This document shows, piece by piece, positions 1 through 64,000 of a stretch of DNA of 64,000 nucleotides. The stretch covers positions 496,001 to 560,000 of the forward strand of contig BPIE01000001.1 of assembly GCA_026003935.1 (NCBI GenBank), written 5' to 3'. The stretch is from Tepidiforma sp. (GTDB lineage: Bacteria > Chloroflexota > Dehalococcoidia > Tepidiformales > Tepidiformaceae). The translations under genes and the position numbers were made by a program. A model generated the notes under the pieces. The model did no database searches. It had not been told where the DNA came from and saw only the letters and a list, made by a program, of their open reading frames with translations. Numbering within the stretch: the first letter of the stretch is position 1; every line of letters begins with the position of its first letter.

Positions 1-514
1 GCTCGACTACTACGAGAACAACTACCGCACGGCTGAGCTCGACCCGCACCCGGTGTTCGAGCTGGCCATCCGGTGGCTCCGGCAGCATCTGCCGCCGCCG
101 GGCGACGAGGTGCTGGTCCACGGGGATTTCCGCCTTGGGAACTTCATCTTCGACGAGACGGGCGTCCGGGGCATCCTCGACTGGGAGCTGGCGCACTGGG
201 GCGACCCGATGGAGGACCTCGGCTGGCTGGCCGTCAAGTCGTGGCGATTCGGGGGCAGGCTGCCGATGGCGGGCGTCGGGACACGGGAGCAATTCATCGA
301 GGCGTACGAAGCTGCCGGGGGCCGCCCGGTGAATCGCCAGCACTTCCTCTGGTACGAGATGTTCGGGAATCTGAAGTGGGGCGTCATCACAATGACGCAG
401 GCCTCGACGTATCTGACAGGGCGGAACCGGAGCGTGGAGCTGGCGGCGATCGGCCGGCGGACTGCGGAGACGGAAATCGTGCTGCTCGAATTGCTGGAAG
501 GGAGGTGGGAGTGA
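1..514 (+). CDS. Phosphotransferase family protein (APH fold), 3' part
   Basis: The gene enters from the left edge, so its start is missing; the reading frame is open from base 2. The visible 170 residues contain the aminoglycoside-phosphotransferase-type catalytic loop HGDFRLGN followed about 20 residues later by DWELAHWGDP, which carries the metal-binding acidic residue. That is the signature of the APH/choline-kinase-like kinases that in many actinobacteria and Chloroflexota lie beside acyl-CoA metabolism genes. Its stop overlaps the start of the next gene (ATGA), so the two are translationally coupled. The pairing with a DUF6285 protein is the usual context of this subfamily. The substrate cannot be read from the sequence. 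Confidence 0.85.
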   Translation, partial: LDYYENNYRTAELDPHPVFELAIRWLRQHLPPPGDEVLVHGDFRLGNFIFDETGVRGILDWELAHWGDPMEDLGWLAVKSWRFGGRLPMAGVGTREQFIEAYEAAGGRPVNRQHFLWYEMFGNLKWGVITMTQASTYLTGRNRSVELAAIGRRTAETEIVLLELLEGRWE

Positions 515-918
515 TGCAGGACCGGCCGACGATCGACGAGCTGCTGGAAGCGGTGGCGGGATACCTGCGGGACGATGTGATGCCGAACACCCAGGGGCGG
601 CTGAGTTTCCATGCCCGGGTTTCGATGAACGTCATCGAGATGCTCCGGCGGGAGCTTGCGACCATCGAGGACCACTACGCGCGGGAGTGGGATGGCCTCG
701 ACCGGTTGCTGGGTGTGGAGCCGATGCCGCCGCGGCTGGCGGTGGTGCGGGAGGCCTTGCTGAAGCGGAACGCGGAGCTCTGCGAGCGCATTCGGAAGGG
801 CGAGGCCGACGAGGGGCCGTGGCGGCTTGCGGTGCTGAATCACCTGCGGACGGTGACGCTGGACAAGCTGGAAGTTTCGAACCCGGGGCTGGCGGCGGAG
901 TACGGGGACCGGAGCTGA
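514..918 (+). CDS. DUF6285 domain-containing protein
   Basis: A 134-residue protein starting at an ATG that overlaps the stop of the phosphotransferase gene. It is largely helical and has no transmembrane segment or signal peptide. The N-terminal motif RPTIDELLEAVAGYLRDDV and the segment around RVSMNVIEMLRRE match the pattern of the DUF6285 family, small proteins that sit directly downstream of APH-type phosphotransferases. Biochemical role unknown; the conserved coupling suggests a partner or regulatory subunit of the kinase, which is inference. The next gene is convergent and starts its 3' end 16 bases away. Confidence 0.75.
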   Translation: MQDRPTIDELLEAVAGYLRDDVMPNTQGRLSFHARVSMNVIEMLRRELATIEDHYAREWDGLDRLLGVEPMPPRLAVVREALLKRNAELCERIRKGEADEGPWRLAVLNHLRTVTLDKLEVSNPGLAAEYGDRS

Positions 919-934
919 GGAGACCCCGGGGCCG

Positions 935-2092
935 TCAGGCGGGCATCGGGGTGCCGGCTGCTGCGCGCTGTGCAGCCTCGCGGGCGGCTTCCTCTGCGGC
1001 GCGCTTCGCTTCCGCCCGCTCCTTTCGGGTGAATTCGGGCATGACTTCCTGTGCGAAGAGGCGGAGGCTCTTGAGCACCTGCTCCTGGGGGATGGTCTCG
1101 CCGGTGTTGATGAGGAAGACCATGCGGTCGACGCCGACTTCCTCCCACCACTTGAGGGCTTCGATGCAGGCCTTGGGGTCGCCGATTGGGGTTCCCTCGC
1201 GGACGGGTCCGACGACATCGCCGGGGCGATTGCGGAGGGGTGCAGCGCTGGCGTGGGCGTGGTAGGCGGGGGAGGGGTAGATGCCGCCGACGCCTACGAG
1301 ATGGGCGGCCCTGAGGCCGAACTGGAGGGCTGCCATGCCGCCGACGGCTTTTGCGCGGGTGTCGTCTTCGTCGCAGTACATGAAGGCGACGCCGTTGACC
1401 TGTTCGTTGACGGTTTCGCCGATCGGTTCGCAGGTGCGGATGGCGCGGCGGTAGTCCTTCACCATCTGCTGATAATCGAGCGGGGCGCCGAGGGTCACGC
1501 CCAGCATGCCCATGCCGCGCTCACCGGCTTGGACGGCAGTCTCGGGCGACTGGACCGCGACCCAGAGCGGGGGATGCGGCTTCTGCAGCGGCTTGGGGAT
1601 GACGTTGCGCTGGGGCATGCGGAAGTGCCGGCCGTTCCAGGAGAAGTTGTCGGTGGTCCACATCTTGACGACGGCGCGGGTGCATTCGTCCCACATCTCC
1701 TTGGTGAGGTCGGGCTCGCAGCCGAATGCGGCGAGCTCGGTCCAGGTTGCGGAACGGCCGGTGCCGAACTCGAGGCGGCCGTCGCTGAGGATATCGAGAG
1801 TGGCCGCACGCTCGGCGACACGGGCAGGGTGGTTGATGGGGGGCAGCATGAGCGCGATGCCGTGCCCGAAGCGGATGCGCTTCGTTTTCGCTGCGCAGTA
1901 GGAGAGGAAGACCTCGGGAGCGGAGGAGTGGGAATATTCCTCGAGGAAGTGATGTTCGACTTCCCAGACCTGGTCGAAGCCGAGCTCATCGGCAAGGACT
2001 ACCTGCTCAACGGCCTGCTGGAGGACGCGATGTTCGGAGCGGTCGTCCCATGGCTTGAGGACGGAGTGTTCGTAGAAGATGCCGAATTTCAC
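935..2092 (-). CDS. LLM class flavin-dependent oxidoreductase
   Basis: A 385-residue luciferase-like monooxygenase (TIM-barrel, FMN/F420-type). It begins GTG with the N-terminus MKFGIFYEHSVLKPW and contains the family motif EVEHHFLEEYSHSSAPEVFL, then EFGTGRSATWTE. A G-rich stretch just upstream can serve as ribosome binding site. The C-terminal ~40 residues are Ala/Arg/Glu-rich and probably disordered. It is a clear paralogue of the protein at 3817-4926, sharing long identical motifs. Such enzymes oxidise small organic substrates with reduced flavin; the substrate is not predictable. The gene is divergent from degV with only 65 bases between them. Confidence 0.88.
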   Translation of the reverse strand: MKFGIFYEHSVLKPWDDRSEHRVLQQAVEQVVLADELGFDQVWEVEHHFLEEYSHSSAPEVFLSYCAAKTKRIRFGHGIALMLPPINHPARVAERAATLDILSDGRLEFGTGRSATWTELAAFGCEPDLTKEMWDECTRAVVKMWTTDNFSWNGRHFRMPQRNVIPKPLQKPHPPLWVAVQSPETAVQAGERGMGMLGVTLGAPLDYQQMVKDYRRAIRTCEPIGETVNEQVNGVAFMYCDEDDTRAKAVGGMAALQFGLRAAHLVGVGGIYPSPAYHAHASAAPLRNRPGDVVGPVREGTPIGDPKACIEALKWWEEVGVDRMVFLINTGETIPQEQVLKSLRLFAQEVMPEFTRKERAEAKRAAEEAAREAAQRAAAGTPMPA

Positions 2093-2157
2093 TGGCGTGC
2101 CCCCCGGAGGTCGTAAGCCGAAGGCTAACGATTATGCTAGCATCCTGCCAGCCCGGG

Positions 2158-3033
2158 ATGGGGGTGCCTGTGACGAAGGTTCAGCTCGTGACCGACTCGA
2201 CGACATGCCTCGGTGCCGAAGCGGCGCTGGAGCTCGGCATTGGGGTGGCCCGGGGGAGCTTCGCATTTGCGGATGAGCGGCTCGTCGACGACGAGCGGGC
2301 GTGGCGCGCGGCGTACGAGCGCATCCGCGGCGGGGCGGCGCTCCCGCGTACGTTTGCGCCGAGCGAGGCGGCGTTTCTCGAGCATTTCCGGCCTGCGGCG
2401 CAATCGGGGAAGGCCGTGCTCTGCCTCGTGACACCGTTCGATGTGAGCCCGAGCTTTACGACGGCCTCGGCCGCGATGCTGACGGTGCAGGACGACCTGC
2501 CTGCGGCGTGCATCAAGATTTCGAACCCGGGCGTGGGCCACGCCGGGTTGGGCGCGCTGCTGACGAGCGCGGCGGGCATGGTTGCGCAGGGGGCGGACCT
2601 CGCTGCGCTGCTGGCCGCTCTCGAGGAGCTGGAGCCGAGGGCCGATGCGCTGGTTATCCCGGAGAGCGCCGAGTGGCTGGACGCCTCGGGGCGGCTCGCG
2701 CTGGTGGAAGAGAAGCTCGGGCCGCTCGAGGCGGATGTGCCGGTGCTGCGGATTGGGACGCGTGTCACGGGCGTCGCGCGGGCGGCAAGCCACGAGGGCG
2801 CGCTGGAGGCTGCGATTGAGCGGGTGGGGCAGCGTGCCGGGGCGGGAGCTGTGGTCAACGCCGTGGTGGCGCACGCGGCGGCGTCGGGTATCGCAGAGGA
2901 AGCCGCCGACCGGCTGCGGACCCGATACCGGGTCGAACGGCTCATCGTGACGGAGCTTTCGATGGCGATTGGCGCGGTCGCAGGGCCGGGCGCAGTAGCC
3001 ATCGGGGTGGCGCCGACGGGCGCGGGAGGGTAG
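2158..3033 (+). CDS. DegV family (fatty-acid-binding-like) protein
   Basis: A 291-residue protein with the DegV N-terminal signature (VTDSTTCL) and a C-terminal half ending in a glycine-rich segment typical of the fold. DegV proteins bind a fatty acid and in Firmicutes (FakB) present it to a fatty-acid kinase; here no FakA-like gene is adjacent. I take the ATG at 2158; a GTG at 2170 immediately before the conserved strand is an alternative. The central segment is less conserved than in classical FakB proteins, so lipid binding is family inference only. Confidence 0.75.
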   Translation: MGVPVTKVQLVTDSTTCLGAEAALELGIGVARGSFAFADERLVDDERAWRAAYERIRGGAALPRTFAPSEAAFLEHFRPAAQSGKAVLCLVTPFDVSPSFTTASAAMLTVQDDLPAACIKISNPGVGHAGLGALLTSAAGMVAQGADLAALLAALEELEPRADALVIPESAEWLDASGRLALVEEKLGPLEADVPVLRIGTRVTGVARAASHEGALEAAIERVGQRAGAGAVVNAVVAHAAASGIAEEAADRLRTRYRVERLIVTELSMAIGAVAGPGAVAIGVAPTGAGG

Positions 3034-3038
3034 CACAC

Positions 3039-3881
3039 ATGCCAGACCGTGGTTCGAGGAGCATCGAGGGGCTGGCCCCGGCTGGATTCGACCCGGGGCC
3101 GGTGGAGGTCGAGGGGCGGTGGTACCAGCTCACGTTCGAGGTGGACCGGGATGCCGCGCTGCAGTGGATGCCCGCGGATGTGACGCGGCCCATCCCGTGC
3201 TACGGCCGCCTGCTGGTGGTCGACGGACGCGACAGCCGGGGCCCATTGCGCTTTGCGGCACTGTCGGTGGGCGGGCGGTTCCGGATGATGCCGCGCAATG
3301 TGCTCGTGGAGACTGTCGTGGAGGGGCGGGGCGGCGTCCCGGGCCTGCCGGGGCCAGCCAGCGAGGGGTCCGTGACGGTCAGCGGGGATGGTGCGGACAT
3401 CGTCGTGCGGATTGCGCGCGCCGGGCGTGGGCTGGCGGAGGCGCGGCTCCCGTCGCCGTATGCGATCGACCCGGCGATGCTGCGGTGGGACGGGTGGGTC
3501 GTGTTCGTCCCGGAAGGGGGCGCGACGGTGCTGGCGGAGAGCCCGGTAACGGTGCAGGCGGAGGCTGCGCGACTTTCCAAGGGGGCAGTCATGGTCCCGG
3601 ATGCGGGGCTCGAACGGCGGGACCCGTGGCGCCAGCTGCGGACGCTGCTGCCAATTTCGGCGTGCATCGTAGAGGGCCGTCTCACCGATTGGGCCGGCGG
3701 CGGTTCCGGCTCCGATGTTGCTTGGGTGAGCGAGGCGGACGCGGGCAGGGCTCACGCTGCTGTGCTAGATTCCGCGCACCGGGCGGGAAGACAGCAAGGA
3801 GAAGGGAGCCTGCAGCGTGAAATTCGGCATTTTCTACGAGATTTCCGTGCCGCGGCCGTGGGGCCCGACGACGGAGTATGA
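3039..3881 (+). CDS. Acetoacetate-decarboxylase-fold protein, divergent
   Basis: A 280-residue protein starting five bases after the DegV stop. The segments around residues 25-60 (VEGRWYQLTFEVDRDAALQW, PADVTRPIPCYGRLLVVD) and the later SPYAIDPAMLRWDGW resemble the acetoacetate decarboxylase family, in which a hydrophobic conical barrel holds a catalytic lysine. I cannot assign the Schiff-base lysine here. Together with the second family member at 4928 and the intervening LLM oxidoreductase it forms a three-gene cluster. The frame runs 65 bases into the LLM gene; a single indel near 3690-3725 would instead end it at a TGA at 3726-3728, so the C-terminus is doubtful. Confidence 0.6.
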   Translation: MPDRGSRSIEGLAPAGFDPGPVEVEGRWYQLTFEVDRDAALQWMPADVTRPIPCYGRLLVVDGRDSRGPLRFAALSVGGRFRMMPRNVLVETVVEGRGGVPGLPGPASEGSVTVSGDGADIVVRIARAGRGLAEARLPSPYAIDPAMLRWDGWVVFVPEGGATVLAESPVTVQAEAARLSKGAVMVPDAGLERRDPWRQLRTLLPISACIVEGRLTDWAGGGSGSDVAWVSEADAGRAHAAVLDSAHRAGRQQGEGSLQREIRHFLRDFRAAAVGPDDGV

Positions 3882-4926
3882 GGTGTACCAGAACTGCCTG
3901 GAGCAGGTGAAGCTGGCGGATGAGCTTGGCTTCGACCAGGTGTGGGCGGTGGAGCACCACTTCCTCGAGGAGTATTCGCATTGCTCCGCACCGGAGGTGT
4001 TCCTCACGGCGTGCGCGATGGTGACGAAGAACATTCGCATCGGCCGCGGCATCGTGGTGTGCGTGCCCGAGTTCAACAGCCCCGTGAAGGCAGCCGAGGT
4101 GGCCGCGACGATGGACATCGTGTCGGGCGGGCGGCTGGAGTTTGGAACAGGCCGTTCGGCGACGTGGACTGAGCTGGGCGGCATGGGTGCGGACCCGGAC
4201 GAGACGAAGAAGACGTGGGACGAGTGGGTGCGGGTCATCCCGCAAATGTGGACGCAGGAGCGATTTGGGTACCAGGGACGGGCGTTCAGCATGCCGCAGC
4301 GGGCGGTCCTCCCGAAGCCGCTGCAGAAGCCGCACCCGCCGATGTGGGTGGCGGTAACGAGCCCGGGCACGGAGCTGGATGCCGCCGACCGGGGGATGGG
4401 AAGCCTCGGGCTGACATTCGGCGGGTTCGCGGAGCAAGAGAAAAAGATTGCGGAGTACCGGCGGCGCATCAAGTACTGCGACCCGGTGGGGTCGTTCGTG
4501 AACGAGCAGGTGAACACGGTGAACTTCCTGTTCTGTCACGAGGACAACGAGTACGGGGCGAAGACGGGGCAGCGGCTGGCGGGGACGTTCAACTACCTGG
4601 CGGAGCAGCTGCTGGCGGCCCGGCAGGCGTATCCGACGCGTTCGTACCCGAACCTCGGGCTGCTGCCGGCGCTGCGGCGGGAGGCGACGAGCGCGCCGGA
4701 GGGGCAGATTCCGGAGGGGCTGTGCATCGGCAACCCGGACCGCATCGTGGAGGTGATCAAGAAGTGGGAGTCGGTCGGTGTGGACCGGATCAACTTCCTG
4801 CTGAATGCGATTGAGACGGTTCCGCAGGAAGAGGTCCTGGCCAGCCTGCGGCTGTTCGCGAAGGAAGTGATGCCTAAGTTCGCGGAGAAGCCTGCGAAGA
4901 CTGCGGCAGCTGTGGGGGGTGCGTAA
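3817..4926 (+). CDS. LLM class flavin-dependent oxidoreductase
   Basis: A 369-residue luciferase-like TIM-barrel protein beginning GTG; a purine-rich GAAGGGAG lies about eight bases upstream. It has the motifs MKFGIFYEISVPRPWG, AVEHHFLEEYSHCSAPEVFL and EFGTGRSATWTELGGMG, nearly the same as the paralogue at 935-2092. Flavin-dependent oxidation of an acyl or small organic compound is the expected activity. It sits between two acetoacetate-decarboxylase-fold genes; the downstream one starts right after its stop, so the three probably form one catabolic transcription unit. Confidence 0.9.
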   Translation: MKFGIFYEISVPRPWGPTTEYEVYQNCLEQVKLADELGFDQVWAVEHHFLEEYSHCSAPEVFLTACAMVTKNIRIGRGIVVCVPEFNSPVKAAEVAATMDIVSGGRLEFGTGRSATWTELGGMGADPDETKKTWDEWVRVIPQMWTQERFGYQGRAFSMPQRAVLPKPLQKPHPPMWVAVTSPGTELDAADRGMGSLGLTFGGFAEQEKKIAEYRRRIKYCDPVGSFVNEQVNTVNFLFCHEDNEYGAKTGQRLAGTFNYLAEQLLAARQAYPTRSYPNLGLLPALRREATSAPEGQIPEGLCIGNPDRIVEVIKKWESVGVDRINFLLNAIETVPQEEVLASLRLFAKEVMPKFAEKPAKTAAAVGGA

Positions 4927-4927
4927 G

Positions 4928-5685
4928 ATGCCGCTGGTTGGAACCCGACCGACTGCAGATTTCGCCAGCGGACCGCTGATTCGTCCCGGGGAGGAAGCTC
5001 CGTGGACGCTTTCGCGGGTGCAAATTCTCCAGGTGATGTATGAGCTGGAGCAGGGGGCGATGACGAGCCTGCTCCCGCCGGCGCTGCACCCGACCATCCC
5101 CCCGACGCTGGTGGTGACGGCGTGGCGCGTGCCCGAGAGCCCGGCGGGGCCGTTCGTGCTCGCGGAGGCGAAGGTAGGGTGCCGCTCGGGAGCGCGGCCG
5201 CGGGCGCTTTCGGTGCGCGCGTTTTGCGATTCGGAACAGGCGCGCGCTGCGCTGGCGGACCGCTGGGGCTACCCGCTGGAGGCCGCGGAGATTGGGTTTG
5301 CGCGGCGGTACGACCGCTGCTGGGTGACGGTGGAGGCAGGCGGGCGCGTGGTGCTCGATGCGCACCTGGTGGACCCGGAGGCGATCAGCGGCAACGACAT
5401 CCAGTACCTCGCGACGCTCAACACGGCGCGTGTCGAGCGGGAGGGTTCGGTGGTGCCGCGGCTCATCCAGGTGGACCCGGAGTACCAGTTCCACAGCGCC
5501 GACCGCGGCGCACCGGAGCTGCTGGCGTTCGACGGTGAGGCGTTCGGGCTTCCCGGCGCCGAGCCGTACTGGCCGGTGAGCGCGTCGTACGCGGTGGCGG
5601 ATGTGGCGATGCCGGAGCTGCGGTACCTGGTGGACCCGGCGAAGCCGCCGCTGATGGCGGTGGAGCGGCTGCCGCGGACCGGCAG

Positions 5686-5689
<4 letters not shown>
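4928..5689 (+). CDS. Acetoacetate decarboxylase family protein
   Basis: A 253-residue protein. Its segments [21 protein letters not shown] (split here as [10 protein letters not shown] and [11 protein letters not shown]), [20 protein letters not shown] and [17 protein letters not shown] fit the acetoacetate decarboxylase fold, in which a buried lysine forms a Schiff base with a beta-keto acid; some family members are instead aldolase-dehydratases. I chose ATG 4928; a GTG at 4919 overlapping the LLM stop region is possible. The 3' end overlaps that of the convergent DUF255 gene by four bases. Confidence 0.75.
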
Positions 5690-7761
<2,072 letters not shown>

Positions 7762-7823
7762 GGTTCCACGGTACAGGATTCGTGTGAAGGGCGCTGTCGA
7801 CAGCCGGGTACTTGGGGAGCAGA

Positions 7824-9302
7824 ATGCCGCGCATGGCAGCGGACCTCGTGTTTCGCGACGTGACGGTAGTGGACGGCTCGGGCGCGCCGCGGTTCATGGC
7901 CGACGTGGCGGTGACGGGAGACCGCATCTCGGCGGTGGGGCGTGCGCCGGGAGGGCGGCGGGAGGTCGACGGGCGGGGGCTCGTGCTGAGCCCGGGGTTC
8001 GTGGACACCCATTCGCACGACGACGGCGCGTTTCTGCGGCACCCGGACATGAGGTTCAAGCTTGCACAGGGCGTGACGACCGACGTGAGCGGGAACTGCG
8101 GATTCAGCACGGTGCCGAACGAGCCGGGGCGGGAGTATATGCCCGGCGATATTTCGGGGCCGGGCTCGAGCTGGACGGACCTCGAGAGCTACTTTGCGGC
8201 GTGCACGGCGAAACGGCCGGCCATCAACAATCTCATGCTGGTGGGGCACAACCGCGTGCGGGCGCACGTGATGGGGCTGGAGCGGCGGGCGCCGACAGCG
8301 GAGGAACTGGCAGCGATGCGGGGGCACGTAGCGCGGGCGATGGCGCAGGGCGCGGCCGGTCTGTCGACGGGACTCATCTATGCGCCGGGCAGGTATGCGG
8401 AGACTGAGGAGATCGTGGAGCTGGCGCGGGAGGCGGCGCCGTACGGGGGGCTGTACGCGACCCATATGCGGAACGAAGCTGACCGGCTGCTCGAGGCGGT
8501 GGAGGAAGCGGTCGGCATCGCGCGGGAGGCGGGGGTGGGCCTGCATATCTCGCACCACAAGGCGGCGGGCCGGCGAAACTGGGGCCGGGTGGGCGAATCG
8601 CTCGCGAAGGCCGATGCGGCGCATGCTGGCGGGACGAGCGTGACGCTCGACGTGTATCCCTACACGGCGGGCAGCGGGCCGATGTGGCAGTACGTGAATC
8701 TCGATGCGATCGACCGGGAATGGGCCGAGGGTGTGATGATTGCGGCGTGCCCGGACTCCCCGCAGTTCGAGGGGCGGATGGTGCCGGAAATCGCCTCGGA
8801 GCAGGGGTGGACCGTGGAGGAAGCGGTGCGGCGCATCGTGACGAGCCCGCGCGGCAAGGAGGTCATTTGCATTCAGTTCATCATCGACGAGGGGGACATC
8901 GAAACGAATCTTCGGCACCCGCGGATGTTCATCGGCTCGGACGGCATCCCGGTGCTGCGGGGAAATCCGCACCCGCGTCTGTTCGGCACGATGCCGCGGG
9001 TCCTGGCGCGGTATGTCCGGGAGCGCGGTGTGCTTTCGCTGGAGGAGGCGGTGCGGAAGATGACGTCGGCGCCGTGCGAGCGGTTCGGGCTGGCCGGGCG
9101 GGGGCTCGTGCGGGAGGGGTGCTTCGCGGACCTCGTGCTGTTCGACGCCGCTACCATCGAGGACCTCGCGACGTATGCGCAGCCGAAGCGCGAGCCGCGG
9201 GGAATCCGGATGGTGGTCGTGAACGGGCAGGTTGCGTACGAGGACGGGGTCCATACCGGAGCGGGTGCGGGGCGGATGCTGCGGTACCGTTCGGAGGGCT
9301 GA
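7824..9302 (+). CDS. N-acyl-D-amino-acid deacylase / D-aminoacylase (amidohydrolase family)
   Basis: A 492-residue metal-dependent amidohydrolase. It has the N-terminal metal motif VDTHSHDDG (HxH), [38 protein letters not shown] and [18 protein letters not shown], in the order of D-aminoacylases, which hydrolyse N-acyl-D-amino acids to fatty acid and D-amino acid. The start is chosen at ATG 7824 with GGGGAG just upstream; ATG 7833 is equally possible. A divergent 60-base gap separates it from the DUF255 gene. It precedes another LLM oxidoreductase. Confidence 0.9.
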
Positions 9303-9372
9303 CGCGGGAGCAGGTAAGGCGCCGTCGCCGTATAGTCGCGGGCACACGAACCTTTGTGAGAGGGGACATCGA

Positions 9373-10278
9373 ATGCAGAAGCCAGCGGTGGCGCTCGCGG
9401 CGGCCGTGGGCCGCCGGAAGTGGACGGTGGAAACCGCCAAGCAGCTGGAGGCGGCGGGATTTGCGGGGATTTACTGCGCGAGCTTTGGGGACGGCATGGG
9501 GCTGTGCCTTTCGATCGCGCACGCGACGTCGACGATTCGGTTCGGGACGTCGATCATCCCGATCTACTACCGGGTTCCGTTCGACCTTGCGCAGTCGGCA
9601 GCGTACATCCACGAGATTAGCGATGGGCGGTTCTATCTCGGCATCGGCGTGAGCCACGCCCCATCGAACGCCCGCATCGGGGCGAAGCCGGGGAAGCCGC
9701 TGAGCGACATGCGGCAGTACGTTGAGGCGATGCGTGCAGCTGCGCCGCAGGTGGGTCCGCTCCCGCCGATCGTGCTGGCGACGCTCAGGAAGAAGATGGT
9801 GGAGCTTGCGGTAGAGATTGCCGACGGGGCGGTCTGGGCGAACGCTGCGCGTTCGCACATGCCGGATTCGCTGGCCCACATCCCGGCGGAGAAACGGGAG
9901 GGGGATTTCTTCATCGGCGACATGATCCCGATGTGCATCGACGATGAGGACCCGGCGGCGGCGGCCAACGTGATGAAGCGGGTGCTGACGGGGTATGTGA
10001 TGCTGCCGAACTACCGGAACTACTGGAAAGAGGCCGGGTACGTGGAGGAGATGGAGGCGATCGAGGCTGCGCTGGCGCGAGGCGACCGGGAGGCCATCCC
10101 GGGGCTGATGAGCGAGCGCTGGCTCGCGGACTGCACGCTGTATGGCACGCGGAGGCAGGTGCTGGAAGGGCTCGAGCAGTGGTTTGCTGCGGGTGTGAAG
10201 ACGCCGATCGTGGTGCCGTCGTCAACGAAGGGCGGACAGGTGAAGGCGTTCGAGGAGCTGTTTGCAGCCTTTGCCTGA
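9373..10278 (+). CDS. LLM class flavin/F420-dependent oxidoreductase
   Basis: A 301-residue luciferase-like protein beginning MQKPAVALAAAVGRRKW, with AHATSTIRFGTSIIPIYYRV and DGRFYLGIGVSHAP, the strand-turn motifs of F420-dependent (MER/Mtd-like) members. GAGAGGGGAC upstream is a good ribosome binding site. It is much shorter than the two LLM proteins at 935 and 3817 and belongs to a different subgroup. The expected role is hydride transfer from F420H2 or FMNH2 to an unknown substrate. A -10-like TATAGT at 9331 lies in the preceding gap but lacks a convincing -35. Confidence 0.88.
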   Translation: MQKPAVALAAAVGRRKWTVETAKQLEAAGFAGIYCASFGDGMGLCLSIAHATSTIRFGTSIIPIYYRVPFDLAQSAAYIHEISDGRFYLGIGVSHAPSNARIGAKPGKPLSDMRQYVEAMRAAAPQVGPLPPIVLATLRKKMVELAVEIADGAVWANAARSHMPDSLAHIPAEKREGDFFIGDMIPMCIDDEDPAAAANVMKRVLTGYVMLPNYRNYWKEAGYVEEMEAIEAALARGDREAIPGLMSERWLADCTLYGTRRQVLEGLEQWFAAGVKTPIVVPSSTKGGQVKAFEELFAAFA

Positions 10279-10303
10279 CAGGGCGCCGCGGGCGGCACCT
10301 AGA

Positions 10304-11080
10304 ATGGATGGTGTGTACGGGCGCGAGCTGGAGGTTGCGCGGGACGCGGCCCTTGCTGCCGGCGAACTCATCGAACGGCTCCGGCGGGAGGGTGTTCGCT
10401 ACGGCCGGAAGGCGGGTCGGGAGCTGGTTTCGGAGGCTGACCTCGAGGCAGCGGCACTCCTCGAGAGGCGGCTGCTCGGCGCCTTTCCCGGGGATGGCTG
10501 GCTGAGCGAGGAGCACCGCGATTCGCGGGAACGGCTGGGGGTGCGGCGGGTGTGGGTCGTGGACCCGATCGACGGGACGCGGGAGTACCTGCAGGGGGTC
10601 CCGGAGTATGCGGTCTCGGTGGCGCTGGTCGTGGAAGGCCAGCCGGTGCTGGGCGTGGTGCACAACCCGGCGACGGGGGAGCTGTTCGCGGAGGTGTGCA
10701 GCGGCGCCACGGAACGCCCGCCGACCGAGCCGACAGGGCAGCCGTTCGAGGCGCTGGTGGGGCGCGGGGAGCACGCGTGGGACGATTTGCCGCCGCTCCC
10801 GGAGGGCGCGATTGTGCGGCCGGTGGGCAGCGTCGCGTACCGGCTGGCGCTGCTTTCGCGGGGTGAGGGCAATGCGACGCTGACGGGTTTCGGGCGGGCC
10901 GAGTGGGACGTCGCGGCTGGCGCGGCGCTCTGCATGGCTGCCGGGCTGCGGGTGACCGGGGTCCTCGGGGACCGGCTGGTGTTCAACCAGCCTCGACCGA
11001 TGGTGCGGGGGCTGCTCGCGGCAGAGCCGGGGCTGCACGAGCGTCTAACGCGCTTTTTCTCGCAGTTTGCCCGGCGCTAG
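10304..11080 (+). CDS. Inositol monophosphatase family protein (CysQ/IMPase-like)
   Basis: A 258-residue Mg-dependent phosphatase. The metal motif DPIDGTREYLQGVPEYAVSV contains the DPxDGT core, and EWDVAAGAALCMAAG is the second family signature (WDxAAG). The residues after DGT (REYLQG) resemble 3'(2'),5'-bisphosphate nucleotidase CysQ more than classical inositol monophosphatase, suggesting phosphoadenosine phosphate recycling; this is tentative. The start MDGVYGRELE at 10304 lacks a Shine-Dalgarno, and a -10-like TAGAAT overlaps it at 10300-10305, so a slightly later GTG (10313) on a leaderless message is possible. Confidence 0.85.
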   Translation: MDGVYGRELEVARDAALAAGELIERLRREGVRYGRKAGRELVSEADLEAAALLERRLLGAFPGDGWLSEEHRDSRERLGVRRVWVVDPIDGTREYLQGVPEYAVSVALVVEGQPVLGVVHNPATGELFAEVCSGATERPPTEPTGQPFEALVGRGEHAWDDLPPLPEGAIVRPVGSVAYRLALLSRGEGNATLTGFGRAEWDVAAGAALCMAAGLRVTGVLGDRLVFNQPRPMVRGLLAAEPGLHERLTRFFSQFARR

Positions 11081-11098
11081 CCGGGGGAGGGGAACGCG

Positions 11099-12049
11099 AT
11101 GGGCATTGGCTTTGGATTCGGGGTTGCAGGGTTTCCGTTCTCTTCGGCCGGCGCATTCGGGCGCTGGGTCGACCTGCTGGAGGAGCTCGGGGCGGATTCG
11201 GTTTGGTTCAGCGAGCGGCTGGTTTCGTCGGCGCCGACGCTGGAGCCGATGGCTGCGATTGGGATGGTCCTAGGCCGGACCGAGCGCTTGAAGGCGGGGA
11301 TGAACGCGGTGGTCGTGCCGTTCCGGGACCCGCTCGTGTTGGCGAAGGAGTGCGCGACGCTGGACTACCTGAGCGGCGGGCGGCTGCTGCCGGTCTTCGG
11401 CGTGGGGGACGAGCGGGCGCCGGAGTGGGCGGCGACGGGCCGCGACCCGCGCGGACGCGGTGCGCGTGCTGATGAAGCGCTGGAGCTGATGTCGCGACTC
11501 TGGAGCGAGGAGCGGGTGACGTTCGAGGGAGAGTTCTACCGCTACCGCGATGCCTTGATTTCGCCGCGGCCGGTACAACAGCCGCTGCCGCTGTGGATTG
11601 GGGGGAGCTCGGAGGCGGCAGTGCGGCGGACGGCTCGAATCGGCACGGGGTGGCTCGCGGGGCTGCAAACGCCGGAGCAGGTGGCGCCAGTGGTGCGGGC
11701 GATCCGGGCGGCGGCGGCAGCGTATGGGCGGACCATCGACGAGGACCACTACGGGGCGGGCTTCTCCTACCGGTTTGGGACGTGGGATGAGCCGGCAGTG
11801 CAGCGGCAACTGGCAGGGCTGGCGCGGCTGCCCGGCGTGACGGACCCTGCCGGGCTGATGGCGGTGGGAGACGGGGAAGCGATTGCCGCGCGCATCCGGG
11901 AGTTCATCGATGCGGGGGTCTCGAAGTTCGTCGTGCGGCCGGTCGCTGCGGATGACGCCGACCTGCTGCTGCAGACCCGGCGGATGCTCGAAGAGGTGGT
12001 GCCGCTGTTCTCCGGGGCGCGGGCTAGCGGGGGAGCGGCATCAGCCTGA
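11099..12049 (+). CDS. LLM class F420/flavin-dependent oxidoreductase
   Basis: A 316-residue luciferase-like protein: MGIGFGFGVAGFPFSSAGAF at the N-terminus, then ADSVWFSERLVSSAP, GRTERLKAGMNAVVVPFRDP and LSGGRLLPVFGVG. This is the pattern of the F420-dependent LLM subfamily. It is the fourth LLM gene in 11 kb and is not closely similar to the other three. GGGGGAGGGGAACGCG precedes the ATG. The last 26 bases overlap the 3' end of convergent tilS. Confidence 0.88.
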   Translation: MGIGFGFGVAGFPFSSAGAFGRWVDLLEELGADSVWFSERLVSSAPTLEPMAAIGMVLGRTERLKAGMNAVVVPFRDPLVLAKECATLDYLSGGRLLPVFGVGDERAPEWAATGRDPRGRGARADEALELMSRLWSEERVTFEGEFYRYRDALISPRPVQQPLPLWIGGSSEAAVRRTARIGTGWLAGLQTPEQVAPVVRAIRAAAAAYGRTIDEDHYGAGFSYRFGTWDEPAVQRQLAGLARLPGVTDPAGLMAVGDGEAIAARIREFIDAGVSKFVVRPVAADDADLLLQTRRMLEEVVPLFSGARASGGAASA

Positions 12050-13550
12050 CCCACAGGTCGGGCTCCCCGGAGGCATCACGGAGGAAGACGCGGGCGGCGG
12101 TAAAGAGCGCCGCGGGGCCGTTGCTATCGGCGATGACGAGCGCACCGGGGCGTTCCCAGGCGGGGACTTTCTCGTTGACCAGGAGGTCGGAGAGCTTGCG
12201 GGTGCAGGCGCGCCAGGTGATGCGGTCGCCGGGCTGCACTGAGCGGGCGCGAAGTGCCCCACGCAGGGCGGCGGAAGCGAGGGCAGCCACGGGTGCCGTT
12301 GCCGCTGGCTCCAGCGGGGCGGTCGCGACGTCGACGCGCCACGGACCAACGCGGCGGCTGCCGGGGACATCGAGGAGCACCGGTTCGATGGGCTCGACGG
12401 GTTCGAGGGGGGGGCCGATGCGCACGCGGCCGACTGAGGCTTCGACAGCGACGGAGCCGAAGCATACGCGGCCGGTACCGCGCCGAAGGGCGGCGCGCAG
12501 GTTTTCGAGGCGGGTGCGGTTGAGCGCCGGTTCGAGGTGGTAGAAGGCGGCTTCACGTTCGATGGCGAGGGCGAGGGACTCCCCGGGGAGCGCAGCGAGG
12601 TCGTGCGTGCGGAAGATGGCCCCGATGGGTCCGCGTTCGAGGGGCTGTGCTTCGAAGGAGCGGCGCTCGAGCAGGTCGAACGCTTCGCGGGCGCTGGCGG
12701 CGAGCCCGAGGAGGGCTTCCTCTACTGCGGGGTTGATGCCGCGAAGGGCGGGGAGGAGGCTGGCGCGAAGGCGGTTGCGGGCGTAGGCGGGGTCGTCGTT
12801 GGAGGGGTCAGTGCGGGGCTGGAGGCCGAGCTCGGCGCAGATGGCCCGGGTGTCGTCACGGCGAAGGGCGAGGAGCGGCCGCAGGAGGACGCCGGCCGGG
12901 CTGCCGGGGAGCGGACCTGCGGGGAGCATGCCGCGGAGGCCGCGAATGCCTGAACCGCGGAGGAGGTGGAGGAGGACCGTTTCGGCCTGGTCGTCGGCTG
13001 TGTGGCCGGTGACGACAGCGGCGCAGCGCTCTTTTTCGGCGGCGAAGGCGAGAAACTGGTAGCGCATCATCCGGGCGGTTTCTTCGATTCCGCGGCGCTG
13101 GCGGGCGGCGACTTCGGCGACGGGGCCTTCGCCGGTGACGGCTTCGATGCCGAGCGCGGCGGCGTGCGAACGGACGAATTCGAGGTCGGCGGAGGATTCG
13201 GGACGGAGCTGGTGGTCGAAGTGGGCCACGACCAGCTCGAGGTCGAAGGCCGCCCTGAGGGCCAGGAGGAGGTGAAGGCAGGCGAGGGAATCGGGGCCGC
13301 CAGAGACCGCGACGAGGAGACGTTTGCGGCGGTGGAACAGGCGCTCGGTCTCGGCGAAGCGGCGGATGCTGCGGAGGGCGGACTGGAAGGCAGGCCCGGC
13401 CGCGTTTGGCGCGCCCGGCCCGCTGACGTGCGGTGCGGCCGGGAAGGCGGACCAGCCGGCGGGGGAAGGTTCGTCAGCGGGGGAAGAGGCGCTGCCACCA
13501 GGTGCCGGATGGCTGTTCTTCCTGGTCGGCCGGGGGGCTGATGACGACAA
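12024..13550 (-). CDS. tilS: tRNA(Ile)-lysidine synthase TilS
   Basis: A 508-residue enzyme that modifies C34 of tRNA-Ile(CAU) to lysidine with ATP and lysine. The PP-loop motif is AVSGGPDSLACLHLLLAL near residue 82, followed by HFDHQLRPESSADLEFV and TGHTADDQAETVLLHLLRGS, all diagnostic of TilS; the C-terminal ~90 residues fit the TilS tRNA-binding domain. The only in-frame start before the conserved region is TTG at 13550, with AAGGGG nine bases upstream. This gives a ~60-residue Pro/Ser/Ala-rich extension and a 77-base overlap with the ftsB-like gene, so the N-terminus is uncertain. Confidence 0.92.
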   Translation of the reverse strand: MSSSAPRPTRKNSHPAPGGSASSPADEPSPAGWSAFPAAPHVSGPGAPNAAGPAFQSALRSIRRFAETERLFHRRKRLLVAVSGGPDSLACLHLLLALRAAFDLELVVAHFDHQLRPESSADLEFVRSHAAALGIEAVTGEGPVAEVAARQRRGIEETARMMRYQFLAFAAEKERCAAVVTGHTADDQAETVLLHLLRGSGIRGLRGMLPAGPLPGSPAGVLLRPLLALRRDDTRAICAELGLQPRTDPSNDDPAYARNRLRASLLPALRGINPAVEEALLGLAASAREAFDLLERRSFEAQPLERGPIGAIFRTHDLAALPGESLALAIEREAAFYHLEPALNRTRLENLRAALRRGTGRVCFGSVAVEASVGRVRIGPPLEPVEPIEPVLLDVPGSRRVGPWRVDVATAPLEPAATAPVAALASAALRGALRARSVQPGDRITWRACTRKLSDLLVNEKVPAWERPGALVIADSNGPAALFTAARVFLRDASGEPDLWVRLMPLPR

Positions 13551-13815
13551 ACGGGATTTCCCCTTCGCGGATGTAGCCGTAGCGGCGGCGAGCTTCCTGT
13601 TCGACGTAGGCGTCGGAGGCTACGTAGGCGCGAACGGCTTCGAGATAGGCAGCCTGGTCCTGGAGGGCGCGGAGTTCGCGCTCGGCCTCGGCGCGGGAGG
13701 CTTCGAGCTGCTGGGTCCGGTAGAGACCAAGCGCGGCCGTGTAGATGAAGTAGCTCCCAAGGGCGAGGCTCGCGATGACGATGAGGCGGGAGCGGCTGAG
13801 ACGGGGGACGGCCAT
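13474..13815 (-). CDS. Septum formation initiator family protein (FtsB/DivIC-like)
   Basis: A 113-residue bitopic membrane protein. A short basic N-terminus (MAVPRLSRSR) is followed by one transmembrane helix (about residues 11-30), a coiled coil (about 33-65, QQLEASRAEAERELRALQDQ) and a conserved tail with YVEQEARRRYGYIREGEIPF, the usual FtsB/DivIC signature. It should act in the divisome with FtsL and FtsQ homologues. It lies between tilS and a phosphatase gene in one minus-strand operon; its 3' end overlaps the tilS start. Confidence 0.85.
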   Translation of the reverse strand: MAVPRLSRSRLIVIASLALGSYFIYTAALGLYRTQQLEASRAEAERELRALQDQAAYLEAVRAYVASDAYVEQEARRRYGYIREGEIPFVVISPPADQEEQPSGTWWQRLFPR

Positions 13816-13818
13816 GGC

Positions 13819-14466
13819 TCAGGGTGAGACGCTACGCGCGGGGGCGGCAAGGTTCAAGGCTTTATCGAGGTGGCTGGTGTCGTTGAGGGCCTGGATGGCG
13901 GCGCGGCGGTGCTGGATGGAGATGGTGGTGACGGATGCGAGGTCGAGCCGGAAATTGCGGAAGCTGGCGAGCGGTGCGCCGAGGAGGAGGCAGACGAGCA
14001 CGCGGAGGGTGAAGTTGTGGGAGACGATGACGAGGACTTCGTCGGGGCCGGCGAGGAGGTCGCTGGCGAGGGGAGCGAGGCGACGTGCGAGGTCGGCGAT
14101 CGATTCGCCGCCGGGCATGGCGGCGTTGACCGGGTCGTCGGACGTCCAGGCGGCGTAGAAGTCTGGGAAGCGCTCGCGGATTTCGGGATAGGTGAGATGC
14201 TCGGTGTCGCCGACGTCCAGCTCGGTGAGTGCATCGAGGAGTTCGACAGGGAGGCGGTGGGGAGCGGCGATGGCCCGAGCGACATCGGCGGCGCGCTGGA
14301 GGGGCGAGGAAAGGACTGCATCGAGGGGGACGCGCTCGAAACGGCGGGCGAGCGCTTCGGCCTGGCGGCGGCCGAGCGGCGAGAGGGGGACGTCGGCCCG
14401 CCCGAGGCCGCGCTCCTCGGCGTTGTGGTTGGTTTGACCGTGGCGAACGAGGTAGAGGAGGCTCAT
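13819..14466 (-). CDS. Histidine phosphatase family protein (phosphoglycerate-mutase-like)
   Basis: A 215-residue protein with the catalytic RHG motif at the very start (MSLLYLVRHGQTNHN), then GRADVPLSPLGRRQAEALA, SSPLQRAADVARAIA, the conserved acid ELDVGD and the second histidine in VSHNFTLRVLVC. These are the elements of the branch-1 histidine phosphatases, which include cofactor-dependent phosphoglycerate mutase, cobalamin phosphatase CobC and broad phosphatases. The proximity of B12-dependent mutase genes makes a CobC-like role conceivable but unproven. The start codon overlaps the GNAT stop (ATGA). Confidence 0.88.
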   Translation of the reverse strand: MSLLYLVRHGQTNHNAEERGLGRADVPLSPLGRRQAEALARRFERVPLDAVLSSPLQRAADVARAIAAPHRLPVELLDALTELDVGDTEHLTYPEIRERFPDFYAAWTSDDPVNAAMPGGESIADLARRLAPLASDLLAGPDEVLVIVSHNFTLRVLVCLLLGAPLASFRNFRLDLASVTTISIQHRRAAIQALNDTSHLDKALNLAAPARSVSP

Positions 14467-14987
14467 GGGTCCTGCTCCGGTTCGGGTTGGAGCGGCGCCC
14501 AGAGCCTGGTGATGAAGGGTCGGAAGCCGAGGGCGGCCCAGAAGCGGGCCGCGGTTTCGTCGGCGGAGAGGACGGGCATTTCGAAATGGCTGATGCCGTC
14601 GATGGCGGAGGCCCACTGGGCGATGCCTTCGACGAGGGCGCGGGCGATACCCTGGCGGCGGAAGGGGGGTTCGACCCAGAGGTAGCCGATGGTCGCGTGG
14701 CGTTCGGGGAGGCGGTCGGGGCCGGCGGATTCGATGGCGCCGGTGATGAAGCCGGCGAGGCCCCCGGCGACTTCGGCGACGAGGGCGGTGGCGGTGCCGC
14801 GGCCGAGGCGAGCGCGGAGGTCGGCAGCGAACTGGTCGAGGCCGATGGGCGTGAGGAGGATGCGGGGGTCGACGCGGGCGTTGTGCTGCCTGGCCCGCTG
14901 CCAGAGGTCGTAGAGAAGCTCGGCGTCGCCGGGGACGGCGGTGCGGATACGGTAGCCGGTCAGAGGTACTGGCCGTGGCGACGCCAT
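14463..14987 (-). CDS. GNAT family N-acetyltransferase
   Basis: A 174-residue acetyltransferase. The GNAT acetyl-CoA motif A is ATIGYLWVEPPFRRQGIARALVEG (R/QxxGxG/A as RRQGIA), followed by the C-terminal segment TAARFWAALGFRPFITRLW. The N-terminus YRIRTAVPGDAELLYDLWQR is the usual first strand and helix. The acceptor substrate is unknown. The 5' end overlaps the DUF2344 gene by 28 bases and the 3' end overlaps the phosphatase start by four, within the long minus-strand operon. Confidence 0.86.
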   Translation of the reverse strand: MASPRPVPLTGYRIRTAVPGDAELLYDLWQRARQHNARVDPRILLTPIGLDQFAADLRARLGRGTATALVAEVAGGLAGFITGAIESAGPDRLPERHATIGYLWVEPPFRRQGIARALVEGIAQWASAIDGISHFEMPVLSADETAARFWAALGFRPFITRLWAPLQPEPEQDP

Positions 14988-15652
14988 AGTTCCCTCGCGG
15001 GCGAGCGGTCATCGAGGACGATGCCGGTTCGCGCGAAGCTCTGCGGCTCGAAGCCGGGGAAGAGCGCCGCCAGTATAGCTTCCGGGCGGACAGTTATGTG
15101 CTGGTCGGTGCGGAGGCGCATGGCGAGCTCGGTGCCGCCATCGACGGGGCGGGCGGTGAGCCAGGCGGTGGCGGCGCGGAGGTCGTAGGTGCGCTCGCGC
15201 TCGCCGCGTTCCTCGCGCCATTCAAAGGCATCGCGGGCGAGGAAGGCTTCGAGCTGTTCGCGGGCACGCGCGGGGTCGAGGCCGGGGATGACGACGCGGT
15301 AATCGGACCAGAGCATGGCGGCCTGGGGCTGGGGTGCGCCGAGGGGGACCTCGCGTGCTCCGACGAGAGCGAGGTCGCCGGTTGCCTGGGGCGCGAGCCT
15401 TGCGGTGAACTCGGCGGGGTCGACTCGCTCATCAAGGAGGACATCCATGACTTCACGCTCGGCGGTGAAGCCGAGGGGGAGGGGCGATGCGAAGAAGAGC
15501 TTGGGGTGAGGGGTGAAGCCCTGTGAGTAAGAAAGGGGGAGGCCGGCGCGGCGGATGGCGCGTTCCCAGAAGCGGAGGACATCAAGGTGGGAGATGTAGC
15601 GGACGCGTTCGCCCTTTCGGAACCAGGTGCGGATGCGCTGCTGGCTGCTCAC
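14960..15652 (-). CDS. TIGR03936/DUF2344 family radical-SAM-associated protein
   Basis: A 230-residue protein whose N-terminus (FRKGERVRYISHLDVLRFWE, RAIRRAGLPLSYSQGFTPHP, KLFFASPLPLGFTAEREVMD) matches the DUF2344/TIGR03936 domain. This domain is normally fused to, or adjacent to, a B12-binding radical SAM protein (TIGR03960). No radical SAM gene is adjacent here; the neighbours are meaB and a GNAT gene. The function is unknown; the family is often found near ribosome or RNase E/G-like genes. Confidence 0.85.
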   Translation of the reverse strand: MSSQQRIRTWFRKGERVRYISHLDVLRFWERAIRRAGLPLSYSQGFTPHPKLFFASPLPLGFTAEREVMDVLLDERVDPAEFTARLAPQATGDLALVGAREVPLGAPQPQAAMLWSDYRVVIPGLDPARAREQLEAFLARDAFEWREERGERERTYDLRAATAWLTARPVDGGTELAMRLRTDQHITVRPEAILAALFPGFEPQSFARTGIVLDDRSPARELWRRHGQYL

Positions 15653-15678
15653 GAGGAGGATGGTAGCACGGTGCTGTC

Positions 15679-16620
15679 TCAGGCCCGGGGGAGGACGAGG
15701 GCGGCGAGCTCTTCGGCTGCGGTGTGGGGGTCGAGCTGGCGGCTGGCGATGCGGTCGGTGAGGGTTGCGATGACGGCCTCGGGGGCGGCCTTGCGAATTT
15801 CGTCGAGGAGGAGCTGCTGGGTGATGGCGAGGAGCTGGTGGCGGGCGTCTTCTTCGCGGTGGGCGGCAAGCTGGCCCGATTGTTCGAGGTAGGCGCGGTG
15901 CTCGTCGATGGCGTCGATAAGGGGGGCGAGGCCTTCGCCGCGGGTGGCGATGGTCTTGAGGATGGGCGGGCGCCGCTCGTCGGCGGGGGAGAGTGCGAGG
16001 AGGGCCTGGAGCTGGGAGACGAGGACGTCGGCGCCGGGGTGGTCGGCCTTGTTGACGACGAGGATGTCGGCGATTTCGATGATGCCGGCCTTGAGGGCCT
16101 GGATGTCGTCGCCGGTGCCGGGGTTGTTGACGAGGACGGTGGTCATGGCGGTGCCGGCGATTTCGACTTCGTCCTGGCCGGCGCCGATGGTCTCGATGAT
16201 GATGTAGTCGAAGCCGAAGGCGTCGACGACGGCGACGACGTCGGCGATGGCGGGAGCGAGGCCGCCGAGAGCGCCGCGGCCGGCCATGGAGCGCATGTAG
16301 ACACCGGGGTCCATGGTGACGTCCTGCATGCGGATGCGGTCGCCGAGGAGCGCGCCGTGAGTGAAGGGGCTGGACGGGTCGACGGCGATGATGGCGACGG
16401 TTTTTTGGCGGCGGCGGATTTCTGCGGCGAGGGCGCCGGTGAGGGTGCTCTTGCCGGAGCCGGCGCCGCCGGTGATGCCGACGATGTGTGCGCGGCCGGA
16501 GTGGGGGAAAAGGGCGCGGACGTAGTCGCGGCCTTCGAGGGTGCCGTTTTCGACGCGGGTGATGACGCGGGCGAGCGCGCGGCGGTCGCCCGCGAGGAAG
16601 CGCTGGACGAGCTCGTCCAC
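15679..16620 (-). CDS. meaB: Methylmalonyl-CoA mutase-associated GTPase MeaB (ArgK-like)
   Basis: A 313-residue G3E-family GTPase that loads and protects B12 in methylmalonyl-CoA mutase. It has the P-loop GITGGAGSGKSTLTGALA, the metal/switch segment DPSSPFTHGALLGDRIRMQD, ETIGAGQDEVEIAG and the base-recognition NKAD. These match MeaB/ArgK at its standard length, including the C-terminal dimerisation helices. It sits two bases downstream of the B12-binding subunit gene, the expected chaperone context. Confidence 0.95.
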   Translation of the reverse strand: MDELVQRFLAGDRRALARVITRVENGTLEGRDYVRALFPHSGRAHIVGITGGAGSGKSTLTGALAAEIRRRQKTVAIIAVDPSSPFTHGALLGDRIRMQDVTMDPGVYMRSMAGRGALGGLAPAIADVVAVVDAFGFDYIIIETIGAGQDEVEIAGTAMTTVLVNNPGTGDDIQALKAGIIEIADILVVNKADHPGADVLVSQLQALLALSPADERRPPILKTIATRGEGLAPLIDAIDEHRAYLEQSGQLAAHREEDARHQLLAITQQLLLDEIRKAAPEAVIATLTDRIASRQLDPHTAAEELAALVLPRA

Positions 16621-16622
16621 GG

Positions 16623-17033
16623 TTATTTCTTCACGTTGTCGTAGACGAACTTGACGATGTCCTGGGTGTTGGTCCCGGGACGGAAGATGGCCTTGAAGCC
16701 GAGCTTTTGGAGGGCTTCGGTGTCTTCTTCGGGGATGATGCCGCCGCAGAAGAGGAGGACGTCATCGAGGCCGCGCTTTTTGAGTTCTTCGACGACGCGG
16801 GGGAAGAGTTCGAGGTGGGCACCGGAGAGGATGGAGAGGCCGACGACATCGACGTCTTCCTGGAGTGCTGCCTCGGCGATCATTTCGGGGGTCTGGCGGA
16901 TGCCGGTGTAGATGACTTCGCAGCCGCCGTCGCGGAGGGCTCGGGCGACGACCTTGGCGCCCCGGTCGTGGCCATCGAGGCCGGGCTTGGCGATGAGGAC
17001 GCGGATTTTTCCGGTTGCGGTTGCTGTCGACAT
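16623..17033 (-). CDS. mcmA2: Methylmalonyl-CoA mutase, cobalamin-binding (small) subunit
   Basis: A 136-residue stand-alone B12-binding domain. The motif DGHDRG (DxHxxG, lower axial histidine), LSILSG (SxL) and [10 protein letters not shown] (GG) are all present in the standard order, meaning base-off/His-on cobalamin binding. It corresponds to the C-terminal third of single-chain mutases and pairs with the large subunit at 18866-20521, so the enzyme is a split alpha/beta type. meaB follows directly. Between them the pathway converts methylmalonyl-CoA and succinyl-CoA. Confidence 0.95.
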
Positions 17034-17080
17034 GGGCTGCCCCCGGTGGTGGTGGTTCAGGTGAGCGTTATGGTAGCGAG

Positions 17081-17476
17081 CTAGCCGTTTTTGCGCTGGA
17101 TGAGCTGGAGGTTGACGCCGTGGGAGGAGCGGGGGGAGACGAAGGCGACGCCGTTGGCGGGGTCGCCGACGCGGTAGCCGAGGCTGCGGAGGTGCTCGAC
17201 GGCTGCTGCGACGTCGTCGACTTCGATGGAGAGGAGGTACTGGCCTTCGCCGCGCTCTTTCGCGAACTGGGCGACGGGGCCCTGGTCGGTGAGGGGCTGG
17301 ATGAATTCGAGGGCGGAATCGCCGATGGGCATGAAGGCGTTGCGAATGCCGAGGGCTGGGAGGTCGCCGCCGCGGGCCGGGTCGACCTGGAGGCCGAAGT
17401 TGCGGGCGTAGGTGGCAGCGGCTTCTTCGATGTTTTTGACGACGATGCCGACGTGGTCGATGCGCAGGGCTTTCAT
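17081..17476 (-). CDS. VOC family protein, degenerate methylmalonyl-CoA epimerase paralogue
   Basis: A 131-residue glyoxalase/VOC-fold protein, about the length of methylmalonyl-CoA epimerase. The N-terminal metal histidine is kept ([14 protein letters not shown]), but the motif that carries the second histidine in the true epimerase (GEGMHHI) reads GEGQYLLSI, and the C-terminal glutamate (HGVLVEF) reads HGVNLQLI. At least two metal ligands are therefore replaced, so epimerase activity is unlikely. It overlaps the next VOC gene by four bases (ATGA). Confidence 0.82.
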
Positions 17477-17898
17477 GCTGAGACTCCGGGGGTGGCAGTT
17501 GGGATGGCGTTGTACTGGATGAGTGCGAAGGGGACGCCGCAGGTGCCGGACTTGACGGTGGCGATGAGTGCGCCGGGCTGGACGGCGGGCTTTGGTTCGC
17601 CGACGTCGTATCCGAGGGTTCGAAGGCGTTCGACGGCGGCGGCGATGTCCGTGACGGTGAGGACGAGGCCCCAGAGGCGCGCTTTGACCTCGGCTGAGGG
17701 GTCGGGCTGCGGGGGCCCGGCGAATTCGAGGACGACTTCCTGGAGCTTTGCGAAAGCGAGCTGGGCGCCGGTCCCGGGGCGCGTCATGGTGCGCTTGATT
17801 TCGAGACCGAGGTTGCGCTGGAACGTCTCGGCGACCACCGCGGCGTTGTTGGAGGAGATGACGATGTGGTCGATGTGGGTGGCGCCGATGCCGCTCAT
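17473..17898 (-). CDS. VOC family protein, second degenerate paralogue
   Basis: A 141-residue VOC-fold protein. Only the first metal-type histidine region is recognisable ([20 protein letters not shown]); the positions of the second histidine ([10 protein letters not shown]) and of the C-terminal glutamate ([11 protein letters not shown]) are not metal ligands. It lies between the intact epimerase, whose stop abuts its start with no spacer, and another degenerate copy. It may have become a CoA-ester-binding or structural partner, which is inference. Function unknown. Confidence 0.8.
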
Positions 17899-18315
17899 CT
17901 AGTGCTCGTGCTGGCCGGGGATGGGGGTCGCGAATTCGACGAGGACGCCGTGGTTGGACTTCGGGTGGAGGAAGCAGATCATGCCGGCGAGGCCGACGCG
18001 GGGGGCCTGGTCGATGAGCTCGATGCCTTTGTCGCGGGCGGCTTCAAGCTCTTTGGCGACGTCGTCGGATTCGAAGCAGATGTGGTGCATGCCTTCGCCG
18101 CGGTTGGCGAGGAACCGCGCTACGCCGGTATCGTCGCGGGTGGGTTCGAGGAGCTCGATTTCGGAGTTGCCGATCTGGAGGAGGACGCCGCGGACGCCCT
18201 GGTCTTCGATGACTTTGTCGGCGGTTACGGGGAGGCCGAGTGCGTCGCGGTAGAACTTGAGGGCTTCATCGGCGGAGTGCACGACGATGCCGACGTGGTG
18301 GATTTTAGTGAGCAT
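17899..18315 (-). CDS. mce: Methylmalonyl-CoA epimerase
   Basis: A 138-residue VOC-fold enzyme interconverting (R)- and (S)-methylmalonyl-CoA. It keeps all expected elements: KIHHVGIVVHSADEA (first His), GNSEIELLEP, GEGMHHICFESDD (second His) and HGVLVEFATP (Glu). The start ATG at 18315 is set by the conserved N-terminus. It is encoded between the mutase large subunit and two VOC paralogues, in the order mcmA1, dinB-like, mce, VOC, VOC, mcmA2, meaB, which supports the assignment. Confidence 0.93.
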   Translation of the reverse strand: MLTKIHHVGIVVHSADEALKFYRDALGLPVTADKVIEDQGVRGVLLQIGNSEIELLEPTRDDTGVARFLANRGEGMHHICFESDDVAKELEAARDKGIELIDQAPRVGLAGMICFLHPKSNHGVLVEFATPIPGQHEH

Positions 18316-18332
18316 TGCGGTGGGGGTACTCC

Positions 18333-18866
18333 TCAGGACGTGGCTTCTTCGATGATGGATTGTGCGCCGGTGCGGCGGGCGCCATCCATGCCCGCGAGGC
18401 GGGCGGCGATGGCGTGCCAGTGTTCGCGGTCGTGGTCGATGACGGCGGAGACGAGTTTGCGGTATTGCGAGCCTTCGTCGACGAGGTCTTCGTCGGGGAT
18501 GGCGGCGAGCTCTTCGAGGAGGCGGTGGCGGCCGCTCTTGAGCTGGTCGAGGACGCTGAAGAAGTCGAGGCTCCGCTTGCGCTCGACGTGCTCGCGATTC
18601 CATGCATCGAGGCGGGAGCGGTTGAAGTCGTAGAGTTCGGGGCGACGGCCTTCGCGAAGGTCTCGGAGGGCGGTGACGACTTCGGCTTCCCAGCTCGCGA
18701 CGTGGCCGACGATATCTTTGACGGACCATTCGCCAATGAAGGGGCGGTCGATGTCGCGGATGCGGCAGGTTTCGATGTTGCGGATGAGCTGGTTCCGCTC
18801 GAGCTCGAGCTCGGCGAGGAGTCTTCGGCGTTCGTCGGCGCGGCTGCGGACGTCGTCGTCGCTCAT
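18333..18866 (-). CDS. DinB/ClbS-like four-helix-bundle protein
   Basis: A 177-residue, highly charged helical protein. The segment FIGEWSVKDIVGHVASWEAE (helix with W-x(3)-D-x(3)-H-x(3)-W) and the late DHDREHWHAIAAR histidine cluster are typical of the DinB/ClbS (DfsB)/maleylpyruvate-isomerase-N superfamily, in which three histidines can bind a metal. The enzymatic role is unknown. Its start overlaps the mutase large-subunit stop (TGATG), so it is co-translated with the mutase, an unusual insertion between mutase and epimerase. Confidence 0.8.
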   Translation of the reverse strand: MSDDDVRSRADERRRLLAELELERNQLIRNIETCRIRDIDRPFIGEWSVKDIVGHVASWEAEVVTALRDLREGRRPELYDFNRSRLDAWNREHVERKRSLDFFSVLDQLKSGRHRLLEELAAIPDEDLVDEGSQYRKLVSAVIDHDREHWHAIAARLAGMDGARRTGAQSIIEEATS

Positions 18867-20521
18867 CAGATGAAGACCGGTTCGCGCTGTTCGCCCCAGA
18901 CTTTGCGGAGGCGGTGGCTGATTTCGCCGAGGGTGACGCGGTTTTCGACGGCCTCGACCATGAGGGGGACGAGGTTGTCGGTGCCGCGGGCGGCCTGTTC
19001 GATCCGTGCGAGCATGTGTTCGACGGCGGCGTTGTCGCGGGCGGCGCGGAGCTTGCGGAGCTTTTCGACCTGGCGCTGGCCGATGGCGGGGTCGACGCGG
19101 AGGATTTCGGGCTGTTCTTCCTCGGCGACGATGAATTCGTTGACGCCGACGATGATGCGCTCCTTGTTTTCGACCTGCATTTGGTAGCGGTAGGCGGCTT
19201 CCTGGATTTCCTTTTGCTGGAACCCTTTTTCGATGGCTGCGAGGGCGCCGCCCATGTTGTCGATGGTGGCGATGTAGTCGCGGGCCTCGGCTTCGAGGCG
19301 GTTGGTGAGGTCTTCGACGAAGTACGAGCCGCCGAGGGGGTCGACGACATCGGCGACGCCGCTTTCGTAGGCGAGGATCTGCTGGGTGCGGAGGGCGATC
19401 TGGACGGCCTTTTCGGTGGGGAGGGCGAGGGCTTCGTCCATGGAGTTGGTGTGGAGGGACTGGGTGCCGCCGAGAACAGCGGCGAGGGCCTGGACGGTGG
19501 TGCGGACGATGTTGTTTTCGGGCTGCTGCGCGGTGAGCGTGGCGCCGCCGGTTTGGGTGTGGAAGCGGAGCATCTGGGAGCGCGGGTTCTTGGCTTCGAA
19601 GCGGTCGCGCATGATGTGGGCCCAGAGGCGGCGGGCGGCGCGGAACTTGGCGACTTCTTCGAGGAAGTTGTTGTGGCAGGCGAAGAAGAAGGAGAGGCGG
19701 CCAGCGAAGTCGTCGACGTCGAGGCCGGCGCCGATGGCGGCTTCGACGTAGGCGATGCCGTTGGCGAGGGTGAAGGCGATTTCCTGGGCGGCGGTGCAGC
19801 CGGCCTCGCGCATGTGGTAGCCGGAGATGGAGATGGTGTTCCACTGCGGCACGTTGTCTTTGCAGTAGGCAAAGATATCGGTGATGAGCCGCATGGAGGG
19901 CTTGGGGGGATAAATGTAGGTGCCGCGGGCGATGTATTCCTTGAGGATGTCGTTCTGGACGGTGCCGCCGAGCTTGTCGGGGGAGACGCCCTGGTGCTTG
20001 CCGACGGCGACGTAGAGTGCGAGGAGGATGGCGGCGGTGGCGTTGATGGTCATCGAGGTGGTGACCTTATCGAGCGGGATACCGTCGAAGAGGGTCAGCA
20101 TGTCCTCGATGGAGTCGATGGCGACGCCGACTTTGCCGACTTCGCCGGCGGCCATGGGGTCGTCGGAGTCGTAACCGATCTGGGTGGGGAGGTCGAAGGC
20201 GACGGAGAGGCCGGTCTGGCCCTGCGAGAGGAGGTAGCGGTAGCGCTGGTTGGATTCCTCAGCGGTGCCGAAGCCGGCGTACTGGCGCATGGTCCAGAAG
20301 CGGCCGCGGTACATGGTGGGCTGGATGCCGCGGGTGAAGGGGAATTCGCCGGGGAAGCCGAGCTGGGTGACCGGGTCCCAGCCTTCGAGGTCTTCCTGGG
20401 TGTAGATGGGGTCGATGGGCATGCGACCCGTGGTTTCGAAGGATGGTTGACGTTCGGGGGCGCGCTGGACAGCTTTGGCGTAGGGGCCCTGCAGCCACTC
20501 GCGCTTGGTGGTGATTGGCAT
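18866..20521 (-). CDS. mcmA1: Methylmalonyl-CoA mutase, large subunit
   Basis: A 551-residue substrate-binding TIM barrel without the B12 domain. It has [20 protein letters not shown] (the conserved active-site Tyr and surrounding pocket), [36 protein letters not shown] (the Arg that pairs with the substrate carboxylate in methylmalonyl-CoA mutase), [10 protein letters not shown] (catalytic His) and [17 protein letters not shown]. These residues favour methylmalonyl-CoA over isobutyryl- or hydroxyisobutyryl-CoA. The B12-binding partner is at 16623-17033. No B12 riboswitch is visible in the ~100 bases upstream. Confidence 0.95.
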
Positions 20522-20629
20522 GCTTGTGCGACTCCGGGGACGCTTGGGCGCGTTCTGGCGAACGGCGGTGCAGTCTCCGAAGTATAGGAGCGGGCTGCGC
20601 GAGGCGGCAAACGCGGGGAGGCGCGATGC

Positions 20630-20776
20630 CTAGGGGTCGCGGGTGTCGCGGGCCTTTTCGCGCAGGCGCTTGAGGCGCTCTTCCTCGAAGTCCACGATGG
20701 GGCGGACGATGGCGAGGCGGCGCCGGCGCTCGTGGAGGTCGTCGTCGTAGGTGTGGATGCGCTGTGCCTGTCCCAT
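20630..20776 (-). CDS. Small charged hypothetical protein (48 aa)
   Basis: A short reading frame, [15 protein letters not shown] at the start, followed by an Arg/Glu/Lys-rich helix ending in EKARDTRDP. Its amino-acid composition looks coding and its stop lies before the mutase upstream region. There is no Shine-Dalgarno; the region upstream of the ATG (TATATGGG) would suit a leaderless message. Longer versions extend upstream but are Pro/Arg-rich and unconvincing. No family recognised. Confidence 0.4.
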
Positions 20777-20944
20777 ATAGGGATGTTCGACATGCGGGCA
20801 GGCCGTCTGCAATGCGGGAACGACCTGATTTGCGGGCCGGGGTGCGCGGAGCGGGTGCTGCGGGCACGGCGTGCCGAGCGGGGAGCGGGGCGTCGGGGGA
20901 CGCCGCGGGACGTTCAAGGGGAACTCGTTGACAGAATCAGGGTC

Positions 20945-20972
20945 TTTACCTCTTGACAAAGGGCCCTATAAT
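20945..20972 (+). promoter_or_regulatory. Probable sigma-70-type promoter of the response-regulator gene
   Basis: A perfect TATAAT at 20967-20972 with TTTACC at 20945-20950, spacer 16. A consensus TTGACA at 20953-20958 is only eight bases from the TATAAT, too close to act as its -35, and another TTGACA occurs at 20928-20933. The two TTGACA copies, 25 bases apart, could be part of an operator. The start codon is about 50 bases downstream. Confidence 0.5.
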
Positions 20973-21023
20973 CCTCGCCACCATCCGGGCCTGTGCCCGG
21001 GGAGTGTTGTTCACAGGGGTCCG

Positions 21024-21785
21024 ATGAGGATGGCAGGCCTCGCCCGAACGCAGTTTTTGAGCTGTCTCCTCGTGGCGCCGGCGTCGCTGGAGACACGTGC
21101 GTTCGTTCGGGCGCTGCACGGTGGCGGGCTCGCGGTGCTCGAGCGGGAGCCGGGGGATGCGGCGGTGCGGATGGCGGAATCAGGCGAATTCGACCTCGTG
21201 GTCCGGGCGGTGGACGCTGACGGGGTGGGTGGGCTGGTCGATGTTGCGCGGCTGACGGCATGCGGGAGACCGGTGGTTGCGGTGTTCGAGACGGCGACGG
21301 CGGAGCTGGTGGCGGAGGCGTTTGCGGCGGGCGCGGATGCGTGCCTCGAGCTGGATGCAGACCCGCGGGTGGTTGCAGCGCAGGTACACGCGGTGCTGCG
21401 GCGGGCCGGTGCGTTCGCGAATGCGACGCCGGGGAGCGATGGGGTCCTTCAGGTTGGGGACCTGCTGGTCGATGTTGATCGATGCGAGGTGCAGCGCGGG
21501 GGGATGGTGGTACCGCTCACCGCGGCGGAGTTCCGCATCGTGGAGTACATGGCCCGGAATTGCGGGCGGGTACTCAAGCCCCACGAGATCCTGAACGCCG
21601 TCTCGGACGATTACCGCTATCTGCCCCGGGAAGCACAGGACGTGTTCAAGGTCTACGTCCGCCGGATTCGGCGGAAGCTCGAGCCGAACGAAGAGGCGCC
21701 GCAGTACCTGGTCACCGTGCGGGGCTTTGGGTATCGGCTGGAGGGCGGCCGGCAGCGGGTGATGCTCCCGGCGCGGCACGCCTGA
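21024..21785 (+). CDS. OmpR-type winged-helix regulator with degenerate receiver
   Basis: A 253-residue protein. The C-terminal ~100 residues form an OmpR/PhoB DNA-binding domain: LLVDVDRCEVQRGGMVVPLT, AEFRIVEYMARNCGRVLKPH, VYVRRIRRKLEPNE and YLVTVRGFGYRLE. The N-terminal ~120 residues have receiver-like secondary structure, but the phospho-acceptor region reads FDLVVRAVDADG with no Asp at the acceptor position, and neither the N-terminal acidic pair nor the Lys is evident. It is probably phosphorylation-independent. A promoter with TATAAT lies about 50 bases upstream. No sensor kinase gene is adjacent. Confidence 0.85.
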   Translation: MRMAGLARTQFLSCLLVAPASLETRAFVRALHGGGLAVLEREPGDAAVRMAESGEFDLVVRAVDADGVGGLVDVARLTACGRPVVAVFETATAELVAEAFAAGADACLELDADPRVVAAQVHAVLRRAGAFANATPGSDGVLQVGDLLVDVDRCEVQRGGMVVPLTAAEFRIVEYMARNCGRVLKPHEILNAVSDDYRYLPREAQDVFKVYVRRIRRKLEPNEEAPQYLVTVRGFGYRLEGGRQRVMLPARHA

Positions 21786-21830
21786 GACGCGTCCGAGGCT
21801 CCCAGGCGCTGTCCTCCCCGGAAGGTTGAC

Positions 21831-22397
21831 GTGGGAGAGCACGACAGCGAGCCTGAGGATGTGATTCTCGAGCGCCTGCAGGAAGCCGCTTCGGGCGATG
21901 CGACGGTGCGGCAGCTCCGGCGGCGGTATGACCTGCTGCGGCAGGACTATGAGCGGCTGCTCGACCGGCTGGGGGAGCTGGAGGAACGGCTGGAAGCGGC
22001 GACGCGGCCGGGGACAGCCGAGCCGCAGAAGACGGTTTCGGGGGCGCTGGCCGAGGCCATCGCTGCACCGCTGCTGCAGCTCCGGCAGGAGTACCTCCTG
22101 GCGGCGGCGAGCATTGCCCAGGTGGTGGCGGGGCTGGAGGGGCTCGCGGGGGGCCTGAAGGGGCAGCACGGGGCGGCGGGTGCGTCTTCGGCACGCGGGG
22201 AGTCAGCGGCTGCGAGCCCGGAGCGGCAGGAGGGCAGGAGCCGACGTGTCCAGGTGGATGTACGCGGGAGCGGGTTCGGCGAGCTGCTGGATTTCCAGGA
22301 GCGGCTTTCGGCGCTCCCGGGGGTGGCACGGGTTTCGATCAACGCGATCGACAACGAGCGGGCGACGCTGGTGGTGGAGCTGGAGCAGGCAGAGTAG
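21831..22397 (+). CDS. Hypothetical coiled-coil protein with C-terminal ferredoxin-like module
   Basis: A 188-residue protein starting GTG. Residues 10-65 form a strongly charged coiled coil (LRRRYDLLRQDYERLLDRLG). Then comes a helical segment, a low-complexity linker (about 108-135) and a C-terminal ~50-residue module with FGELLDFQERLSALPGVARV, reminiscent of small beta-alpha-beta ligand or multimerisation domains that recur in Chloroflexota signalling proteins. No membrane segment. It follows the regulator gene after 45 bases, so it may be its partner. No function assigned. Confidence 0.65.
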   Translation: MGEHDSEPEDVILERLQEAASGDATVRQLRRRYDLLRQDYERLLDRLGELEERLEAATRPGTAEPQKTVSGALAEAIAAPLLQLRQEYLLAAASIAQVVAGLEGLAGGLKGQHGAAGASSARGESAAASPERQEGRSRRVQVDVRGSGFGELLDFQERLSALPGVARVSINAIDNERATLVVELEQAE

Positions 22398-22448
22398 CGG
22401 CGGGCCGGCTACACTGCGCCGGGTTCATCTGCCCGGACGGAGGCTCTG

Positions 22449-22805
22449 ATGGATATCGAACGGTACAACGCGGAATGGCTGCAGGCGTGGACAGAGAAGG
22501 ACGTGCCGCGGCTGCTGGAGTTCTACCACCCCGAGACGGAGTACCGGGATTCGCAGGTACCGAACGGGCTGAAGGGGCACGCGGCGCTGAAGGCATACCT
22601 CGAGGGGCTGTTTGCGGCGACGCCGCCGATGGCGTACGTGCCTGACGAGGTGTGGCCTATCCCCGGCGGGTATTGCGGCCGGTGGTATTGCACGGTGACG
22701 CTGCCGGATGGGTCGACGCGGCGGCTGCGCGGGTTCGACCTCGTGAAGCTGGAAGGGGACCGCATCACGTTCAACGAGGTGTATACGCACAACCTCCCAT
22801 CGTGA
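22449..22805 (+). CDS. Nuclear transport factor 2-like (SnoaL-type) protein
   Basis: A 118-residue protein with the NTF2-like cone fold pattern: ERYNAEWLQAWTEKDVPRLL, then EFYHPETEYRDS, ALKAYLEGLFA and a C-terminal sheet ending in DRITFNEVYTHN. SnoaL-like members are small isomerases, hydrolases or binding proteins for hydrophobic ligands. It starts at ATG 22449 and ends ten bases from the convergent epoxide hydrolase; the substrate cannot be told. Confidence 0.8.
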   Translation: MDIERYNAEWLQAWTEKDVPRLLEFYHPETEYRDSQVPNGLKGHAALKAYLEGLFAATPPMAYVPDEVWPIPGGYCGRWYCTVTLPDGSTRRLRGFDLVKLEGDRITFNEVYTHNLPS

Positions 22806-22815
22806 GCCGGGCGGT

Positions 22816-23946
22816 TCAGCGAAGGCGGCGGAAGAAAGCGATGATGTCGCCTGCGAGGAGGCCGGGCTGTTCGAGCGCGGCGAAGTGGCCGCCGCGCGGC
22901 ATTTCGCTCCAGTGGACGATGTTGAAGCGCTGTTCGGCCCAGTGCCGGGGCACGCGCCAGGGTTCGCGGGGGAAAACGGCGACGCCGGTGGGGACTTCGA
23001 CGCGGGGGTAGACGAAGCCGGCGGGGTCGCGGCGCGCTTCGTAGTAGATGCGGGCGGCGCTGGCCACGCTGTTAGGTGCCCAGTAGAACATGAGGTTGGT
23101 GAGGAGGACGTCTTTCGAGAAGGTTTTCTCGAGGTTGTCGCCGACGTCGCCCCAGGTATGGAACTTTTCGACGACCCAGGCGGCGAGGCCGGCGGGTGAA
23201 TCGGACTGGGCGAGGGTGAGGGAATCGGGCTTGGTGCCCTGGGTGAGGGAGTAGCCGGTTTCGTTGGCCTGGAAGGCTTCGCGGGTGGCGATGTGCTGGC
23301 GGTCTTCTTCGGTGGGATTGGCCGGGGGCTGGGCGAAGACGAAGTTGAGGTGGGCGCCAATGACGTGTTCGGGGAAGGCGGATGCCATTTTCGCGGAGAT
23401 GATGCCTCCCCAGTCGCCGCCCTGGACTCCGTAGCGCTGGTAGCCGAGTTCGCGGGTCATGAGGGTGTCGAAGGCGGCGGCGATGCGGCTGATGCCCCAG
23501 CCGCGCTCGCGGGGTTTGCCGCCAAAACCGAACCCGGGGAGTGCCGGGATGACGAGGTCGAAGGCGTCGGAATCGGCATGCCCGTGGGCACCGGGGTTTA
23601 CGAGGCGGTCGATGATGAAATAGAACTCGAAGATGGAGCCGGGCCAGCCGTGGATGAGGAGGAGGGGGATGGCTCCGGGTTTTCCGCTCTTGATGTGCCA
23701 AAAGTGGATATCGACACCGTCGACTTCGGCAAGGTAGCCGGGGTAGCGGTTGAGGTGGCCTTCGTGGAGACGCCAGTCGTATCCGTTGGCCCAGTAGTCA
23801 CAAAGCTCGCGGATGTAGTCGAGGTTGGCGCCGTAGTCCCAGCCGGCGCCGGGGAGCTGCTCGGGCCAGCGGGTGCGGGCGAGCCGTTGGCGGAGGTCGG
23901 CGAGGACGTCGTCGGCGACGTGGATGGTGAAGGGGCGGGTGCTCAT
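22816..23946 (-). CDS. Epoxide hydrolase (microsomal/EHN type, alpha/beta hydrolase)
   Basis: A 376-residue hydrolase. An N-terminal EHN domain (RPFTIHVADDVLADLRQRLA, RTRWPEQLPGAGWDYG) precedes the alpha/beta core. HGWPGSIFEFYF is the oxyanion motif (HGWPG), GVQGGDWGGIISAKMA holds the nucleophile Asp (GGDWG) and PRGGHFAALEQP the catalytic His. These features define the microsomal-type epoxide hydrolases. The start ATG 23946 is favoured over upstream codons by conservation of MSTRPFTIHV. Confidence 0.93.
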   Translation of the reverse strand: MSTRPFTIHVADDVLADLRQRLARTRWPEQLPGAGWDYGANLDYIRELCDYWANGYDWRLHEGHLNRYPGYLAEVDGVDIHFWHIKSGKPGAIPLLLIHGWPGSIFEFYFIIDRLVNPGAHGHADSDAFDLVIPALPGFGFGGKPRERGWGISRIAAAFDTLMTRELGYQRYGVQGGDWGGIISAKMASAFPEHVIGAHLNFVFAQPPANPTEEDRQHIATREAFQANETGYSLTQGTKPDSLTLAQSDSPAGLAAWVVEKFHTWGDVGDNLEKTFSKDVLLTNLMFYWAPNSVASAARIYYEARRDPAGFVYPRVEVPTGVAVFPREPWRVPRHWAEQRFNIVHWSEMPRGGHFAALEQPGLLAGDIIAFFRRLR

Positions 23947-23982
23947 GTCGGGGAATGATAGCGAGCGCGGCAGCGGGATGCC

Positions 23983-24012
23983 TTGACCGCCAACCGGGGG
24001 TGAACCTAGCAT
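23983..24012 (+). promoter_or_regulatory. Probable promoter of tRNA-Phe
   Basis: TTGACC at 23983-23988 and TAGCAT at 24007-24012 with an 18-base spacer. Transcription would begin a few bases before the mature tRNA 5' end at 24024. Confidence 0.55.
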
Positions 24013-24023
24013 GAAGCGGCGGC

Positions 24024-24099
24024 GCTGAGGTAGCTCAGTTGGTAGAGCACGGCACTGAAAATGCCGGTGTCCTCGGTTCGATCCCGAGCCTCAGCACCA
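24024..24099 (+). tRNA. tRNA-Phe (GAA)
   Basis: A complete cloverleaf: acceptor stem GCTGAGG/CCTCAGC, D arm GCTC..GAGC, anticodon stem CGGCA/TGCCG around loop CTGAAAA (anticodon GAA), T arm CTCGG/CCGAG around TTCGATC. The 3' CCA is encoded (24097-24099). Confidence 0.98.
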
Positions 24100-24113
24100 G
24101 GCATGTTGCGAGC

Positions 24114-24150
24114 GCGGGCCCGGCCGGTTGGCCGGGCCCGCGGTGTTTTT
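24114..24150 (+). terminator. Rho-independent terminator of tRNA-Phe
   Basis: A perfect 12-bp GC stem (24114-24125 with 24130-24141), GGTT loop and a GGTGTTTTT tail ending at 24150. The T-run is only on the plus strand, so it serves the tRNA and not the convergent metK-like operon. Confidence 0.9.
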
Positions 24151-24160
24151 GGGGATGCGC

Positions 24161-25300
24161 TCAGGCGGGTTGGAACGTCTCCCAGGGGCGTCCGGGGAGA
24201 AAGTGGCCGTACCGGGCCACATCGACGAGGTCGGCGGCGCCGGTCCAGCGGTCGCCGGCCCCTGCAAGCGAGAGGTCGATGAACGGCTCCCAGCGGGCCG
24301 GGTCGAGCGGCTCCCCGCCGGCGCCGCGGAGCGACACGACCCGGAAGCGCTCGTCGCCGGGGAAAACGGCGAGCGTGGCCGTGCATTCCGGGGCGGCGCC
24401 GGTGCGAACGACGAGCCGGGCGAGGCGCCGGGCGATGATCGCACCTGCGCGGTCGGGCTTGTAGAGGTCCTTGCCGGAAAGGGCGCCGCCCCCGATAGGG
24501 ACGCGGGGGCCGTAGGCATCGATGACGAGTTTCTTGCCGCTCAGCCCGTTGTCGCCGTCGGGGCCTCCGAAGACGAAGTTCCCGGCACCGTTCACCTCGA
24601 TGTCGGGTAGGTCCGGCTCGAGGCCGGGGATGGCTTCGGCGGCCTCGGAGAGGACCGCTTCGAGCGCGCCGCGGACCGAGCGGCGGAGTTCGACCGGGTC
24701 GCCGGCGGGCGCCTGCTGGAGCGAGGTGCTGAACGAGCGGAGGCGGGAGGCCGGGCCCTGACGCTCGAGCACGATAATCACCTTCCCATCGGGGCCAAGG
24801 AGGAGGTCGGGCCGTTCACTCCGGAGCCGTTCGAGGGCGCGGGCGAGACGTCCGGCGAGCCAGTGCTCGGCAGGAAGGTCGTTGGTCCCGGGGGAGTCGA
24901 CGGCGTAGCCGGTCACGATGGACTGGTCGTCAGAGAAGGCGCGGCCTTCCTCCTCGCCGTCGAGCAGGGGCCCGAGGCAGAGGTCGGTGGCGACGGTGAG
25001 GGTCTCAGGGAGCGGGGTCCACCGGTCGCCCGCGGGGAGGGCGGGGTCGACCGGGCTGCCGAAGCCGGCGGAGGCGTAGACCTGCCGGGCGATGCCGTCG
25101 ATGTCGATGTCGGTAGCACCCGAGCAGGCGATGCGGCCGGTGATGAAGACGCTGCGCCGGTGGACGGCGACCTCGAGGCCGACGAGCGCGCGCCGCTCCC
25201 GCCGGCCGGCTTCGGCGACGAGGGCATCGGCAACGGCGTCTGCGAGCTTATCGGGATGACCGGGGAGAACGAATTCCGCGGGAAAGAGCTGGGACCTCAT
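24161..25300 (-). CDS. metK: S-adenosylmethionine synthetase (MetK), divergent
   Basis: A 379-residue methionine adenosyltransferase making SAM from ATP and methionine. The key motifs are intact although overall divergent: GHPDKLADAVADALV (residues 14-28), DDQSIVTGYA (124-133), FVFGGPDGDNGLSGKKL (242-258) and GGGALSGKDLYKPDRAG (270-286), ending with YGHF and PWE as in classical MetK. AAGGAG lies seven bases upstream of ATG 25300. It is the last gene of the five-gene operon that begins with the dual SAM-riboswitch leader at about 29340. A second, canonical metK elsewhere cannot be excluded. Confidence 0.9.
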   Translation of the reverse strand: MRSQLFPAEFVLPGHPDKLADAVADALVAEAGRRERRALVGLEVAVHRRSVFITGRIACSGATDIDIDGIARQVYASAGFGSPVDPALPAGDRWTPLPETLTVATDLCLGPLLDGEEEGRAFSDDQSIVTGYAVDSPGTNDLPAEHWLAGRLARALERLRSERPDLLLGPDGKVIIVLERQGPASRLRSFSTSLQQAPAGDPVELRRSVRGALEAVLSEAAEAIPGLEPDLPDIEVNGAGNFVFGGPDGDNGLSGKKLVIDAYGPRVPIGGGALSGKDLYKPDRAGAIIARRLARLVVRTGAAPECTATLAVFPGDERFRVVSLRGAGGEPLDPARWEPFIDLSLAGAGDRWTGAADLVDVARYGHFLPGRPWETFQPA

Positions 25301-25332
25301 TGGGGAACTCCTTCGGATGGTTCGACTGGGCG

Positions 25333-26754
25333 TTAGGAGGAGAAAGGAGGCGCAGCTGCCAGGATGGCCGGGCGGCCCGGCGGTGCGGTGGGATTGAGCA
25401 GAACCAAGCAATTGGCGAACGGTTCCAGGTCACCGGAGAATCCGTCCCGAGTCAGGGCAACGCCGACGTGGGCGCGCAGAAGCGTCTGCCCAAGCTCCTT
25501 GCCCGGGTCACCGACGAATCCGTCGGTGATGATGACCGCGCGGCGGACCGCGTTGTCCCGCATGTGCGCGGCAACGCAGCGGATGTCGGTGCCCCCGGTC
25601 GTGATGCAGTCACCCCGGCGGAGCTGGGCGAGGGTGACGTCGGCCACCTGCGTCGAGAAGAGATGCACGCGAGGGTGGACGAACTCGCTGCAGTCGAGCA
25701 CTGCCGCGTAGAGGGCAGGGATGATGCGGGAGACGGAGCCACTGACGTCGAGGTACACGTGGACCCGCTCGCCGACCGGGAGGACCGACGGCAGGGTGAG
25801 CGGTGCTCGATAGAGGAGCGGCCGATGGCCGAGGGCACGGAGCACGACGGCGCGGCGGTCGAACGCCGGGATGGCGCTGTCGACGCTGCGCGGGTCGGCG
25901 ACGAGCCTGCGGATGGGCGAGGCGGCGGAGCTGGTCTGTCCTGCGATGCGCAGCAGGAGGCTGCGCAGGACAGCCCGGTTCCCGGGGGTCGGGCGGGGTT
26001 TCACGACCAGTTCGGCCATCGTACCGATGCTGGAGCGGCCCTTGGGGCCCTGCGGGTCGAGAGCTGGCCAGTACTTGGCGGCGCGCCGAACGGCATCGGT
26101 GAGCGACCGCTCGAGTGCCCGGTCGGCGGCGCCCCGGTCGGGCCCTGGCGTATGGGAGCCGAGCAGCGGTGTCCCGGCTGCCGCCGCTTCGGGGACCGCG
26201 CCGCGGAAGACCGAGTAGAGGTCGTCGTAGGTGGCGCCGGCGGGCGAGTAAAGCTGGCGATAGACGGCGGCGACTTCCTCCAGGCCGGGGACTGCGAGTG
26301 CGGGAACCTGCCAGGCTGAGGGGTCCCCGTCGTGGCGCCAGCCGGCCGGGGGCCGGAGCAGGCATTCGGGGAACCGCTCATCGGAGTAGAAGTCCGTCAG
26401 CAAGCTGGTGTAGCCCGGTTCGGGGAACATCCGGCAGAGCGTGGCGTTGATGACCGCGTCGAAGACGAGGTTGTCGAGCGCCGTCGGTTGAGCGCAGCGC
26501 CGGGTATGACCGAGGAGGATGTGGTGGAGCTCGTGCATGACGAGCATGAACAGTCGTTCGGGGGTCGCGGCGTACGCTTCGACGAACTCCGGATTGATGA
26601 GCATCCGGGGACGGATGCGGCATTCGGTGCGGGCGGTCGGCGCCTCGGTGGACGGGACGACTTCGAGGACTTGGAGCAGCGCGCGGACCGCAAGGGTGCC
26701 CGCGGGGAAGGCGTCGAGGATGCGCTCTTCAAGTTCGGCCGGGGTGATGGTCAT
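25333..26754 (-). CDS. DUF2201-type putative metallopeptidase with C-terminal vWA-like domain
   Basis: A 473-residue protein. The N-terminal half has an HExxH zinc-protease-like motif, MHELHHILLGHTRRC (His74, Glu75, His78, further His83). The C-terminal half has a MIDAS-like vWA pattern: YLDVSGSVS (DxSxS), TTGGTDIRC and ITDGFVGDPG. This architecture (DUF2201 N- and C-terminal domains) is the usual partner of MoxR AAA+ ATPases. GGAGG precedes the ATG. It lies just upstream of metK and downstream of the AAA+ gene and a small unknown gene. The substrate of the presumed protease or scaffold is unknown. Confidence 0.88.
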   Translation of the reverse strand: MTITPAELEERILDAFPAGTLAVRALLQVLEVVPSTEAPTARTECRIRPRMLINPEFVEAYAATPERLFMLVMHELHHILLGHTRRCAQPTALDNLVFDAVINATLCRMFPEPGYTSLLTDFYSDERFPECLLRPPAGWRHDGDPSAWQVPALAVPGLEEVAAVYRQLYSPAGATYDDLYSVFRGAVPEAAAAGTPLLGSHTPGPDRGAADRALERSLTDAVRRAAKYWPALDPQGPKGRSSIGTMAELVVKPRPTPGNRAVLRSLLLRIAGQTSSAASPIRRLVADPRSVDSAIPAFDRRAVVLRALGHRPLLYRAPLTLPSVLPVGERVHVYLDVSGSVSRIIPALYAAVLDCSEFVHPRVHLFSTQVADVTLAQLRRGDCITTGGTDIRCVAAHMRDNAVRRAVIITDGFVGDPGKELGQTLLRAHVGVALTRDGFSGDLEPFANCLVLLNPTAPPGRPAILAAAPPFSS

Positions 26755-27239
26755 GCTGACCTCCAGGTGGGCGGGATGAGGAGGACGGCGGTGCGCCGGG
26801 GGACGAGCCGGGAGAAGTTCGGCTCCTTGGCAGCGAGGTAGACGGTGTCTGAGCTCTTCGAGAGGACCGTGACGACGGAGAGCGGGTCGGCTTCCGCGGC
26901 GGTCGCGAGACCGAGGTCGGCGGAGACGACTGCGACGGGCGGGAGTGGCAGTTCGGGGACGCGCCCGGCGACGAGCCGCCGGAGGAGCCGCTCGGCCTCA
27001 CGCCAATCTCCCGGCAGGTCGAGGCCGAGCCAGCGGGCGTATTCGCCGGGCCCCGCCGGGTCGCGCCACGGCGGGAGCTCCGGAGGCATGGAGAACTGGA
27101 TACCAGGGAGGTCGACCCGGGAGCCGCTGAAGGTGATCTGGGTGGGCGGCGGGCCCATGTTCTCGAGCGTTCCCGGGGCGGCCGGCGGCCACCCCCGGAG
27201 ACGGGCCTCAGCGGAGGAACGTGCGAGCCGCGCGGTCAT
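26751..27239 (-). CDS. Hypothetical protein of the MoxR-vWA-MetK operon
   Basis: A 162-residue protein starting at ATG 27239, which overlaps the AAA+ stop (ATGA); its own stop overlaps the start of the vWA gene. There is no transmembrane segment or signal peptide. It has a Pro-rich middle (MPPELPPWRDPAGPG), a helical segment (DWREAERLLRRLVAGRVP) and a C-terminal hydrophobic beta-rich part (PVAVVSADLGL, DTVYLAAKEPNFSRL, AVLLIPPTW). I do not recognise a family. Double overlap with both neighbours argues that it is a real, stoichiometric component. Confidence 0.72.
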   Translation of the reverse strand: MTARLARSSAEARLRGWPPAAPGTLENMGPPPTQITFSGSRVDLPGIQFSMPPELPPWRDPAGPGEYARWLGLDLPGDWREAERLLRRLVAGRVPELPLPPVAVVSADLGLATAAEADPLSVVTVLSKSSDTVYLAAKEPNFSRLVPRRTAVLLIPPTWRSA

Positions 27240-28717
27240 GCGCCTGCCTCCCTGAGCGCGGCCCGGGTCTCGCTCCAGCTGCGGAGCGCTGCGTCGACCT
27301 CGTCCGGGGTCTCGAAGTGGTCCGCGTTGAAGAGCGCGCAGAGGAGGTTGGTGACCAGCGGACGCTCGGCATCGCCGCCGGGCAGCCCCGATAGGAGTGC
27401 CTCGACCCGCTTCCACACCCGGAACCGGCGGTGGCTGACGTACGTGCGGGTGGAGACCGACTGGGGTGTCCAGAGCGCGGCGCTCAGGGCTGCTGTCTCC
27501 TCGGCGACCGAGGCGACGAGGGTGCCGGCCGCGCCTGATTCGATGAGGGCGAGCGCAAGCGCATGCCGGCCGCCCGCCGGGAGCTCCGCGAGGGCGTCGG
27601 CGACGAGGGCGGACCGCTCTTGCCGCGAGAGGTCGCCGGCGTGGACGGCGAGCAGTGCGCGGCGGACCGGGTCCTTCTCGGTGAGCACCCACGAGCGAGG
27701 GTCGTCGCCCGGGACGGCGCCGAGGCGCCAGGCTTCGCGATGTGCCGTGACCACCTTCAGCGGGTCAGGCGTGACGCCCTGGGCGGGAAGCGGGATGGAG
27801 CACTGCAGCGCGAGGAGCGCCGACTCTTCGAGCGTCGCGCCAGGGCTGCCGGTGCGCCGTGCGGCGTGGACTGCCACGACGTTCCGGAGAAGCTGCGCTG
27901 CTCGACGCCCGCTCAGGGGGATGCCGCCCTCGCGGAGCAGTTCGACGGCGAGGCGGACGTATCGCGCGAGCGGCGCCCGGTGCTCTTCGAGGAGGCGCGG
28001 CAAGAGCGTGCGTCCGCGGCTGACGGCCTGGGCCAGCCCGGAAGCGGCGGCCGGGCCGACCGGCGCACCGCTCAGCCGGATGAGCGCCTCGCGTTCGTCC
28101 TCGGTGAGGGCGGACCAGTCCGGCATCTCCACGATGAAGGCGAAGCGGTCGGCGAGGGCGGCGTCGAGCGGGCCGGCGCCGGGGTAGAGCGGCGCATCGA
28201 GAGCGTCGTCGTCTCCGCCGGGCGGGTTCATCGCAGCCCAGCGGTAGACCAGTCCCTCGAGCGGGAGCCCGAGAACCCGCCGCTCGTGGATGATGGGGAA
28301 CATCTTGTTCTGGATGTCGTGGCGGCAGCGGGAGACTTCATCGAAGAAGACCGCCTGGGCCCCCCAAATGGCCGCCGGGGTTCGGATGAACTCGAGCCGG
28401 CCGTCCGGGCCGGGGACCGGGTAGCCGACGAGGTCGTCGAAGTTGAGGAGCGCGGCGTTATAGTGGCGCCACTCGAGCCCGAGCGCGGCAGCGACCCGTT
28501 CCAGCAGGTACGACTTGCCGGTGCCGTGGGGGCCGATGAGGAGCAAGGGGTCGCCGCTGATGAGCGCCCCGAGGAGCACGGGCTCGATGCGATGGACGCC
28601 GACGACGCCGAGCGCCGCGAAAAGGCCGGGCGCCGGCGACCCGGCCGCGGCGGGGGTCGGGGTCTCGCCGGCCGCCGGTGCGGATTTGGACCGGGCAGTT
28701 CGCGGCGGCATCAGCAC
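27236..28717 (-). CDS. MoxR-type AAA+ ATPase
   Basis: A 493-residue ATPase. After a ~30-residue Ala/Pro-rich tail come Walker A IGPHGTGKSYLLE (GPHGTGKS at 62-69), an insert with FDDLVGYP, Walker B AVFFDEVSR and sensor-1-like MNPPGGDDD followed by ALADRFAF, the order found in MoxR/RavA/CobS-like AAA+ proteins. The C-terminal ~200 residues are helical. Such ATPases act with vWA proteins as chaperone-like or metal-insertion machines; the vWA/HExxH protein two genes downstream is the obvious partner. Its start overlaps the upstream 82-residue gene by seven bases. Confidence 0.9.
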   Translation of the reverse strand: MLMPPRTARSKSAPAAGETPTPAAAGSPAPGLFAALGVVGVHRIEPVLLGALISGDPLLLIGPHGTGKSYLLERVAAALGLEWRHYNAALLNFDDLVGYPVPGPDGRLEFIRTPAAIWGAQAVFFDEVSRCRHDIQNKMFPIIHERRVLGLPLEGLVYRWAAMNPPGGDDDALDAPLYPGAGPLDAALADRFAFIVEMPDWSALTEDEREALIRLSGAPVGPAAASGLAQAVSRGRTLLPRLLEEHRAPLARYVRLAVELLREGGIPLSGRRAAQLLRNVVAVHAARRTGSPGATLEESALLALQCSIPLPAQGVTPDPLKVVTAHREAWRLGAVPGDDPRSWVLTEKDPVRRALLAVHAGDLSRQERSALVADALAELPAGGRHALALALIESGAAGTLVASVAEETAALSAALWTPQSVSTRTYVSHRRFRVWKRVEALLSGLPGGDAERPLVTNLLCALFNADHFETPDEVDAALRSWSETRAALREAGA

Positions 28718-28959
28718 GCCCCCCCGGCGGCCTGCAGCTCGATGGCGCGGCCGTCGAAGCGCATGAGGAGGCCGCGAAGGTCCCGCTTCAGGGTCCGGAC
28801 GATGGGCTCGACGTCTTCCAGGAGGAGCGCAAGCGAGGCGCCGGTGTGGAGCAGCAGGTCGACTGTGGTGCCGTGGTGCTCGATGGCCGTGATGCGGCCG
28901 ACGACCGGCGCGCTAAGGATGCGGTGATTGGTGACGGGGAACCGAAGCGAAGCGAACAT
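28711..28959 (-). CDS. Small hypothetical protein, first gene of the riboswitch-controlled operon
   Basis: An 82-residue protein, beginning MFASLRFPVTNHRILSAP and predicted to be beta-rich with one helix; it ends in a short Cys-containing tail. It has no recognised family. Its GGAGG ribosome binding site (28966-28970), six bases from the ATG, is the element that the P1 helix of the downstream aptamer would mask, so it is the direct translational target of the switch. It overlaps the AAA+ start by seven bases. Confidence 0.75.
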   Translation of the reverse strand: MFASLRFPVTNHRILSAPVVGRITAIEHHGTTVDLLLHTGASLALLLEDVEPIVRTLKRDLRGLLMRFDGRAIELQAAGGAC

Positions 28960-28965
28960 GGGTTA

Positions 28966-29057
28966 CCTCCAATCGGTCCTGGCTGTGGCACCTTCCGGGG
29001 CTGCCGGGGTTGCCGGGCGGTCATCGGGCCAGGTCCCTCGCGCCACTCGTGATTGGA
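28966..29057 (-). promoter_or_regulatory. SAM-I (S-box)-type riboswitch aptamer overlapping the ribosome binding site
   Basis: On the transcribed strand the S-box core is plain: GAGGGACCTGGCCCGATGA, then GCCCGGCAACC, then AAGGTGCCA. P1 pairs 29051-29057 with 28968-28974 (TCCAATC with GATTGGA). P2 has the kink-turn-like CCCGATGA, its TGGC can pair with GCCA for the pseudoknot, and P3 is CCCCGG-type. P4 is almost absent. The 3' arm of P1 includes the first three bases of the GGAGG at 28966-28970, so SAM binding should block translation of the first gene. Confidence 0.85.
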
Positions 29058-29157
29058 CTGGACGTTCGCACGCGGCGTTCGCCGCTGCTTGGTTTCGGCG
29101 CCGCACTGCTGGTGATGTGCGGCTGATGGTTCCGAGGCGCCTCCTTTCCGGGGCAGC

Positions 29158-29184
29158 AAAAAGCCCCTCACTGGCGGAGGGGCT
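29158..29184 (-). terminator. Regulated Rho-independent terminator after the first SAM aptamer
   Basis: On the minus strand AGCCCCTC (29184-29177) pairs with GAGGGGCT (29169-29162) followed by a T-run (to 29158). An exclusive antiterminator is possible: GGAGGGGC at 29212-29205 with GCCCCTCC at 29183-29176, eight perfect pairs. GGAGGGGC can also be captured upstream by GCCCCTC at 29226-29220. These three alternative pairings form a classical expression platform. Confidence 0.85.
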
Positions 29185-29223
29185 GGCAGACTCGCGCGCC
29201 GTTCGCCCCTCCATGGACCGAGG

Positions 29224-29335
29224 GGCGGGTTTTGAAAGAACCCGCCGTTGGTTGCCCCGCATACGGGGCCGCGTCGTGCTGGCACCTTGGCGGCGAGACC
29301 AGGTTGCCGGGCAGTCGTGCTGCCTCTCTGGACGC
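29224..29335 (-). promoter_or_regulatory. SAM-IV-like (SAM-I/IV clan) riboswitch aptamer
   Basis: The transcribed strand gives P1 GCGTC (29335-29331) with GACGC (29275-29271); a short P2 GGCAG/CTGCC (29324-29320 with 29314-29310); the invariant CGGCAACC (29309-29302); P3 closed by CCTGG and CCAAGG; and AAGGTGCC (29288-29281). A hairpin GCCCCG/CGGGGC (29269-29264 with 29259-29254) follows P1, and CGGCG at 29247-29243 can pair with CGCCG in the P3 loop (29295-29291). Absence of P4, the extra 3' hairpin and the P3-loop pseudoknot match SAM-IV rather than SAM-I. The downstream hairpin 29246-29224 competes with the pseudoknot. Confidence 0.78.
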
Positions 29336-29345
29336 TTCGACCTGT

Positions 29346-29373
29346 ATCCTAGCCGGCGGCGCCGGCTTGTCAA
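29346..29373 (-). promoter_or_regulatory. Promoter of the SAM-riboswitch operon
   Basis: On the minus strand, consensus TTGACA (29373-29368), a 16-base GC-rich spacer and TAGGAT (29351-29346). Transcription would begin near 29339, just before the P1 helix of the first aptamer. It lies downstream of tRNA-Asn, so the operon has its own promoter. Confidence 0.78.
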
Positions 29374-29409
29374 GAGCAGCCCGGGTAGGTGACGGGCGCT
29401 CTCGAGTGG

Positions 29410-29484
29410 TGGCTCCCCGGCGAGGATTCGAACCTCGAACCTAGCGGTTAACAGCCGCGCGCTCTACCGTTGAGCTACCGGGGA
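29410..29484 (-). tRNA. tRNA-Asn (GTT)
   Basis: A full cloverleaf on the minus strand: acceptor TCCCCGG/CCGGGGA, D arm GCTC..GAGC, anticodon loop CTGTTAA (anticodon GTT) on a GCGGC-type stem, T arm GAGGTTCGAATCCTC, with encoded CCA (29412-29410). A weak TTGCGT (29521-29516) and GAAACT (29498-29493) could be its promoter. Confidence 0.97.
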
Positions 29485-29594
29485 ACGGATTGAGTTTCGG
29501 ACGCGCGGGCGGGATACGCAACCGGCGCGCTCCCGAAGATGGCAGCGCGGGGACCCGGATGTTGGGATGCCGGGGCGGGGACGCGACAGGCCAA

Positions 29595-29635
29595 GGCGGT
29601 CGTACCTGTGAGGGACTGTACGCGGGACGACCGCC
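29595..29635. other. Structured intergenic segment of unknown function
   Basis: Within the 293-base gap between tRNA-Asn and the oxidoreductase gene, GGCGGTCGT (29595-29603) is perfectly complementary to ACGACCGCC (29627-29635). Inside it, CGTAC (29601-29605) can alternatively pair with GTACG (29618-29622). No T-run follows on either strand. No known RNA family recognised; nothing else stands out in this gap. Confidence 0.35.
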
Positions 29636-29777
29636 GGCGGGGAGTCACTTGCGCCCCCAGGTGGATCCCCCCGCCGGCGGCCGTGATTTGAAGTGTGGAG
29701 GCGGCGGGCGGGAGCTTCACCGGAAATCGGCAAGGCGGCCGTAAAATGCCGGCAAACTCGGGAAGGCGGTTCGCGGC

Positions 29778-30851
29778 GTGGCAGTTCCTGTCGTTGGGCT
29801 CATTGGGTGCGGCCACATCGGCCGATTTCATTCGCGGAATCTCCGCGGCGCGATCCGGTCGGGCGTGGTCGAGGCGCGCTATGCGGCGGTCTGCGACCGC
29901 GACCGTTCGCGGGCGGAGGCGTTTGCGGCGATCACGGGTGCGGAGCTGGTGACGGACGATGCAGCGGAGCTGCTGGCGTTCCCGGGGCTGACGGCGGTGT
30001 ACATCTGCACTGAGACGGCGGAGCACCCGGCACTCGTGGAGGCGGCAGCCGAGCGGGGGCTGGACATCTTCTGTGAGAAGCCGCTGGCGCGGACGCTCGG
30101 GGAGGTGGAGCGGATGGTGGAGGCGGTGGAGCGCGCGGGGGTGGTGCACCAGGTGGGGCTCGTGCTGCGGTATTCGCCGGTACTGACGGTGCTGGCGGAG
30201 CTGATGCGGGACCCGGGGCTCGGCCCGCTGCTCACGGCGCATCTGCGCGACGACCAGTTTTTCCCGGTCCGGGGGCACTACCGGAGCACGTGGCGCGGGA
30301 GCTTCGAGCGCGCGGGGGGCGGCACGCTCATCGAGCACTCCATTCATGACGTGGACGTGTTCAGGTGGCTGTTCGGTGAGGTAACGGCGGTGCGGTGCCA
30401 CACGCGCGAGGCGACGCCGGGCCATGCAGGAGTCGAGGATGTGGCGCTGGTGACGTTTCAGCACGAGGGCGGACACCAGACGACGTTGAGCTCGGTGTGG
30501 CACGGGCTGGATGACCGGCCCTCGACGCGGTACCTGGAGGTGTTCTTCGAGGGGGGCTATTTTGCGACGGAGCACGATTTCCTCGGGCCGATCCGGGTGC
30601 AGGGGCGGAGCGGTCCGGTTCGCGAGATGTCGGCCGAGGAGGTCTTCGAGCGGTACGTGGAGCTGGCGGGGCTGGATGGGCGCGGGGCGGAACTGGCGCG
30701 GGCCGGGATGCTCGAGGATGTAGCGTTTCTGCAGTGCGCGGCTTCGAGGCGGGCGGCCTTCCCGGATTTCGGTACGGCGCTGGCGGCGCACCGGGTGGTG
30801 GATGCGTGCTACCGGAGCGCTGCGGAAGCGCGGGAGATTGCGCTGGTATAG
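29778..30851 (+). CDS. Gfo/Idh/MocA family oxidoreductase
   Basis: A 357-residue NAD(P)-dependent oxidoreductase. The N-terminal Rossmann motif is VGLIGCGHIGRFHSRNL (GxGxxG-like), followed by TAVYICTETAEHPALVEAA and the catalytic-type lysine motif FCEKPLARTLGEVERM (EKP). The C-terminal domain has EHSIHDVDVFRWLFGEV, the typical substrate-side histidine region (HDxD). These enzymes act on sugars, inositols or biliverdin-like compounds; the substrate is unknown. The start is a GTG at 29778. Confidence 0.9.
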   Translation: MAVPVVGLIGCGHIGRFHSRNLRGAIRSGVVEARYAAVCDRDRSRAEAFAAITGAELVTDDAAELLAFPGLTAVYICTETAEHPALVEAAAERGLDIFCEKPLARTLGEVERMVEAVERAGVVHQVGLVLRYSPVLTVLAELMRDPGLGPLLTAHLRDDQFFPVRGHYRSTWRGSFERAGGGTLIEHSIHDVDVFRWLFGEVTAVRCHTREATPGHAGVEDVALVTFQHEGGHQTTLSSVWHGLDDRPSTRYLEVFFEGGYFATEHDFLGPIRVQGRSGPVREMSAEEVFERYVELAGLDGRGAELARAGMLEDVAFLQCAASRRAAFPDFGTALAAHRVVDACYRSAAEAREIALV

Positions 30852-30901
30852 GTTGCGGGTTCGAGGTATCGACCGGGCCTATGGCTGAGTGCGAATGCCT
30901 G

Positions 30902-30930
30902 TTTACGTGTCGATAGCGTTCGGATAGCAT
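30902..30930 (+). promoter_or_regulatory. Possible promoter of ccr
   Basis: TTTACG (30902-30907) and TAGCAT (30925-30930) with a 17-base spacer, in the gap before crotonyl-CoA carboxylase/reductase. Each box matches the consensus at four of six positions, so this is suggestive only. Confidence 0.35.
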
Positions 30931-31000
30931 TGGGCCATTCGGCCCGTGTTCGGTGCCAGACCAGCGAAGGGACGGGCCGCGCCCGCCCGAGGAGCAGGAG

Positions 31001-32263
31001 ATGACGACTGAAGTCTTGAAGGACCTCTACGAGATTGGGGAGATGCCGCCGCTCGGCCATGTGCCGAAGAAGATGTACGCGCAGGTGATCCGGCAGTCGC
31101 GCTTTGGGCAGCCGACGCAGGCGTTCCAGGTCGAGGTCATCGATGTCCCGGAGCCGGGGCCGGACGACGTGCTGGTGTACGTGATGGCTGCGGGTGTGAA
31201 CTACAACAACGTGTGGGCGGGTCTCGGGGTGCCGGTGGATGTCATCGCGGCGCGGCAGAAGGAAGGGCAGCCGTGGGACCACCACATCGGCGGTTCGGAT
31301 GCCTCAGGCATTGTGTGGGCGGTGGGGTCGAACGTGAAGAACTGGAAGGTGGGTGACGAAGTCGTCATCCATTGCGGGACGTGGGACGTCCACGCGCCGG
31401 AAGTGAAGGCGGGGCTGGACCCGATGTATCACCCCAGCTACCGGATTTGGGGGTACGAGACAACGTGGGGCTCGTTTGCGCAATTTACGCGGGTGCAGGC
31501 GCACCAGTGCATGCCGAAGGCGCCGCACCTGACGTGGGAAGAGGCCGCTGCGCCGACGCTGGTCGGCGCGACGGCGTACCGGATGCTGTTCGGGTGGCCT
31601 CCGCATGATGTAAAGGAAGGGGATGTGGTGCTGGTGTGGGGGGGCGCCGGCGGGCTGGGGTCGATGGCGATTCAGCTTGCGGCGCAGGTGGGTGCGAAGC
31701 CGATTGCGGTGGTTTCGAGCGAATCGAAGTACGAGTTTTGCCAGCGGCTCGGGGCGGTTGGCTGCATCAACCGGAAGGCGTTCGACCACTGGGGCCGCCT
31801 GCCGGACTGGACCGACAACGAGGCGATGGCGAAGTTTACGGCGGGCGCGCGGGCGTTCGGCAAGGCTATCTGGGACATCCTCGGCGAGCGGAAGAACCCG
31901 CGTATTGTGTTCGAGCACCCGGGGCAGGATACGGTGCCGACCTCGATGTTCGTGTGCGACACGGGCGGGATGGTGGTCATCTGCGCGGGGACCACGGGCT
32001 ACAACGCGGACGTGGACCTGCGCTACCTGTGGATGCGGCAGAAGCGGCTGCAGGGTTCGCACTTTGCGAATGATGAGCAGGCGTACGCGTTCAACGACCT
32101 CGTGGTCCAGGGGAAGATCGACCCCTGCCTGTCGAAGGTGTTCCGGTTCGAGGAAACGGGTCTCTGCCACCAGCTGATGTATGAGAACCGGCACCCGGAC
32201 GGGAACATGGCGATTCTCGTGGGTGCGACGCGCGAGGGCCTGAAGACGCTGAAAGGCGCCTGA
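31001..32263 (+). CDS. ccr: Crotonyl-CoA carboxylase/reductase
   Basis: A 420-residue medium-chain dehydrogenase/reductase of the Ccr type, which reductively carboxylates crotonyl-CoA to ethylmalonyl-CoA with NADPH. Features: [59 protein letters not shown], nucleotide-binding [20 protein letters not shown] and [20 protein letters not shown], all characteristic of Ccr. The start at ATG 31001 has GAGGAG and GGAG just upstream. Together with the split mutase at 15.7-20.5 kb it suggests part of an ethylmalonyl-CoA-type or propionyl-CoA route. Confidence 0.93.
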
Positions 32264-32286
32264 GGCCAGGGGACGAGGCATGATGG

Positions 32287-32320
32287 CGCGCCCGGCTCGA
32301 GATCGAGCCGGGCGCGTCTT
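32287..32320 (+). terminator. Terminator-like hairpin after ccr
   Basis: A 14-base inverted repeat, CGCGCCCGGCTCGA (32287-32300) against TCGAGCCGGGCGCG (32303-32316), then TCTT. The T-run is short. The rest of the 32264-32512 gap holds a GC-rich stretch with no recognised RNA family. Confidence 0.6.
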
Positions 32321-32512
32321 GCACCGGGGCCTGCAGCCAGGCAACGAGCGCGCCGCATCGAAGACACGCGAGGGGTCGTCGCCGGTCGTGAAGGGCGGGG
32401 ACTCCCCCCTGCTGACGCCGGGAAAAGCCTGCGGGCGGTAGGCCCGCGCATCGTCTTTAGGGTGCGGGTGGCGGATACTGCGGAGACACGAGAAATCAAA
32501 CAGGACTGTCGA

Positions 32513-33685
32513 ATGGCCAGGGATTACGCAGCTGACATTTCGGACCCCATCGCGCGGGAGATCGTCACGAACGTGGGCGTTTGGGTGGATCGCGAGGTGA
32601 AGCCGGTCGCGAGCCACTACGAGCACGCGGACGAGTTCCCGGAGCCGCTGGTGAAAGGGATGTCCGAGATGGGGCTCTTCGGCATCAAGATCCCGGAGCG
32701 GTACGGCGGGCTCGACCTGACGTTCGAGTGCTACGCGGGGGTGTGCATGGAGCTTGCGCGGGGCTGGATGAGCCTCGCGGGCATCATCAACACGCATGTG
32801 CTGGTTGGGTATGCGATCAGCGAATACGGGACCGAAGAGCAGAAGCAGAAGTACCTGCCGCGGATGGTGGAGCCGGAGATTCGCTGTGCGCTGAGCATCA
32901 CGGAGCCGGACGCAGGCTCGGATGCGCAGGCAATCAAGACGACGGCGCGCCGGGACGGGGACGACTACATCATCAATGGCCAGAAGATGTGGGTGACGAA
33001 CGGCCAGCGGGCCGGGGTCTACCTGGTGCTGACGAAGACCGACCCGGAGGCGCAGCCGCGGCACCGGGGCATCACGGCATTCCTCGTCGATGCGGGGACG
33101 CCGGGGTTTACGCCGGGGCGAAAGCTGGAGAAGCTGGGCTATAAGGGCGTGGAGACGACGGAGCTGACGTTCGATGATGCGCGGGTGCCGGCATCGCAGG
33201 TGCTGGGCGGCAAAGAGGGGCAGGGGTTCCAGCATGTGATGAGCGCGTTGGAGGTGGGGCGCATCAACGTGGCGGCGCGCGGCGTGGGGGTGGCGCAGGC
33301 GGCGTTCGATGATGCGATCCGGTACGCGCAGAAGCGGGAGGCGTTTGGGAAGCCGATATTCGAACACCAGGCGCAGCAGCTTCGGCTTGCGGAGATGATC
33401 ACGAAGATCAGGGCGGCGCGGCTGCTGACGCTGGATGCAGCGCGCAAGAAGGACTCGGGCGTGCGGAGCGACCTCGACGCAGGGATGGCGAAGCTGTTCG
33501 CGACGGAGATTGCGCAGGAATGCGTGCTGGATGCGATGCGCATCCATGGCGGCGTGGGCTACAGCAAGGAGCTGCCGCTCGAACGGTACTACCGCGATGC
33601 GCCGCTGATGGTGATTGCGGAGGGGACGAGCGACATTCAGAAGATTGTCATTGCCCGGAACATCGTGAAGGAGTACCCGGTCTAG
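32513..33685 (+). CDS. Acyl-CoA dehydrogenase family protein
   Basis: A 390-residue FAD flavoprotein of standard acyl-CoA dehydrogenase length. It has CALSITEPDAGSDAQAIKT (FAD/substrate signature), QKMWVTNGQRAGVYLVLTKT, KLEKLGYKGVETTELTFDDA, YAQKREAFGKPIFEHQAQQL and the C-terminal AEGTSDIQKIVIARNIV, where the Glu of EGT is the expected catalytic base. It is shorter than methylsuccinyl-CoA dehydrogenase, so the exact substrate in the neighbouring Ccr/MaoC context is open. The ribosome binding site is weak; ATG 32513 is chosen from conservation. Confidence 0.9.
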   Translation: MARDYAADISDPIAREIVTNVGVWVDREVKPVASHYEHADEFPEPLVKGMSEMGLFGIKIPERYGGLDLTFECYAGVCMELARGWMSLAGIINTHVLVGYAISEYGTEEQKQKYLPRMVEPEIRCALSITEPDAGSDAQAIKTTARRDGDDYIINGQKMWVTNGQRAGVYLVLTKTDPEAQPRHRGITAFLVDAGTPGFTPGRKLEKLGYKGVETTELTFDDARVPASQVLGGKEGQGFQHVMSALEVGRINVAARGVGVAQAAFDDAIRYAQKREAFGKPIFEHQAQQLRLAEMITKIRAARLLTLDAARKKDSGVRSDLDAGMAKLFATEIAQECVLDAMRIHGGVGYSKELPLERYYRDAPLMVIAEGTSDIQKIVIARNIVKEYPV

Positions 33686-33735
33686 CGAACGGGGCGGGCC
33701 GGAAAGAGATTCGAGTGCACAAGGAGCTGCAAGTA

Positions 33736-34215
33736 ATGACCGTGTACGACGGGCGCGACAAGTTCGGCCGCTACTACGAGGACTTCGAGGTCGGGGACGT
33801 GTACAAGCACTGGCCCGGCAAGACCATCACGGAAGCGATGGACCATCTGTTTTGCGATATCACGATGAACCATCATCCGCTGCACAGCGACCGGTGGTAT
33901 GCGGAGGAGGAGACGCACTTCAAGCAGAACGTGGTGGTGGGGAACCTCGTGTATTCACTGGTGTTAGGGATGAGCGTGCCGGACGTCTCGGGGAAAGCGA
34001 TTGCCAACCTCGAGATCGAGAGCCTGAAGCACCTGAAGCCGACGTTCCACGGGGACACGATCCGGGCGGAGACGACGGTGCTGGAGAAGAAGGAGACGTC
34101 GGACGGGACGCGGGGCATCGTGACGGTGGAGACGCGCGGCTTCAACCAGCGCGGGGAAGAGGTGTGCTATTTCCGCCGCAAGGTGATGGTGCCGAAGCGG
34201 CCGAAGGCGGAGTAG
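33736..34215 (+). CDS. MaoC family dehydratase (hot-dog fold)
   Basis: A 159-residue single hot-dog-domain hydratase. It has GRYYEDFEVGDVYKHWPGKT, ITEAMDHLFCDITMNHHPLH (the hydratase-2-type active-site Asp/His region) and a later GDTIRAETTVLEKKE. Such proteins hydrate enoyl-CoA or mesaconyl-CoA-type substrates. AAGGAG (33721-33726) is nine bases upstream of ATG 33736. It follows the acyl-CoA dehydrogenase gene after 50 bases, so the two probably act on consecutive CoA intermediates. Confidence 0.88.
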   Translation: MTVYDGRDKFGRYYEDFEVGDVYKHWPGKTITEAMDHLFCDITMNHHPLHSDRWYAEEETHFKQNVVVGNLVYSLVLGMSVPDVSGKAIANLEIESLKHLKPTFHGDTIRAETTVLEKKETSDGTRGIVTVETRGFNQRGEEVCYFRRKVMVPKRPKAE

Positions 34216-34228
34216 GATACCGGGCACG

Positions 34229-34789
34229 ATGCCCGCTGACCCGCCACAGCGGAAGCTCCCGTTCGAACTGCAGCCTGGCGAGGCGGTGCTGGCGTTCGTT
34301 CGGCGCCACTGGCTGTATTTCTCGCTGCGGATGGCGGGCATCGTGCTTGCGGGTGTCGGGGGAACGGCGGTCGCGGTCGCAGCGGTGCTGCTGACGTTCG
34401 GGTTCCGGGGCTGGCCGGGCCTAGCGGCCGGTGTAGTGATTGCGGCGTGGGTCGGCTACTGGGCGGTACGGGGGTACTTCACGTGGTATCGCTATCAGCA
34501 TGACATCTGGGTGGTGACGAATCAGCGGCTGGTGGATTCGCTGAAGCGGCACTGGTTCCACCACGAGATGGCATCGACGGACCTCGTGGATGTGGAGGAC
34601 CTGCGGGTCGAGCGCCATGGGGTGCTCCAGACGGTGTTCGACTTCGGCGATGTGCAGTGCCAGACGGCGGGCGTGGTGCAGAACTTTGTGCTGCGGGGCA
34701 TCCCGGCCCCGGCGAAGCTGCTGGCGGTGGTCGACGGGGCAAGGGATGCGGCGAGGCGAGCGCTCGGGGCGGCGGAGGGGCTGCGCTAA
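34229..34789 (+). CDS. Bacterial PH-domain membrane protein
   Basis: A 186-residue protein with two transmembrane helices (about residues 30-53 and 60-80) followed by a bacterial PH (YdbT/DUF304-like) domain: YQHDIWVVTNQRLVDSLKRH, DLVDVEDLRVERHGVLQTVF and DFGDVQCQTAGVVQNFVLRG. The N-terminal ELQPGEAVLAFVRRHWLYF is the usual lead-in. The role is unknown; such proteins may sense or organise membranes. Confidence 0.87.
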   Translation: MPADPPQRKLPFELQPGEAVLAFVRRHWLYFSLRMAGIVLAGVGGTAVAVAAVLLTFGFRGWPGLAAGVVIAAWVGYWAVRGYFTWYRYQHDIWVVTNQRLVDSLKRHWFHHEMASTDLVDVEDLRVERHGVLQTVFDFGDVQCQTAGVVQNFVLRGIPAPAKLLAVVDGARDAARRALGAAEGLR

Positions 34790-34846
34790 CAGGCGATTTA
34801 CGTTGACCTGATGACGGCGGCCGCGCCGGCGGAGTAGCCTCTCGGC

Positions 34847-35815
34847 ATGGCAACACGGCGACGGGTGCTGGCCGGGCTGGGGCTGGGGCTGGCGGCGCCG
34901 GGGCTATTCTGGCGCGGCGCAGGGAGCGGGGGGCGGGCGGTGAGCGGGCCAGGCGCCGCGGAACCGGGCGCGCTGTACCGCGCGACTATCCCGCTGGTCG
35001 GGACGGATGGTCCGCGGCCGAGCATCGAGCTTTCGCTTCGGAACCCGTACCAGGGCGGGGCGGTCTACGTGCGGGTGGCGAACGCGACGGCGGGAAGTGC
35101 GCGCATCTTTGGGAGGGTCTCGCCGCTGAGCCCGGGAGCAGGGGGCCTGGAGGGGTTCGTGGGCATCGGAGTGGGTGACCCGCCGGGACCGACGACGGTG
35201 GAGGTGATGGCGACCGATGCGGTTGGGGGGAGCTTTCGGTTCGTTGAACCGGTCACGGTGCGGCAGACGCAGTGGACGTACGACGACATTTGGCTTCCGC
35301 CGCCCGACCCGGATGCGCCGCCTTCGGACGAGCCCCCGCTCGAGCCCGAGCAGCCGCGGCTGGATGCACTGTACGCGAGGGTCACGCCGAGGCGGTGGGA
35401 GCTTCCGTTCATCATCCCGATTGAGCTCGGCGGCGATGTTTGGGTGAGCGGCTATTTTGGAGAACAGCGGTCGTTCAACGGGGGGCCGCGGACGGGGCAC
35501 CACGGGGGCACGGACATCGCTGCGCCGACGGGGACGCCGGTCCGGGCGACCAATCACGGGACGGTGGTGATGTCGGAGCTGACCCTGGTGCGGGGGAACC
35601 TGGTGGTGGTGGACCACGGCGGGGGCGTGCTCTCGTGCTATGGCCACCTTTCGGAGCGAACGGCGGAGGTGGGCGCTGCGGTGCGGCGGGGGGATGTGGT
35701 GGGCCTGGTCGGCTCGACGGGGCTCTCGAGCGGCCCGCACCTTCACTGGGAGCTGAGCGTCGCGGGGGTGCTGGTGGACGGACTGCGCTGGCTCGACGGA
35801 ACGCAGGGGTTTTAG
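34847..35815 (+). CDS. M23 family metallopeptidase, exported
   Basis: A 322-residue LytM-type endopeptidase that should cut peptidoglycan cross-bridges or act as a divisome activator outside the membrane. The N-terminus MATRRRVLAGLGLGLAAPGL is a signal sequence with a twin-arginine-like RR. A proline-rich linker (PPPDPDAPPSDEPPLEPEQP) precedes the catalytic domain, with HHGGTDIAAPTGTPV (first zinc His and Asp), VDHGGGVLSCYGHLSE and SGPHLHWEL (HxH). All zinc ligands are present. Confidence 0.92.
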   Translation: MATRRRVLAGLGLGLAAPGLFWRGAGSGGRAVSGPGAAEPGALYRATIPLVGTDGPRPSIELSLRNPYQGGAVYVRVANATAGSARIFGRVSPLSPGAGGLEGFVGIGVGDPPGPTTVEVMATDAVGGSFRFVEPVTVRQTQWTYDDIWLPPPDPDAPPSDEPPLEPEQPRLDALYARVTPRRWELPFIIPIELGGDVWVSGYFGEQRSFNGGPRTGHHGGTDIAAPTGTPVRATNHGTVVMSELTLVRGNLVVVDHGGGVLSCYGHLSERTAEVGAAVRRGDVVGLVGSTGLSSGPHLHWELSVAGVLVDGLRWLDGTQGF

Positions 35816-35986
35816 GGGCGGGCGCTTCGGGCCGGGGGATGTTCGAGACGCATGGGGAGGGGCGGCTTGCGCGAGGATCCTCGAGAATGGCACGCTGAGA
35901 GGTGAGGGGAACGCAGGCGCGGGACCGCCTGCACGAAGCAGAGCTCGAGGCTGGCCATGCCGCCAGGAAAGGCTACGTAGCAGGGC

Positions 35987-36930
35987 ATGATCGTCGCGCA
36001 GCGCCTCGCCATCGTCACCGCAGTCCTTACGGTCGTTCTCATCGGAGTCGGGGCTTTCGTCCGGGCCACGGGCTCGGGCCTGGGGTGCCCGGACTGGCCG
36101 CTGTGTCACGGGCAGGCTGTGCCCCCGGGACACCAGGAGGCGTGGATCGAGTTTTCGCACCGGTTCGTTGCCTCGATTGTCGGCCTGCTGGTCATCGCCA
36201 CGGCGGCGGCGGCGTGGAAGTACTACCGACACGTGCCGCTCATCACGTGGGTGGCGACGGCGACGGTGCCGCTGGTCGGCTTCCAGGGGCTGCTGGGCGC
36301 GATCACGGTGGTGCGGGAGCTTCCGCCGGAAATCGTGGCGACCCATTTGGTGACAGCGATGCTCGTGCTTTCGTGCGTGGTGGTGGTCGCAGTCGGGATG
36401 TGGATGGAGGATGAGCGGCACCGGGGGTTTTTCGAGCGGACGGCTGGCCTGGGCCGGCGACCGGGCGCGTGGGCGCTTGCGGGGCTGGCGTGGCTGGCGG
36501 TGACATTTTGGGTAGGCGGCTACATGGCCGAGAGCGGCGCATCGACCGCGTGCTCGGGCTGGCCGCTGTGCAATGGCAGCGTTGTGCCGAGCGCGGACGA
36601 CCAGGAGATTACGCACATGGTGCACCGGTACCTTGCGGGGGGCTTCGTGCTCATCGTGGTGCCGGCGCTGGTCATGGCGTGGCGGAGGAGGGAGAGCTGC
36701 CGTGGGCGCGGCCGTACGCGATAGCGCTTGGCGCGCTCTACGCGGGGCAGGTGCTGGTTGGAGCGCTGAACGTGTGGTACACGTTCCCGGACCCGCTGAC
36801 GGTGGCGCATACGGCCATCGCAGGGTGCATCTGGGGTGTGTTGAGCGCGGGGGCAGCCCTGGGCTTCTACGTGCCGTACCGGTCCGCGGCGGGGGTCCGG
36901 GCGCTTCCCCGGGCTGAGGCCCCCGCATGA
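35987..36930 (+). pseudogene. ctaA: Heme A synthase CtaA/Cox15, frameshifted
   Basis: The reading frame from ATG 35987 gives a normal heme A synthase: RATGSGLGCPDWPLCHGQA (first Cys pair), EFSHRFVASIVGLLV, VATHLVTAMLVLS, then CSGWPLCNG and ITHMVHRYLAGGF. It then runs out of frame near 36685-36705 (GGCGGAGGAGGGAGAG) and stops at 36724. The -1 frame carries the missing last two helices (ELPWARPYAIALGALYAGQV, YTFPDPLTVAHTAIAG, with the fourth heme-ligand His) and ends at 36930 overlapping the ctaB start by ATGA. So the full gene is present but split by one base, either a real mutation or an assembly error in a G-rich run. Confidence 0.82.
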
Positions 36931-37823
36931 CAGCAGAGCTGACGTTCCCGGCGCGCGCCTCGCTGCTCACGACGGTCCGCAACTACGTGGTCCTGACGAA
37001 GCCGCGGGTGATTTCGCTGCTGCTCGTGACGACGGTGCCGGCGATGGTGGTCGCGGCCGGGGGCTGGCCGGGGACTTGGCTGGTGCTGGCGACACTCATT
37101 GGGGGGACCGCTTCGGCGGCGGGAGCGAATGTCATCAACTGCTGGTACGACCGCGACATCGACGCCATCATGCGGCGAACCGCGGAGCGGCCGACCGTGA
37201 CGGGGGCGATACCGCCGGGGCATGCGCTAACCTTTGGCGTCGCGCTGGGCGCGGGCGCGTTCGTCTTCCTGTGGGCGACGACCACACTGGCGGCAGCCGT
37301 ACTGGCGCTCGCGGCACTGCTTTTTTATGTCTTCATCTACACCATGTGGCTGAAGCGGCGGACGCCGCAGAACATCGTGATCGGCGGCGCGGCGGGTGCG
37401 TTTCCGCCGGTGGTGGGGTGGGCCGCGGTGACGGGAGACGCGCCGCTGGCGGCGTGGGTGATGTTTGCGGTGGTGTTCTTTTGGACGCCGCCGCATTTCT
37501 GGGCGCTTTCGCTCAGGTTGGAGAACGACTATGCGCGGGCAGGCGTGCCGATGCTGCCGGTGACGAATGGTCCCGGCTACACCCGGGCGCAGATTTTGCG
37601 CTACACGGTGATGCTCGTGCCGGTGACGCTCCTGCTCGGCCCGGCGGCAGGGCTGGGGTGGCTGTATTACGGTGCTGCGACGGTGCTGGGGGCGGTCTTC
37701 ACATGGATGGCGTGGCGGCTGTGGCGTGACCCGTCATCACAGCGGCCGATGCGGGTATACAAGTTTTCACTGCTGTACCTGGGGCTGCTGTTCGTGGCGA
37801 TGGGCCTCGACGGGGCGTTCTGA
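36927..37823 (+). CDS. ctaB: Heme O synthase (protoheme IX farnesyltransferase)
   Basis: A 298-residue UbiA-type polytopic prenyltransferase. It has VVLTKPRVISLLLVTTVPAM, AGANVINCWYDRDIDAIMRR (N-x(3)-D-x(3)-D metal motif), RTAERPTVTGAIPPGHALTF and FFWTPPHFWALSLRLENDYA, all diagnostic of CtaB/Cox10. Eight or nine hydrophobic segments span the protein. It makes heme O from protoheme, the substrate of CtaA, and overlaps the ctaA end by four bases. Confidence 0.96.
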   Translation: MTAELTFPARASLLTTVRNYVVLTKPRVISLLLVTTVPAMVVAAGGWPGTWLVLATLIGGTASAAGANVINCWYDRDIDAIMRRTAERPTVTGAIPPGHALTFGVALGAGAFVFLWATTTLAAAVLALAALLFYVFIYTMWLKRRTPQNIVIGGAAGAFPPVVGWAAVTGDAPLAAWVMFAVVFFWTPPHFWALSLRLENDYARAGVPMLPVTNGPGYTRAQILRYTVMLVPVTLLLGPAAGLGWLYYGAATVLGAVFTWMAWRLWRDPSSQRPMRVYKFSLLYLGLLFVAMGLDGAF

Positions 37824-37922
37824 GCCGTCCTCGCCGGGGTGCTCGACCGGAGGCATTGGGGGGAAGGTGGGGCAGCCGACAAGGGCGACCGGTACCCTCC
37901 TGACGGGCCAGGTGTCCGTTCC

Positions 37923-37951
37923 TTGACAGGGCAGGGGGGCGGGTCTATAAC
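37923..37951 (+). promoter_or_regulatory. Promoter of the cox structural operon
   Basis: Consensus TTGACA (37923-37928), exactly 17 bases of spacer and TATAAC (37946-37951): the best sigma-70-type promoter in the window. Transcription would start near 37958, about 80 bases before the coxB start at 38041. Confidence 0.85.
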
Positions 37952-38040
37952 TCGATTGCGACGCCGTTCACAACCGAAACCCCGGCGCGGAGTGTGTCCG
38001 CCGCCGGGCGATGTCACGGGTCGGGAGGGGAGCCAGGAGT

Positions 38041-38840
38041 ATGCCGTCTACCGGGAAACTGCGAGTCATCCGCCGGGTCAACCTGCTGATTTCCGCGGCG
38101 CTCCTGGCCATCGCGACGATTTCCCCGGCATTTGCCGGGTGGGGAATGCCGGACCCCATCACCGACCAGGCAAAGCGGATTCAGGACCTTTGGGTGTTCA
38201 CGCTCATCATCGCCTTGGCGGTGTTTTTCGCGGTCGAGGGGGCCCTGCTGTACGCGATCATCCGCTACCGGAAGCGGGGCGATGAGCTGCCGAAACAGAC
38301 GCACGGGAGCACGGCGCTCGAAATCGTGTGGACGTCGATCCCGGTGCTCATCGTCATTGCGCTCTTCTCGTACTCGTTCATCGTGCTGCGGGACGTAGAG
38401 AAGAAGGCGCCGGAGGACGCGCTGTCGGTAGACGTGACCGGCTTCCAGTTTTCGTGGGAGTTCGTGTACAGCCTGAACGACCTCGGGACGAATACGGACC
38501 CGAACGCTGACGGACAGATTTCCATCATCGGGACGGCGGCACAGGAGCCGACGCTGGTCATCCCCGTCGGCGAGCCGGTGGAGTTTCGCCTTAAGTCGAA
38601 CGATGTCATCCATGCGTTCTATGTTCCGAATTTTCACTACAAGCTCGATGTCGTGCCTGGCCGCGATAACCGATTTGTGATTACTGCCAATGAGACCGGC
38701 GAATTCACGGGCAGTGTGCGGAGCTGTGCGGGCTGAACCATGCGTTGATGCGGTTCCATCTGCGGGTCGTGGAGCGGGATGAATTCGACCGGTGGGTTGC
38801 GGAGCAGGCGGCAGCGAATTCGACGGTTCGGCAGCCGTGA
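38041..38840 (+). pseudogene. coxB: Cytochrome c oxidase subunit II, frameshifted in the CuA site
   Basis: Start ATG 38041 follows GGGAGGGGAG; a signal-like segment (residues ~8-34) and two transmembrane helices (LWVFTLIIALAVFFAVEGAL; VWTSIPVLIVIALFSYSFIV) lead to the cupredoxin domain with FQFSWEF and HAFYVPNFHYKLDVVPG. At about 38711 the frame breaks: the sequence gives TGSVRSCAG and a stop at 38736. Restoring one base (GGGC[C]AG) gives TGQCAELCGLNHALMRFHLR, the CuA motif with both Cys, and a normal end at 38840. So subunit II is intact apart from a missing base exactly at the copper site. Confidence 0.88.
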
Positions 38841-38857
38841 TGACGACGTGGGCTGAG

Positions 38858-38883
38858 TGCCGGTGTGAGGGCCGGCAGGTTTT
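38858..38883 (+). terminator. Weak hairpin between coxB and coxA
   Basis: TGCCGG (38858-38863) and CCGGCA (38872-38877) flank an eight-base loop, followed by GGTTTT. It might attenuate or process the message between subunit II and subunit I. Confidence 0.3.
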
Positions 38884-38916
38884 GAAGACTGACGCCAAGG
38901 AAGCCCGGGAGGAAGC

Positions 38917-40527
38917 ATGACGAGCATCGCAATTCCACGACCGGCGTACGCCGAACGGCCCTGGATCCTCGACTGGTTGATGACCGTCGACCACAAGAAG
39001 CTGGGGATCCTCTACCTGTACACGACGATGTTTTTCTTCGCGGTGGGCGGCATCCTTGCGCTGCTCGTGCGGACGCAGCTGGCGGTGGCGGACAACACGT
39101 TCGTGAACAACGACGCGTACAACCAGATTTTCACCATGCACGCGTCGGCGATGCTCTTCCTGTTCATCATCCCGGTGTGGGCAGGCTTCGGGAACTACAT
39201 CGTGCCGCTGCAGATTGGCGCGGCTGACATGGCGTTCCCGCGGATCAACGCGCTGTCGTTCTGGCTCATCCCGCCCGCCGGACTGCTGATGTTCTCCGGC
39301 TTCCTCTTCGGCGGTGCCGCAGACGCCGGGTGGACGGCCTACAGCCCGCTGGCGCGGGGTTCGGGGGTTGGGCTGGACCTCTGGATCATCTCGGTCATCA
39401 TCCTTGGCGTGTCGTCGACCATTGGCGCCGCGAACTTCATGGTGACGATGTTCCGGATGCGGGCGCCGGGGATGACGATGTTCCGGATGCCGATTTTCTG
39501 CTGGACGATGCTGGTGACGGCGGTGCTCCAGCTGTTGGCGACCCCGGTCCTGGCCTCGGCGCTGGCGATGCTCTACATCGACCGGAACTTCGGGGGTTCG
39601 TTCTTCGACCCGAACGGGGGCGGGAACGCGATTCTCTGGCAGAACATTTTCTGGTTCTACTCGCACCCGGCGGTGTACATCATGATTCTGCCGGGGATGG
39701 GGATCATCTCTGAAGTCCTGCCGGTCTTCGCGCGGAAGCCGCTCTTTGGTTACAAGGCGTTCGTCTTTGCGACGATGGGCATCGGAGGCCTGGGCTTCAG
39801 CGTGTGGGCGCACCACATGTTCACGACGGGAGCGGTGCTGAAGCCGTGGTTCGGGTTCATGACGTTCATGATCGGCGTGCCGACAGGCGTCAAGATGTTC
39901 AACTGGCTCGGGACGCTGTGGCGCGGCTCGATTACGTTCGAGGCGCCGATGCTCTTCGCGCTCGGGTTCCTGAGCATGTTCCTGATCGGCGGCATCAACG
40001 GGACATTCTCGGCGGCGGTGCCGGTGGACTTTGCCATCCACGACACGTACTTCGTGGTCGCGCACATTCACTACGTGCTCTTCGGCGGGGCGGTGTTCGC
40101 GGTCTTCGCGGGGCTTTACTACTGGTTCCCGAAGATTTGGGGCCGCCGGCTGGATGAGCGGCTGGCGCGAATTCACTTCGCGCTCCAGTTCATCGGGTTC
40201 AACCTGGCGTTCTTCCCGATGCACCTGCTCGGGCTCGACGGGATGCCCCGGCGCATCGCGACGTACTCCGAGAGCAGCGGCTGGGAGACGCTGAACCTGA
40301 TCTCGACAATCGGCGCATTCCTCATCGGCGTTGCGATGATCCCGTTCATCATCAATGTGGTGATGGCGTTCCTCCGGCCGAAGGACCAGCCGAACGACCC
40401 GTGGGAGGCGAACACGCTGGAGTGGTGGACGACCTCGCCGCCGCCGGTTCACAACTTCGATAGCCTGCCGGAGGTTCATTCGGAGCGGCCGCTCTGGGAC
40501 CTTCGCCACGGCAAGACGGCCCATTAA
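38917..40527 (+). CDS. coxA: Cytochrome c oxidase subunit I
   Basis: A 536-residue heme-copper oxidase catalytic subunit with 12 predicted helices. It has MTVDHKKLGILYLYTTMFFF, the low-spin heme ligand region MHASAMLFLFIIPVWAGFGN, FWFYSHPAVYIMILPGMGII (CuB His and the cross-linked Tyr), and HDTYFVVAHIHYVLFGG with the heme ligands. GGAGGAAGC precedes ATG 38917. It belongs to the A-type aa3 oxidases and is followed by subunit III. Confidence 0.97.
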   Translation: MTSIAIPRPAYAERPWILDWLMTVDHKKLGILYLYTTMFFFAVGGILALLVRTQLAVADNTFVNNDAYNQIFTMHASAMLFLFIIPVWAGFGNYIVPLQIGAADMAFPRINALSFWLIPPAGLLMFSGFLFGGAADAGWTAYSPLARGSGVGLDLWIISVIILGVSSTIGAANFMVTMFRMRAPGMTMFRMPIFCWTMLVTAVLQLLATPVLASALAMLYIDRNFGGSFFDPNGGGNAILWQNIFWFYSHPAVYIMILPGMGIISEVLPVFARKPLFGYKAFVFATMGIGGLGFSVWAHHMFTTGAVLKPWFGFMTFMIGVPTGVKMFNWLGTLWRGSITFEAPMLFALGFLSMFLIGGINGTFSAAVPVDFAIHDTYFVVAHIHYVLFGGAVFAVFAGLYYWFPKIWGRRLDERLARIHFALQFIGFNLAFFPMHLLGLDGMPRRIATYSESSGWETLNLISTIGAFLIGVAMIPFIINVVMAFLRPKDQPNDPWEANTLEWWTTSPPPVHNFDSLPEVHSERPLWDLRHGKTAH

Positions 40528-40583
40528 TCGGGCCCGAAGGTCCATCGCTTACACGGGCATAGCAGGGGAGACTGGAGGAGTTC

Positions 40584-41195
40584 ATGGCATCGCACGCGGT
40601 CGCGACCCAGCACAAGCAGGGCCTGAGCAATGGCATGCTCGGCTTCATCCTGTTCCTCGCGTCGGAGGTGATGTTCTTCGGCGGACTGTTCGCCGCGTAC
40701 TTCATCGCGCGTGCCGATGCGCGGGAGTGGCCGCCTGAGTACCTGCTAACGCCGGAGCAGGTCGCCTCGGGGGTCAAACTCGAGGTGGAGTTCTGGCTGC
40801 CGTTTATTGCGACGATCCTGCTGGTGCTGAGTTCCGTGACGATCCAGTTTGCGGTGTTCAGCATCCAGCGGGGGAACCGCTCGGGGCTGATCCGGTGGAC
40901 GTTTGTCTCGATTGTGCTGGGGCTCGTCTTCCTCGTGATGCAGGTTTATGACTACAGCCAGCTGCATTTCGGGGTGGGCGACACGATTTACGGCACGACG
41001 TTCTACACGATGACCGGGTTTCACGGTCTGCACGTGGCGGGCGGCGTGATTTTCATGGGGATCATCCTGGCGCGCTCACTCGCCGGGCAGTTCACAGCGG
41101 CGAATCACGAGGCCGTCGAGGCGTGCTCGTTCTACTGGCACTTCGTCGACGTCGTGTGGATTGCGCTGTTTACCACGCTCTACATCATTCCCTAA
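40584..41195 (+). CDS. coxC: Cytochrome c oxidase subunit III
   Basis: A 203-residue polytopic protein with five predicted helices, matching the short bacterial subunit III. It has GMLGFILFLASEVMFFGGLF (with the conserved Glu), GDTIYGTTFYTMTGFHGLHV and the terminal EACSFYWHFVDVVWIALFTT. It follows coxA after 56 bases with GGAGGAG upstream. Confidence 0.95.
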   Translation: MASHAVATQHKQGLSNGMLGFILFLASEVMFFGGLFAAYFIARADAREWPPEYLLTPEQVASGVKLEVEFWLPFIATILLVLSSVTIQFAVFSIQRGNRSGLIRWTFVSIVLGLVFLVMQVYDYSQLHFGVGDTIYGTTFYTMTGFHGLHVAGGVIFMGIILARSLAGQFTAANHEAVEACSFYWHFVDVVWIALFTTLYIIP

Positions 41196-41232
41196 CACCA
41201 CAGGCGCGAAACTGACGGGGAGATAGCACCGA

Positions 41233-42333
41233 ATGGACCACCAGGCGAACGCACACGGCGACCACCACGACGTCCACCTGCCGGACCCGAGCATTTGGCC
41301 GCTGGTCGTTGGGGTTGCCGCGCTCTTTCTCGGCGCTGCGCTGATTTACTGGTCGCGCGTCGATGACCAGACGTTCGCCGGTCCGCTGCTGGGCGCGGCT
41401 ATCGTCTCGACGCTGATTGCCGTGTTCGGCTGGGCCTACGAGGACGGCCAGATGCGGAAGAAGGCGGCCGAGGGGGGACATGGGCAGGCGAAGCCGACGC
41501 GGTACACGCAGGTGGTGACGTTTGCGCTCGCCGAGGGCATGCTGGAGCAGGCCCGGAAGAGCGGCATCATCCACGACCTCGAAAGCAGTGACAACCAGCT
41601 TCGGGACCTCGATGGGTTCCAGGACCTGCGAATCATCGTGTCGCCGGCAGAATCCGGACCTTCGCAGGTGCTGGTGGAGACGACGTGGTCGGACCGTGAG
41701 GGGCTGGCGACGTACGAAGAGACGCGCCAGACGATGCTCGACATCATCGCGCGGCACACGGACGAGGTGGTGCCCGGGACCGTCCAAGTGTTCGACATGG
41801 AGGTTATCCGGGACACGAAGGACGTGACGTTCCGGTTCGGGACCGGTGCGGCGTTCACGGTCATCGCCGGCCTGATGCTGGGCGGCTTCATGATCGGCGC
41901 CGGGCTGAATCTGTTCGCGAGCGAGTCGACTGGCACGGGCGGGGGCGAGGCCCAGCCGACGGTGCCGGCCAATCCATTCCGGGTGGTGGCGACGGACAAC
42001 CGGTTCGACAAGAAGGAGATCGTTGCCGGGCCGAACGCAGAAATCACGATCACGCTGGTCAACAACGGGCGGGCGAAGCACAACATCCACTTCCTGACGC
42101 AGAAGGGCGGCGAAACGCTCGCTCCGGGGGCCGAGGGCGAGATCATCGACGGCGGTGGAACGACCACGACGCTGACGTTCACGACCCCGGGCGTCGGTGA
42201 GTATTACTTCCTCTGCGACCTTCACCCCGACCAGATGAACGGCACCTTCCGGGTCGTCGAAGGCGGGCCGACGGGTACGGGGGAGGCGCCTGCGGCCCCG
42301 GCAGGAGACACCACGCCTGCGACAGGCGGCTGA
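41233..42333 (+). CDS. Membrane-anchored fusion: COX4-like helices, ABM-like domain and cupredoxin
   Basis: A 366-residue protein in the oxidase operon. Residues 1-70 are His-rich then two helices (WPLVVGVAALFLGAALIYW; GPLLGAAIVSTLIAVFGWAY), like a subunit IV. Residues ~85-195 look like a ferredoxin-like ABM domain (DLDGFQDLRIIVSPAESGPS, VLVETTWSDREGLATYEETR). A third helix (~205-235) leads to a C-terminal cupredoxin (~253-345) with a full type-1 copper set: KHNIHF (His), YYFLCDLHPDQMNG (Cys, His, Met). The C-terminus is Pro/Ala/Thr-rich. It could be an electron donor tethered to the oxidase. Confidence 0.78.
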   Translation: MDHQANAHGDHHDVHLPDPSIWPLVVGVAALFLGAALIYWSRVDDQTFAGPLLGAAIVSTLIAVFGWAYEDGQMRKKAAEGGHGQAKPTRYTQVVTFALAEGMLEQARKSGIIHDLESSDNQLRDLDGFQDLRIIVSPAESGPSQVLVETTWSDREGLATYEETRQTMLDIIARHTDEVVPGTVQVFDMEVIRDTKDVTFRFGTGAAFTVIAGLMLGGFMIGAGLNLFASESTGTGGGEAQPTVPANPFRVVATDNRFDKKEIVAGPNAEITITLVNNGRAKHNIHFLTQKGGETLAPGAEGEIIDGGGTTTTLTFTTPGVGEYYFLCDLHPDQMNGTFRVVEGGPTGTGEAPAAPAGDTTPATGG

Positions 42334-42364
42334 GCCAACCAGCAGCAATCAGCGGACACGACGG

Positions 42365-42391
42365 GGGCCACCCCTTTCCCGGGGGTGGCCC
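42365..42391 (+). terminator. Hairpin terminator at the end of the oxidase operon
   Basis: GGGCCACCCC (42365-42374) pairs perfectly with GGGGTGGCCC (42382-42391) around TTTCCCG. It lies in the 92-base convergent gap and has only a weak T-rich tail, so it may act on both strands. Confidence 0.65.
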
Positions 42392-42425
42392 TCGCGGTAT
42401 TTGGCGGCGGAACGGGCTGGTCCGG

Positions 42426-43733
42426 CTATTCGAACACGCCTTCGGCAAGGAGGTCGACGTATTCGTCTTCGCTGAGGCCAACGATTTCCCGGAAGACGTA
42501 TTCGTTGTGTTCGCCCAGTAGCGGCGCGGGGCGGGTCAATTCGGCGGGGGTTTTGGAGAGCTTGAAGGCGGGTGAGTCGTAGGTCCGGAGGCCCATGACG
42601 GGGTGCTCGAGCTTCCAGTAGTGATGGCGGTGGGCGAGCTGCGGGTCGGCGTGCATCTCTTCGGGTGACTGGACGATGCCGCAGGGTACGCCGAACGACT
42701 GGAAGAGCTGGACGACCTCTTCGGTGGTGTACTTGCGGACGGGCGGGCCTTCGACGCCTTCTTCGACCTGGAGGGCCGACTCCGTGGGGAGGCGGGTGAA
42801 GTCTTCGAACCAGAAGCTCAGGTGACGGTCGATCTCTTTCTGCTCGTTGATGCGCTGCCAGCGGCGGCGCATGCGCTCCATGTCGCACCATTCGGGGCGC
42901 CCGAGGGCTGCTTTGAGGCCTTCCCAGTGCTTTTCGGTTTCGCAGGCGATGACGACCCAGCGGCCGTCGCGGCAGCGGTAGGCGTTGTGGGGCGCGGCCT
43001 CGAGGTCGTGGTTGCCGAGACGGGTTTGTTCGTGGCCGTTGACGGTCCAGTCGAGGATGGCGGTCCAGAGGCCGTGGATGGCAGCTTCGAACTGTGAGAA
43101 GTCGATGTACTGGCCCTGCCCGGTACGGCGGCGGTAGTCGAGTGCTGCGATGAGGGCGATTGCAGCGAAGTGGGGAACGAGGAAGTCGGTGTAGGCGACG
43201 CCGGTGCCCAGGGGCGGACCGTCTTCCCATCCGGTGAAGTGGTTGAACCCGGCGGCGGCCTGGAGGACGTGACCGTAGCCGGCGTAGTGGGCCCACGGGC
43301 CGGTCTGCCCATAGAGGGGCATGGAGATCATGATGATGTCCGGGCGGATGCCGCGGAGGGTTTCGTAGTCGAAGCCGAAGCGGGCCATGGTGCCGGGGGT
43401 GTACGACTCGGTCACGACGTCGCAGTGGGCAATCAGACGGCGGACGAGCTCCGGCCCGCGGGGGTGTTTGAAGTTGACGGAGATTCCCAGCTTGGAGCTG
43501 TTGAAGTTGGCGAAGTAGCCGGAACCATCGATGTGGGGCGTGTCGTTGACGAAGGGGCCGACGCGGCGGAGGGTCTCGGGGTAGGTGGCGCTTTCGATGC
43601 GGATGACCTCGGCGCCGTGGTCGGCAAGGTACTTGGAGACGAGGGGGCCGACGCCGACCCAAGCGAAGTCGGCGACGCGGATGCCTTCAAAGGGCTTCTT
43701 GAGTGCGGGTTCGGTTGGGGGTTCGCTGGTCAT
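42426..43733 (-). CDS. CaiB/BaiF (class III) CoA-transferase
   Basis: A 435-residue CoA-transferase. It has FEGIRVADFAWVGVGPLVSK at the N-terminus, HGAEVIRIESATYPETLRR, then VTESYTPGTMARFGFDYETL and AYTDFLVPHFAAIALIAAL, where the Asp aligns with the catalytic aspartate of the family. It transfers CoA between carboxylic acids. Its start overlaps the stop of the next CoA-transferase gene (TGATG), suggesting a two-subunit enzyme. Confidence 0.92.
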   Translation of the reverse strand: MTSEPPTEPALKKPFEGIRVADFAWVGVGPLVSKYLADHGAEVIRIESATYPETLRRVGPFVNDTPHIDGSGYFANFNSSKLGISVNFKHPRGPELVRRLIAHCDVVTESYTPGTMARFGFDYETLRGIRPDIIMISMPLYGQTGPWAHYAGYGHVLQAAAGFNHFTGWEDGPPLGTGVAYTDFLVPHFAAIALIAALDYRRRTGQGQYIDFSQFEAAIHGLWTAILDWTVNGHEQTRLGNHDLEAAPHNAYRCRDGRWVVIACETEKHWEGLKAALGRPEWCDMERMRRRWQRINEQKEIDRHLSFWFEDFTRLPTESALQVEEGVEGPPVRKYTTEEVVQLFQSFGVPCGIVQSPEEMHADPQLAHRHHYWKLEHPVMGLRTYDSPAFKLSKTPAELTRPAPLLGEHNEYVFREIVGLSEDEYVDLLAEGVFE

Positions 43734-45016
43734 CAGATCACCATCCTGAGGCGGAGGCGGCGGAGGTCCTGAGGCTGGAGACCGAGGAGGCCGCAGTAGA
43801 TTTCTTCGTTATGTTCGCCGATGTGGGGGGCGCGGCCGCGCTGCATCCACGGAGTTGCGGCAAGGCGGAAGGGCGCGCCGGGGTAGGTGAAGGATTCGCC
43901 GAGGTCTTCGTGGTGGACGCGAACCCAGTAGTCGCGGGCGGCGAGCTGCTTGCTTTCGACGATTTCGCGGGGGCTGAAGACGGGCGCCCAGCCTGCGCCG
44001 CGGCGCTGGGCCTCGGCCACGAGCTCTTCCTTTTGGCGGGTGCGGCAGAAGGCAGCCATGGTTTCTTCGACGTATTCGCGTTCTTCGGGGGAGAGGGGCT
44101 GGAGGGAGGTGAGCTTTTGGCGCCATTCGGGGGCATCGAGGCCGCGGGCTTCGCCGTGTTCGGCGAGCCAGTCGATAATGGCGTTGGCCTGGAGGCCGAT
44201 GAGGCCGCCAGCCTGGAGGGCGGCAACCCAGCCGTCGGCGGTCTCGAAGAGGTAGCGGGCGGAGCGGATGCCCGCTGTATTGCGGTAGAGCCCGGGGCCG
44301 GAGGCGTTGACGCGGCGGATGTCCCAGGTTTGCTGGGCGTTGTCCATAGCGTTGGCGACGGCCTCCTGCATGGAGACGTCGACGTGCTGGCCGATGCCGC
44401 CATTGACGGCGCGGGCGTAGAGCGCGGTGAGGGCGCCAACCATGGCCTGGACGTTGACCTGTGTGTAAGCCTGGGGAACGGTAGTGCGGACGGGGCCGCG
44501 CTCCGGGTCGCCGTTGAGGTACATGAGGCCACCCATGGCGGCGCCGACGATGTCGGTGGCATGCCAGCGGGCGTAGGGGCCGTCTTGGCCGAAGCCGGTG
44601 ATGGAGACGAGGATGGCGGCGGGGTTGACGCGGGCGACGGTTTCGTAGTCGAGGCCCAGGGCGGCGGATTCGCCGGGCATGCTGGTTTCGACGACGATGT
44701 CGGAGATGGCGACGAGGCGATGGAAGAGTTCGCGGCCGGCTTCGAGCTTGAGCTGGAGGGTGACGGAGCGTTTGCCGGCGTTCATGACCCACCAGTAGAG
44801 GCTGGTTTCGGCGCCGGTTTCGTTGCGGTAGAAGGGTGCGTGCTGGCGGGCCGGGTCGCCGTCGCGCGGGGGCTCGATTTTGATGACGTCGGCGCCGAGC
44901 TCGGCGAGGAGGCGGGTGCCGAGCTGACCCTTTTCGTCGGCGAGGTCGAGCACGCGGTAGCCGGCGAGGGGGCCGGCGGGGTGCGGCAGGGGGACGGGCG
45001 GCCGTTCGGGGTTCAT
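43733..45016 (-). CDS. CaiB/BaiF (class III) CoA-transferase, catalytic Asp replaced
   Basis: A 427-residue family member starting at ATG 45016: GYRVLDLADEKGQLGTRLLA, ELGADVIKIEPPRDGDPARQ, VETSMPGESAALGLDYETVA and QHVDVSMQEAVANAMDNAQQ. The position of the catalytic Asp (AYTDFLV in its neighbour) reads AYTQVNV, so it is probably non-catalytic by itself. Paired catalytic and non-catalytic subunits are known for BbsEF-type CoA-transferases; the operon overlap with the intact partner supports that model. Confidence 0.9.
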   Translation of the reverse strand: MNPERPPVPLPHPAGPLAGYRVLDLADEKGQLGTRLLAELGADVIKIEPPRDGDPARQHAPFYRNETGAETSLYWWVMNAGKRSVTLQLKLEAGRELFHRLVAISDIVVETSMPGESAALGLDYETVARVNPAAILVSITGFGQDGPYARWHATDIVGAAMGGLMYLNGDPERGPVRTTVPQAYTQVNVQAMVGALTALYARAVNGGIGQHVDVSMQEAVANAMDNAQQTWDIRRVNASGPGLYRNTAGIRSARYLFETADGWVAALQAGGLIGLQANAIIDWLAEHGEARGLDAPEWRQKLTSLQPLSPEEREYVEETMAAFCRTRQKEELVAEAQRRGAGWAPVFSPREIVESKQLAARDYWVRVHHEDLGESFTYPGAPFRLAATPWMQRGRAPHIGEHNEEIYCGLLGLQPQDLRRLRLRMVI

Positions 45017-45048
45017 AGCCGGAGTTCTACCGGGTAGAACGCCGGGGT

Positions 45049-46242
45049 TCAAACTGCGGCGGAGAGGATATCGGGAAGTTCGAGCCGCTCCGACTCGAAT
45101 TCGCCATCGAGGCCTTGCTGGATGCGCTCGCGAAGGAGGTCGAGGCCCCATCGTTTCTCGGCGGAGATGACGGCGACGTTGGGCGGGGGTGCGCCTGCAC
45201 CGAGGATGATGGCGCGTGCTTCATCGAAGTCGGCTACGGGGCGGCCGTCTTCGCGGCGGAGGAGGTCGACCTTGTTGAGTGCGATGAGGCGGGGCTTTTC
45301 GTGGACGCCGAGGTCACGGAGCGTGGTGTCGACGGTCTGGACGTGGGCGTAGGCACCCGGGTGGGAGATATCGACGACGTGGAGGAGCAGGTCGGCGTCT
45401 TCGAGTTCTTCGAGGGTGGCGCGGAAGGCTGCGACGAGCTGGGTGGGGAGCTTTTGGATGAAGCCGACGGTGTCGGTGAGGAGGACGACTTCGCCGGAGG
45501 GGAGGCTGATGCGGCGGGTGACGGGGTCGAGGGTGGCGAAGAGCCGGTCTTCGGCGAGGACGTCGGCGCCGCTGAGGGCGCGCATGAGGGTGGATTTGCC
45601 GGCGTTGGTGTAGCCGACGAGGGCGACGACGGGGATGTTGTTGCGGGCGCGGCGGCGGCGGTAGAGCTCGCGCTGGGTTCGGACCTCTTCGAGGTCACGG
45701 CGAATTTTGGCGATGCGGTTGCGGACGAGGCGGCGGTCGGTCTCGATTTGGGTTTCGCCGGGGCCCCGGGTGCCGATGGCGCCTTCCATGCGTTCGAGGT
45801 GGGACCACTGGCCGGCGAGGCGCGGCAGCAGGTACTGGTGCTGTGCGAGCTCGACCTGCAGGCGGCCTTCACGGGTACGGGCGCGGGTCGCGAAGATGTC
45901 GAGGATGAGGGCGGTGCGGTCGATGACTTTAACGCCGAGGGCCTTTTCGAGGTTGCGCTGCTGCGATGGTGAGAGCTCATCGTCGAAGATGACGACGTTG
46001 GCGCCATGCGCGCGGATCGCTTCGACGACTTCCTGAACCTTGCCGCTGCCGATGTAGGTGGCCGGGTTGGGGTGATCGAGCCGCTGGGTGAAGCGGGCGA
46101 CGACTTCGGCGCCAGCGGTTCGGGCGAGCTCGGCGAGCTCGTCGAGGGATTCTTCGGCGGGGAGGAGCGCCCCGGGAATTTCGGCGGCGACGAGGATGGC
46201 GCGGTCGACGGTCGGCGCGGTGGTATGCAGCGTTCTTGGCAT
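45049..46242 (-). CDS. hflX: GTPase HflX
   Basis: A 397-residue ribosome-associated GTPase that splits stalled or heat-damaged ribosomes. The N-terminal HflX domain has NPATYIGSGKVQEVVEAIRA and DDELSPSQQRNLEKALGVKV, then GAIGTRGPGETQIETDRR, and the G domain VALVGYTNAGKSTLMRALSG, TVGFIQKLPTQLVAAFRATL, NKVD. ATG 46242 is chosen from the conserved N-terminus. It overlaps no neighbour; dapL lies upstream on the same strand. Confidence 0.95.
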   Translation of the reverse strand: MPRTLHTTAPTVDRAILVAAEIPGALLPAEESLDELAELARTAGAEVVARFTQRLDHPNPATYIGSGKVQEVVEAIRAHGANVVIFDDELSPSQQRNLEKALGVKVIDRTALILDIFATRARTREGRLQVELAQHQYLLPRLAGQWSHLERMEGAIGTRGPGETQIETDRRLVRNRIAKIRRDLEEVRTQRELYRRRRARNNIPVVALVGYTNAGKSTLMRALSGADVLAEDRLFATLDPVTRRISLPSGEVVLLTDTVGFIQKLPTQLVAAFRATLEELEDADLLLHVVDISHPGAYAHVQTVDTTLRDLGVHEKPRLIALNKVDLLRREDGRPVADFDEARAIILGAGAPPPNVAVISAEKRWGLDLLRERIQQGLDGEFESERLELPDILSAAV

Positions 46243-46292
46243 CTGCTTCCAGCGTAGCGTGCGCCGACCGGCCCGGCGAGACCCCTGCGGGG

Positions 46293-47459
46293 CTACTTCC
46301 GGGCGGACCACTCCTCGAGGCGGCGCATGCCTTCTTCGAGGCGGTCATCGGGGGTGGTGACGGAGAGGCGGATGTAGCCTTCGCCGTTGACCCCGTAGCC
46401 GCGGCCGGGGGTGACGACGACGCCGGTCTCGTCGATGAGGCGTGCGGCGTATTCGGCGCTGGTGATGCCCTCGGGGAGCTTTGCCCAGACGTAGAGGGAG
46501 GCCTTCGGGGTGTCGACCTCGAGGCCGCACTTGCGGAGGACCTCGACGATGCGGTCGCGGCGGCGCTGGTAGATGCGGTTATGTTCTTCGATGCAGTCCT
46601 GGGGGCCGTCGATGGCGGCGATGGCCATCTTCTGGATGGCCTGGGGGATGCCGCTGTCGAGGTTGGATTTGACGCGCATGAGGGCATCGACCATGCGGGC
46701 GTTGCCGACGACCATGCCGATGCGCCAGCCGGTCATGTTGTAGGCCTTGGACCAGGAGTTGAATTCGACAGCCACGTCGCGGGCGCCGGGCACCTGGAAG
46801 ATGGTGACGGGCTTGTAGCCGTCGTAGGCGACGTCGCAGTAGGGGTTGTCGTGGAGGATGGCGACGTCGTATTTCTTCGCCCAGGCGACGGCCTTCTCGA
46901 AGAACTCGAGGGGTGCGACGGCGCCGGTGGGGTTGTTGGGGTAGTTGAGCCAGAGGACTTTGGCGCGGCGAGCGACGTCTTCGGGGATGGCGTCGAGGTC
47001 GGGGAGCCAGCCGGTTTCGCGCTTGAGGTCGAGGCGATAGCATTCGCCGCCGGCGAACATGGTGCCGATTTCGTAGACGGGGTACGCCGGGTCGGGGACG
47101 AGGGCGATATCGCCGGGGTCGATGAAGCAGAGGGCGATGTGGCCGATGCCTTCCTTGGAGCCGATGAGGGGGAGGGTTTCGGTGAGGGGGTCGAAGCGGA
47201 CTTCGAAGCGGCGCTCGTAGTAACGGGCGATGGCCTCGCGGAGCTCGGGAAGCCCTTCGGATTCGGGGTAGCGGTGGTTGACGGGGTCTTCGGCGGCTTG
47301 GTGGAGGGCGTCGAGAATGTGGCGGGGGGTCGGGAGGTCGGGGTCGCCGATGCCGAAGGTGACGATATCGACACCCTGGGCGCGCCTGGCGGCGATTTTT
47401 TTCGAGATCTCGGCGAACAGGTAGGGTGGAAGCGCCTCGACGCGGCGGGCGAGTTTCAT
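46293..47459 (-). CDS. dapL: LL-diaminopimelate aminotransferase
   Basis: A 388-residue PLP enzyme that makes LL-diaminopimelate from tetrahydrodipicolinate in one step, bypassing DapC/DapD/DapE. It has VDIVTFGIGDPDLPTPRHIL, YPESEGLPELREAIARYY, LNYPNNPTGAVAPLEFF and the PLP-lysine motif NSWSKAYNMTGWRIGMVVGN, as in the DapL branch of class I aminotransferases. ATG 47459 fits the usual N-terminus. dapF follows upstream on the same strand, which supports the assignment. Confidence 0.92.
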   Translation of the reverse strand: MKLARRVEALPPYLFAEISKKIAARRAQGVDIVTFGIGDPDLPTPRHILDALHQAAEDPVNHRYPESEGLPELREAIARYYERRFEVRFDPLTETLPLIGSKEGIGHIALCFIDPGDIALVPDPAYPVYEIGTMFAGGECYRLDLKRETGWLPDLDAIPEDVARRAKVLWLNYPNNPTGAVAPLEFFEKAVAWAKKYDVAILHDNPYCDVAYDGYKPVTIFQVPGARDVAVEFNSWSKAYNMTGWRIGMVVGNARMVDALMRVKSNLDSGIPQAIQKMAIAAIDGPQDCIEEHNRIYQRRRDRIVEVLRKCGLEVDTPKASLYVWAKLPEGITSAEYAARLIDETGVVVTPGRGYGVNGEGYIRLSVTTPDDRLEEGMRRLEEWSARK

Positions 47460-47561
47460 CAGGTCAGGTCCTCGTATGGGTTGGCGGCGGCCGGCGGCCG
47501 GCGCTTCGGCGGCGGCCGCGGACGGGGACGATCCTACCACGGGTGGGGCTTAGGGCCGGGA

Positions 47562-48410
47562 TTACGCTTGGACGTGCCACTCGGCGTCGAAGACGCGGAC
47601 GGCCGGGCCGGTCATCCAGACGGAGCCTGTTCCATCCCATTCGAGGACGAGGTCGCCGCCGGGCATGTGGTCGACGATGCGGCTGCCGGTGAAGCCGCGC
47701 AGGCGGGATGCCGCAGCGACGGCGGAGGCGCTGGTGCCGGAGGCGAGGGTGATGCCGGAGCCGCGTTCCCAGACGCGATGTTTGACTTCGTCGGGGCCGA
47801 GCACCTGGACGATCTGGAAATTGACACGCCGCGGGAAGAGGGGGTGGTGCTCAACGAGGGGCCCGATGCGTTCGAGGGGGAACTCGTCGGGGTCGCTCTC
47901 AAGGTAGTGGATGGCGTGGGGGTTGCCCATGCTGACGAGCGTGAGGCGGAGTTCGACGCCGTCGACGGTCAGGGGGAGGTCGACCACGGGGCCGGGGCCC
48001 TCGACAGCAGCGGGGAGAGCGGCGGGGTCGAAACTGGGGGGGCCCATGTCGACGCGGGCGGCGGTGACGACCCCGTTTTCGCGGAAGACCGCCAAGGTTT
48101 TGATGCCGGCGAGGGTCTCGACGGTGACTTCGTCGCGGTCGGGGGGGACGAGACCTTCTTCGATGGCGAATTTGACGAGGCAGCGGATGCCGTTGCCGCA
48201 CATTTCCGCTTCGGAGCCGTCGGCGTTGAAGATGCGCATGCGGACATCGGCGACCCGGGAGGGAAGGGCGAGGATGAGACCGTCGCTGCCGACGCCAAAA
48301 TGGCGGTCGCTGACGCGGCGGGAGAGCTCGGGCCAGTCATGTTCGTCCTCGCTGGCGGGGGCGAGGTAGATATAGTCGTTGCCGAGGCCGTGCATCTTGG
48401 TGACGCGCAT
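47562..48410 (-). CDS. dapF: Diaminopimelate epimerase with second catalytic Cys replaced by Ser
   Basis: A 282-residue DapF-fold protein: MHGLGNDYIYL, HFGVGSDGLILALPS, the first catalytic cysteine in EMCGNGIRCLVKFA (Cys71), MGNPHAIHYLESD and ERGSGITLASGTSASAVAAA. The last motif is normally ACGTGA with the second catalytic cysteine; here residue 224 is Ser, encoded by a TCC whose plus-strand bases are 47739-47741. Epimerisation of LL- to meso-diaminopimelate needs a two-base mechanism, so activity is uncertain. Neighbouring dapL implies a lysine/peptidoglycan role. Confidence 0.9.
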   Translation of the reverse strand: MRVTKMHGLGNDYIYLAPASEDEHDWPELSRRVSDRHFGVGSDGLILALPSRVADVRMRIFNADGSEAEMCGNGIRCLVKFAIEEGLVPPDRDEVTVETLAGIKTLAVFRENGVVTAARVDMGPPSFDPAALPAAVEGPGPVVDLPLTVDGVELRLTLVSMGNPHAIHYLESDPDEFPLERIGPLVEHHPLFPRRVNFQIVQVLGPDEVKHRVWERGSGITLASGTSASAVAAASRLRGFTGSRIVDHMPGGDLVLEWDGTGSVWMTGPAVRVFDAEWHVQA

Positions 48411-48435
48411 GGGCCAAGTGTAGCCGTTCGCGGTG

Positions 48436-49374
48436 CTAGCGGCGTTCGCCGCGAATGACGTTGGTGCAGACGCCGGTGAAGATATTGGCTTGGAGCTCGA
48501 TGTCATCGGCGTCGCGGACCCAGGTGATGCGCGGGTCGTCGCGGCGGAACCACTGCTCCTGGGCGCGAATGAGCCGGTGGGTGGCGAGCTTGGTTCGTTC
48601 GATGGCCTCGGCGAGGGTGCAGCGGCCCTGGAGGCATGCGATGACCTCGGCGTAGCCGATGGACGACATGGCCGGGGCATCGGGGGGTACGCCGGACTCG
48701 AGGAGGGCGCGGACTTCTTCGACGAAGCCGTCGGCGAACATGCGATCGACGCGTTCGTCGACCCGGGCGTAGAGCTCCTTGCGTGGGACGTCGATGGCGA
48801 AGAGGAGGTATTCGAAGTCGGGGGCGCCCTTCTGCTGCCAGGTGGAGATGGGACGCCCAGTCTTTTCGAAGACTTCGAGGGCGCGGATGACTCGGCGGAC
48901 GTTGCGCGGGTCGATGCGGGCCGCGGATTCGGGGTCGACGGCGGCAAGGCGGGCGTGGAGCGCGGAGGGGCCTTCTGCCTCGGCGAACGCTTGGAGCGCG
49001 GCGCGGAGGTCAGGGTCGGGCGGGACGGCGGGGACCTGCCAGTTTTCGAGGATGGCCCAGGCGTACTGGGGGGTGCCGCCAACGAGCCAGGGGAAGCTGC
49101 CGCGGGACCAGATTGTTTCGAAGGCGGCGGAGGCGTCGGCGCGGAATTCGGCGAGGGAGTACCCCTCGCGGGGGTCGCGGATATCGTAGAGGTGGTGGCG
49201 GACGAGGCGGCGCTCGGCAGGGGTGGGCTTGGCGGTGCCGATATCCATTCCGCGGTAGACCTGGCGGCTATCGGCGTTGACGATTTCGCCGCCGAGGCGC
49301 TGGGCGAGCTGAAGGGCAGCGGCGGACTTGCCGGTGCCGGTGGGACCGACGATGGCGACGATACGGCGGAGCAT
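48436..49374 (-). CDS. miaA: tRNA dimethylallyltransferase
   Basis: A 312-residue enzyme that prenylates A37 of tRNAs reading UNN codons. Motifs: P-loop IVAIVGPTGTGKSAAALQLA, EIVNADSRQVYRGMDIGTAK, HHLYDIRDPREGYSLAEFRA, VGGTPQYAWAILENW and SSIGYAEVIACLQGRCTLAE. It overlaps the tpiA stop (TGATG). Confidence 0.95.
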   Translation of the reverse strand: MLRRIVAIVGPTGTGKSAAALQLAQRLGGEIVNADSRQVYRGMDIGTAKPTPAERRLVRHHLYDIRDPREGYSLAEFRADASAAFETIWSRGSFPWLVGGTPQYAWAILENWQVPAVPPDPDLRAALQAFAEAEGPSALHARLAAVDPESAARIDPRNVRRVIRALEVFEKTGRPISTWQQKGAPDFEYLLFAIDVPRKELYARVDERVDRMFADGFVEEVRALLESGVPPDAPAMSSIGYAEVIACLQGRCTLAEAIERTKLATHRLIRAQEQWFRRDDPRITWVRDADDIELQANIFTGVCTNVIRGERR

Positions 49375-50117
49375 CAGGCGGGGAGCGCCGCGCAGATGGC
49401 GGCAAACTGGGCGGGGTCGAGGGAGGCACCGCCGACGAGCGCCCCGTCGATGTCGGCCTGGGCGAGGAGGGCGGCTGCGTTGGCCGGGTTCACGCTTCCA
49501 CCATACTGGATGCGGATAGCGTCGGCGACGCTTCCGCCGAGGTCCCGCAGGACGCGGCGGACGAAGGCGCAGGCGTGCTGGGCCTGTTCGGGGGTGGCGG
49601 TTTCGCCGGTACCGATCGCCCAGACGGGTTCGTAGGCGATGGTGAGGCGCGGGGAGAGGTCGATGCCGGCGAGGGCTTGGCGGAGCTGGCGTTCGAGCAC
49701 GGCGTCGGTTTCGCCGGCGCGCCGCTGGTCGAGGGTTTCGCCGATGCAGAGGATGGGGTCGAGGCGGGAGCTGAGCACCGTGCGGAGCTTGCGGTTGACC
49801 CACTCGTCAGTTTCGCCGAAGTACTGACGCCGTTCGCTGTGGCCGATGATGACGAGCCGGCAGTAGTCCTCGAGCATGGGGGCGCTGACTTCGCCGGTGT
49901 AGGCGCCCTTCGACTCCCAGAAGACATCCTGCGCGCCGAGGAGGACGTGGCTCGCGCGGAGCGCTTCGCGGACGGGCGCAAGGTGCGGGAAGGGGACGCA
50001 GACGGCGACGTCGCAGGGTGCGCCGGCGGTGCGCTCGCTGACGGCCTGTGCGAGCGCGACAGCCTCGGACTCGGTGGTGTGCATCTTCCAGTTGCCTGCG
50101 ATGAAGGGGCGGCGCAC
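49374..50117 (-). CDS. tpiA: Triosephosphate isomerase
   Basis: A 247-residue TIM barrel interconverting dihydroxyacetone phosphate and glyceraldehyde 3-phosphate. FIAGNWKMH carries the N-terminal Asn and Lys, IGHSERRQYF the catalytic His, AYEPVWAIGTG the catalytic Glu, and YGGSVNPANAA the phosphate loop. It forms a glycolytic cluster with pgk. Confidence 0.97.
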   Translation of the reverse strand: MRRPFIAGNWKMHTTESEAVALAQAVSERTAGAPCDVAVCVPFPHLAPVREALRASHVLLGAQDVFWESKGAYTGEVSAPMLEDYCRLVIIGHSERRQYFGETDEWVNRKLRTVLSSRLDPILCIGETLDQRRAGETDAVLERQLRQALAGIDLSPRLTIAYEPVWAIGTGETATPEQAQHACAFVRRVLRDLGGSVADAIRIQYGGSVNPANAAALLAQADIDGALVGGASLDPAQFAAICAALPA

Positions 50118-50120
50118 GGG

Positions 50121-50663
50121 TCAGGGTCTCCTCTCTGGTGCAATGTAGCGGTCGATGGCGGCGACGAGCTCGGCCGGGCGTTCGACGGTGAGGCGGAGGG
50201 AGCGCGCGCGGGCGCGGGCGATGAAGGGAAGGACGGTGACGGGCTGGGGCGTTCGGAAGGTGAGTTCGGCGGCTTGCCCGGGGAGGGTTGCAAGGGCGAC
50301 CCGGCCGCGGAGGTCGAGGCGGATGCCGAGGCCCTGCCACCACGGGTGGCGGACGATCACAGCGGATTGGAGCTCGGGCCAGGGAATGGTGCAGTCGAGG
50401 GCGATGGGAAAGCGGATGGCAAGACCGACGGGGGTCACGCTCGCCCCGGCAGCAGGGAGGCCGCGCGCGAAGTGCCCGAGGAGCACGGCTGCTGCGGCGG
50501 CCGCCGGAGCTGCCAGCGCAGCAGCGGCCTCGGCGGAGCGGATGGCCGCAGCGATGCCGGCCGCGGCGAAGGCGAAGAACACGATGGCGAGGAGCCAGAG
50601 AGCCGCGGCGACGGGCACGCCGCCCCGGAACCTGAAGGCAGGCTGGGCGCCACCGTCAGGCAT
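50121..50663 (-). CDS. Hypothetical membrane protein, PH-like C-terminal domain
   Basis: A 180-residue protein starting at ATG 50663, overlapping the pgk stop by eight bases. It has an Ala-rich pair of transmembrane helices (about residues 17-40 and 46-66) followed by a beta-rich cytoplasmic part (IPWPELQSAVIVRHPWWQGL, GIRLDLRGRVALATLPG) and a terminal helix (VERPAELVAAIDRYIAPERR). The arrangement resembles small membrane PH-domain proteins, but no family is certain. It is embedded in the tpiA-pgk operon. Confidence 0.7.
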   Translation of the reverse strand: MPDGGAQPAFRFRGGVPVAAALWLLAIVFFAFAAAGIAAAIRSAEAAAALAAPAAAAAAVLLGHFARGLPAAGASVTPVGLAIRFPIALDCTIPWPELQSAVIVRHPWWQGLGIRLDLRGRVALATLPGQAAELTFRTPQPVTVLPFIARARARSLRLTVERPAELVAAIDRYIAPERRP

Positions 50664-51843
50664 CGAGCAGTGCGGCGACGCCGGGGAGGGTCTTGCCTTC
50701 GAGCATCTCGAGGGAAGCGCCGCCGCCGGTCGAAACGTGGGTAAAGCGGTCGTGGAGGCCCGCGGCGGCGACGACGGCGGCCGTTTCGCCGCCGCCCACG
50801 ACGGTGACGGCGTCGAGGCTGGCGATAGTCCGAGCGAGCTCGAACGAGCCGCTGGCGAACGGCTCCATTTCGAAGACGCCCATGGGGCCGTTCCAAATGA
50901 CGGCGCGGGCGCGCTGAAGGGCCGCAGCGTACCGGCGGACCGTCTCGGGGCCGATGTCGAGGACGAGGTAGCCGCTGGGCACCTGCTCGACGGGGACGGT
51001 GACGGTCTCGGCGTCGGCAGCGAAGCGGCTGGCAGCAACGACATCGACGGGGAGGTGGAGCTCGATGCCGCGGGCGTCAGCGCTGCGCATGACGTCGCGG
51101 GCGGCTTCGAGCAGGTCGTCTTCGACGAGCGAAGCGCCGACATCGAGGCCTTTCGCCTTGAGGAAGGTGTTGGCCATGCCGCCACCGACGAGGAGGATGT
51201 CGACCTTCGGGAGAAGGTGCTGGATGGCGGGCAGCTTGCTGCTGACCTTTGCGCCGCCGACGACGGCGGCGAACGGGTGGGGCGGGTTGGCGACGAGGGC
51301 GCCGAGGTAGCGGACCTCTTTTTCCATGAGGAGCCCGGCGACTGCGGGGAGGTAGTGGGTTACGCCCTCGGTGGAGGCGTGCGCGCGGTGTGCCGCGCCG
51401 AAGGCGTCGTTGACGAAGATGTCGGCGAGGCTGGCGAGCTGGCGGGCGAATTGGGGGTCGTTTTGCTCTTCGCCGGGGTGGAAGCGGAGGTTTTCGAGAA
51501 GGAGGACGTGGCGGCCCATGGATTCGACGGCGGCCTCGGCGATGGGACCGACGCAGTCCTCAGCGAAGAGCACCTCGCGGCCGAGGAGGTTGGCCATGCG
51601 TCCGGCGACGGGTGCGAGCGAGAGGGAGGGGTCGGGGCCCTTCGGCCGGCCGAGGTGGCTGCAGACGATGACGCGGGCGTCGTGCGCGAGAAGGTACTCG
51701 ATGGTGGGGAGGGACTCGCGGATACGGGTGTCGTCGGTGATGACGCCGTTTTCGATGGGGACGTTGAGGTCGGCGCGGACGAGGACCCGCCTGCCGGCAA
51801 CGTCGATGTCGCGGACGGTCTTCTTGCCGATGCCGCCGCTCAT
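50656..51843 (-). CDS. pgk: Phosphoglycerate kinase
   Basis: A 395-residue glycolytic kinase. It has VLVRADLNVPIENGVITDDT (substrate-binding Asp/Asn), CSHLGRPKGPDPSLSLAP, FHPGEEQNDPQFARQLASLA, VGGAKVSSKLPAIQHLLPKV and GGGETAAVVAAAGL near the nucleotide site. It is complete and of normal length. Its start overlaps the rpiB stop by four bases. Confidence 0.97.
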   Translation of the reverse strand: MSGGIGKKTVRDIDVAGRRVLVRADLNVPIENGVITDDTRIRESLPTIEYLLAHDARVIVCSHLGRPKGPDPSLSLAPVAGRMANLLGREVLFAEDCVGPIAEAAVESMGRHVLLLENLRFHPGEEQNDPQFARQLASLADIFVNDAFGAAHRAHASTEGVTHYLPAVAGLLMEKEVRYLGALVANPPHPFAAVVGGAKVSSKLPAIQHLLPKVDILLVGGGMANTFLKAKGLDVGASLVEDDLLEAARDVMRSADARGIELHLPVDVVAASRFAADAETVTVPVEQVPSGYLVLDIGPETVRRYAAALQRARAVIWNGPMGVFEMEPFASGSFELARTIASLDAVTVVGGGETAAVVAAAGLHDRFTHVSTGGGASLEMLEGKTLPGVAALLDA

Positions 51844-52307
51844 GGGTTGACGACCTCCGCAGCGATACCGCGCCGCTCGACGTCGTGCAGCTTGGCGACG
51901 CGGCGCTCATGGCGGCCACCTTCGAAGCGGTTTTCGAGGAAGGCGCGGAGGATGTCTTCGGCGACGCCGCGGCCGATTTCCCATGCACCGAGGGCGAGGA
52001 CGTTGGCATCGACGTGCTGGCGGGCGCGGGCAGCGCCCCAGCTGGTGTGGCAGAGGGCACAGCGGATGCCGGGGACCTTATTGGCGGTGATGCTGATGCC
52101 GACGCCGTTGGAGCAGAGGACGACGCCGAGGTCGGCGCGGCCATCAAGGACGGCCCGGGCGACGGCCTCGGCGAAATCGGGGTAATCGACGGACTCGGGG
52201 CCGTGAGTGCCGAGGTCGAGGACGTCGTGGCCGAGGCCGCGGGCGAATTCGACGAGGTGGTTCTTGAGCTCGAAGCCGGCGTGGTCGGCGCCGAAAGCGA
52301 GTTTCAC
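51840..52307 (-). CDS. rpiB: Ribose-5-phosphate isomerase B
   Basis: A 155-residue RpiB/LacAB-type isomerase: [40 protein letters not shown], the active-site Cys in VLCSNGVGISITANKVPGIR and NVLALGAWEIGRGVAEDILR. It interconverts ribose and ribulose 5-phosphate. Its ends overlap pgk and the sua5-type gene by four bases each. Confidence 0.95.
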   Translation of the reverse strand: MKLAFGADHAGFELKNHLVEFARGLGHDVLDLGTHGPESVDYPDFAEAVARAVLDGRADLGVVLCSNGVGISITANKVPGIRCALCHTSWGAARARQHVDANVLALGAWEIGRGVAEDILRAFLENRFEGGRHERRVAKLHDVERRGIAAEVVNP

Positions 52308-52948
52308 GAGCGGACGCTCCTGCGGACGGTGATGGCGGGCACGCCCAGTATACGGGCGAGGTCTTCAGCGACGATGGCGCCCTCGCGAAGGATGACGGGT
52401 TCGTCGCCGGAGAGGTCGATGACGGTTGAGTCGATGCCCTGAGCGGTCGGGCCGGCATCGATGGTCATGGAACAATATGCGCCGAGCTGGCGCGAGGCCT
52501 CTTCCGCGGTGACCGGGCTGGGCGCGCCGTGGACATTGGCGCTCGTGGCGGCGAGGGGGGCGCCGAGGGCATCGACGATGTCGAGGACGATATCGACGGG
52601 CACGATGCGGAAGCCGACGGTGGAGCCGCCGGAGAGCGCGGGGCTCGTCCAGCCGGGGCGGCAGGGGACGATGATGGTCCACGCGCCGGGGCCGAGGGCT
52701 TCGACGAGGGAGCGGGCCGCGGGCGTGAGGACGGCGTAACGGTCGAGCAGGGAGACGTCGCGGCCGAAGAGGAGCTGGAGGGGCTGGGACGGGTCGCGCC
52801 GCTTGGCGCGGTAGATGGCCGTGACGGCGTCGTCGGAACGGACGTCGGCGGCGATGCCGTAGACGGTGTCGGTGGGGAGGATGATGAGTTCGCCGGCGCG
52901 GAGGCATTCGACGGCGCGGTCGACGAGGGAGGGGGAGGGTGCGTTCAT
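52304..52948 (-). CDS. L-threonylcarbamoyladenylate synthase (Sua5/TsaC family)
   Basis: A 214-residue protein of the YrdC/Sua5 fold, needed for t6A37 of ANN-decoding tRNAs. It has [75 protein letters not shown] and [20 protein letters not shown]. It is the short TsaC-like form without a Sua5 C-domain. ATG 52948 is used; GTG 52954 is possible. Confidence 0.93.
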
Positions 52949-52960
52949 GGACACGAGACG

Positions 52961-52979
52961 GGGTCCGTTGCCCGGACCC
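52961..52979. other. Inverted repeat between divergent sua5 and guaA genes
   Basis: GGGTCCG (52961-52967) and CGGACCC (52973-52979) form a perfect 7-bp palindrome with a five-base centre. There is no T-run, so an operator or a short hairpin is as likely as a terminator. Downstream, TTGGGA (52985) and TGTAAC (53007) could be a weak guaA promoter. Confidence 0.35.
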
Positions 52980-53019
52980 CACAGTTGGGATAGCGTTCGG
53001 ACAGAGTGTAACGCGTCCC

Positions 53020-54609
53020 ATGGCAGGAACGGACCCGGCGAGACGAGCAGCAGGCGCGCAGGACCCGGCGAAGCGGCACGAGAGCATCGTGGTGCTGGAT
53101 TTTGGGTCGCAGTTTTCGATGCTGATTGCGCGGCGGGTTCGGGAGCTGAACACGTATTGCGAACTGCTGCCGTACGACGTTCCGCGGGAGCGGCTGGAGG
53201 GGATGGATGTGCGGGGAATCATTCTCTCGGGCGGGCCAAACAGCGTGTATGAAGAGGGGGCGCCGCTGGCGCCGGCGTGGGTGTGGGAGTCGGGGTTGCC
53301 GGTGCTGGGCATCTGCTACGGGATGCAGGCGATGGCCCACCAGCTGGGGGGCGTGGTCGCGCCGGGGCAGGAGCGGGAATACGGGCCGGCGATCGTGCAC
53401 CGGGACCATGCGGCGCCGCTGCTGGAGGGGCTGCCGGCGGACTTCGAGGTGTGGATGAGCCACGGCGACCGGATCGAGGTGCTGCCGCCGGGGTTCACGG
53501 GATACGCGAGCACACAGAATTCGCCGCACGCGGTGATGGCGGACCTTTCGCGGGGCTACTACGGGCTGCAATTCCACCCGGAGGTGGTGCACACGCCCCG
53601 CGGGAAGGAGATTTTGCGGAATTTCGTGCAGGGGATTTGCGGCTGCGCGGGCACGTGGACGCCGGGAAACTTCATTGACGAAACGGTCGAGGCTATCCGG
53701 GAGCAGGTCGGCAGCGGGCGGGTGATTTGCGGGCTCTCGGGGGGTGTCGACAGCGCGGTGGCTGCGGTGCTGGTGCACCGGGCGGTGGGAGACCAGCTAA
53801 CCTGCATCTTCGTGGACAACGGACTGCTCCGGGCGGGGGAGGCGGAGGAGGTGGTCACGACCTTCCGGAAGAACCTTGCGATCAATCTCCTGCACGTGGA
53901 GGCGGAGGAGGAGTTCCTTTCGCAGCTGGCGGAGGTGACGAACCCGGAAACAAAGCGCGTGCGCATCGGCAATACGTTCGTGCGGGTGTTCGAGCGAGAG
54001 GCGCGCAAGGTGGCCGATGCCCGTTTCCTCTGCCAGGGCACGCTCTATCCGGATGTCATCGAAAGCGGGTCGCACGGGAAGGGTGCGAGCACGATCAAGA
54101 CGCACCACAACGTTGGCGGGCTGCCGCCGGACATGAAGCTGGAGCTGGTGGAGCCGCTGCGCTATCTGTTCAAGGACGAGGTGCGGCGCATCGGGGAGGC
54201 GCTCGGGCTGCCGGAAGAGATGGTGTGGCGGCACCCGTTCCCGGGCCCGGGGCTGGCCATCCGCTGCATCGGGGAGGTGACGCGGGAGAAGCTCGACATC
54301 CTGCGCCGGGCTGACCGTGTGGTGATGGAGGAGGTCCGCGAGGCGGGCCTGTACCGGGACGTGTGGCAGGCCTTTGCGGTGCTGACGGACACGAAGACGG
54401 TAGGGGTGATGGGGGACTTCCGGACGTACGGGTACGCGGTGGCGGTGCGGGCGGTCGTCGCGGACGATGCGATGACGGCGGATTGGGCGCGGCTGCCGCA
54501 CGAGCTGCTCTCGCGGATTTCGAACCGGATCGTGAACGAGGTCCACGGTGTGAACCGTGTGGTGTACGACATCACGCCGAAGCCGCCGGGGACGATTGAA
54601 TGGGAGTAG
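53020..54609 (+). CDS. guaA: GMP synthase (glutamine-hydrolysing)
   Basis: A 529-residue enzyme converting XMP to GMP. The class I glutamine amidotransferase part has [30 protein letters not shown] (nucleophile Cys) and [13 protein letters not shown] (His/Glu); the synthetase part has [20 protein letters not shown] (PP-loop), [20 protein letters not shown] and the C-terminal [16 protein letters not shown] 53020 lacks a clear Shine-Dalgarno, so the message could be nearly leaderless. It heads the purine operon. Confidence 0.97.
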
Positions 54610-54613
54610 GCGA

Positions 54614-55891
54614 GTGAGCGCGCGGATTCTCCTCGTTGGGAGCGGCGGGCGGGAGCATGCGGTGGCGTGGAAGCTTGCGCAGTCTGCCGGAGTGGGCGAG
54701 ATTTTCATCGCACCCGGGAATGCGGGGACGGCGCAGGTCGGGCGGAACCTCGACATTCGGCCGACGGACATCGAGGGGCTGGTGCGGGCGGCGAAGGAGC
54801 TCCGGGTGGATTTTTACCTGGCGACCATGGATGACCCGCAGCCTCTCGGGCTGGTCGACCGGCTGCAGGAGGAGGGCGTCCTGTGCTACGGGCCAACGGC
54901 AGCGGCGGCGCGGATCGAGGCGAGCAAGGCGTGGGCGAAGGCGTTCATGGAGCGCCACAGGATTCCGACGGCGCGGGGGCGTTCGTTCAGCTCGTACGAG
55001 GAGGCGGCGGCGTGGGTGGAATCGCTCCCGGAGCAGCGGCTGTGGGTGAAGGCCTCGGGGCTCGCGGCGGGGAAGGGCGCTGTCGGCGCCTCGAACCGCG
55101 ACGAGGCGCTCGCCATCCTGCGGTCGATGCTCATCGAGCGAGCGTTTGGGGAGGCGGGGACGACGGTGGTGGTCGAGGAGGAGCTGACCGGCTTCGAGAC
55201 GAGTGCGCACGCGTTCTGCGATGGCAAGACGGCGGTGCTGTGGCCGTTTGCGACCGACTACAAGCGCGCGCTCGACGGCGCGCAGGGGCTGAACACGGGG
55301 GGGATGGGGGCGTATGCCCCGACGCGGGGCGTGGACGAGCGGCTGGCGGGGGTGATCCACGAGCGGGTGATTGCGCCGGTGCTGCGGGGAATGGCGGCGG
55401 AGGGGCATCCGTTCGTGGGGACGCTGTTCCCGGGGCTGATGGTGCGGGACGGGGATGTGAAGGTGATTGAATACAACGCGCGCTCAGGGGACCCGGAGAC
55501 GCAGGTGCACATGCTGCGGTTGGAGTCGGACCTGTACGCGGTGGCGCGGGCGGCAGCCGAGGGCCGGCTCCACGAGACGGAGGTGCGCTGGGCGAGCGAG
55601 CCGGCGGTGTGTGTGGTGCTCGTGCCGGGGGGATACCCGGGCAAGTATGAGACCGGCCATCCGATCGAGGGGCTGGACCGGGTCGACCCCGACGTATTCG
55701 TCTTCCATGGCGGGACGAAGGTGGTCGACGGGCGGGTCGTCACTTCGGGTGGGCGTGCGCTGACGGTGGCGGCCCGGGCGGCGACGATTGCGGAGGCGCG
55801 GGAGCGGGTCTACGACAACGTGCGGCGCATTCACTTCAAGGACATGCACTACCGGACGGACATCGCGCTGGAAGCGGTGGCGGGCGGCTGA
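54614..55891 (+). CDS. purD: Phosphoribosylamine-glycine ligase
   Basis: A 425-residue ATP-grasp enzyme, the second step of purine synthesis. It begins GTG 54614 with ARILLVGSGGREHAVAWKLA. It has IAPGNAGTAQVGRNLDIRP, WVKASGLAAGKGAVGASNRD, NTGGMGAYAPTRGVDERLAG and EYNARSGDPETQVHMLRLES. The length is standard. It follows guaA after four bases. Confidence 0.96.
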   Translation: MSARILLVGSGGREHAVAWKLAQSAGVGEIFIAPGNAGTAQVGRNLDIRPTDIEGLVRAAKELRVDFYLATMDDPQPLGLVDRLQEEGVLCYGPTAAAARIEASKAWAKAFMERHRIPTARGRSFSSYEEAAAWVESLPEQRLWVKASGLAAGKGAVGASNRDEALAILRSMLIERAFGEAGTTVVVEEELTGFETSAHAFCDGKTAVLWPFATDYKRALDGAQGLNTGGMGAYAPTRGVDERLAGVIHERVIAPVLRGMAAEGHPFVGTLFPGLMVRDGDVKVIEYNARSGDPETQVHMLRLESDLYAVARAAAEGRLHETEVRWASEPAVCVVLVPGGYPGKYETGHPIEGLDRVDPDVFVFHGGTKVVDGRVVTSGGRALTVAARAATIAEARERVYDNVRRIHFKDMHYRTDIALEAVAGG

Positions 55892-55932
55892 CGCGGCTTC
55901 TCCGAGCGGACGGCGCGGGCTACCATTGCGGG

Positions 55933-57225
55933 GTGATCCCGCGCTACTCGCGGCCGGAGATGGCCGCTATCTGGACCGACGAGGCGAAGTATCGCCGCTG
56001 GCTCGACGTGGAGATTGCCGCGTGCGAGGCGTGGGCCGAGCTCGGCGTCATCCCGCGTGAAGCGGCGGAGAAGATTCGGCGGGACGCTTCGTTCGATGTC
56101 GCCAAGATCAACGAGTACCTTGCAATCACGCATCACGATGTGACGGCGTTCCTGCGCTCGGTTGCCGACTCGCTGGGGGAGGAGGGGCGGTACGTCCACT
56201 TCGGACTGACCAGCTCGGATGTGTGGGACACGGCGACCGCGCTGCAGCTGCGGGACGCGAGCGATATTTTGCTGGCCGACATCGACGCGCTGCTGGCCGT
56301 GCTGGAGCGGCAGGCGCGCGCGCACCGGGACACGCTGTGCGTTGGGCGGACGCACGGGGTGCACGCGGAGCCGACGACGTTTGGCCTGAAGCTGGCGGTA
56401 TGGGTGGATGAGATGCGGCGGAACCGGGCACGGATGGCAGCGGCGCGGGAGGCGGTGGCGGTGGGGGCCATCTCGGGAACGGTGGGGACGCATGCGTCGG
56501 TGCCGCCGCGGGTGGAGGAGCTGGTTTGCGAGAAGCTGGGGCTCGGGGTCGAGGCGGCTTCGACGCAGGTGATCCAGCGGGACCGGCATGCGCAGTTCGT
56601 GACAACGCTGGCGCTCATCGGCGCTTCGCTGGAGAAGTTCGCGACGGAGATCCGGGCGCTGCAGAAGACCGAGGTGCGGGAGGCGGAGGAGCCGTTCGAC
56701 GAGGGGCAGACGGGTTCGAGCGCGATGCCGCACAAACGGAACCCGGAGCTTTGCGAGCGGATTACGGGGCTTGCGCGGGTGCTGCGGGGATACGCGGTGA
56801 CGGCGATGGAGAATGTTGCGCTGTGGCACGAGCGGGACATCAGCCATTCGTCGACGGAGCGGATCGTGTTCCCGGACGCGACGCTGGTGCTCGATTACAT
56901 GCTGAACCTGTTCACGGGCATCATGGAGCGGCTGCGGGTATACCCGGAGCATATGCGGGAGAATCTCGAGCGCTCGTACGGGCTGGTGTTTTCGCAGCGG
57001 GTGCTGCTCGCACTCATCGAGACGGGACTGAGCCGACAGGAGGCGTACGCCATCGTGCAGCGGAATGCGATGCGGGCGTGGAATGAGCGGGTGCCGTTCC
57101 TCGACCTGCTGCTGGCAGACCCGGATGTGACGTCGCGGATTGGCGAGGCTGAGCTGCGCGGGCTGTTCGACTACGGCTACTACCTGACGAACATCGGCGC
57201 GACGTTCGAGCGCCTCGGGCTGTGA
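55933..57225 (+). CDS. purB: Adenylosuccinate lyase
   Basis: A 430-residue fumarase-superfamily lyase acting on SAICAR and adenylosuccinate. It has RYSRPEMAAIWTDEAKYRRW, HHDVTAFLRSVADSL, VGRTHGVHAEPTTFGLKLAV (catalytic His region), the signature TGSSAMPHKRNPELCERITG and ERDISHSSTERIVFPDATLV. It starts at GTG 55933. The stop overlaps the start of the following membrane protein gene. Confidence 0.97.
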   Translation: MIPRYSRPEMAAIWTDEAKYRRWLDVEIAACEAWAELGVIPREAAEKIRRDASFDVAKINEYLAITHHDVTAFLRSVADSLGEEGRYVHFGLTSSDVWDTATALQLRDASDILLADIDALLAVLERQARAHRDTLCVGRTHGVHAEPTTFGLKLAVWVDEMRRNRARMAAAREAVAVGAISGTVGTHASVPPRVEELVCEKLGLGVEAASTQVIQRDRHAQFVTTLALIGASLEKFATEIRALQKTEVREAEEPFDEGQTGSSAMPHKRNPELCERITGLARVLRGYAVTAMENVALWHERDISHSSTERIVFPDATLVLDYMLNLFTGIMERLRVYPEHMRENLERSYGLVFSQRVLLALIETGLSRQEAYAIVQRNAMRAWNERVPFLDLLLADPDVTSRIGEAELRGLFDYGYYLTNIGATFERLGL

Positions 57226-57995
57226 TGGGACCGGGGGTCCCGGGGGAGGTTGGCCTGCTGCCGGCGCGACGGGTCGTGGCGACGGCGTGGAACCTCGTGA
57301 CGACGCGGCCCCGGGAAACGCTGCTCCCAGTGGCGGTCGTGGAGGTGCCGGTGAGCATCGCGGCTGCGGCGGTGCTGGCGGTGGCGCTCAGCACGGCGCT
57401 GCGGGATGTTCCGCTCGACTCAGCTCGGGGCGGCTATCTTGCGCTGCTGCTCATCCTGGCGGCAGCGCAGGCGCTGTTCGCACAGGTGGCGCACGGGGCG
57501 GCGGTAGTTTCGATCGCTGCGCTGCTGCGCGGCCAGCCGGTTTCGCTGGTCGAGGCGCTGGACCCGCCGTTCACGCGGATGGGCGGTCTGCTGGCGCTGC
57601 TCGTGGTGCTGCTTGGGCTCTCGGCGGCGCTTGCGCTGACGGTGGTGGGGCTGGTGGTGCTGCCGTACATCGCCATACGGCTGTCGCTGGCGTACCAGGC
57701 CTTCCTGCTGGAGGGGACGTCACCGTTCGGAGCACTGGGGCGCAGCTGGGCGATGATGCGCGGGCATATGCTGCGCATGCTGGGGGTGATGCTGCTGACC
57801 GTGCTGATTTTCCTCGGCCCGGCGGTGCTCATCCAATCGCTGGATGTGCTGGTGACGGGGTCGAGGGGTGCGCAGGTGGCGGCGCAGGCGGTGGTGTCGG
57901 TGGCGCAGGGCCTGCTGGCGGTGCCGCTCGTCGCGTTTGCCTCGGCGACGACGACGGTGTTCTATCTCAACCTCCGGGATGCGATTCATGACTGA
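57225..57995 (+). CDS. Hypothetical polytopic membrane protein
   Basis: A 256-residue protein with about five or six hydrophobic helices (around residues 28-50, 65-85, 110-140 and 155-190 onward), beginning at ATG 57225 that overlaps the purB stop (TGATG); GTG 57222 is an alternative. SPFGALGRSWAMMRGHMLRM is the only polar block inside the membrane part and recalls DUF975- or glycerophosphodiester-phosphodiesterase-type membrane domains. It sits inside the purine operon and overlaps purC by eight bases. Function unknown. Confidence 0.75.
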   Translation: MGPGVPGEVGLLPARRVVATAWNLVTTRPRETLLPVAVVEVPVSIAAAAVLAVALSTALRDVPLDSARGGYLALLLILAAAQALFAQVAHGAAVVSIAALLRGQPVSLVEALDPPFTRMGGLLALLVVLLGLSAALALTVVGLVVLPYIAIRLSLAYQAFLLEGTSPFGALGRSWAMMRGHMLRMLGVMLLTVLIFLGPAVLIQSLDVLVTGSRGAQVAAQAVVSVAQGLLAVPLVAFASATTTVFYLNLRDAIHD

Positions 57996-58875
57996 GCCGA
58001 TGGTGGTTACGAACCTGCCAGCGCCGGTGTACCGGGGGAAGGTGCGCGACACCTACGACCTCGGCGAGCGGCTGCTGATCGTGGCGACGGACCGGATTTC
58101 GGCGCTGGATGTGGTGTTGCCGACGCCCATCCCGGAGAAGGGAAGGGTGCTGACGATGCTCTCGGCGTGGTGGTTCGAGCGCATCGGCGGCGTGGTGCCG
58201 AACCACTTCATCGCCGTCGTCACGGAAGCGAACCGGCACGAGGTGCCGTTCGAGCTTGGGCCGGAGTATTACGGCCGCTCGATGCTGGTGCGGAAGGCGA
58301 AGCGGCTCGACTTTGAGTGCATCGCGCGGGGGTACCTCTCGGGGTCGGGGTGGAAGGAGTACCGCGAAACGGGGACGGTGTGCGGCATCCGGCTGCCGGA
58401 GGGGCTGCGGGAATCGGACCGGCTCCCGGAGCCGATTTTCACGCCGAGCACGAAGGCCGCGGAAGGGCACGACCGGAACATTACGTACGAGGAGCTGGCG
58501 GCGCTGGTGGGGGAGGAGGCGGCGAACGCGATGCGGATTCGCACGTTGGCGGTATACGGCTATGCGCACACGGTCGCGCTCGAACGGGGCATCATCATTG
58601 CCGACACGAAGCTGGAGTTTGGCTGGTGGAACGAGGAGGTGATCCTGATCGATGAGGTGCTGACGCCGGACAGCAGCCGGTTTTGGCTGGCGAGCGAGTA
58701 CCGGCCGGGGGGACCGCAGCCGAGCCTCGATAAGCAGCCGGTTCGCGACTGGCTGGCGGCGAACTGGCGCGAAGGGGAGCCCGTGCCGGAGCTCCCGCGG
58801 GCTGTGGTTGAACAGACGACGGAACGGTACCTCGAGGCGTACCGGATGCTGACTGGAGAGGAGCTTTCGCTGTGA
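57988..58875 (+). CDS. purC: Phosphoribosylaminoimidazole-succinocarboxamide synthase
   Basis: A 295-residue SAICAR synthetase. It has YRGKVRDTYDLGERLLIVAT, DRISALDVVLPTPIPEKG, FECIARGYLSGSGWKEYRET, FTPSTKAAEGHDRNITYEEL and LIDEVLTPDSSRFWLASEY, in the usual order, with the longer form's C-terminus. ATG 57988 fits the family. It overlaps the membrane protein gene before it and purS after it. Confidence 0.96.
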   Translation: MTEPMVVTNLPAPVYRGKVRDTYDLGERLLIVATDRISALDVVLPTPIPEKGRVLTMLSAWWFERIGGVVPNHFIAVVTEANRHEVPFELGPEYYGRSMLVRKAKRLDFECIARGYLSGSGWKEYRETGTVCGIRLPEGLRESDRLPEPIFTPSTKAAEGHDRNITYEELAALVGEEAANAMRIRTLAVYGYAHTVALERGIIIADTKLEFGWWNEEVILIDEVLTPDSSRFWLASEYRPGGPQPSLDKQPVRDWLAANWREGEPVPELPRAVVEQTTERYLEAYRMLTGEELSL

Positions 58876-59216
58876 GCAAGAAGGACGGGAAATCGAAGGC
58901 CGAAGAGGCAAAGAAGGCTGACAAGAAGGGTCGGAAGGCGAACGGGGGCGACGGCGCCGGGAAAGCGTTCCTCGCGCGGGTGTATGTATCGCTGAAGCCG
59001 ACGGTGAACGACCCGGAGGGGCTGACGATTGCGAATGCGCTCGGTTCGCTGGGGTTCGGCGGGGTGGACAGCGTGCGCTCGGGGAAGTATTTCCAGGTCC
59101 GGCTGACGGCTGCCGATGCGAAGGCGGCGGCGGAGCAGGTGGACCAGATGTGCAGCCGGCTGCTGGCGAACCCGGTGATCGAGACGTACGAGTTCGAGCT
59201 CGAGAAGGTGTCGTAG
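58872..59216 (+). CDS. purS: Phosphoribosylformylglycinamidine synthase subunit PurS, Lys-rich N-terminus
   Basis: A 114-residue protein; the last ~80 residues are a PurS domain (FLARVYVSLKPTVNDPEGLT, IANALGSLGFGGVDSVRSGK, ANPVIETYEFELEKV). The first ~30 residues are an added Lys/Glu-rich stretch (SKKDGKSKAEEAKKADKKGR) not typical of PurS. The start GTG 58872 overlaps the purC stop (GTGA). PurS links PurQ and PurL; those two genes are not next to it here. Confidence 0.9.
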   Translation: MSKKDGKSKAEEAKKADKKGRKANGGDGAGKAFLARVYVSLKPTVNDPEGLTIANALGSLGFGGVDSVRSGKYFQVRLTAADAKAAAEQVDQMCSRLLANPVIETYEFELEKVS

Positions 59217-59220
59217 GGCG

Positions 59221-60006
59221 GTGAAGCCGCGGCGCATCGTTTGTTTGACGGCGGAAACGACGGAGATTGCGTTCGCGGTCGGGGCGGGCGAGCGGGTGGT
59301 TGGGGTAAGCGGCTACGCGCTGCGGCCGCCCGAGGCCCGGAAGCGGCCGAAGGTGGCGGCCTTCAGGACGGCGCACGTGGAGCGGATTCTTGCGCTGGAG
59401 CCGGACCTCGTGCTGGGCTTCAGCGACCTCCAGGCCGAGATTGCGCGGGAGCTCATCTCGGCGGGGGTGAACGTGCTGGTGACGAACCAGCGGACGCTGG
59501 GGGAGACGGCGGCAGCGATCGCCCTGGTGGGGGCGGCGTGCGGGGAACCGGAGGCGGGGCGGGCGCTGGCGGAGGAGTTTGTGCGGGAGCTAGAGGAGCT
59601 GCGGCAGCGGCCGGGACGTCCGCGGCGCCGTGTGCGGGTGTATTTCGAGGAGTGGGACGACCCGCTCATTTCGGGAATTGCGTGGGTGAGCGAACTCATC
59701 GAGCTCTGCGGCGGGGAGGATGTGTTCCCGGAGCTCCGGGGGTGCCGGTCGGCGCGGGAGCGCATCGTGGAAGGGCCGGAGGTGGTGCGGCGCGACCCGG
59801 AGGTAATCGTGGCGAGCTGGTGCGGCAAGCGGGCGCGGCTCGAACGCATCGCTGAGCGGCCGGGCTGGCGCGAGGTCAGGGCTGTCCGCGAGGGCAGGCT
59901 GCACGAGATCAAGTCGCCGGACATCCTGGCGCCGGGGCCGAGCCTGCTGCGGGGTGCGCGGCAGCTTGCGGCGGTCTTGGATGCGGCGGCTACTGGCGAG
60001 GGGTAA
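59221..60006 (+). CDS. Cobalamin-binding protein, BtuF-like, without signal peptide
   Basis: A 261-residue periplasmic-binding-fold (class III) protein: RIVCLTAETTEIAFAVGAGE, RVVGVSGYALRPPEARKRPK, RILALEPDLVLGFSDLQAEI and SGIAWVSELIELCGGEDVFP, the pattern of BtuF/HmuT-like proteins that bind B12 or heme. It begins GTG with no signal peptide or lipobox, and no transporter genes follow, so it may act in the cytosol. It starts five bases after purS. Confidence 0.8.
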   Translation: MKPRRIVCLTAETTEIAFAVGAGERVVGVSGYALRPPEARKRPKVAAFRTAHVERILALEPDLVLGFSDLQAEIARELISAGVNVLVTNQRTLGETAAAIALVGAACGEPEAGRALAEEFVRELEELRQRPGRPRRRVRVYFEEWDDPLISGIAWVSELIELCGGEDVFPELRGCRSARERIVEGPEVVRRDPEVIVASWCGKRARLERIAERPGWREVRAVREGRLHEIKSPDILAPGPSLLRGARQLAAVLDAAATGEG

Positions 60007-61378
60007 CGGGGCCGGGGTCGACGGCGAAGTAGACTTCGCAGGCGCGGCGGGCTGCGCCGGGCTCGAGCACCGGGGGCCGCTTGACGAAGCGGGACTCTTC
60101 GATGATGAGCTGGAGGATGTCGCGCGGGTGGCAGCTGCGCATGTTGCCGCTGGATGCGCGGCGCACGAGCTCGACGGCGACATCGATGGCCTGGGGGCTG
60201 GCTTCGACGCCCATGGCGTCGGCGAAGCGGCGGAAGATCTCGGCCATCTGCTCGGGGGTCGGCTCGGGGATGCGGATTTTGTAGGGGATGCGCCGGAGGT
60301 GGGCTTCTTCGAGCATGGTCTTGGGCTCGAGGTTGGTGCTGAAGCAGATGGTGGAGCGGAAGGGGAAGGTGATGCGCTCGCCGGTGACGAGGGACATGGT
60401 GTCTTCGCCGCGTTCGAGGGCGGCGATCCAGCGGTTGAGGAGGGCGTGGGGCGAGACTTGCTGACGGCCGAAGTCGTCGATGGCGAGGAGCCCGCCGTGG
60501 GCTTTCACATGGGGCGGGGCCTGGTGGTAGCCGAGAGCGGGGTCGTAGGCGAGGTCGAGGTCTTCGGGGCGGAGTTCGCCGCCGACGAAGACGAAGGGGC
60601 GGCGGATGCGGAGCCAGCGGCGATCGAACTGGGAGGTGGCGTCGGCGGTGTCGTCGCCTTCGACGGGCTGGTGCACGAGGTCGTCGTAGAGGCGGATGAT
60701 GTGGCCGCTCACGTAGACGGCCATGGGCATGAGGGTGACGCCCTGGATGGCTTCGCTGGTGAGCTCGAGGATGGTGGTTTTGCCGTTGCCGGGTGCGCCC
60801 CAGAGCATGGCGGGGCGGCCGCTGGTGAGTGCGAGGCAGACCTTGGCGACGACGTCGCGGGCGAGGACGAGCTGTTGGAGGGCGCGGGCGAGGCGGACCG
60901 GGTCGGGTGCGCCGATTTCGGTGTCGCGTTCGAGGACGCGGAAGTAGTCCTGGATGGGGACAGGTACCGGTCCGACGTACTTGCTGCGTCCGAAGGCGCT
61001 TTCGGCTTCGCGGAGGCCGAGCTCGGTGAGGCGGTACTGCCATTCGGTTTCGAGGCGGCCCGAGGCGGAGGTGGTTTCGACGAGCTTCTGGCGGCGCAGT
61101 TCATCGAGGGCTTCGCGGGCAACGCCGGGCGAGACGCGCATGGCGTTGGCGAGGCCGATGGGTGTGGGAACGGTGATGCGGTAGAGGGTCTTGAGGGTGA
61201 GGTCCTCGATGAAGCGCTCGGGAAGGCCGAGTTCATAGATGTGGTCGGGTGCTTCCGGGAGGGAAGGGAGGGCGCGGAGGTGGCTCGGGGCGGGGCGGGG
61301 CGCCTGCTGGCGGGTTTCCTCGGCGTAATCCGGCTGCATGGCGAGGCTGCCGGAGGTCGGGGGGTACGGGTGGTCCAT
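59990..61378 (-). CDS. AAA+ ATPase with N-terminal winged-helix-like domain
   Basis: A 462-residue protein. Residues ~50-135 resemble a DNA-binding winged helix (TLKTLYRITVPTPIGLANAM, EALDELRRQKLVETTSASGR). An AAA core follows: Walker A LWGAPGNGKTTILELTSEA, Walker B GGLLAIDDFGRQQVSPHALL, a sensor-like STICFSTNLEPKTMLEEAH and an arginine-rich LRRIPYKIRIPEP. This layout is seen in Chloroflexota next to pilus or secretion clusters, but none is near here. Its end overlaps the BtuF-like gene by 17 bases. Function unknown. Confidence 0.82.
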   Translation of the reverse strand: MDHPYPPTSGSLAMQPDYAEETRQQAPRPAPSHLRALPSLPEAPDHIYELGLPERFIEDLTLKTLYRITVPTPIGLANAMRVSPGVAREALDELRRQKLVETTSASGRLETEWQYRLTELGLREAESAFGRSKYVGPVPVPIQDYFRVLERDTEIGAPDPVRLARALQQLVLARDVVAKVCLALTSGRPAMLWGAPGNGKTTILELTSEAIQGVTLMPMAVYVSGHIIRLYDDLVHQPVEGDDTADATSQFDRRWLRIRRPFVFVGGELRPEDLDLAYDPALGYHQAPPHVKAHGGLLAIDDFGRQQVSPHALLNRWIAALERGEDTMSLVTGERITFPFRSTICFSTNLEPKTMLEEAHLRRIPYKIRIPEPTPEQMAEIFRRFADAMGVEASPQAIDVAVELVRRASSGNMRSCHPRDILQLIIEESRFVKRPPVLEPGAARRACEVYFAVDPGPVTPRQ

Positions 61379-61480
61379 GTCACCTACCTGCCTGGCTCCG
61401 AGCGCCGTTCGGCGCGCGTGCTCTACCTTGAAGGTCGGCAGGCAGGGTGCAGCGCCCAGATCAGGGGGGTGATGAAGCGG

Positions 61481-62125
61481 CTATTCCCCAAGTGACAGCG
61501 AGGTGAACGGCGGGGTATCTGGGGGCCGGGGGTTCCGGGGAGGGTCGGCGAAGGCGAATCTGCCCTCCATGTCCCAGAGGAGCCACCATTCGCGGCGAGC
61601 TTCCATGCGGACGTAACGTTCGCCCTGGCGGAGCACGACGACGGTGGGGCTGAAGCCTGCGGCGGTGAAGGCGCGCCGCGCGGGGAGATTGCTCTCGAGG
61701 GTATGGAGGTAGATGTCGCGGAAGGGGTGCGCGGCGAAGAGGCGGCGGAGGAAGAGGACGACAGCTTCGCGGCCAAGGCCGCGGCCGCGGCGGCGGGGGT
61801 CGCCGATGGTGATGCCGAGTTCGGCGGAATCACCGGCTTCGGCGTTGTAGTACATGATGGTGCCGATGTGTTCGCGGTCGATGGTGTCGATGGCGAGCTG
61901 GTCGCGTCCGTGGCCGGCGAGGCGCCACTCCTGTTCGAAGGTTTCGAGGAAGCGTGCGAATGATGGGGGGGCGGGGTGCTGGCCGTTGAGGCGGGCGGTT
62001 TCGGGGTCGCGGCGCCAGGCGAATTCGTCGATGGCATCTTCGCGGCGGCGCCGGCGGAGGATGAGGTTGGGGCCGCGTGCGACGACGAGGCGATCGTAGT
62101 CGGCGGGCGGCCTTGCGAGCGTCAC
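61481..62125 (-). CDS. GNAT family N-acetyltransferase (RimJ/RimL type)
   Basis: A 214-residue acetyltransferase starting GTG 62125, which overlaps the NUDIX stop (GTGTGA). It has LRRRRREDAIDEFAWRRDPE, HIGTIMYYNAEAGDSAELGI and the acetyl-CoA motif GDPRRRGRGLGREAVVLFLR (RxxGxG as RGRGLG), then LESNLPARRAFTAAGFSP. The acceptor is unknown, perhaps a protein N-terminus or small amine. Confidence 0.88.
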   Translation of the reverse strand: MTLARPPADYDRLVVARGPNLILRRRRREDAIDEFAWRRDPETARLNGQHPAPPSFARFLETFEQEWRLAGHGRDQLAIDTIDREHIGTIMYYNAEAGDSAELGITIGDPRRRGRGLGREAVVLFLRRLFAAHPFRDIYLHTLESNLPARRAFTAAGFSPTVVVLRQGERYVRMEARREWWLLWDMEGRFAFADPPRNPRPPDTPPFTSLSLGE

Positions 62126-62568
62126 ACGTCTACTCCCAGTTTGCGGGCGGCTTCGCGGACGAGGCTGCGCTCGCCTTCGTAGGTGAGGAGCTGGAGCGCC
62201 TCGGGGATGGTGACCCAGCGGACTTCGTCGAATTCGTGGTCGTGGTTGGCGAGGTCGCCGCCGACGGGCTCCATGAGCCAGTGGTGGACGCGCTTGTGGT
62301 AGCGGGTGCCGTTGGCGGTGAACCAGTATTCGATGCTGCCGACGGGTTCGCCGAGGCGGACCTGGAGGCCGGTTTCTTCGCGGACTTCGCGGAGGGCGGT
62401 TTGTTCGAGGGGTTCGCCGGGGTCGGGGGTGCCCTTTGGGAGAACCCAGAGGCGCTCGGCACGGCGGCCGCAGATGGCGATTTCGATTTCGCCGCGGTCG
62501 TTGCGGCGCCAGGGGATGCCGCCCGCGGAGACGACGTCTTCGATCGGGAGGCGGGAGCGAGAGGTCAC
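62122..62568 (-). CDS. NUDIX hydrolase
   Basis: A 148-residue pyrophosphohydrolase. The NUDIX box is GTPDPGEPLEQTALREVREE followed by TGL, matching Gx5Ex7REVxEExGL completely. The N-terminal ISO-type strand is EDVVSAGGIPWRRNDRGE. The Glu, Glu pair implies metal binding and activity on a nucleoside diphosphate derivative. The start overlaps the HEAT-repeat gene's stop. Confidence 0.9.
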   Translation of the reverse strand: MTSRSRLPIEDVVSAGGIPWRRNDRGEIEIAICGRRAERLWVLPKGTPDPGEPLEQTALREVREETGLQVRLGEPVGSIEYWFTANGTRYHKRVHHWLMEPVGGDLANHDHEFDEVRWVTIPEALQLLTYEGERSLVREAARKLGVDV

Positions 62569-63485
62569 GGGAGGTCTCCGAAGCGGCGGAACTGGATGCC
62601 GCGGGCGGCTTCGAGGGCGGTTTCGACGGCATCTTCGAGGCCGGGGGGCGCTTCTTCGAGGTAGGCTTCGAGGAGTTCGACGGCTGCTTCGCCACCGATG
62701 TCACCGAGCGCTTCGATGACGGCGAAGAGGACCTCGGCGTCGTCGTCGGAGAGGGCTTCGCCGAGGGCGGGGACGAGCTCTTCGGAGCCGAGGCTGCCGG
62801 CGGCGAGTGCTGCCTCGAAGCGCATTTCGGGGTCGTCGGCGGTGAGCTGTTCGGCGATGTATTCGGCCCAGCGCTCGCGAGCGGAGTAGCCCATGGCGCG
62901 GATAGCTGCGAGGCGGAGGGCGGGCTGGCCGCTTTCGTAGGCGGCTTCGATGAGCTCGGGGACGCGCGGGTCGCCGCTGGGGCCGAGGGCCTCGACGGCG
63001 GCAGCGCGGAGGTCTTCGATGCTGCTGGCGGCGGCGGAGACGAGGGCTTCTACCATGCGCCGGGCGGTCTGCGCCTGGAGGCGGCCGTATTCTGCGGCTT
63101 CGAGGTAGCGGAGGAGGCTCCGGGCGGCGGCGGTACGCACGGCGGGGTCCTGCTCGGATTCGACAAGGGTGGTGAGGAGGTCGCCGACGGCGGGGTCGAG
63201 GGTTTCCCAGAGGGCCTGGATGGCGCGGAGGCGTACGGAGGGCTCGGGGTCGCGGAGGGCGATGCGTCCGAGGACGGTGAAGTCGAGCGCGATATCGTCG
63301 TCGGCGAGCTCGTAGGCCTCGTCGAGGAGGAATTCGCGCTCGGGGAGCGGGATTTCGAGCCAGCGGCTGCCGATGTAGGCGGCGTCGGTGCGGTCGAGGT
63401 CGGAGAGCGCGGCGAATTCTGCGGGGCGCGGGCGGGAGCCCTGCGCGAGGGCATCGACCAAGCGCTGGAGACCGGGAGAGGGCAT
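62565..63485 (-). CDS. HEAT-repeat domain-containing protein
   Basis: A 306-residue all-helical protein made of repeated ~30-residue helix pairs: GRIALRDPEPSVRLRAIQAL, VESEQDPAVRTAAARSLLRY, EDLRAAAVEALGPSGDPRVP, ALRLAAIRAMGYSARERW and AEVLFAVIEALGDIGGEAAV. This is the pattern of HEAT/PBS-lyase-type repeats, used as protein-protein scaffolds. ATG 63485 is taken as the start. It sits between gpsA and a NUDIX gene; the partner is unknown. Confidence 0.85.
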   Translation of the reverse strand: MPSPGLQRLVDALAQGSRPRPAEFAALSDLDRTDAAYIGSRWLEIPLPEREFLLDEAYELADDDIALDFTVLGRIALRDPEPSVRLRAIQALWETLDPAVGDLLTTLVESEQDPAVRTAAARSLLRYLEAAEYGRLQAQTARRMVEALVSAAASSIEDLRAAAVEALGPSGDPRVPELIEAAYESGQPALRLAAIRAMGYSARERWAEYIAEQLTADDPEMRFEAALAAGSLGSEELVPALGEALSDDDAEVLFAVIEALGDIGGEAAVELLEAYLEEAPPGLEDAVETALEAARGIQFRRFGDLP

Positions 63486-63501
63486 CAGAGAGATCGTACC
63501 A

Positions 63502-64000
63502 TCAGCGGCCGGGGAGTTCTTCGCGGGCGAGCGGGCGGCCGAGGAGGCGGGCCATGGCCTCGGGGACGGTGCGTTCACCGCCGATGACGGCGGCGACTTC
63601 AGTGGTGATGGGGAGCTCGACGCCGGCAGCGGCGGCGAGGCGGAGGGCGACCGGGGCGGTATGGGCGCCTTCGACGGTTTCGCCGATTTCGGCGACGGCG
63701 GCAGCGGGGGTGCGGCCGGCGGCGAGGAGCTCGCCGAAGCGGCGGTTTCGGCTGAGGCTGGAAAAACAGGTTGCGGCGAGGTCGCCGACGCCGGCGAGGC
63801 CGTTGAAGGTGGCGACGTCGGCGCCGAGGGCGAGTCCGAGGCGGGTGATTTCGGCGAGGCCGCGGGTCATGATGGCGGCGACGGCGTTCGCGCCGAACCC
63901 AAGGCCCCAGGCTGCGCCGGCTGCAATAGCGATGACGTTTTTGAGGGCGCCGGCCAGTTCGACGCCGACGACGTCGCGGGAGGCGTAAACGCGGAAGGTG
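63502..64000 (-). CDS. gpsA: Glycerol-3-phosphate dehydrogenase, 3' part (runs off the window)
   Basis: The visible 165 residues are the C-terminal domain of NAD(P)-dependent GpsA: DVVGVELAGALKNVIAIAAG (catalytic Lys region), WGLGFGANAVAAIMTRGLAE, GLAGVGDLAATCFSSLSRNR and the terminal VETVEGAHTAPVALRLAA-like segment (ETVEGAHTAPVALRLAAAAG). It makes sn-glycerol 3-phosphate for membrane lipids. The 5' end lies beyond 64000, so the start is not visible. Confidence 0.95.
   Translation of the reverse strand, partial: TFRVYASRDVVGVELAGALKNVIAIAAGAAWGLGFGANAVAAIMTRGLAEITRLGLALGADVATFNGLAGVGDLAATCFSSLSRNRRFGELLAAGRTPAAAVAEIGETVEGAHTAPVALRLAAAAGVELPITTEVAAVIGGERTVPEAMARLLGRPLAREELPGR

Follow-up and report, generated by a model that had tools for sequence, protein, structure and literature searches.

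A probable bi-mechanism tandem SAM riboswitch, SAM-I/IV followed by SAM-I, ahead of a MoxR AAA+/VWA/MetK-like operon in Tepidiforma

Why would a single leader carry two sensors for the same metabolite? In a preliminary description of the DNA analysed here (a stretch of 64 kb from Tepidiforma sp., hereafter the window), one minus-strand leader was read as a promoter, a SAM-IV-like aptamer, a regulated terminator and an S-box with P1 reaching into the Shine-Dalgarno (SD) sequence, so that one signal would be checked twice, at transcription and then at translation. All the motifs listed there are present in the sequence at the positions given, and the Rfam covariance scan proposed as a check placed both elements above their gathering cut-offs. 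At these cut-offs, cmscan of the whole window returned four matches: two tRNAs, one SAM-I/IV and one SAM-I aptamer.

Two SAM-clan aptamers in one leader

The leader lies on the minus strand, flanked by a tRNA gene (29484-29413) and an ORF of 82 residues (28959-28711). A sigma-70-type promoter, TTGACA-N16-TAGGAT (29346..29373, minus strand; TTGACA 29373-29368, TAGGAT 29351-29346), matches the consensus at 10 of 12 positions and was the sole promoter-like site in a consensus scan of 28900-29450 (shuffles mean 0.0). By eye, TTGACA-N16-TAnnnT was also read in the corresponding leaders of two relatives, G023 and G024, and none was read in those of G025 and G036.

The first aptamer (29238..29340, minus strand) matched RF01725, SAM-I/IV, with 58.2 bits (cut-off 41.1, E 5.4e-7). 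Its P1 is formed by 29335-29331 and 29275-29271, and a pseudoknot joins the P3 loop to the 3' tail (29295-29291 with 29247-29243, CGGCG). RF01725 was the best SAM-clan match at this site and SAM-IV (RF00634) was rejected as its class; the earlier reading of a SAM-IV-like element followed by SAM-I thus stands as two SAM-clan aptamers of different family, and the SAM-IV label falls. In the cmscan alignment P2 is a plain stem, which agrees with the SAM-I/IV criterion of a P2 without internal loop given in the available part of PMC2864571. We examined covariation in 26 of the 30 SAM-I/IV matches of the family (L013, L025, L027 and L032 were left out), counting the pairs of P1, P3, the P4-like hairpin and the pseudoknot, with P2 excluded. 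Paired cells amounted to 96.3%, and the score of 0.161, against 0.074 for shuffled alignments, was reached by 0 of 500 shuffles; for pair changes on both sides the count was equalled in 1 of 500 shuffles, and for additional pair types in 18 of 500. Within the pseudoknot (columns 58-62 with 121-125) 90.3% of cells were paired, one pair being UA in 20 and GC in 4 members, and the outermost pair (columns 58/125) was unpaired in 10 of 24. The first element matches a known class of SAM sensor and is a candidate SAM binder.

The second aptamer (28967..29058, minus strand), described before as an S-box core, matched RF00162, SAM-I, with 58.5 bits (cut-off 44.4, E 5.9e-11). Its P1 (29057-29051/28974-28968) takes in the first bases of the SD sequence GGAGGT (28965..28970), which precedes an ATG at 28959, as had been claimed. 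In the window genome (1.6 Mb; the assembly is 72.55% complete) RF01725 had one match and RF00162 two; with so few, two aptamers lying 179 nt apart on the same strand are not a chance association.

Of the 38 family genomes, five carry this tandem, namely the window genome (G000) with G023, G024 and G025 of the same genus, and G036 of another genus. SAM-I/IV and SAM-I matches as such (E <= 0.001) occurred in 25 and 35 of the 38, respectively, and two further genomes of the genus, G022 and G026, had one match per aptamer family, far apart. SAM-I/IV was matched in 22 of 294 genomes of a class sample, in which, under stricter filters, no further adjacent SAM-I/IV and SAM-I pair was seen among the matches listed. 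In G036 the aptamers are 532 nt apart, with a 118-residue ORF between them; an 8,001-base stretch of this genome matches QEVS01000008.1 (bacterium isolate UCB2) in every base. In G025 the S-box scored 29 bits, below cut-off, the terminator tail is decayed, and the 82-residue gene appears to be frameshifted; such joint decay is expected if the gene and the switches serve each other. It is unlikely, in our estimate, that one aptamer alone works and the other survives as a relic of a leader once recruited, such as a metK SAM-I/IV unit copied before an existing S-box gene. G025 shows that copies can decay, and the first unit is built like the metK-linked SAM-I/IV leaders of the family, yet in G000, G023, G024 and G036 both aptamers score above cut-off despite diverged sequence between them.

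Lone SAM-I elements were also seen before another AAA+ gene, at L117:281-450 (G010) and L118:310-460 (G023), followed by GCAACnAACGGCG as in SAM-I/IV tails. By sequence it is possible that these are hybrids with both a P4 and a 3' pseudoknot.

The end of the second aptamer is conserved in detail. GATTGGAGG is present in all five tandem leaders, and the P1 strands CCAATC/GATTGG with the adjoining AGG of GGAGG are kept at all five loci, which places the end of the SAM-I aptamer within the SD sequence. No terminator-like site was found 3' of this aptamer on the minus strand in the scan of 28900-29450. We infer that the SAM-I aptamer would repress by occluding the SD sequence. Ligand-free folding paired most of the SD sequence with early codons, and a search for a SAM-free pairing partner that would release it returned none.

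One base of the window S-box differs: a C replaces the A directly 5' of the conserved GAG in J1/2. Spermidine-sensing SAM-I variants exist, one of them in a metK leader, and the available text of PMC10853860 describes them as changed in J1/2 and in the P3 internal loop; our comparison used this description. The C could point to a changed ligand of one aptamer (a SAM analogue, SAH or a polyamine), in which case the leader would be a logic gate with two inputs instead of a double check on SAM. In the window S-box this one base of J1/2 is altered, but GCAACC and AAGGTGCC of P3 are intact. Moreover, all five S-boxes with the C (those of the window, L119, L120, L122 and L143) have a G in the joining strand at a position where seven of nine other aligned family S-boxes have T; the G is also found alongside A. 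A pair could presumably be kept between this C and G. We regard a changed ligand as unlikely.

A hairpin platform between the two aptamers

Downstream of the SAM-I/IV aptamer, the minus strand can form a series of mutually overlapping hairpins. H1 (GGCGGGTT/AACCCGCC, 29224..29246, arms 29246-29239/29231-29224) would belong to the SAM-free state, and H2 (CGCCCCTC/GAGGGGCG, 29204..29227, arms 29227-29220/29211-29204), which was read from the sequence and its relatives, to the SAM-bound state. A putative antiterminator (29176..29212) pairs GGAGGGGC (29212-29205) with GCCCCTCC (29183-29176). The consensus scan placed an intrinsic terminator, AGCCCCTC/GAGGGGCT followed by TTTTT, at 29158..29184 (hairpin 29184-29162, T run to 29158); it is the sole one on the minus strand among three terminator-like matches in 28900-29450 (shuffles mean 0.5). 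The 5' arm of H1 shares 4 nt with the pseudoknot strand CGGCG, the 3' arm of H1 overlaps the 5' arm of H2, and GGAGGGGC both contains the 3' arm of H2 and is complementary to GCCCCTCC, the 5' arm of the terminator. G023, G024 and G036 conserve these overlaps. The arms of H1 co-vary among the window and these three relatives, in the forms GGCGGGTT/AACCCGCC, GGCGGGTA/TACCCGCC, GGCGGGTAT/ATACCCGCC and GGCGGGC/GCCCGCC. The antiterminator is likewise kept in G023, G024 and G036 and is mismatched in G025. By eye, counterparts of the terminator were seen in all four relatives, the one in G025 being weakened, with mismatched arms.

This build suggests a course of events. Transcription would start just 5' of the SAM-I/IV aptamer. 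With SAM bound, the 3' pseudoknot would capture CGGCG, which is also needed for the 5' arm of H1, so that H1 could not form; H2 would then form and sequester the antiterminator arm, leaving the terminator (29184-29158) to halt transcription. At low SAM, H1 would form and block H2, GGAGGGGC and GCCCCTCC would pair, and RNA polymerase would read through. The completed leader would then expose the SAM-I aptamer, with its P1 reaching into the SD sequence, and a late rise in SAM would block translation of the 82-residue gene. If, as we infer, the genes that follow are co-transcribed, to the benefit of the cell, the AAA+, mid, zincin-VWA and MetK-like proteins would be made only at low SAM.

We used ensemble folding of the G000, G023, G024 and G036 platforms to examine the first switch. 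In transcripts ending at the terminator loop the antiterminator had a probability of 1.0 in all four. When the four bases shared with the pseudoknot were blocked, it fell to 0.15 in G000 and 0.40 in G024, and stood at 0.98 in G023 and 0.92 in G036; by this model, support for the proposed switch is clear in the window, moderate in G024 and absent in G023 and G036. With the complete terminator sequence, blocking of the pseudoknot strand lowered the probability of the terminator in the four genomes (0.37 to 0.21, 0.66 to 0.05, 0.17 to 0.0 and 0.87 to 0.54), and the modelled equilibrium fold of the full platform thus counts against the proposed switching in every genome calculated.

That blocking never raised the terminator would suit a platform that works the opposite way, or a T-run hairpin that is a constitutive partial terminator, leaving regulation to translation only. 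The truncated folds, which resemble co-transcriptional ones, favor the direction proposed here, in the window more strongly than in G024. The metK-linked SAM-I/IV leaders of the family, five of which (L123, L009, L012, L011 and L005) were compared by eye, speak to the same point: L005 has the same three-hairpin platform, and a shorter one, in which H1 directly overlaps the 5' arm of the terminator, is seen in L009 and L012 and, with less clarity, in L011. In the simpler leaders L009 and L012, H1 is thus set directly against the terminator arm, in keeping with the proposed direction and not with regulation by translation alone, which we hold to be quite improbable. From its build, the first switch likely works in the direction proposed, toward termination when SAM is bound.

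One leader, then, has a first aptamer followed by an intrinsic terminator and a second aptamer lying over the ribosome binding site, which is the arrangement termed bi-mechanism. The earlier idea of two checkpoints agrees with this layout, with a terminator after the first aptamer and the overlap of P1 with the SD sequence at the second, and the arrangement recurs in five of 38 related genomes. We consider it very likely that the leader is a bi-mechanism tandem SAM riboswitch, acting by attenuation and then by a block of translation, with both switches off in the presence of SAM.

The operon and SAM elements in other phyla

The first gene after the leader (28711..28959, minus strand, as are those that follow) codes for an 82-residue protein that had no Pfam, NCBIfam, PHROGs or PADLOC match at the thresholds used (structure model pLDDT 67.5, from 2 sequences). 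It is the one window gene with a homologue after the S-box at each of the five tandem loci; the G025 copy appears to carry a frameshift. Then come genes for a MoxR-like AAA+ ATPase (27236..28717; PF07728, 4.9e-11), a conserved protein here called mid (26751..27251, start uncertain; pLDDT 81.7), a protein with a zincin motif (HELHH) and a VWA domain (25333..26754; PF13203, with PF05762 just below cut-off) and a divergent MetK-like, or methionine adenosyltransferase, protein (24161..25300; PF00438, PF02772 and PF02773). The mid protein has an NMxxPP motif near its N-terminus and, in the window, no Pfam, NCBIfam or PHROG match. HELHH is invariant in both aligned VWA proteins. The MetK-like protein scored 147.3 bits against TIGR01034, under the cut-off of 309.4; its relatives in the PDB are S-adenosylmethionine synthases, and it keeps the GHPDK and SGKD motifs.

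The AAA+, mid, VWA and MetK-like genes follow the tandem leader in G000 and G036, and these were the only two of 38 genomes of the order with the VWA protein at E <= 1e-20. In G023, G024 and G025, none of the AAA+, mid, VWA and divergent MetK proteins had a match in the stretch around the tandem leader. The window operon is flanked by two tRNA genes (24024-29484); the corresponding interval in G023, G024 and G025 holds the tandem leader and the 82-residue homologue without a match to the four larger genes, which were possibly acquired or lost together. Additional sequence is present on the leader side of this interval in G023 and G025. The operon of G036 (L119, G036:C4:27900-35900) has a head-maturation-protease-like fragment on one side and a tape-measure-like gene on the other, neighbors that make the region prophage-like.

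A profile search with the VWA protein returned 40 loci in genome_contigs and one in IMG/VR. By record title, some of them doubtful, these 41 loci belong to Acidobacteria, Proteobacteria, Planctomycetes, Chloroflexi and Nitrospiraceae, almost all being metagenome-assembled genomes. By tblastn the VWA gene was present at 41 loci, the AAA+ gene at 34, mid at 32 (15 homologues were aligned) and the MetK-like gene at 30, many gaps falling at contig ends. We examined 28 of the 41 leaders; the other 13 were dropped (AAA+ match missing, or less than 300 nt upstream). SAM-I or SAM-I/IV was found at Rfam gathering cut-offs upstream in 19 of the 28.

A further type of element became apparent in a scan for a pseudoknot anchored at TTG and [CT]TAAA. 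Within the 28 leaders (36.4 kb) it returned 23 SAM-II/V-like elements, spread over 16 leaders, whereas control DNA of these loci, 554 kb in all, gave 11. When at least four pseudoknot pairs were required, 20 elements were left, spread over 14 leaders, and the control gave 4; the pattern was derived from these sequences, so only the enrichment over control counts. The matches in L137 at 5504 and L133 at 3 are doubtful. In a first, less strict anchored scan, the leaders of 32 loci (36.1 kb) had given 20 matches and 601 kb of control had given 21, and a wide hand-made fold scan was dropped, its matches being mostly chance-like. The elements of L141, L142, L143, L151 and L157 had no Rfam match at E up to 0.5. 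Rfam did not report elements of this type, and we assume their II and V class names from the consensus motifs of those classes. In an alignment of seven V-like elements the pseudoknot was 97.1% paired, and its score of 0.924, against 0.283 when shuffled, was reached by 0 of 500 shuffles; sliding the alignment gave at most 0.162, and pair changes on both sides were matched by 62 of 500 shuffles. L124, L132, L157 and the second element of L160 were left out of this alignment, three of them having only three pseudoknot pairs.

Counting SAM and SAM-II/V-like elements together, 23 of the 28 leaders had at least one, 16 at least two and 13 a mixture of types (23, 14 and 11, respectively, under the four-pair limit), counts that are not independent, since L124 hardly differs from L132 in this region and others also resemble each other closely. 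L130, L131, L146 and L161 have a single element only, an observation that favors the reading in which one aptamer alone works. Apparent triple stacks precede the AAA+ gene in L135, L152 and L156 (SAM-I/IV, V-like, II-like) and in L160 (SAM-I/IV, V-like, second V-like). L126 has two SAM-I/IV aptamers in series (1469-1763); by eye, a T-rich terminator hairpin closes the first, and the hairpin that ends the second includes the SD sequence.

The five remaining leaders, titled Planctomycetes, carry a candidate SAM-I-like variant (L139:5889-6010, L144:3970-4090, L154:5679-5800, L162:1175-1300 and L164:5662-5780); Rfam, searched at E up to 1, returned no match to the SAM clan for them. The P2 loop of this element pairs over 6-7 nt with the strand after CACGGTGC (J3/4). 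The pairing takes three covarying forms; L162 and L164 resemble each other. An aligned pair count (MAFFT) gave a score reached by 196 of 500 shuffles and lends the fold no support, because the alignment is out of register; the loop-by-loop pairing does support it.

Taken with the window leader, these leaders point to an operon of MoxR AAA+, mid, zincin-VWA and MetK-like genes that is scattered across phyla. We think it fairly probable that the window leader is one edition of a wider pattern, in which this operon, spread horizontally, would be switched on at SAM shortage and would have repeatedly assembled mixed-class stacks of SAM sensors. The combinations would be SAM-I/IV with SAM-I, with V-like, with II-like or with a second SAM-I/IV, SAM-I with II-like, and the Planctomycetes SAM-I variant, the last sensor often lying at or near the ribosome binding site.

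Relation to known tandem SAM riboswitches

Tandem SAM-II/SAM-V leaders, named as the known precedent when this locus was first described, appear in the available part of a 2022 census (PMC9481103) as 149 bi-mechanism leaders. As in these, the two SAM aptamers of the window leader differ in structure, with a terminator after the first and the second lying over the ribosome binding site; unlike them, the window leader pairs SAM-I/IV with SAM-I, in another lineage, before another operon and with another transcription platform. The same part of the census gives seven SAM-II + SAM-I/IV and two SAM-I/IV + SAM-II pairs, also bi-mechanism, the seven, according to the paper, perhaps being just pseudo-cooperative. 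These too join SAM-I/IV with another SAM class in one leader, but their partner is SAM-II. Double SAM-I riboswitches (164 in that part of the census; also 'SAM SAM' in the available text of PMC12452182) place SAM sensors in series but repeat one class. The metK-linked SAM-I/IV leaders of the family (L005, L009, L011, L012 and L123) share the first aptamer with the window, and L005 its three-hairpin platform as well, but each has a single aptamer before an ordinary metK, with no second one in the stretch viewed.

The pair SAM-I/IV + SAM-I is absent from the available listing of PMC9481103, and this, with the literature listings, is consistent with the earlier remark that no SAM-IV plus SAM-I pair had been described; such a pair could hide in the counts of PMC12452182, in the available text of which the SAM classes are lumped. 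Searches outside subscription journals and preprints found no literature on a SAM riboswitch with MoxR, or on MoxR with VWA and S-adenosylmethionine synthetase, and the operon was not described among the matches listed (titles and abstract starts) for methionine adenosyltransferase, MoxR and riboswitch. The two-checkpoint idea is thus known from SAM-II/SAM-V, and the class pair appears to be new, judged by the available part of PMC9481103. The SAM-controlled operon, apparently undescribed, is the more surprising of the two.

Tandem switches that read one ligand at two levels are rare. Every mixed-class SAM case in the available part of PMC9481103 includes SAM-II. The SAM-I/IV + SAM-I pair implies that the tandem design is not bound to one aptamer family. 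The operon may act as a module for SAM rescue or for the response to SAM depletion, carried in some cases by phages. If it truly recruits different SAM classes in different phyla, it would offer a natural comparative set for asking why cells stack sensors, whether for sharpness, speed or leak; and, if this holds, the operon would encode an uncharacterised protein machine whose expression is closely tied to SAM.
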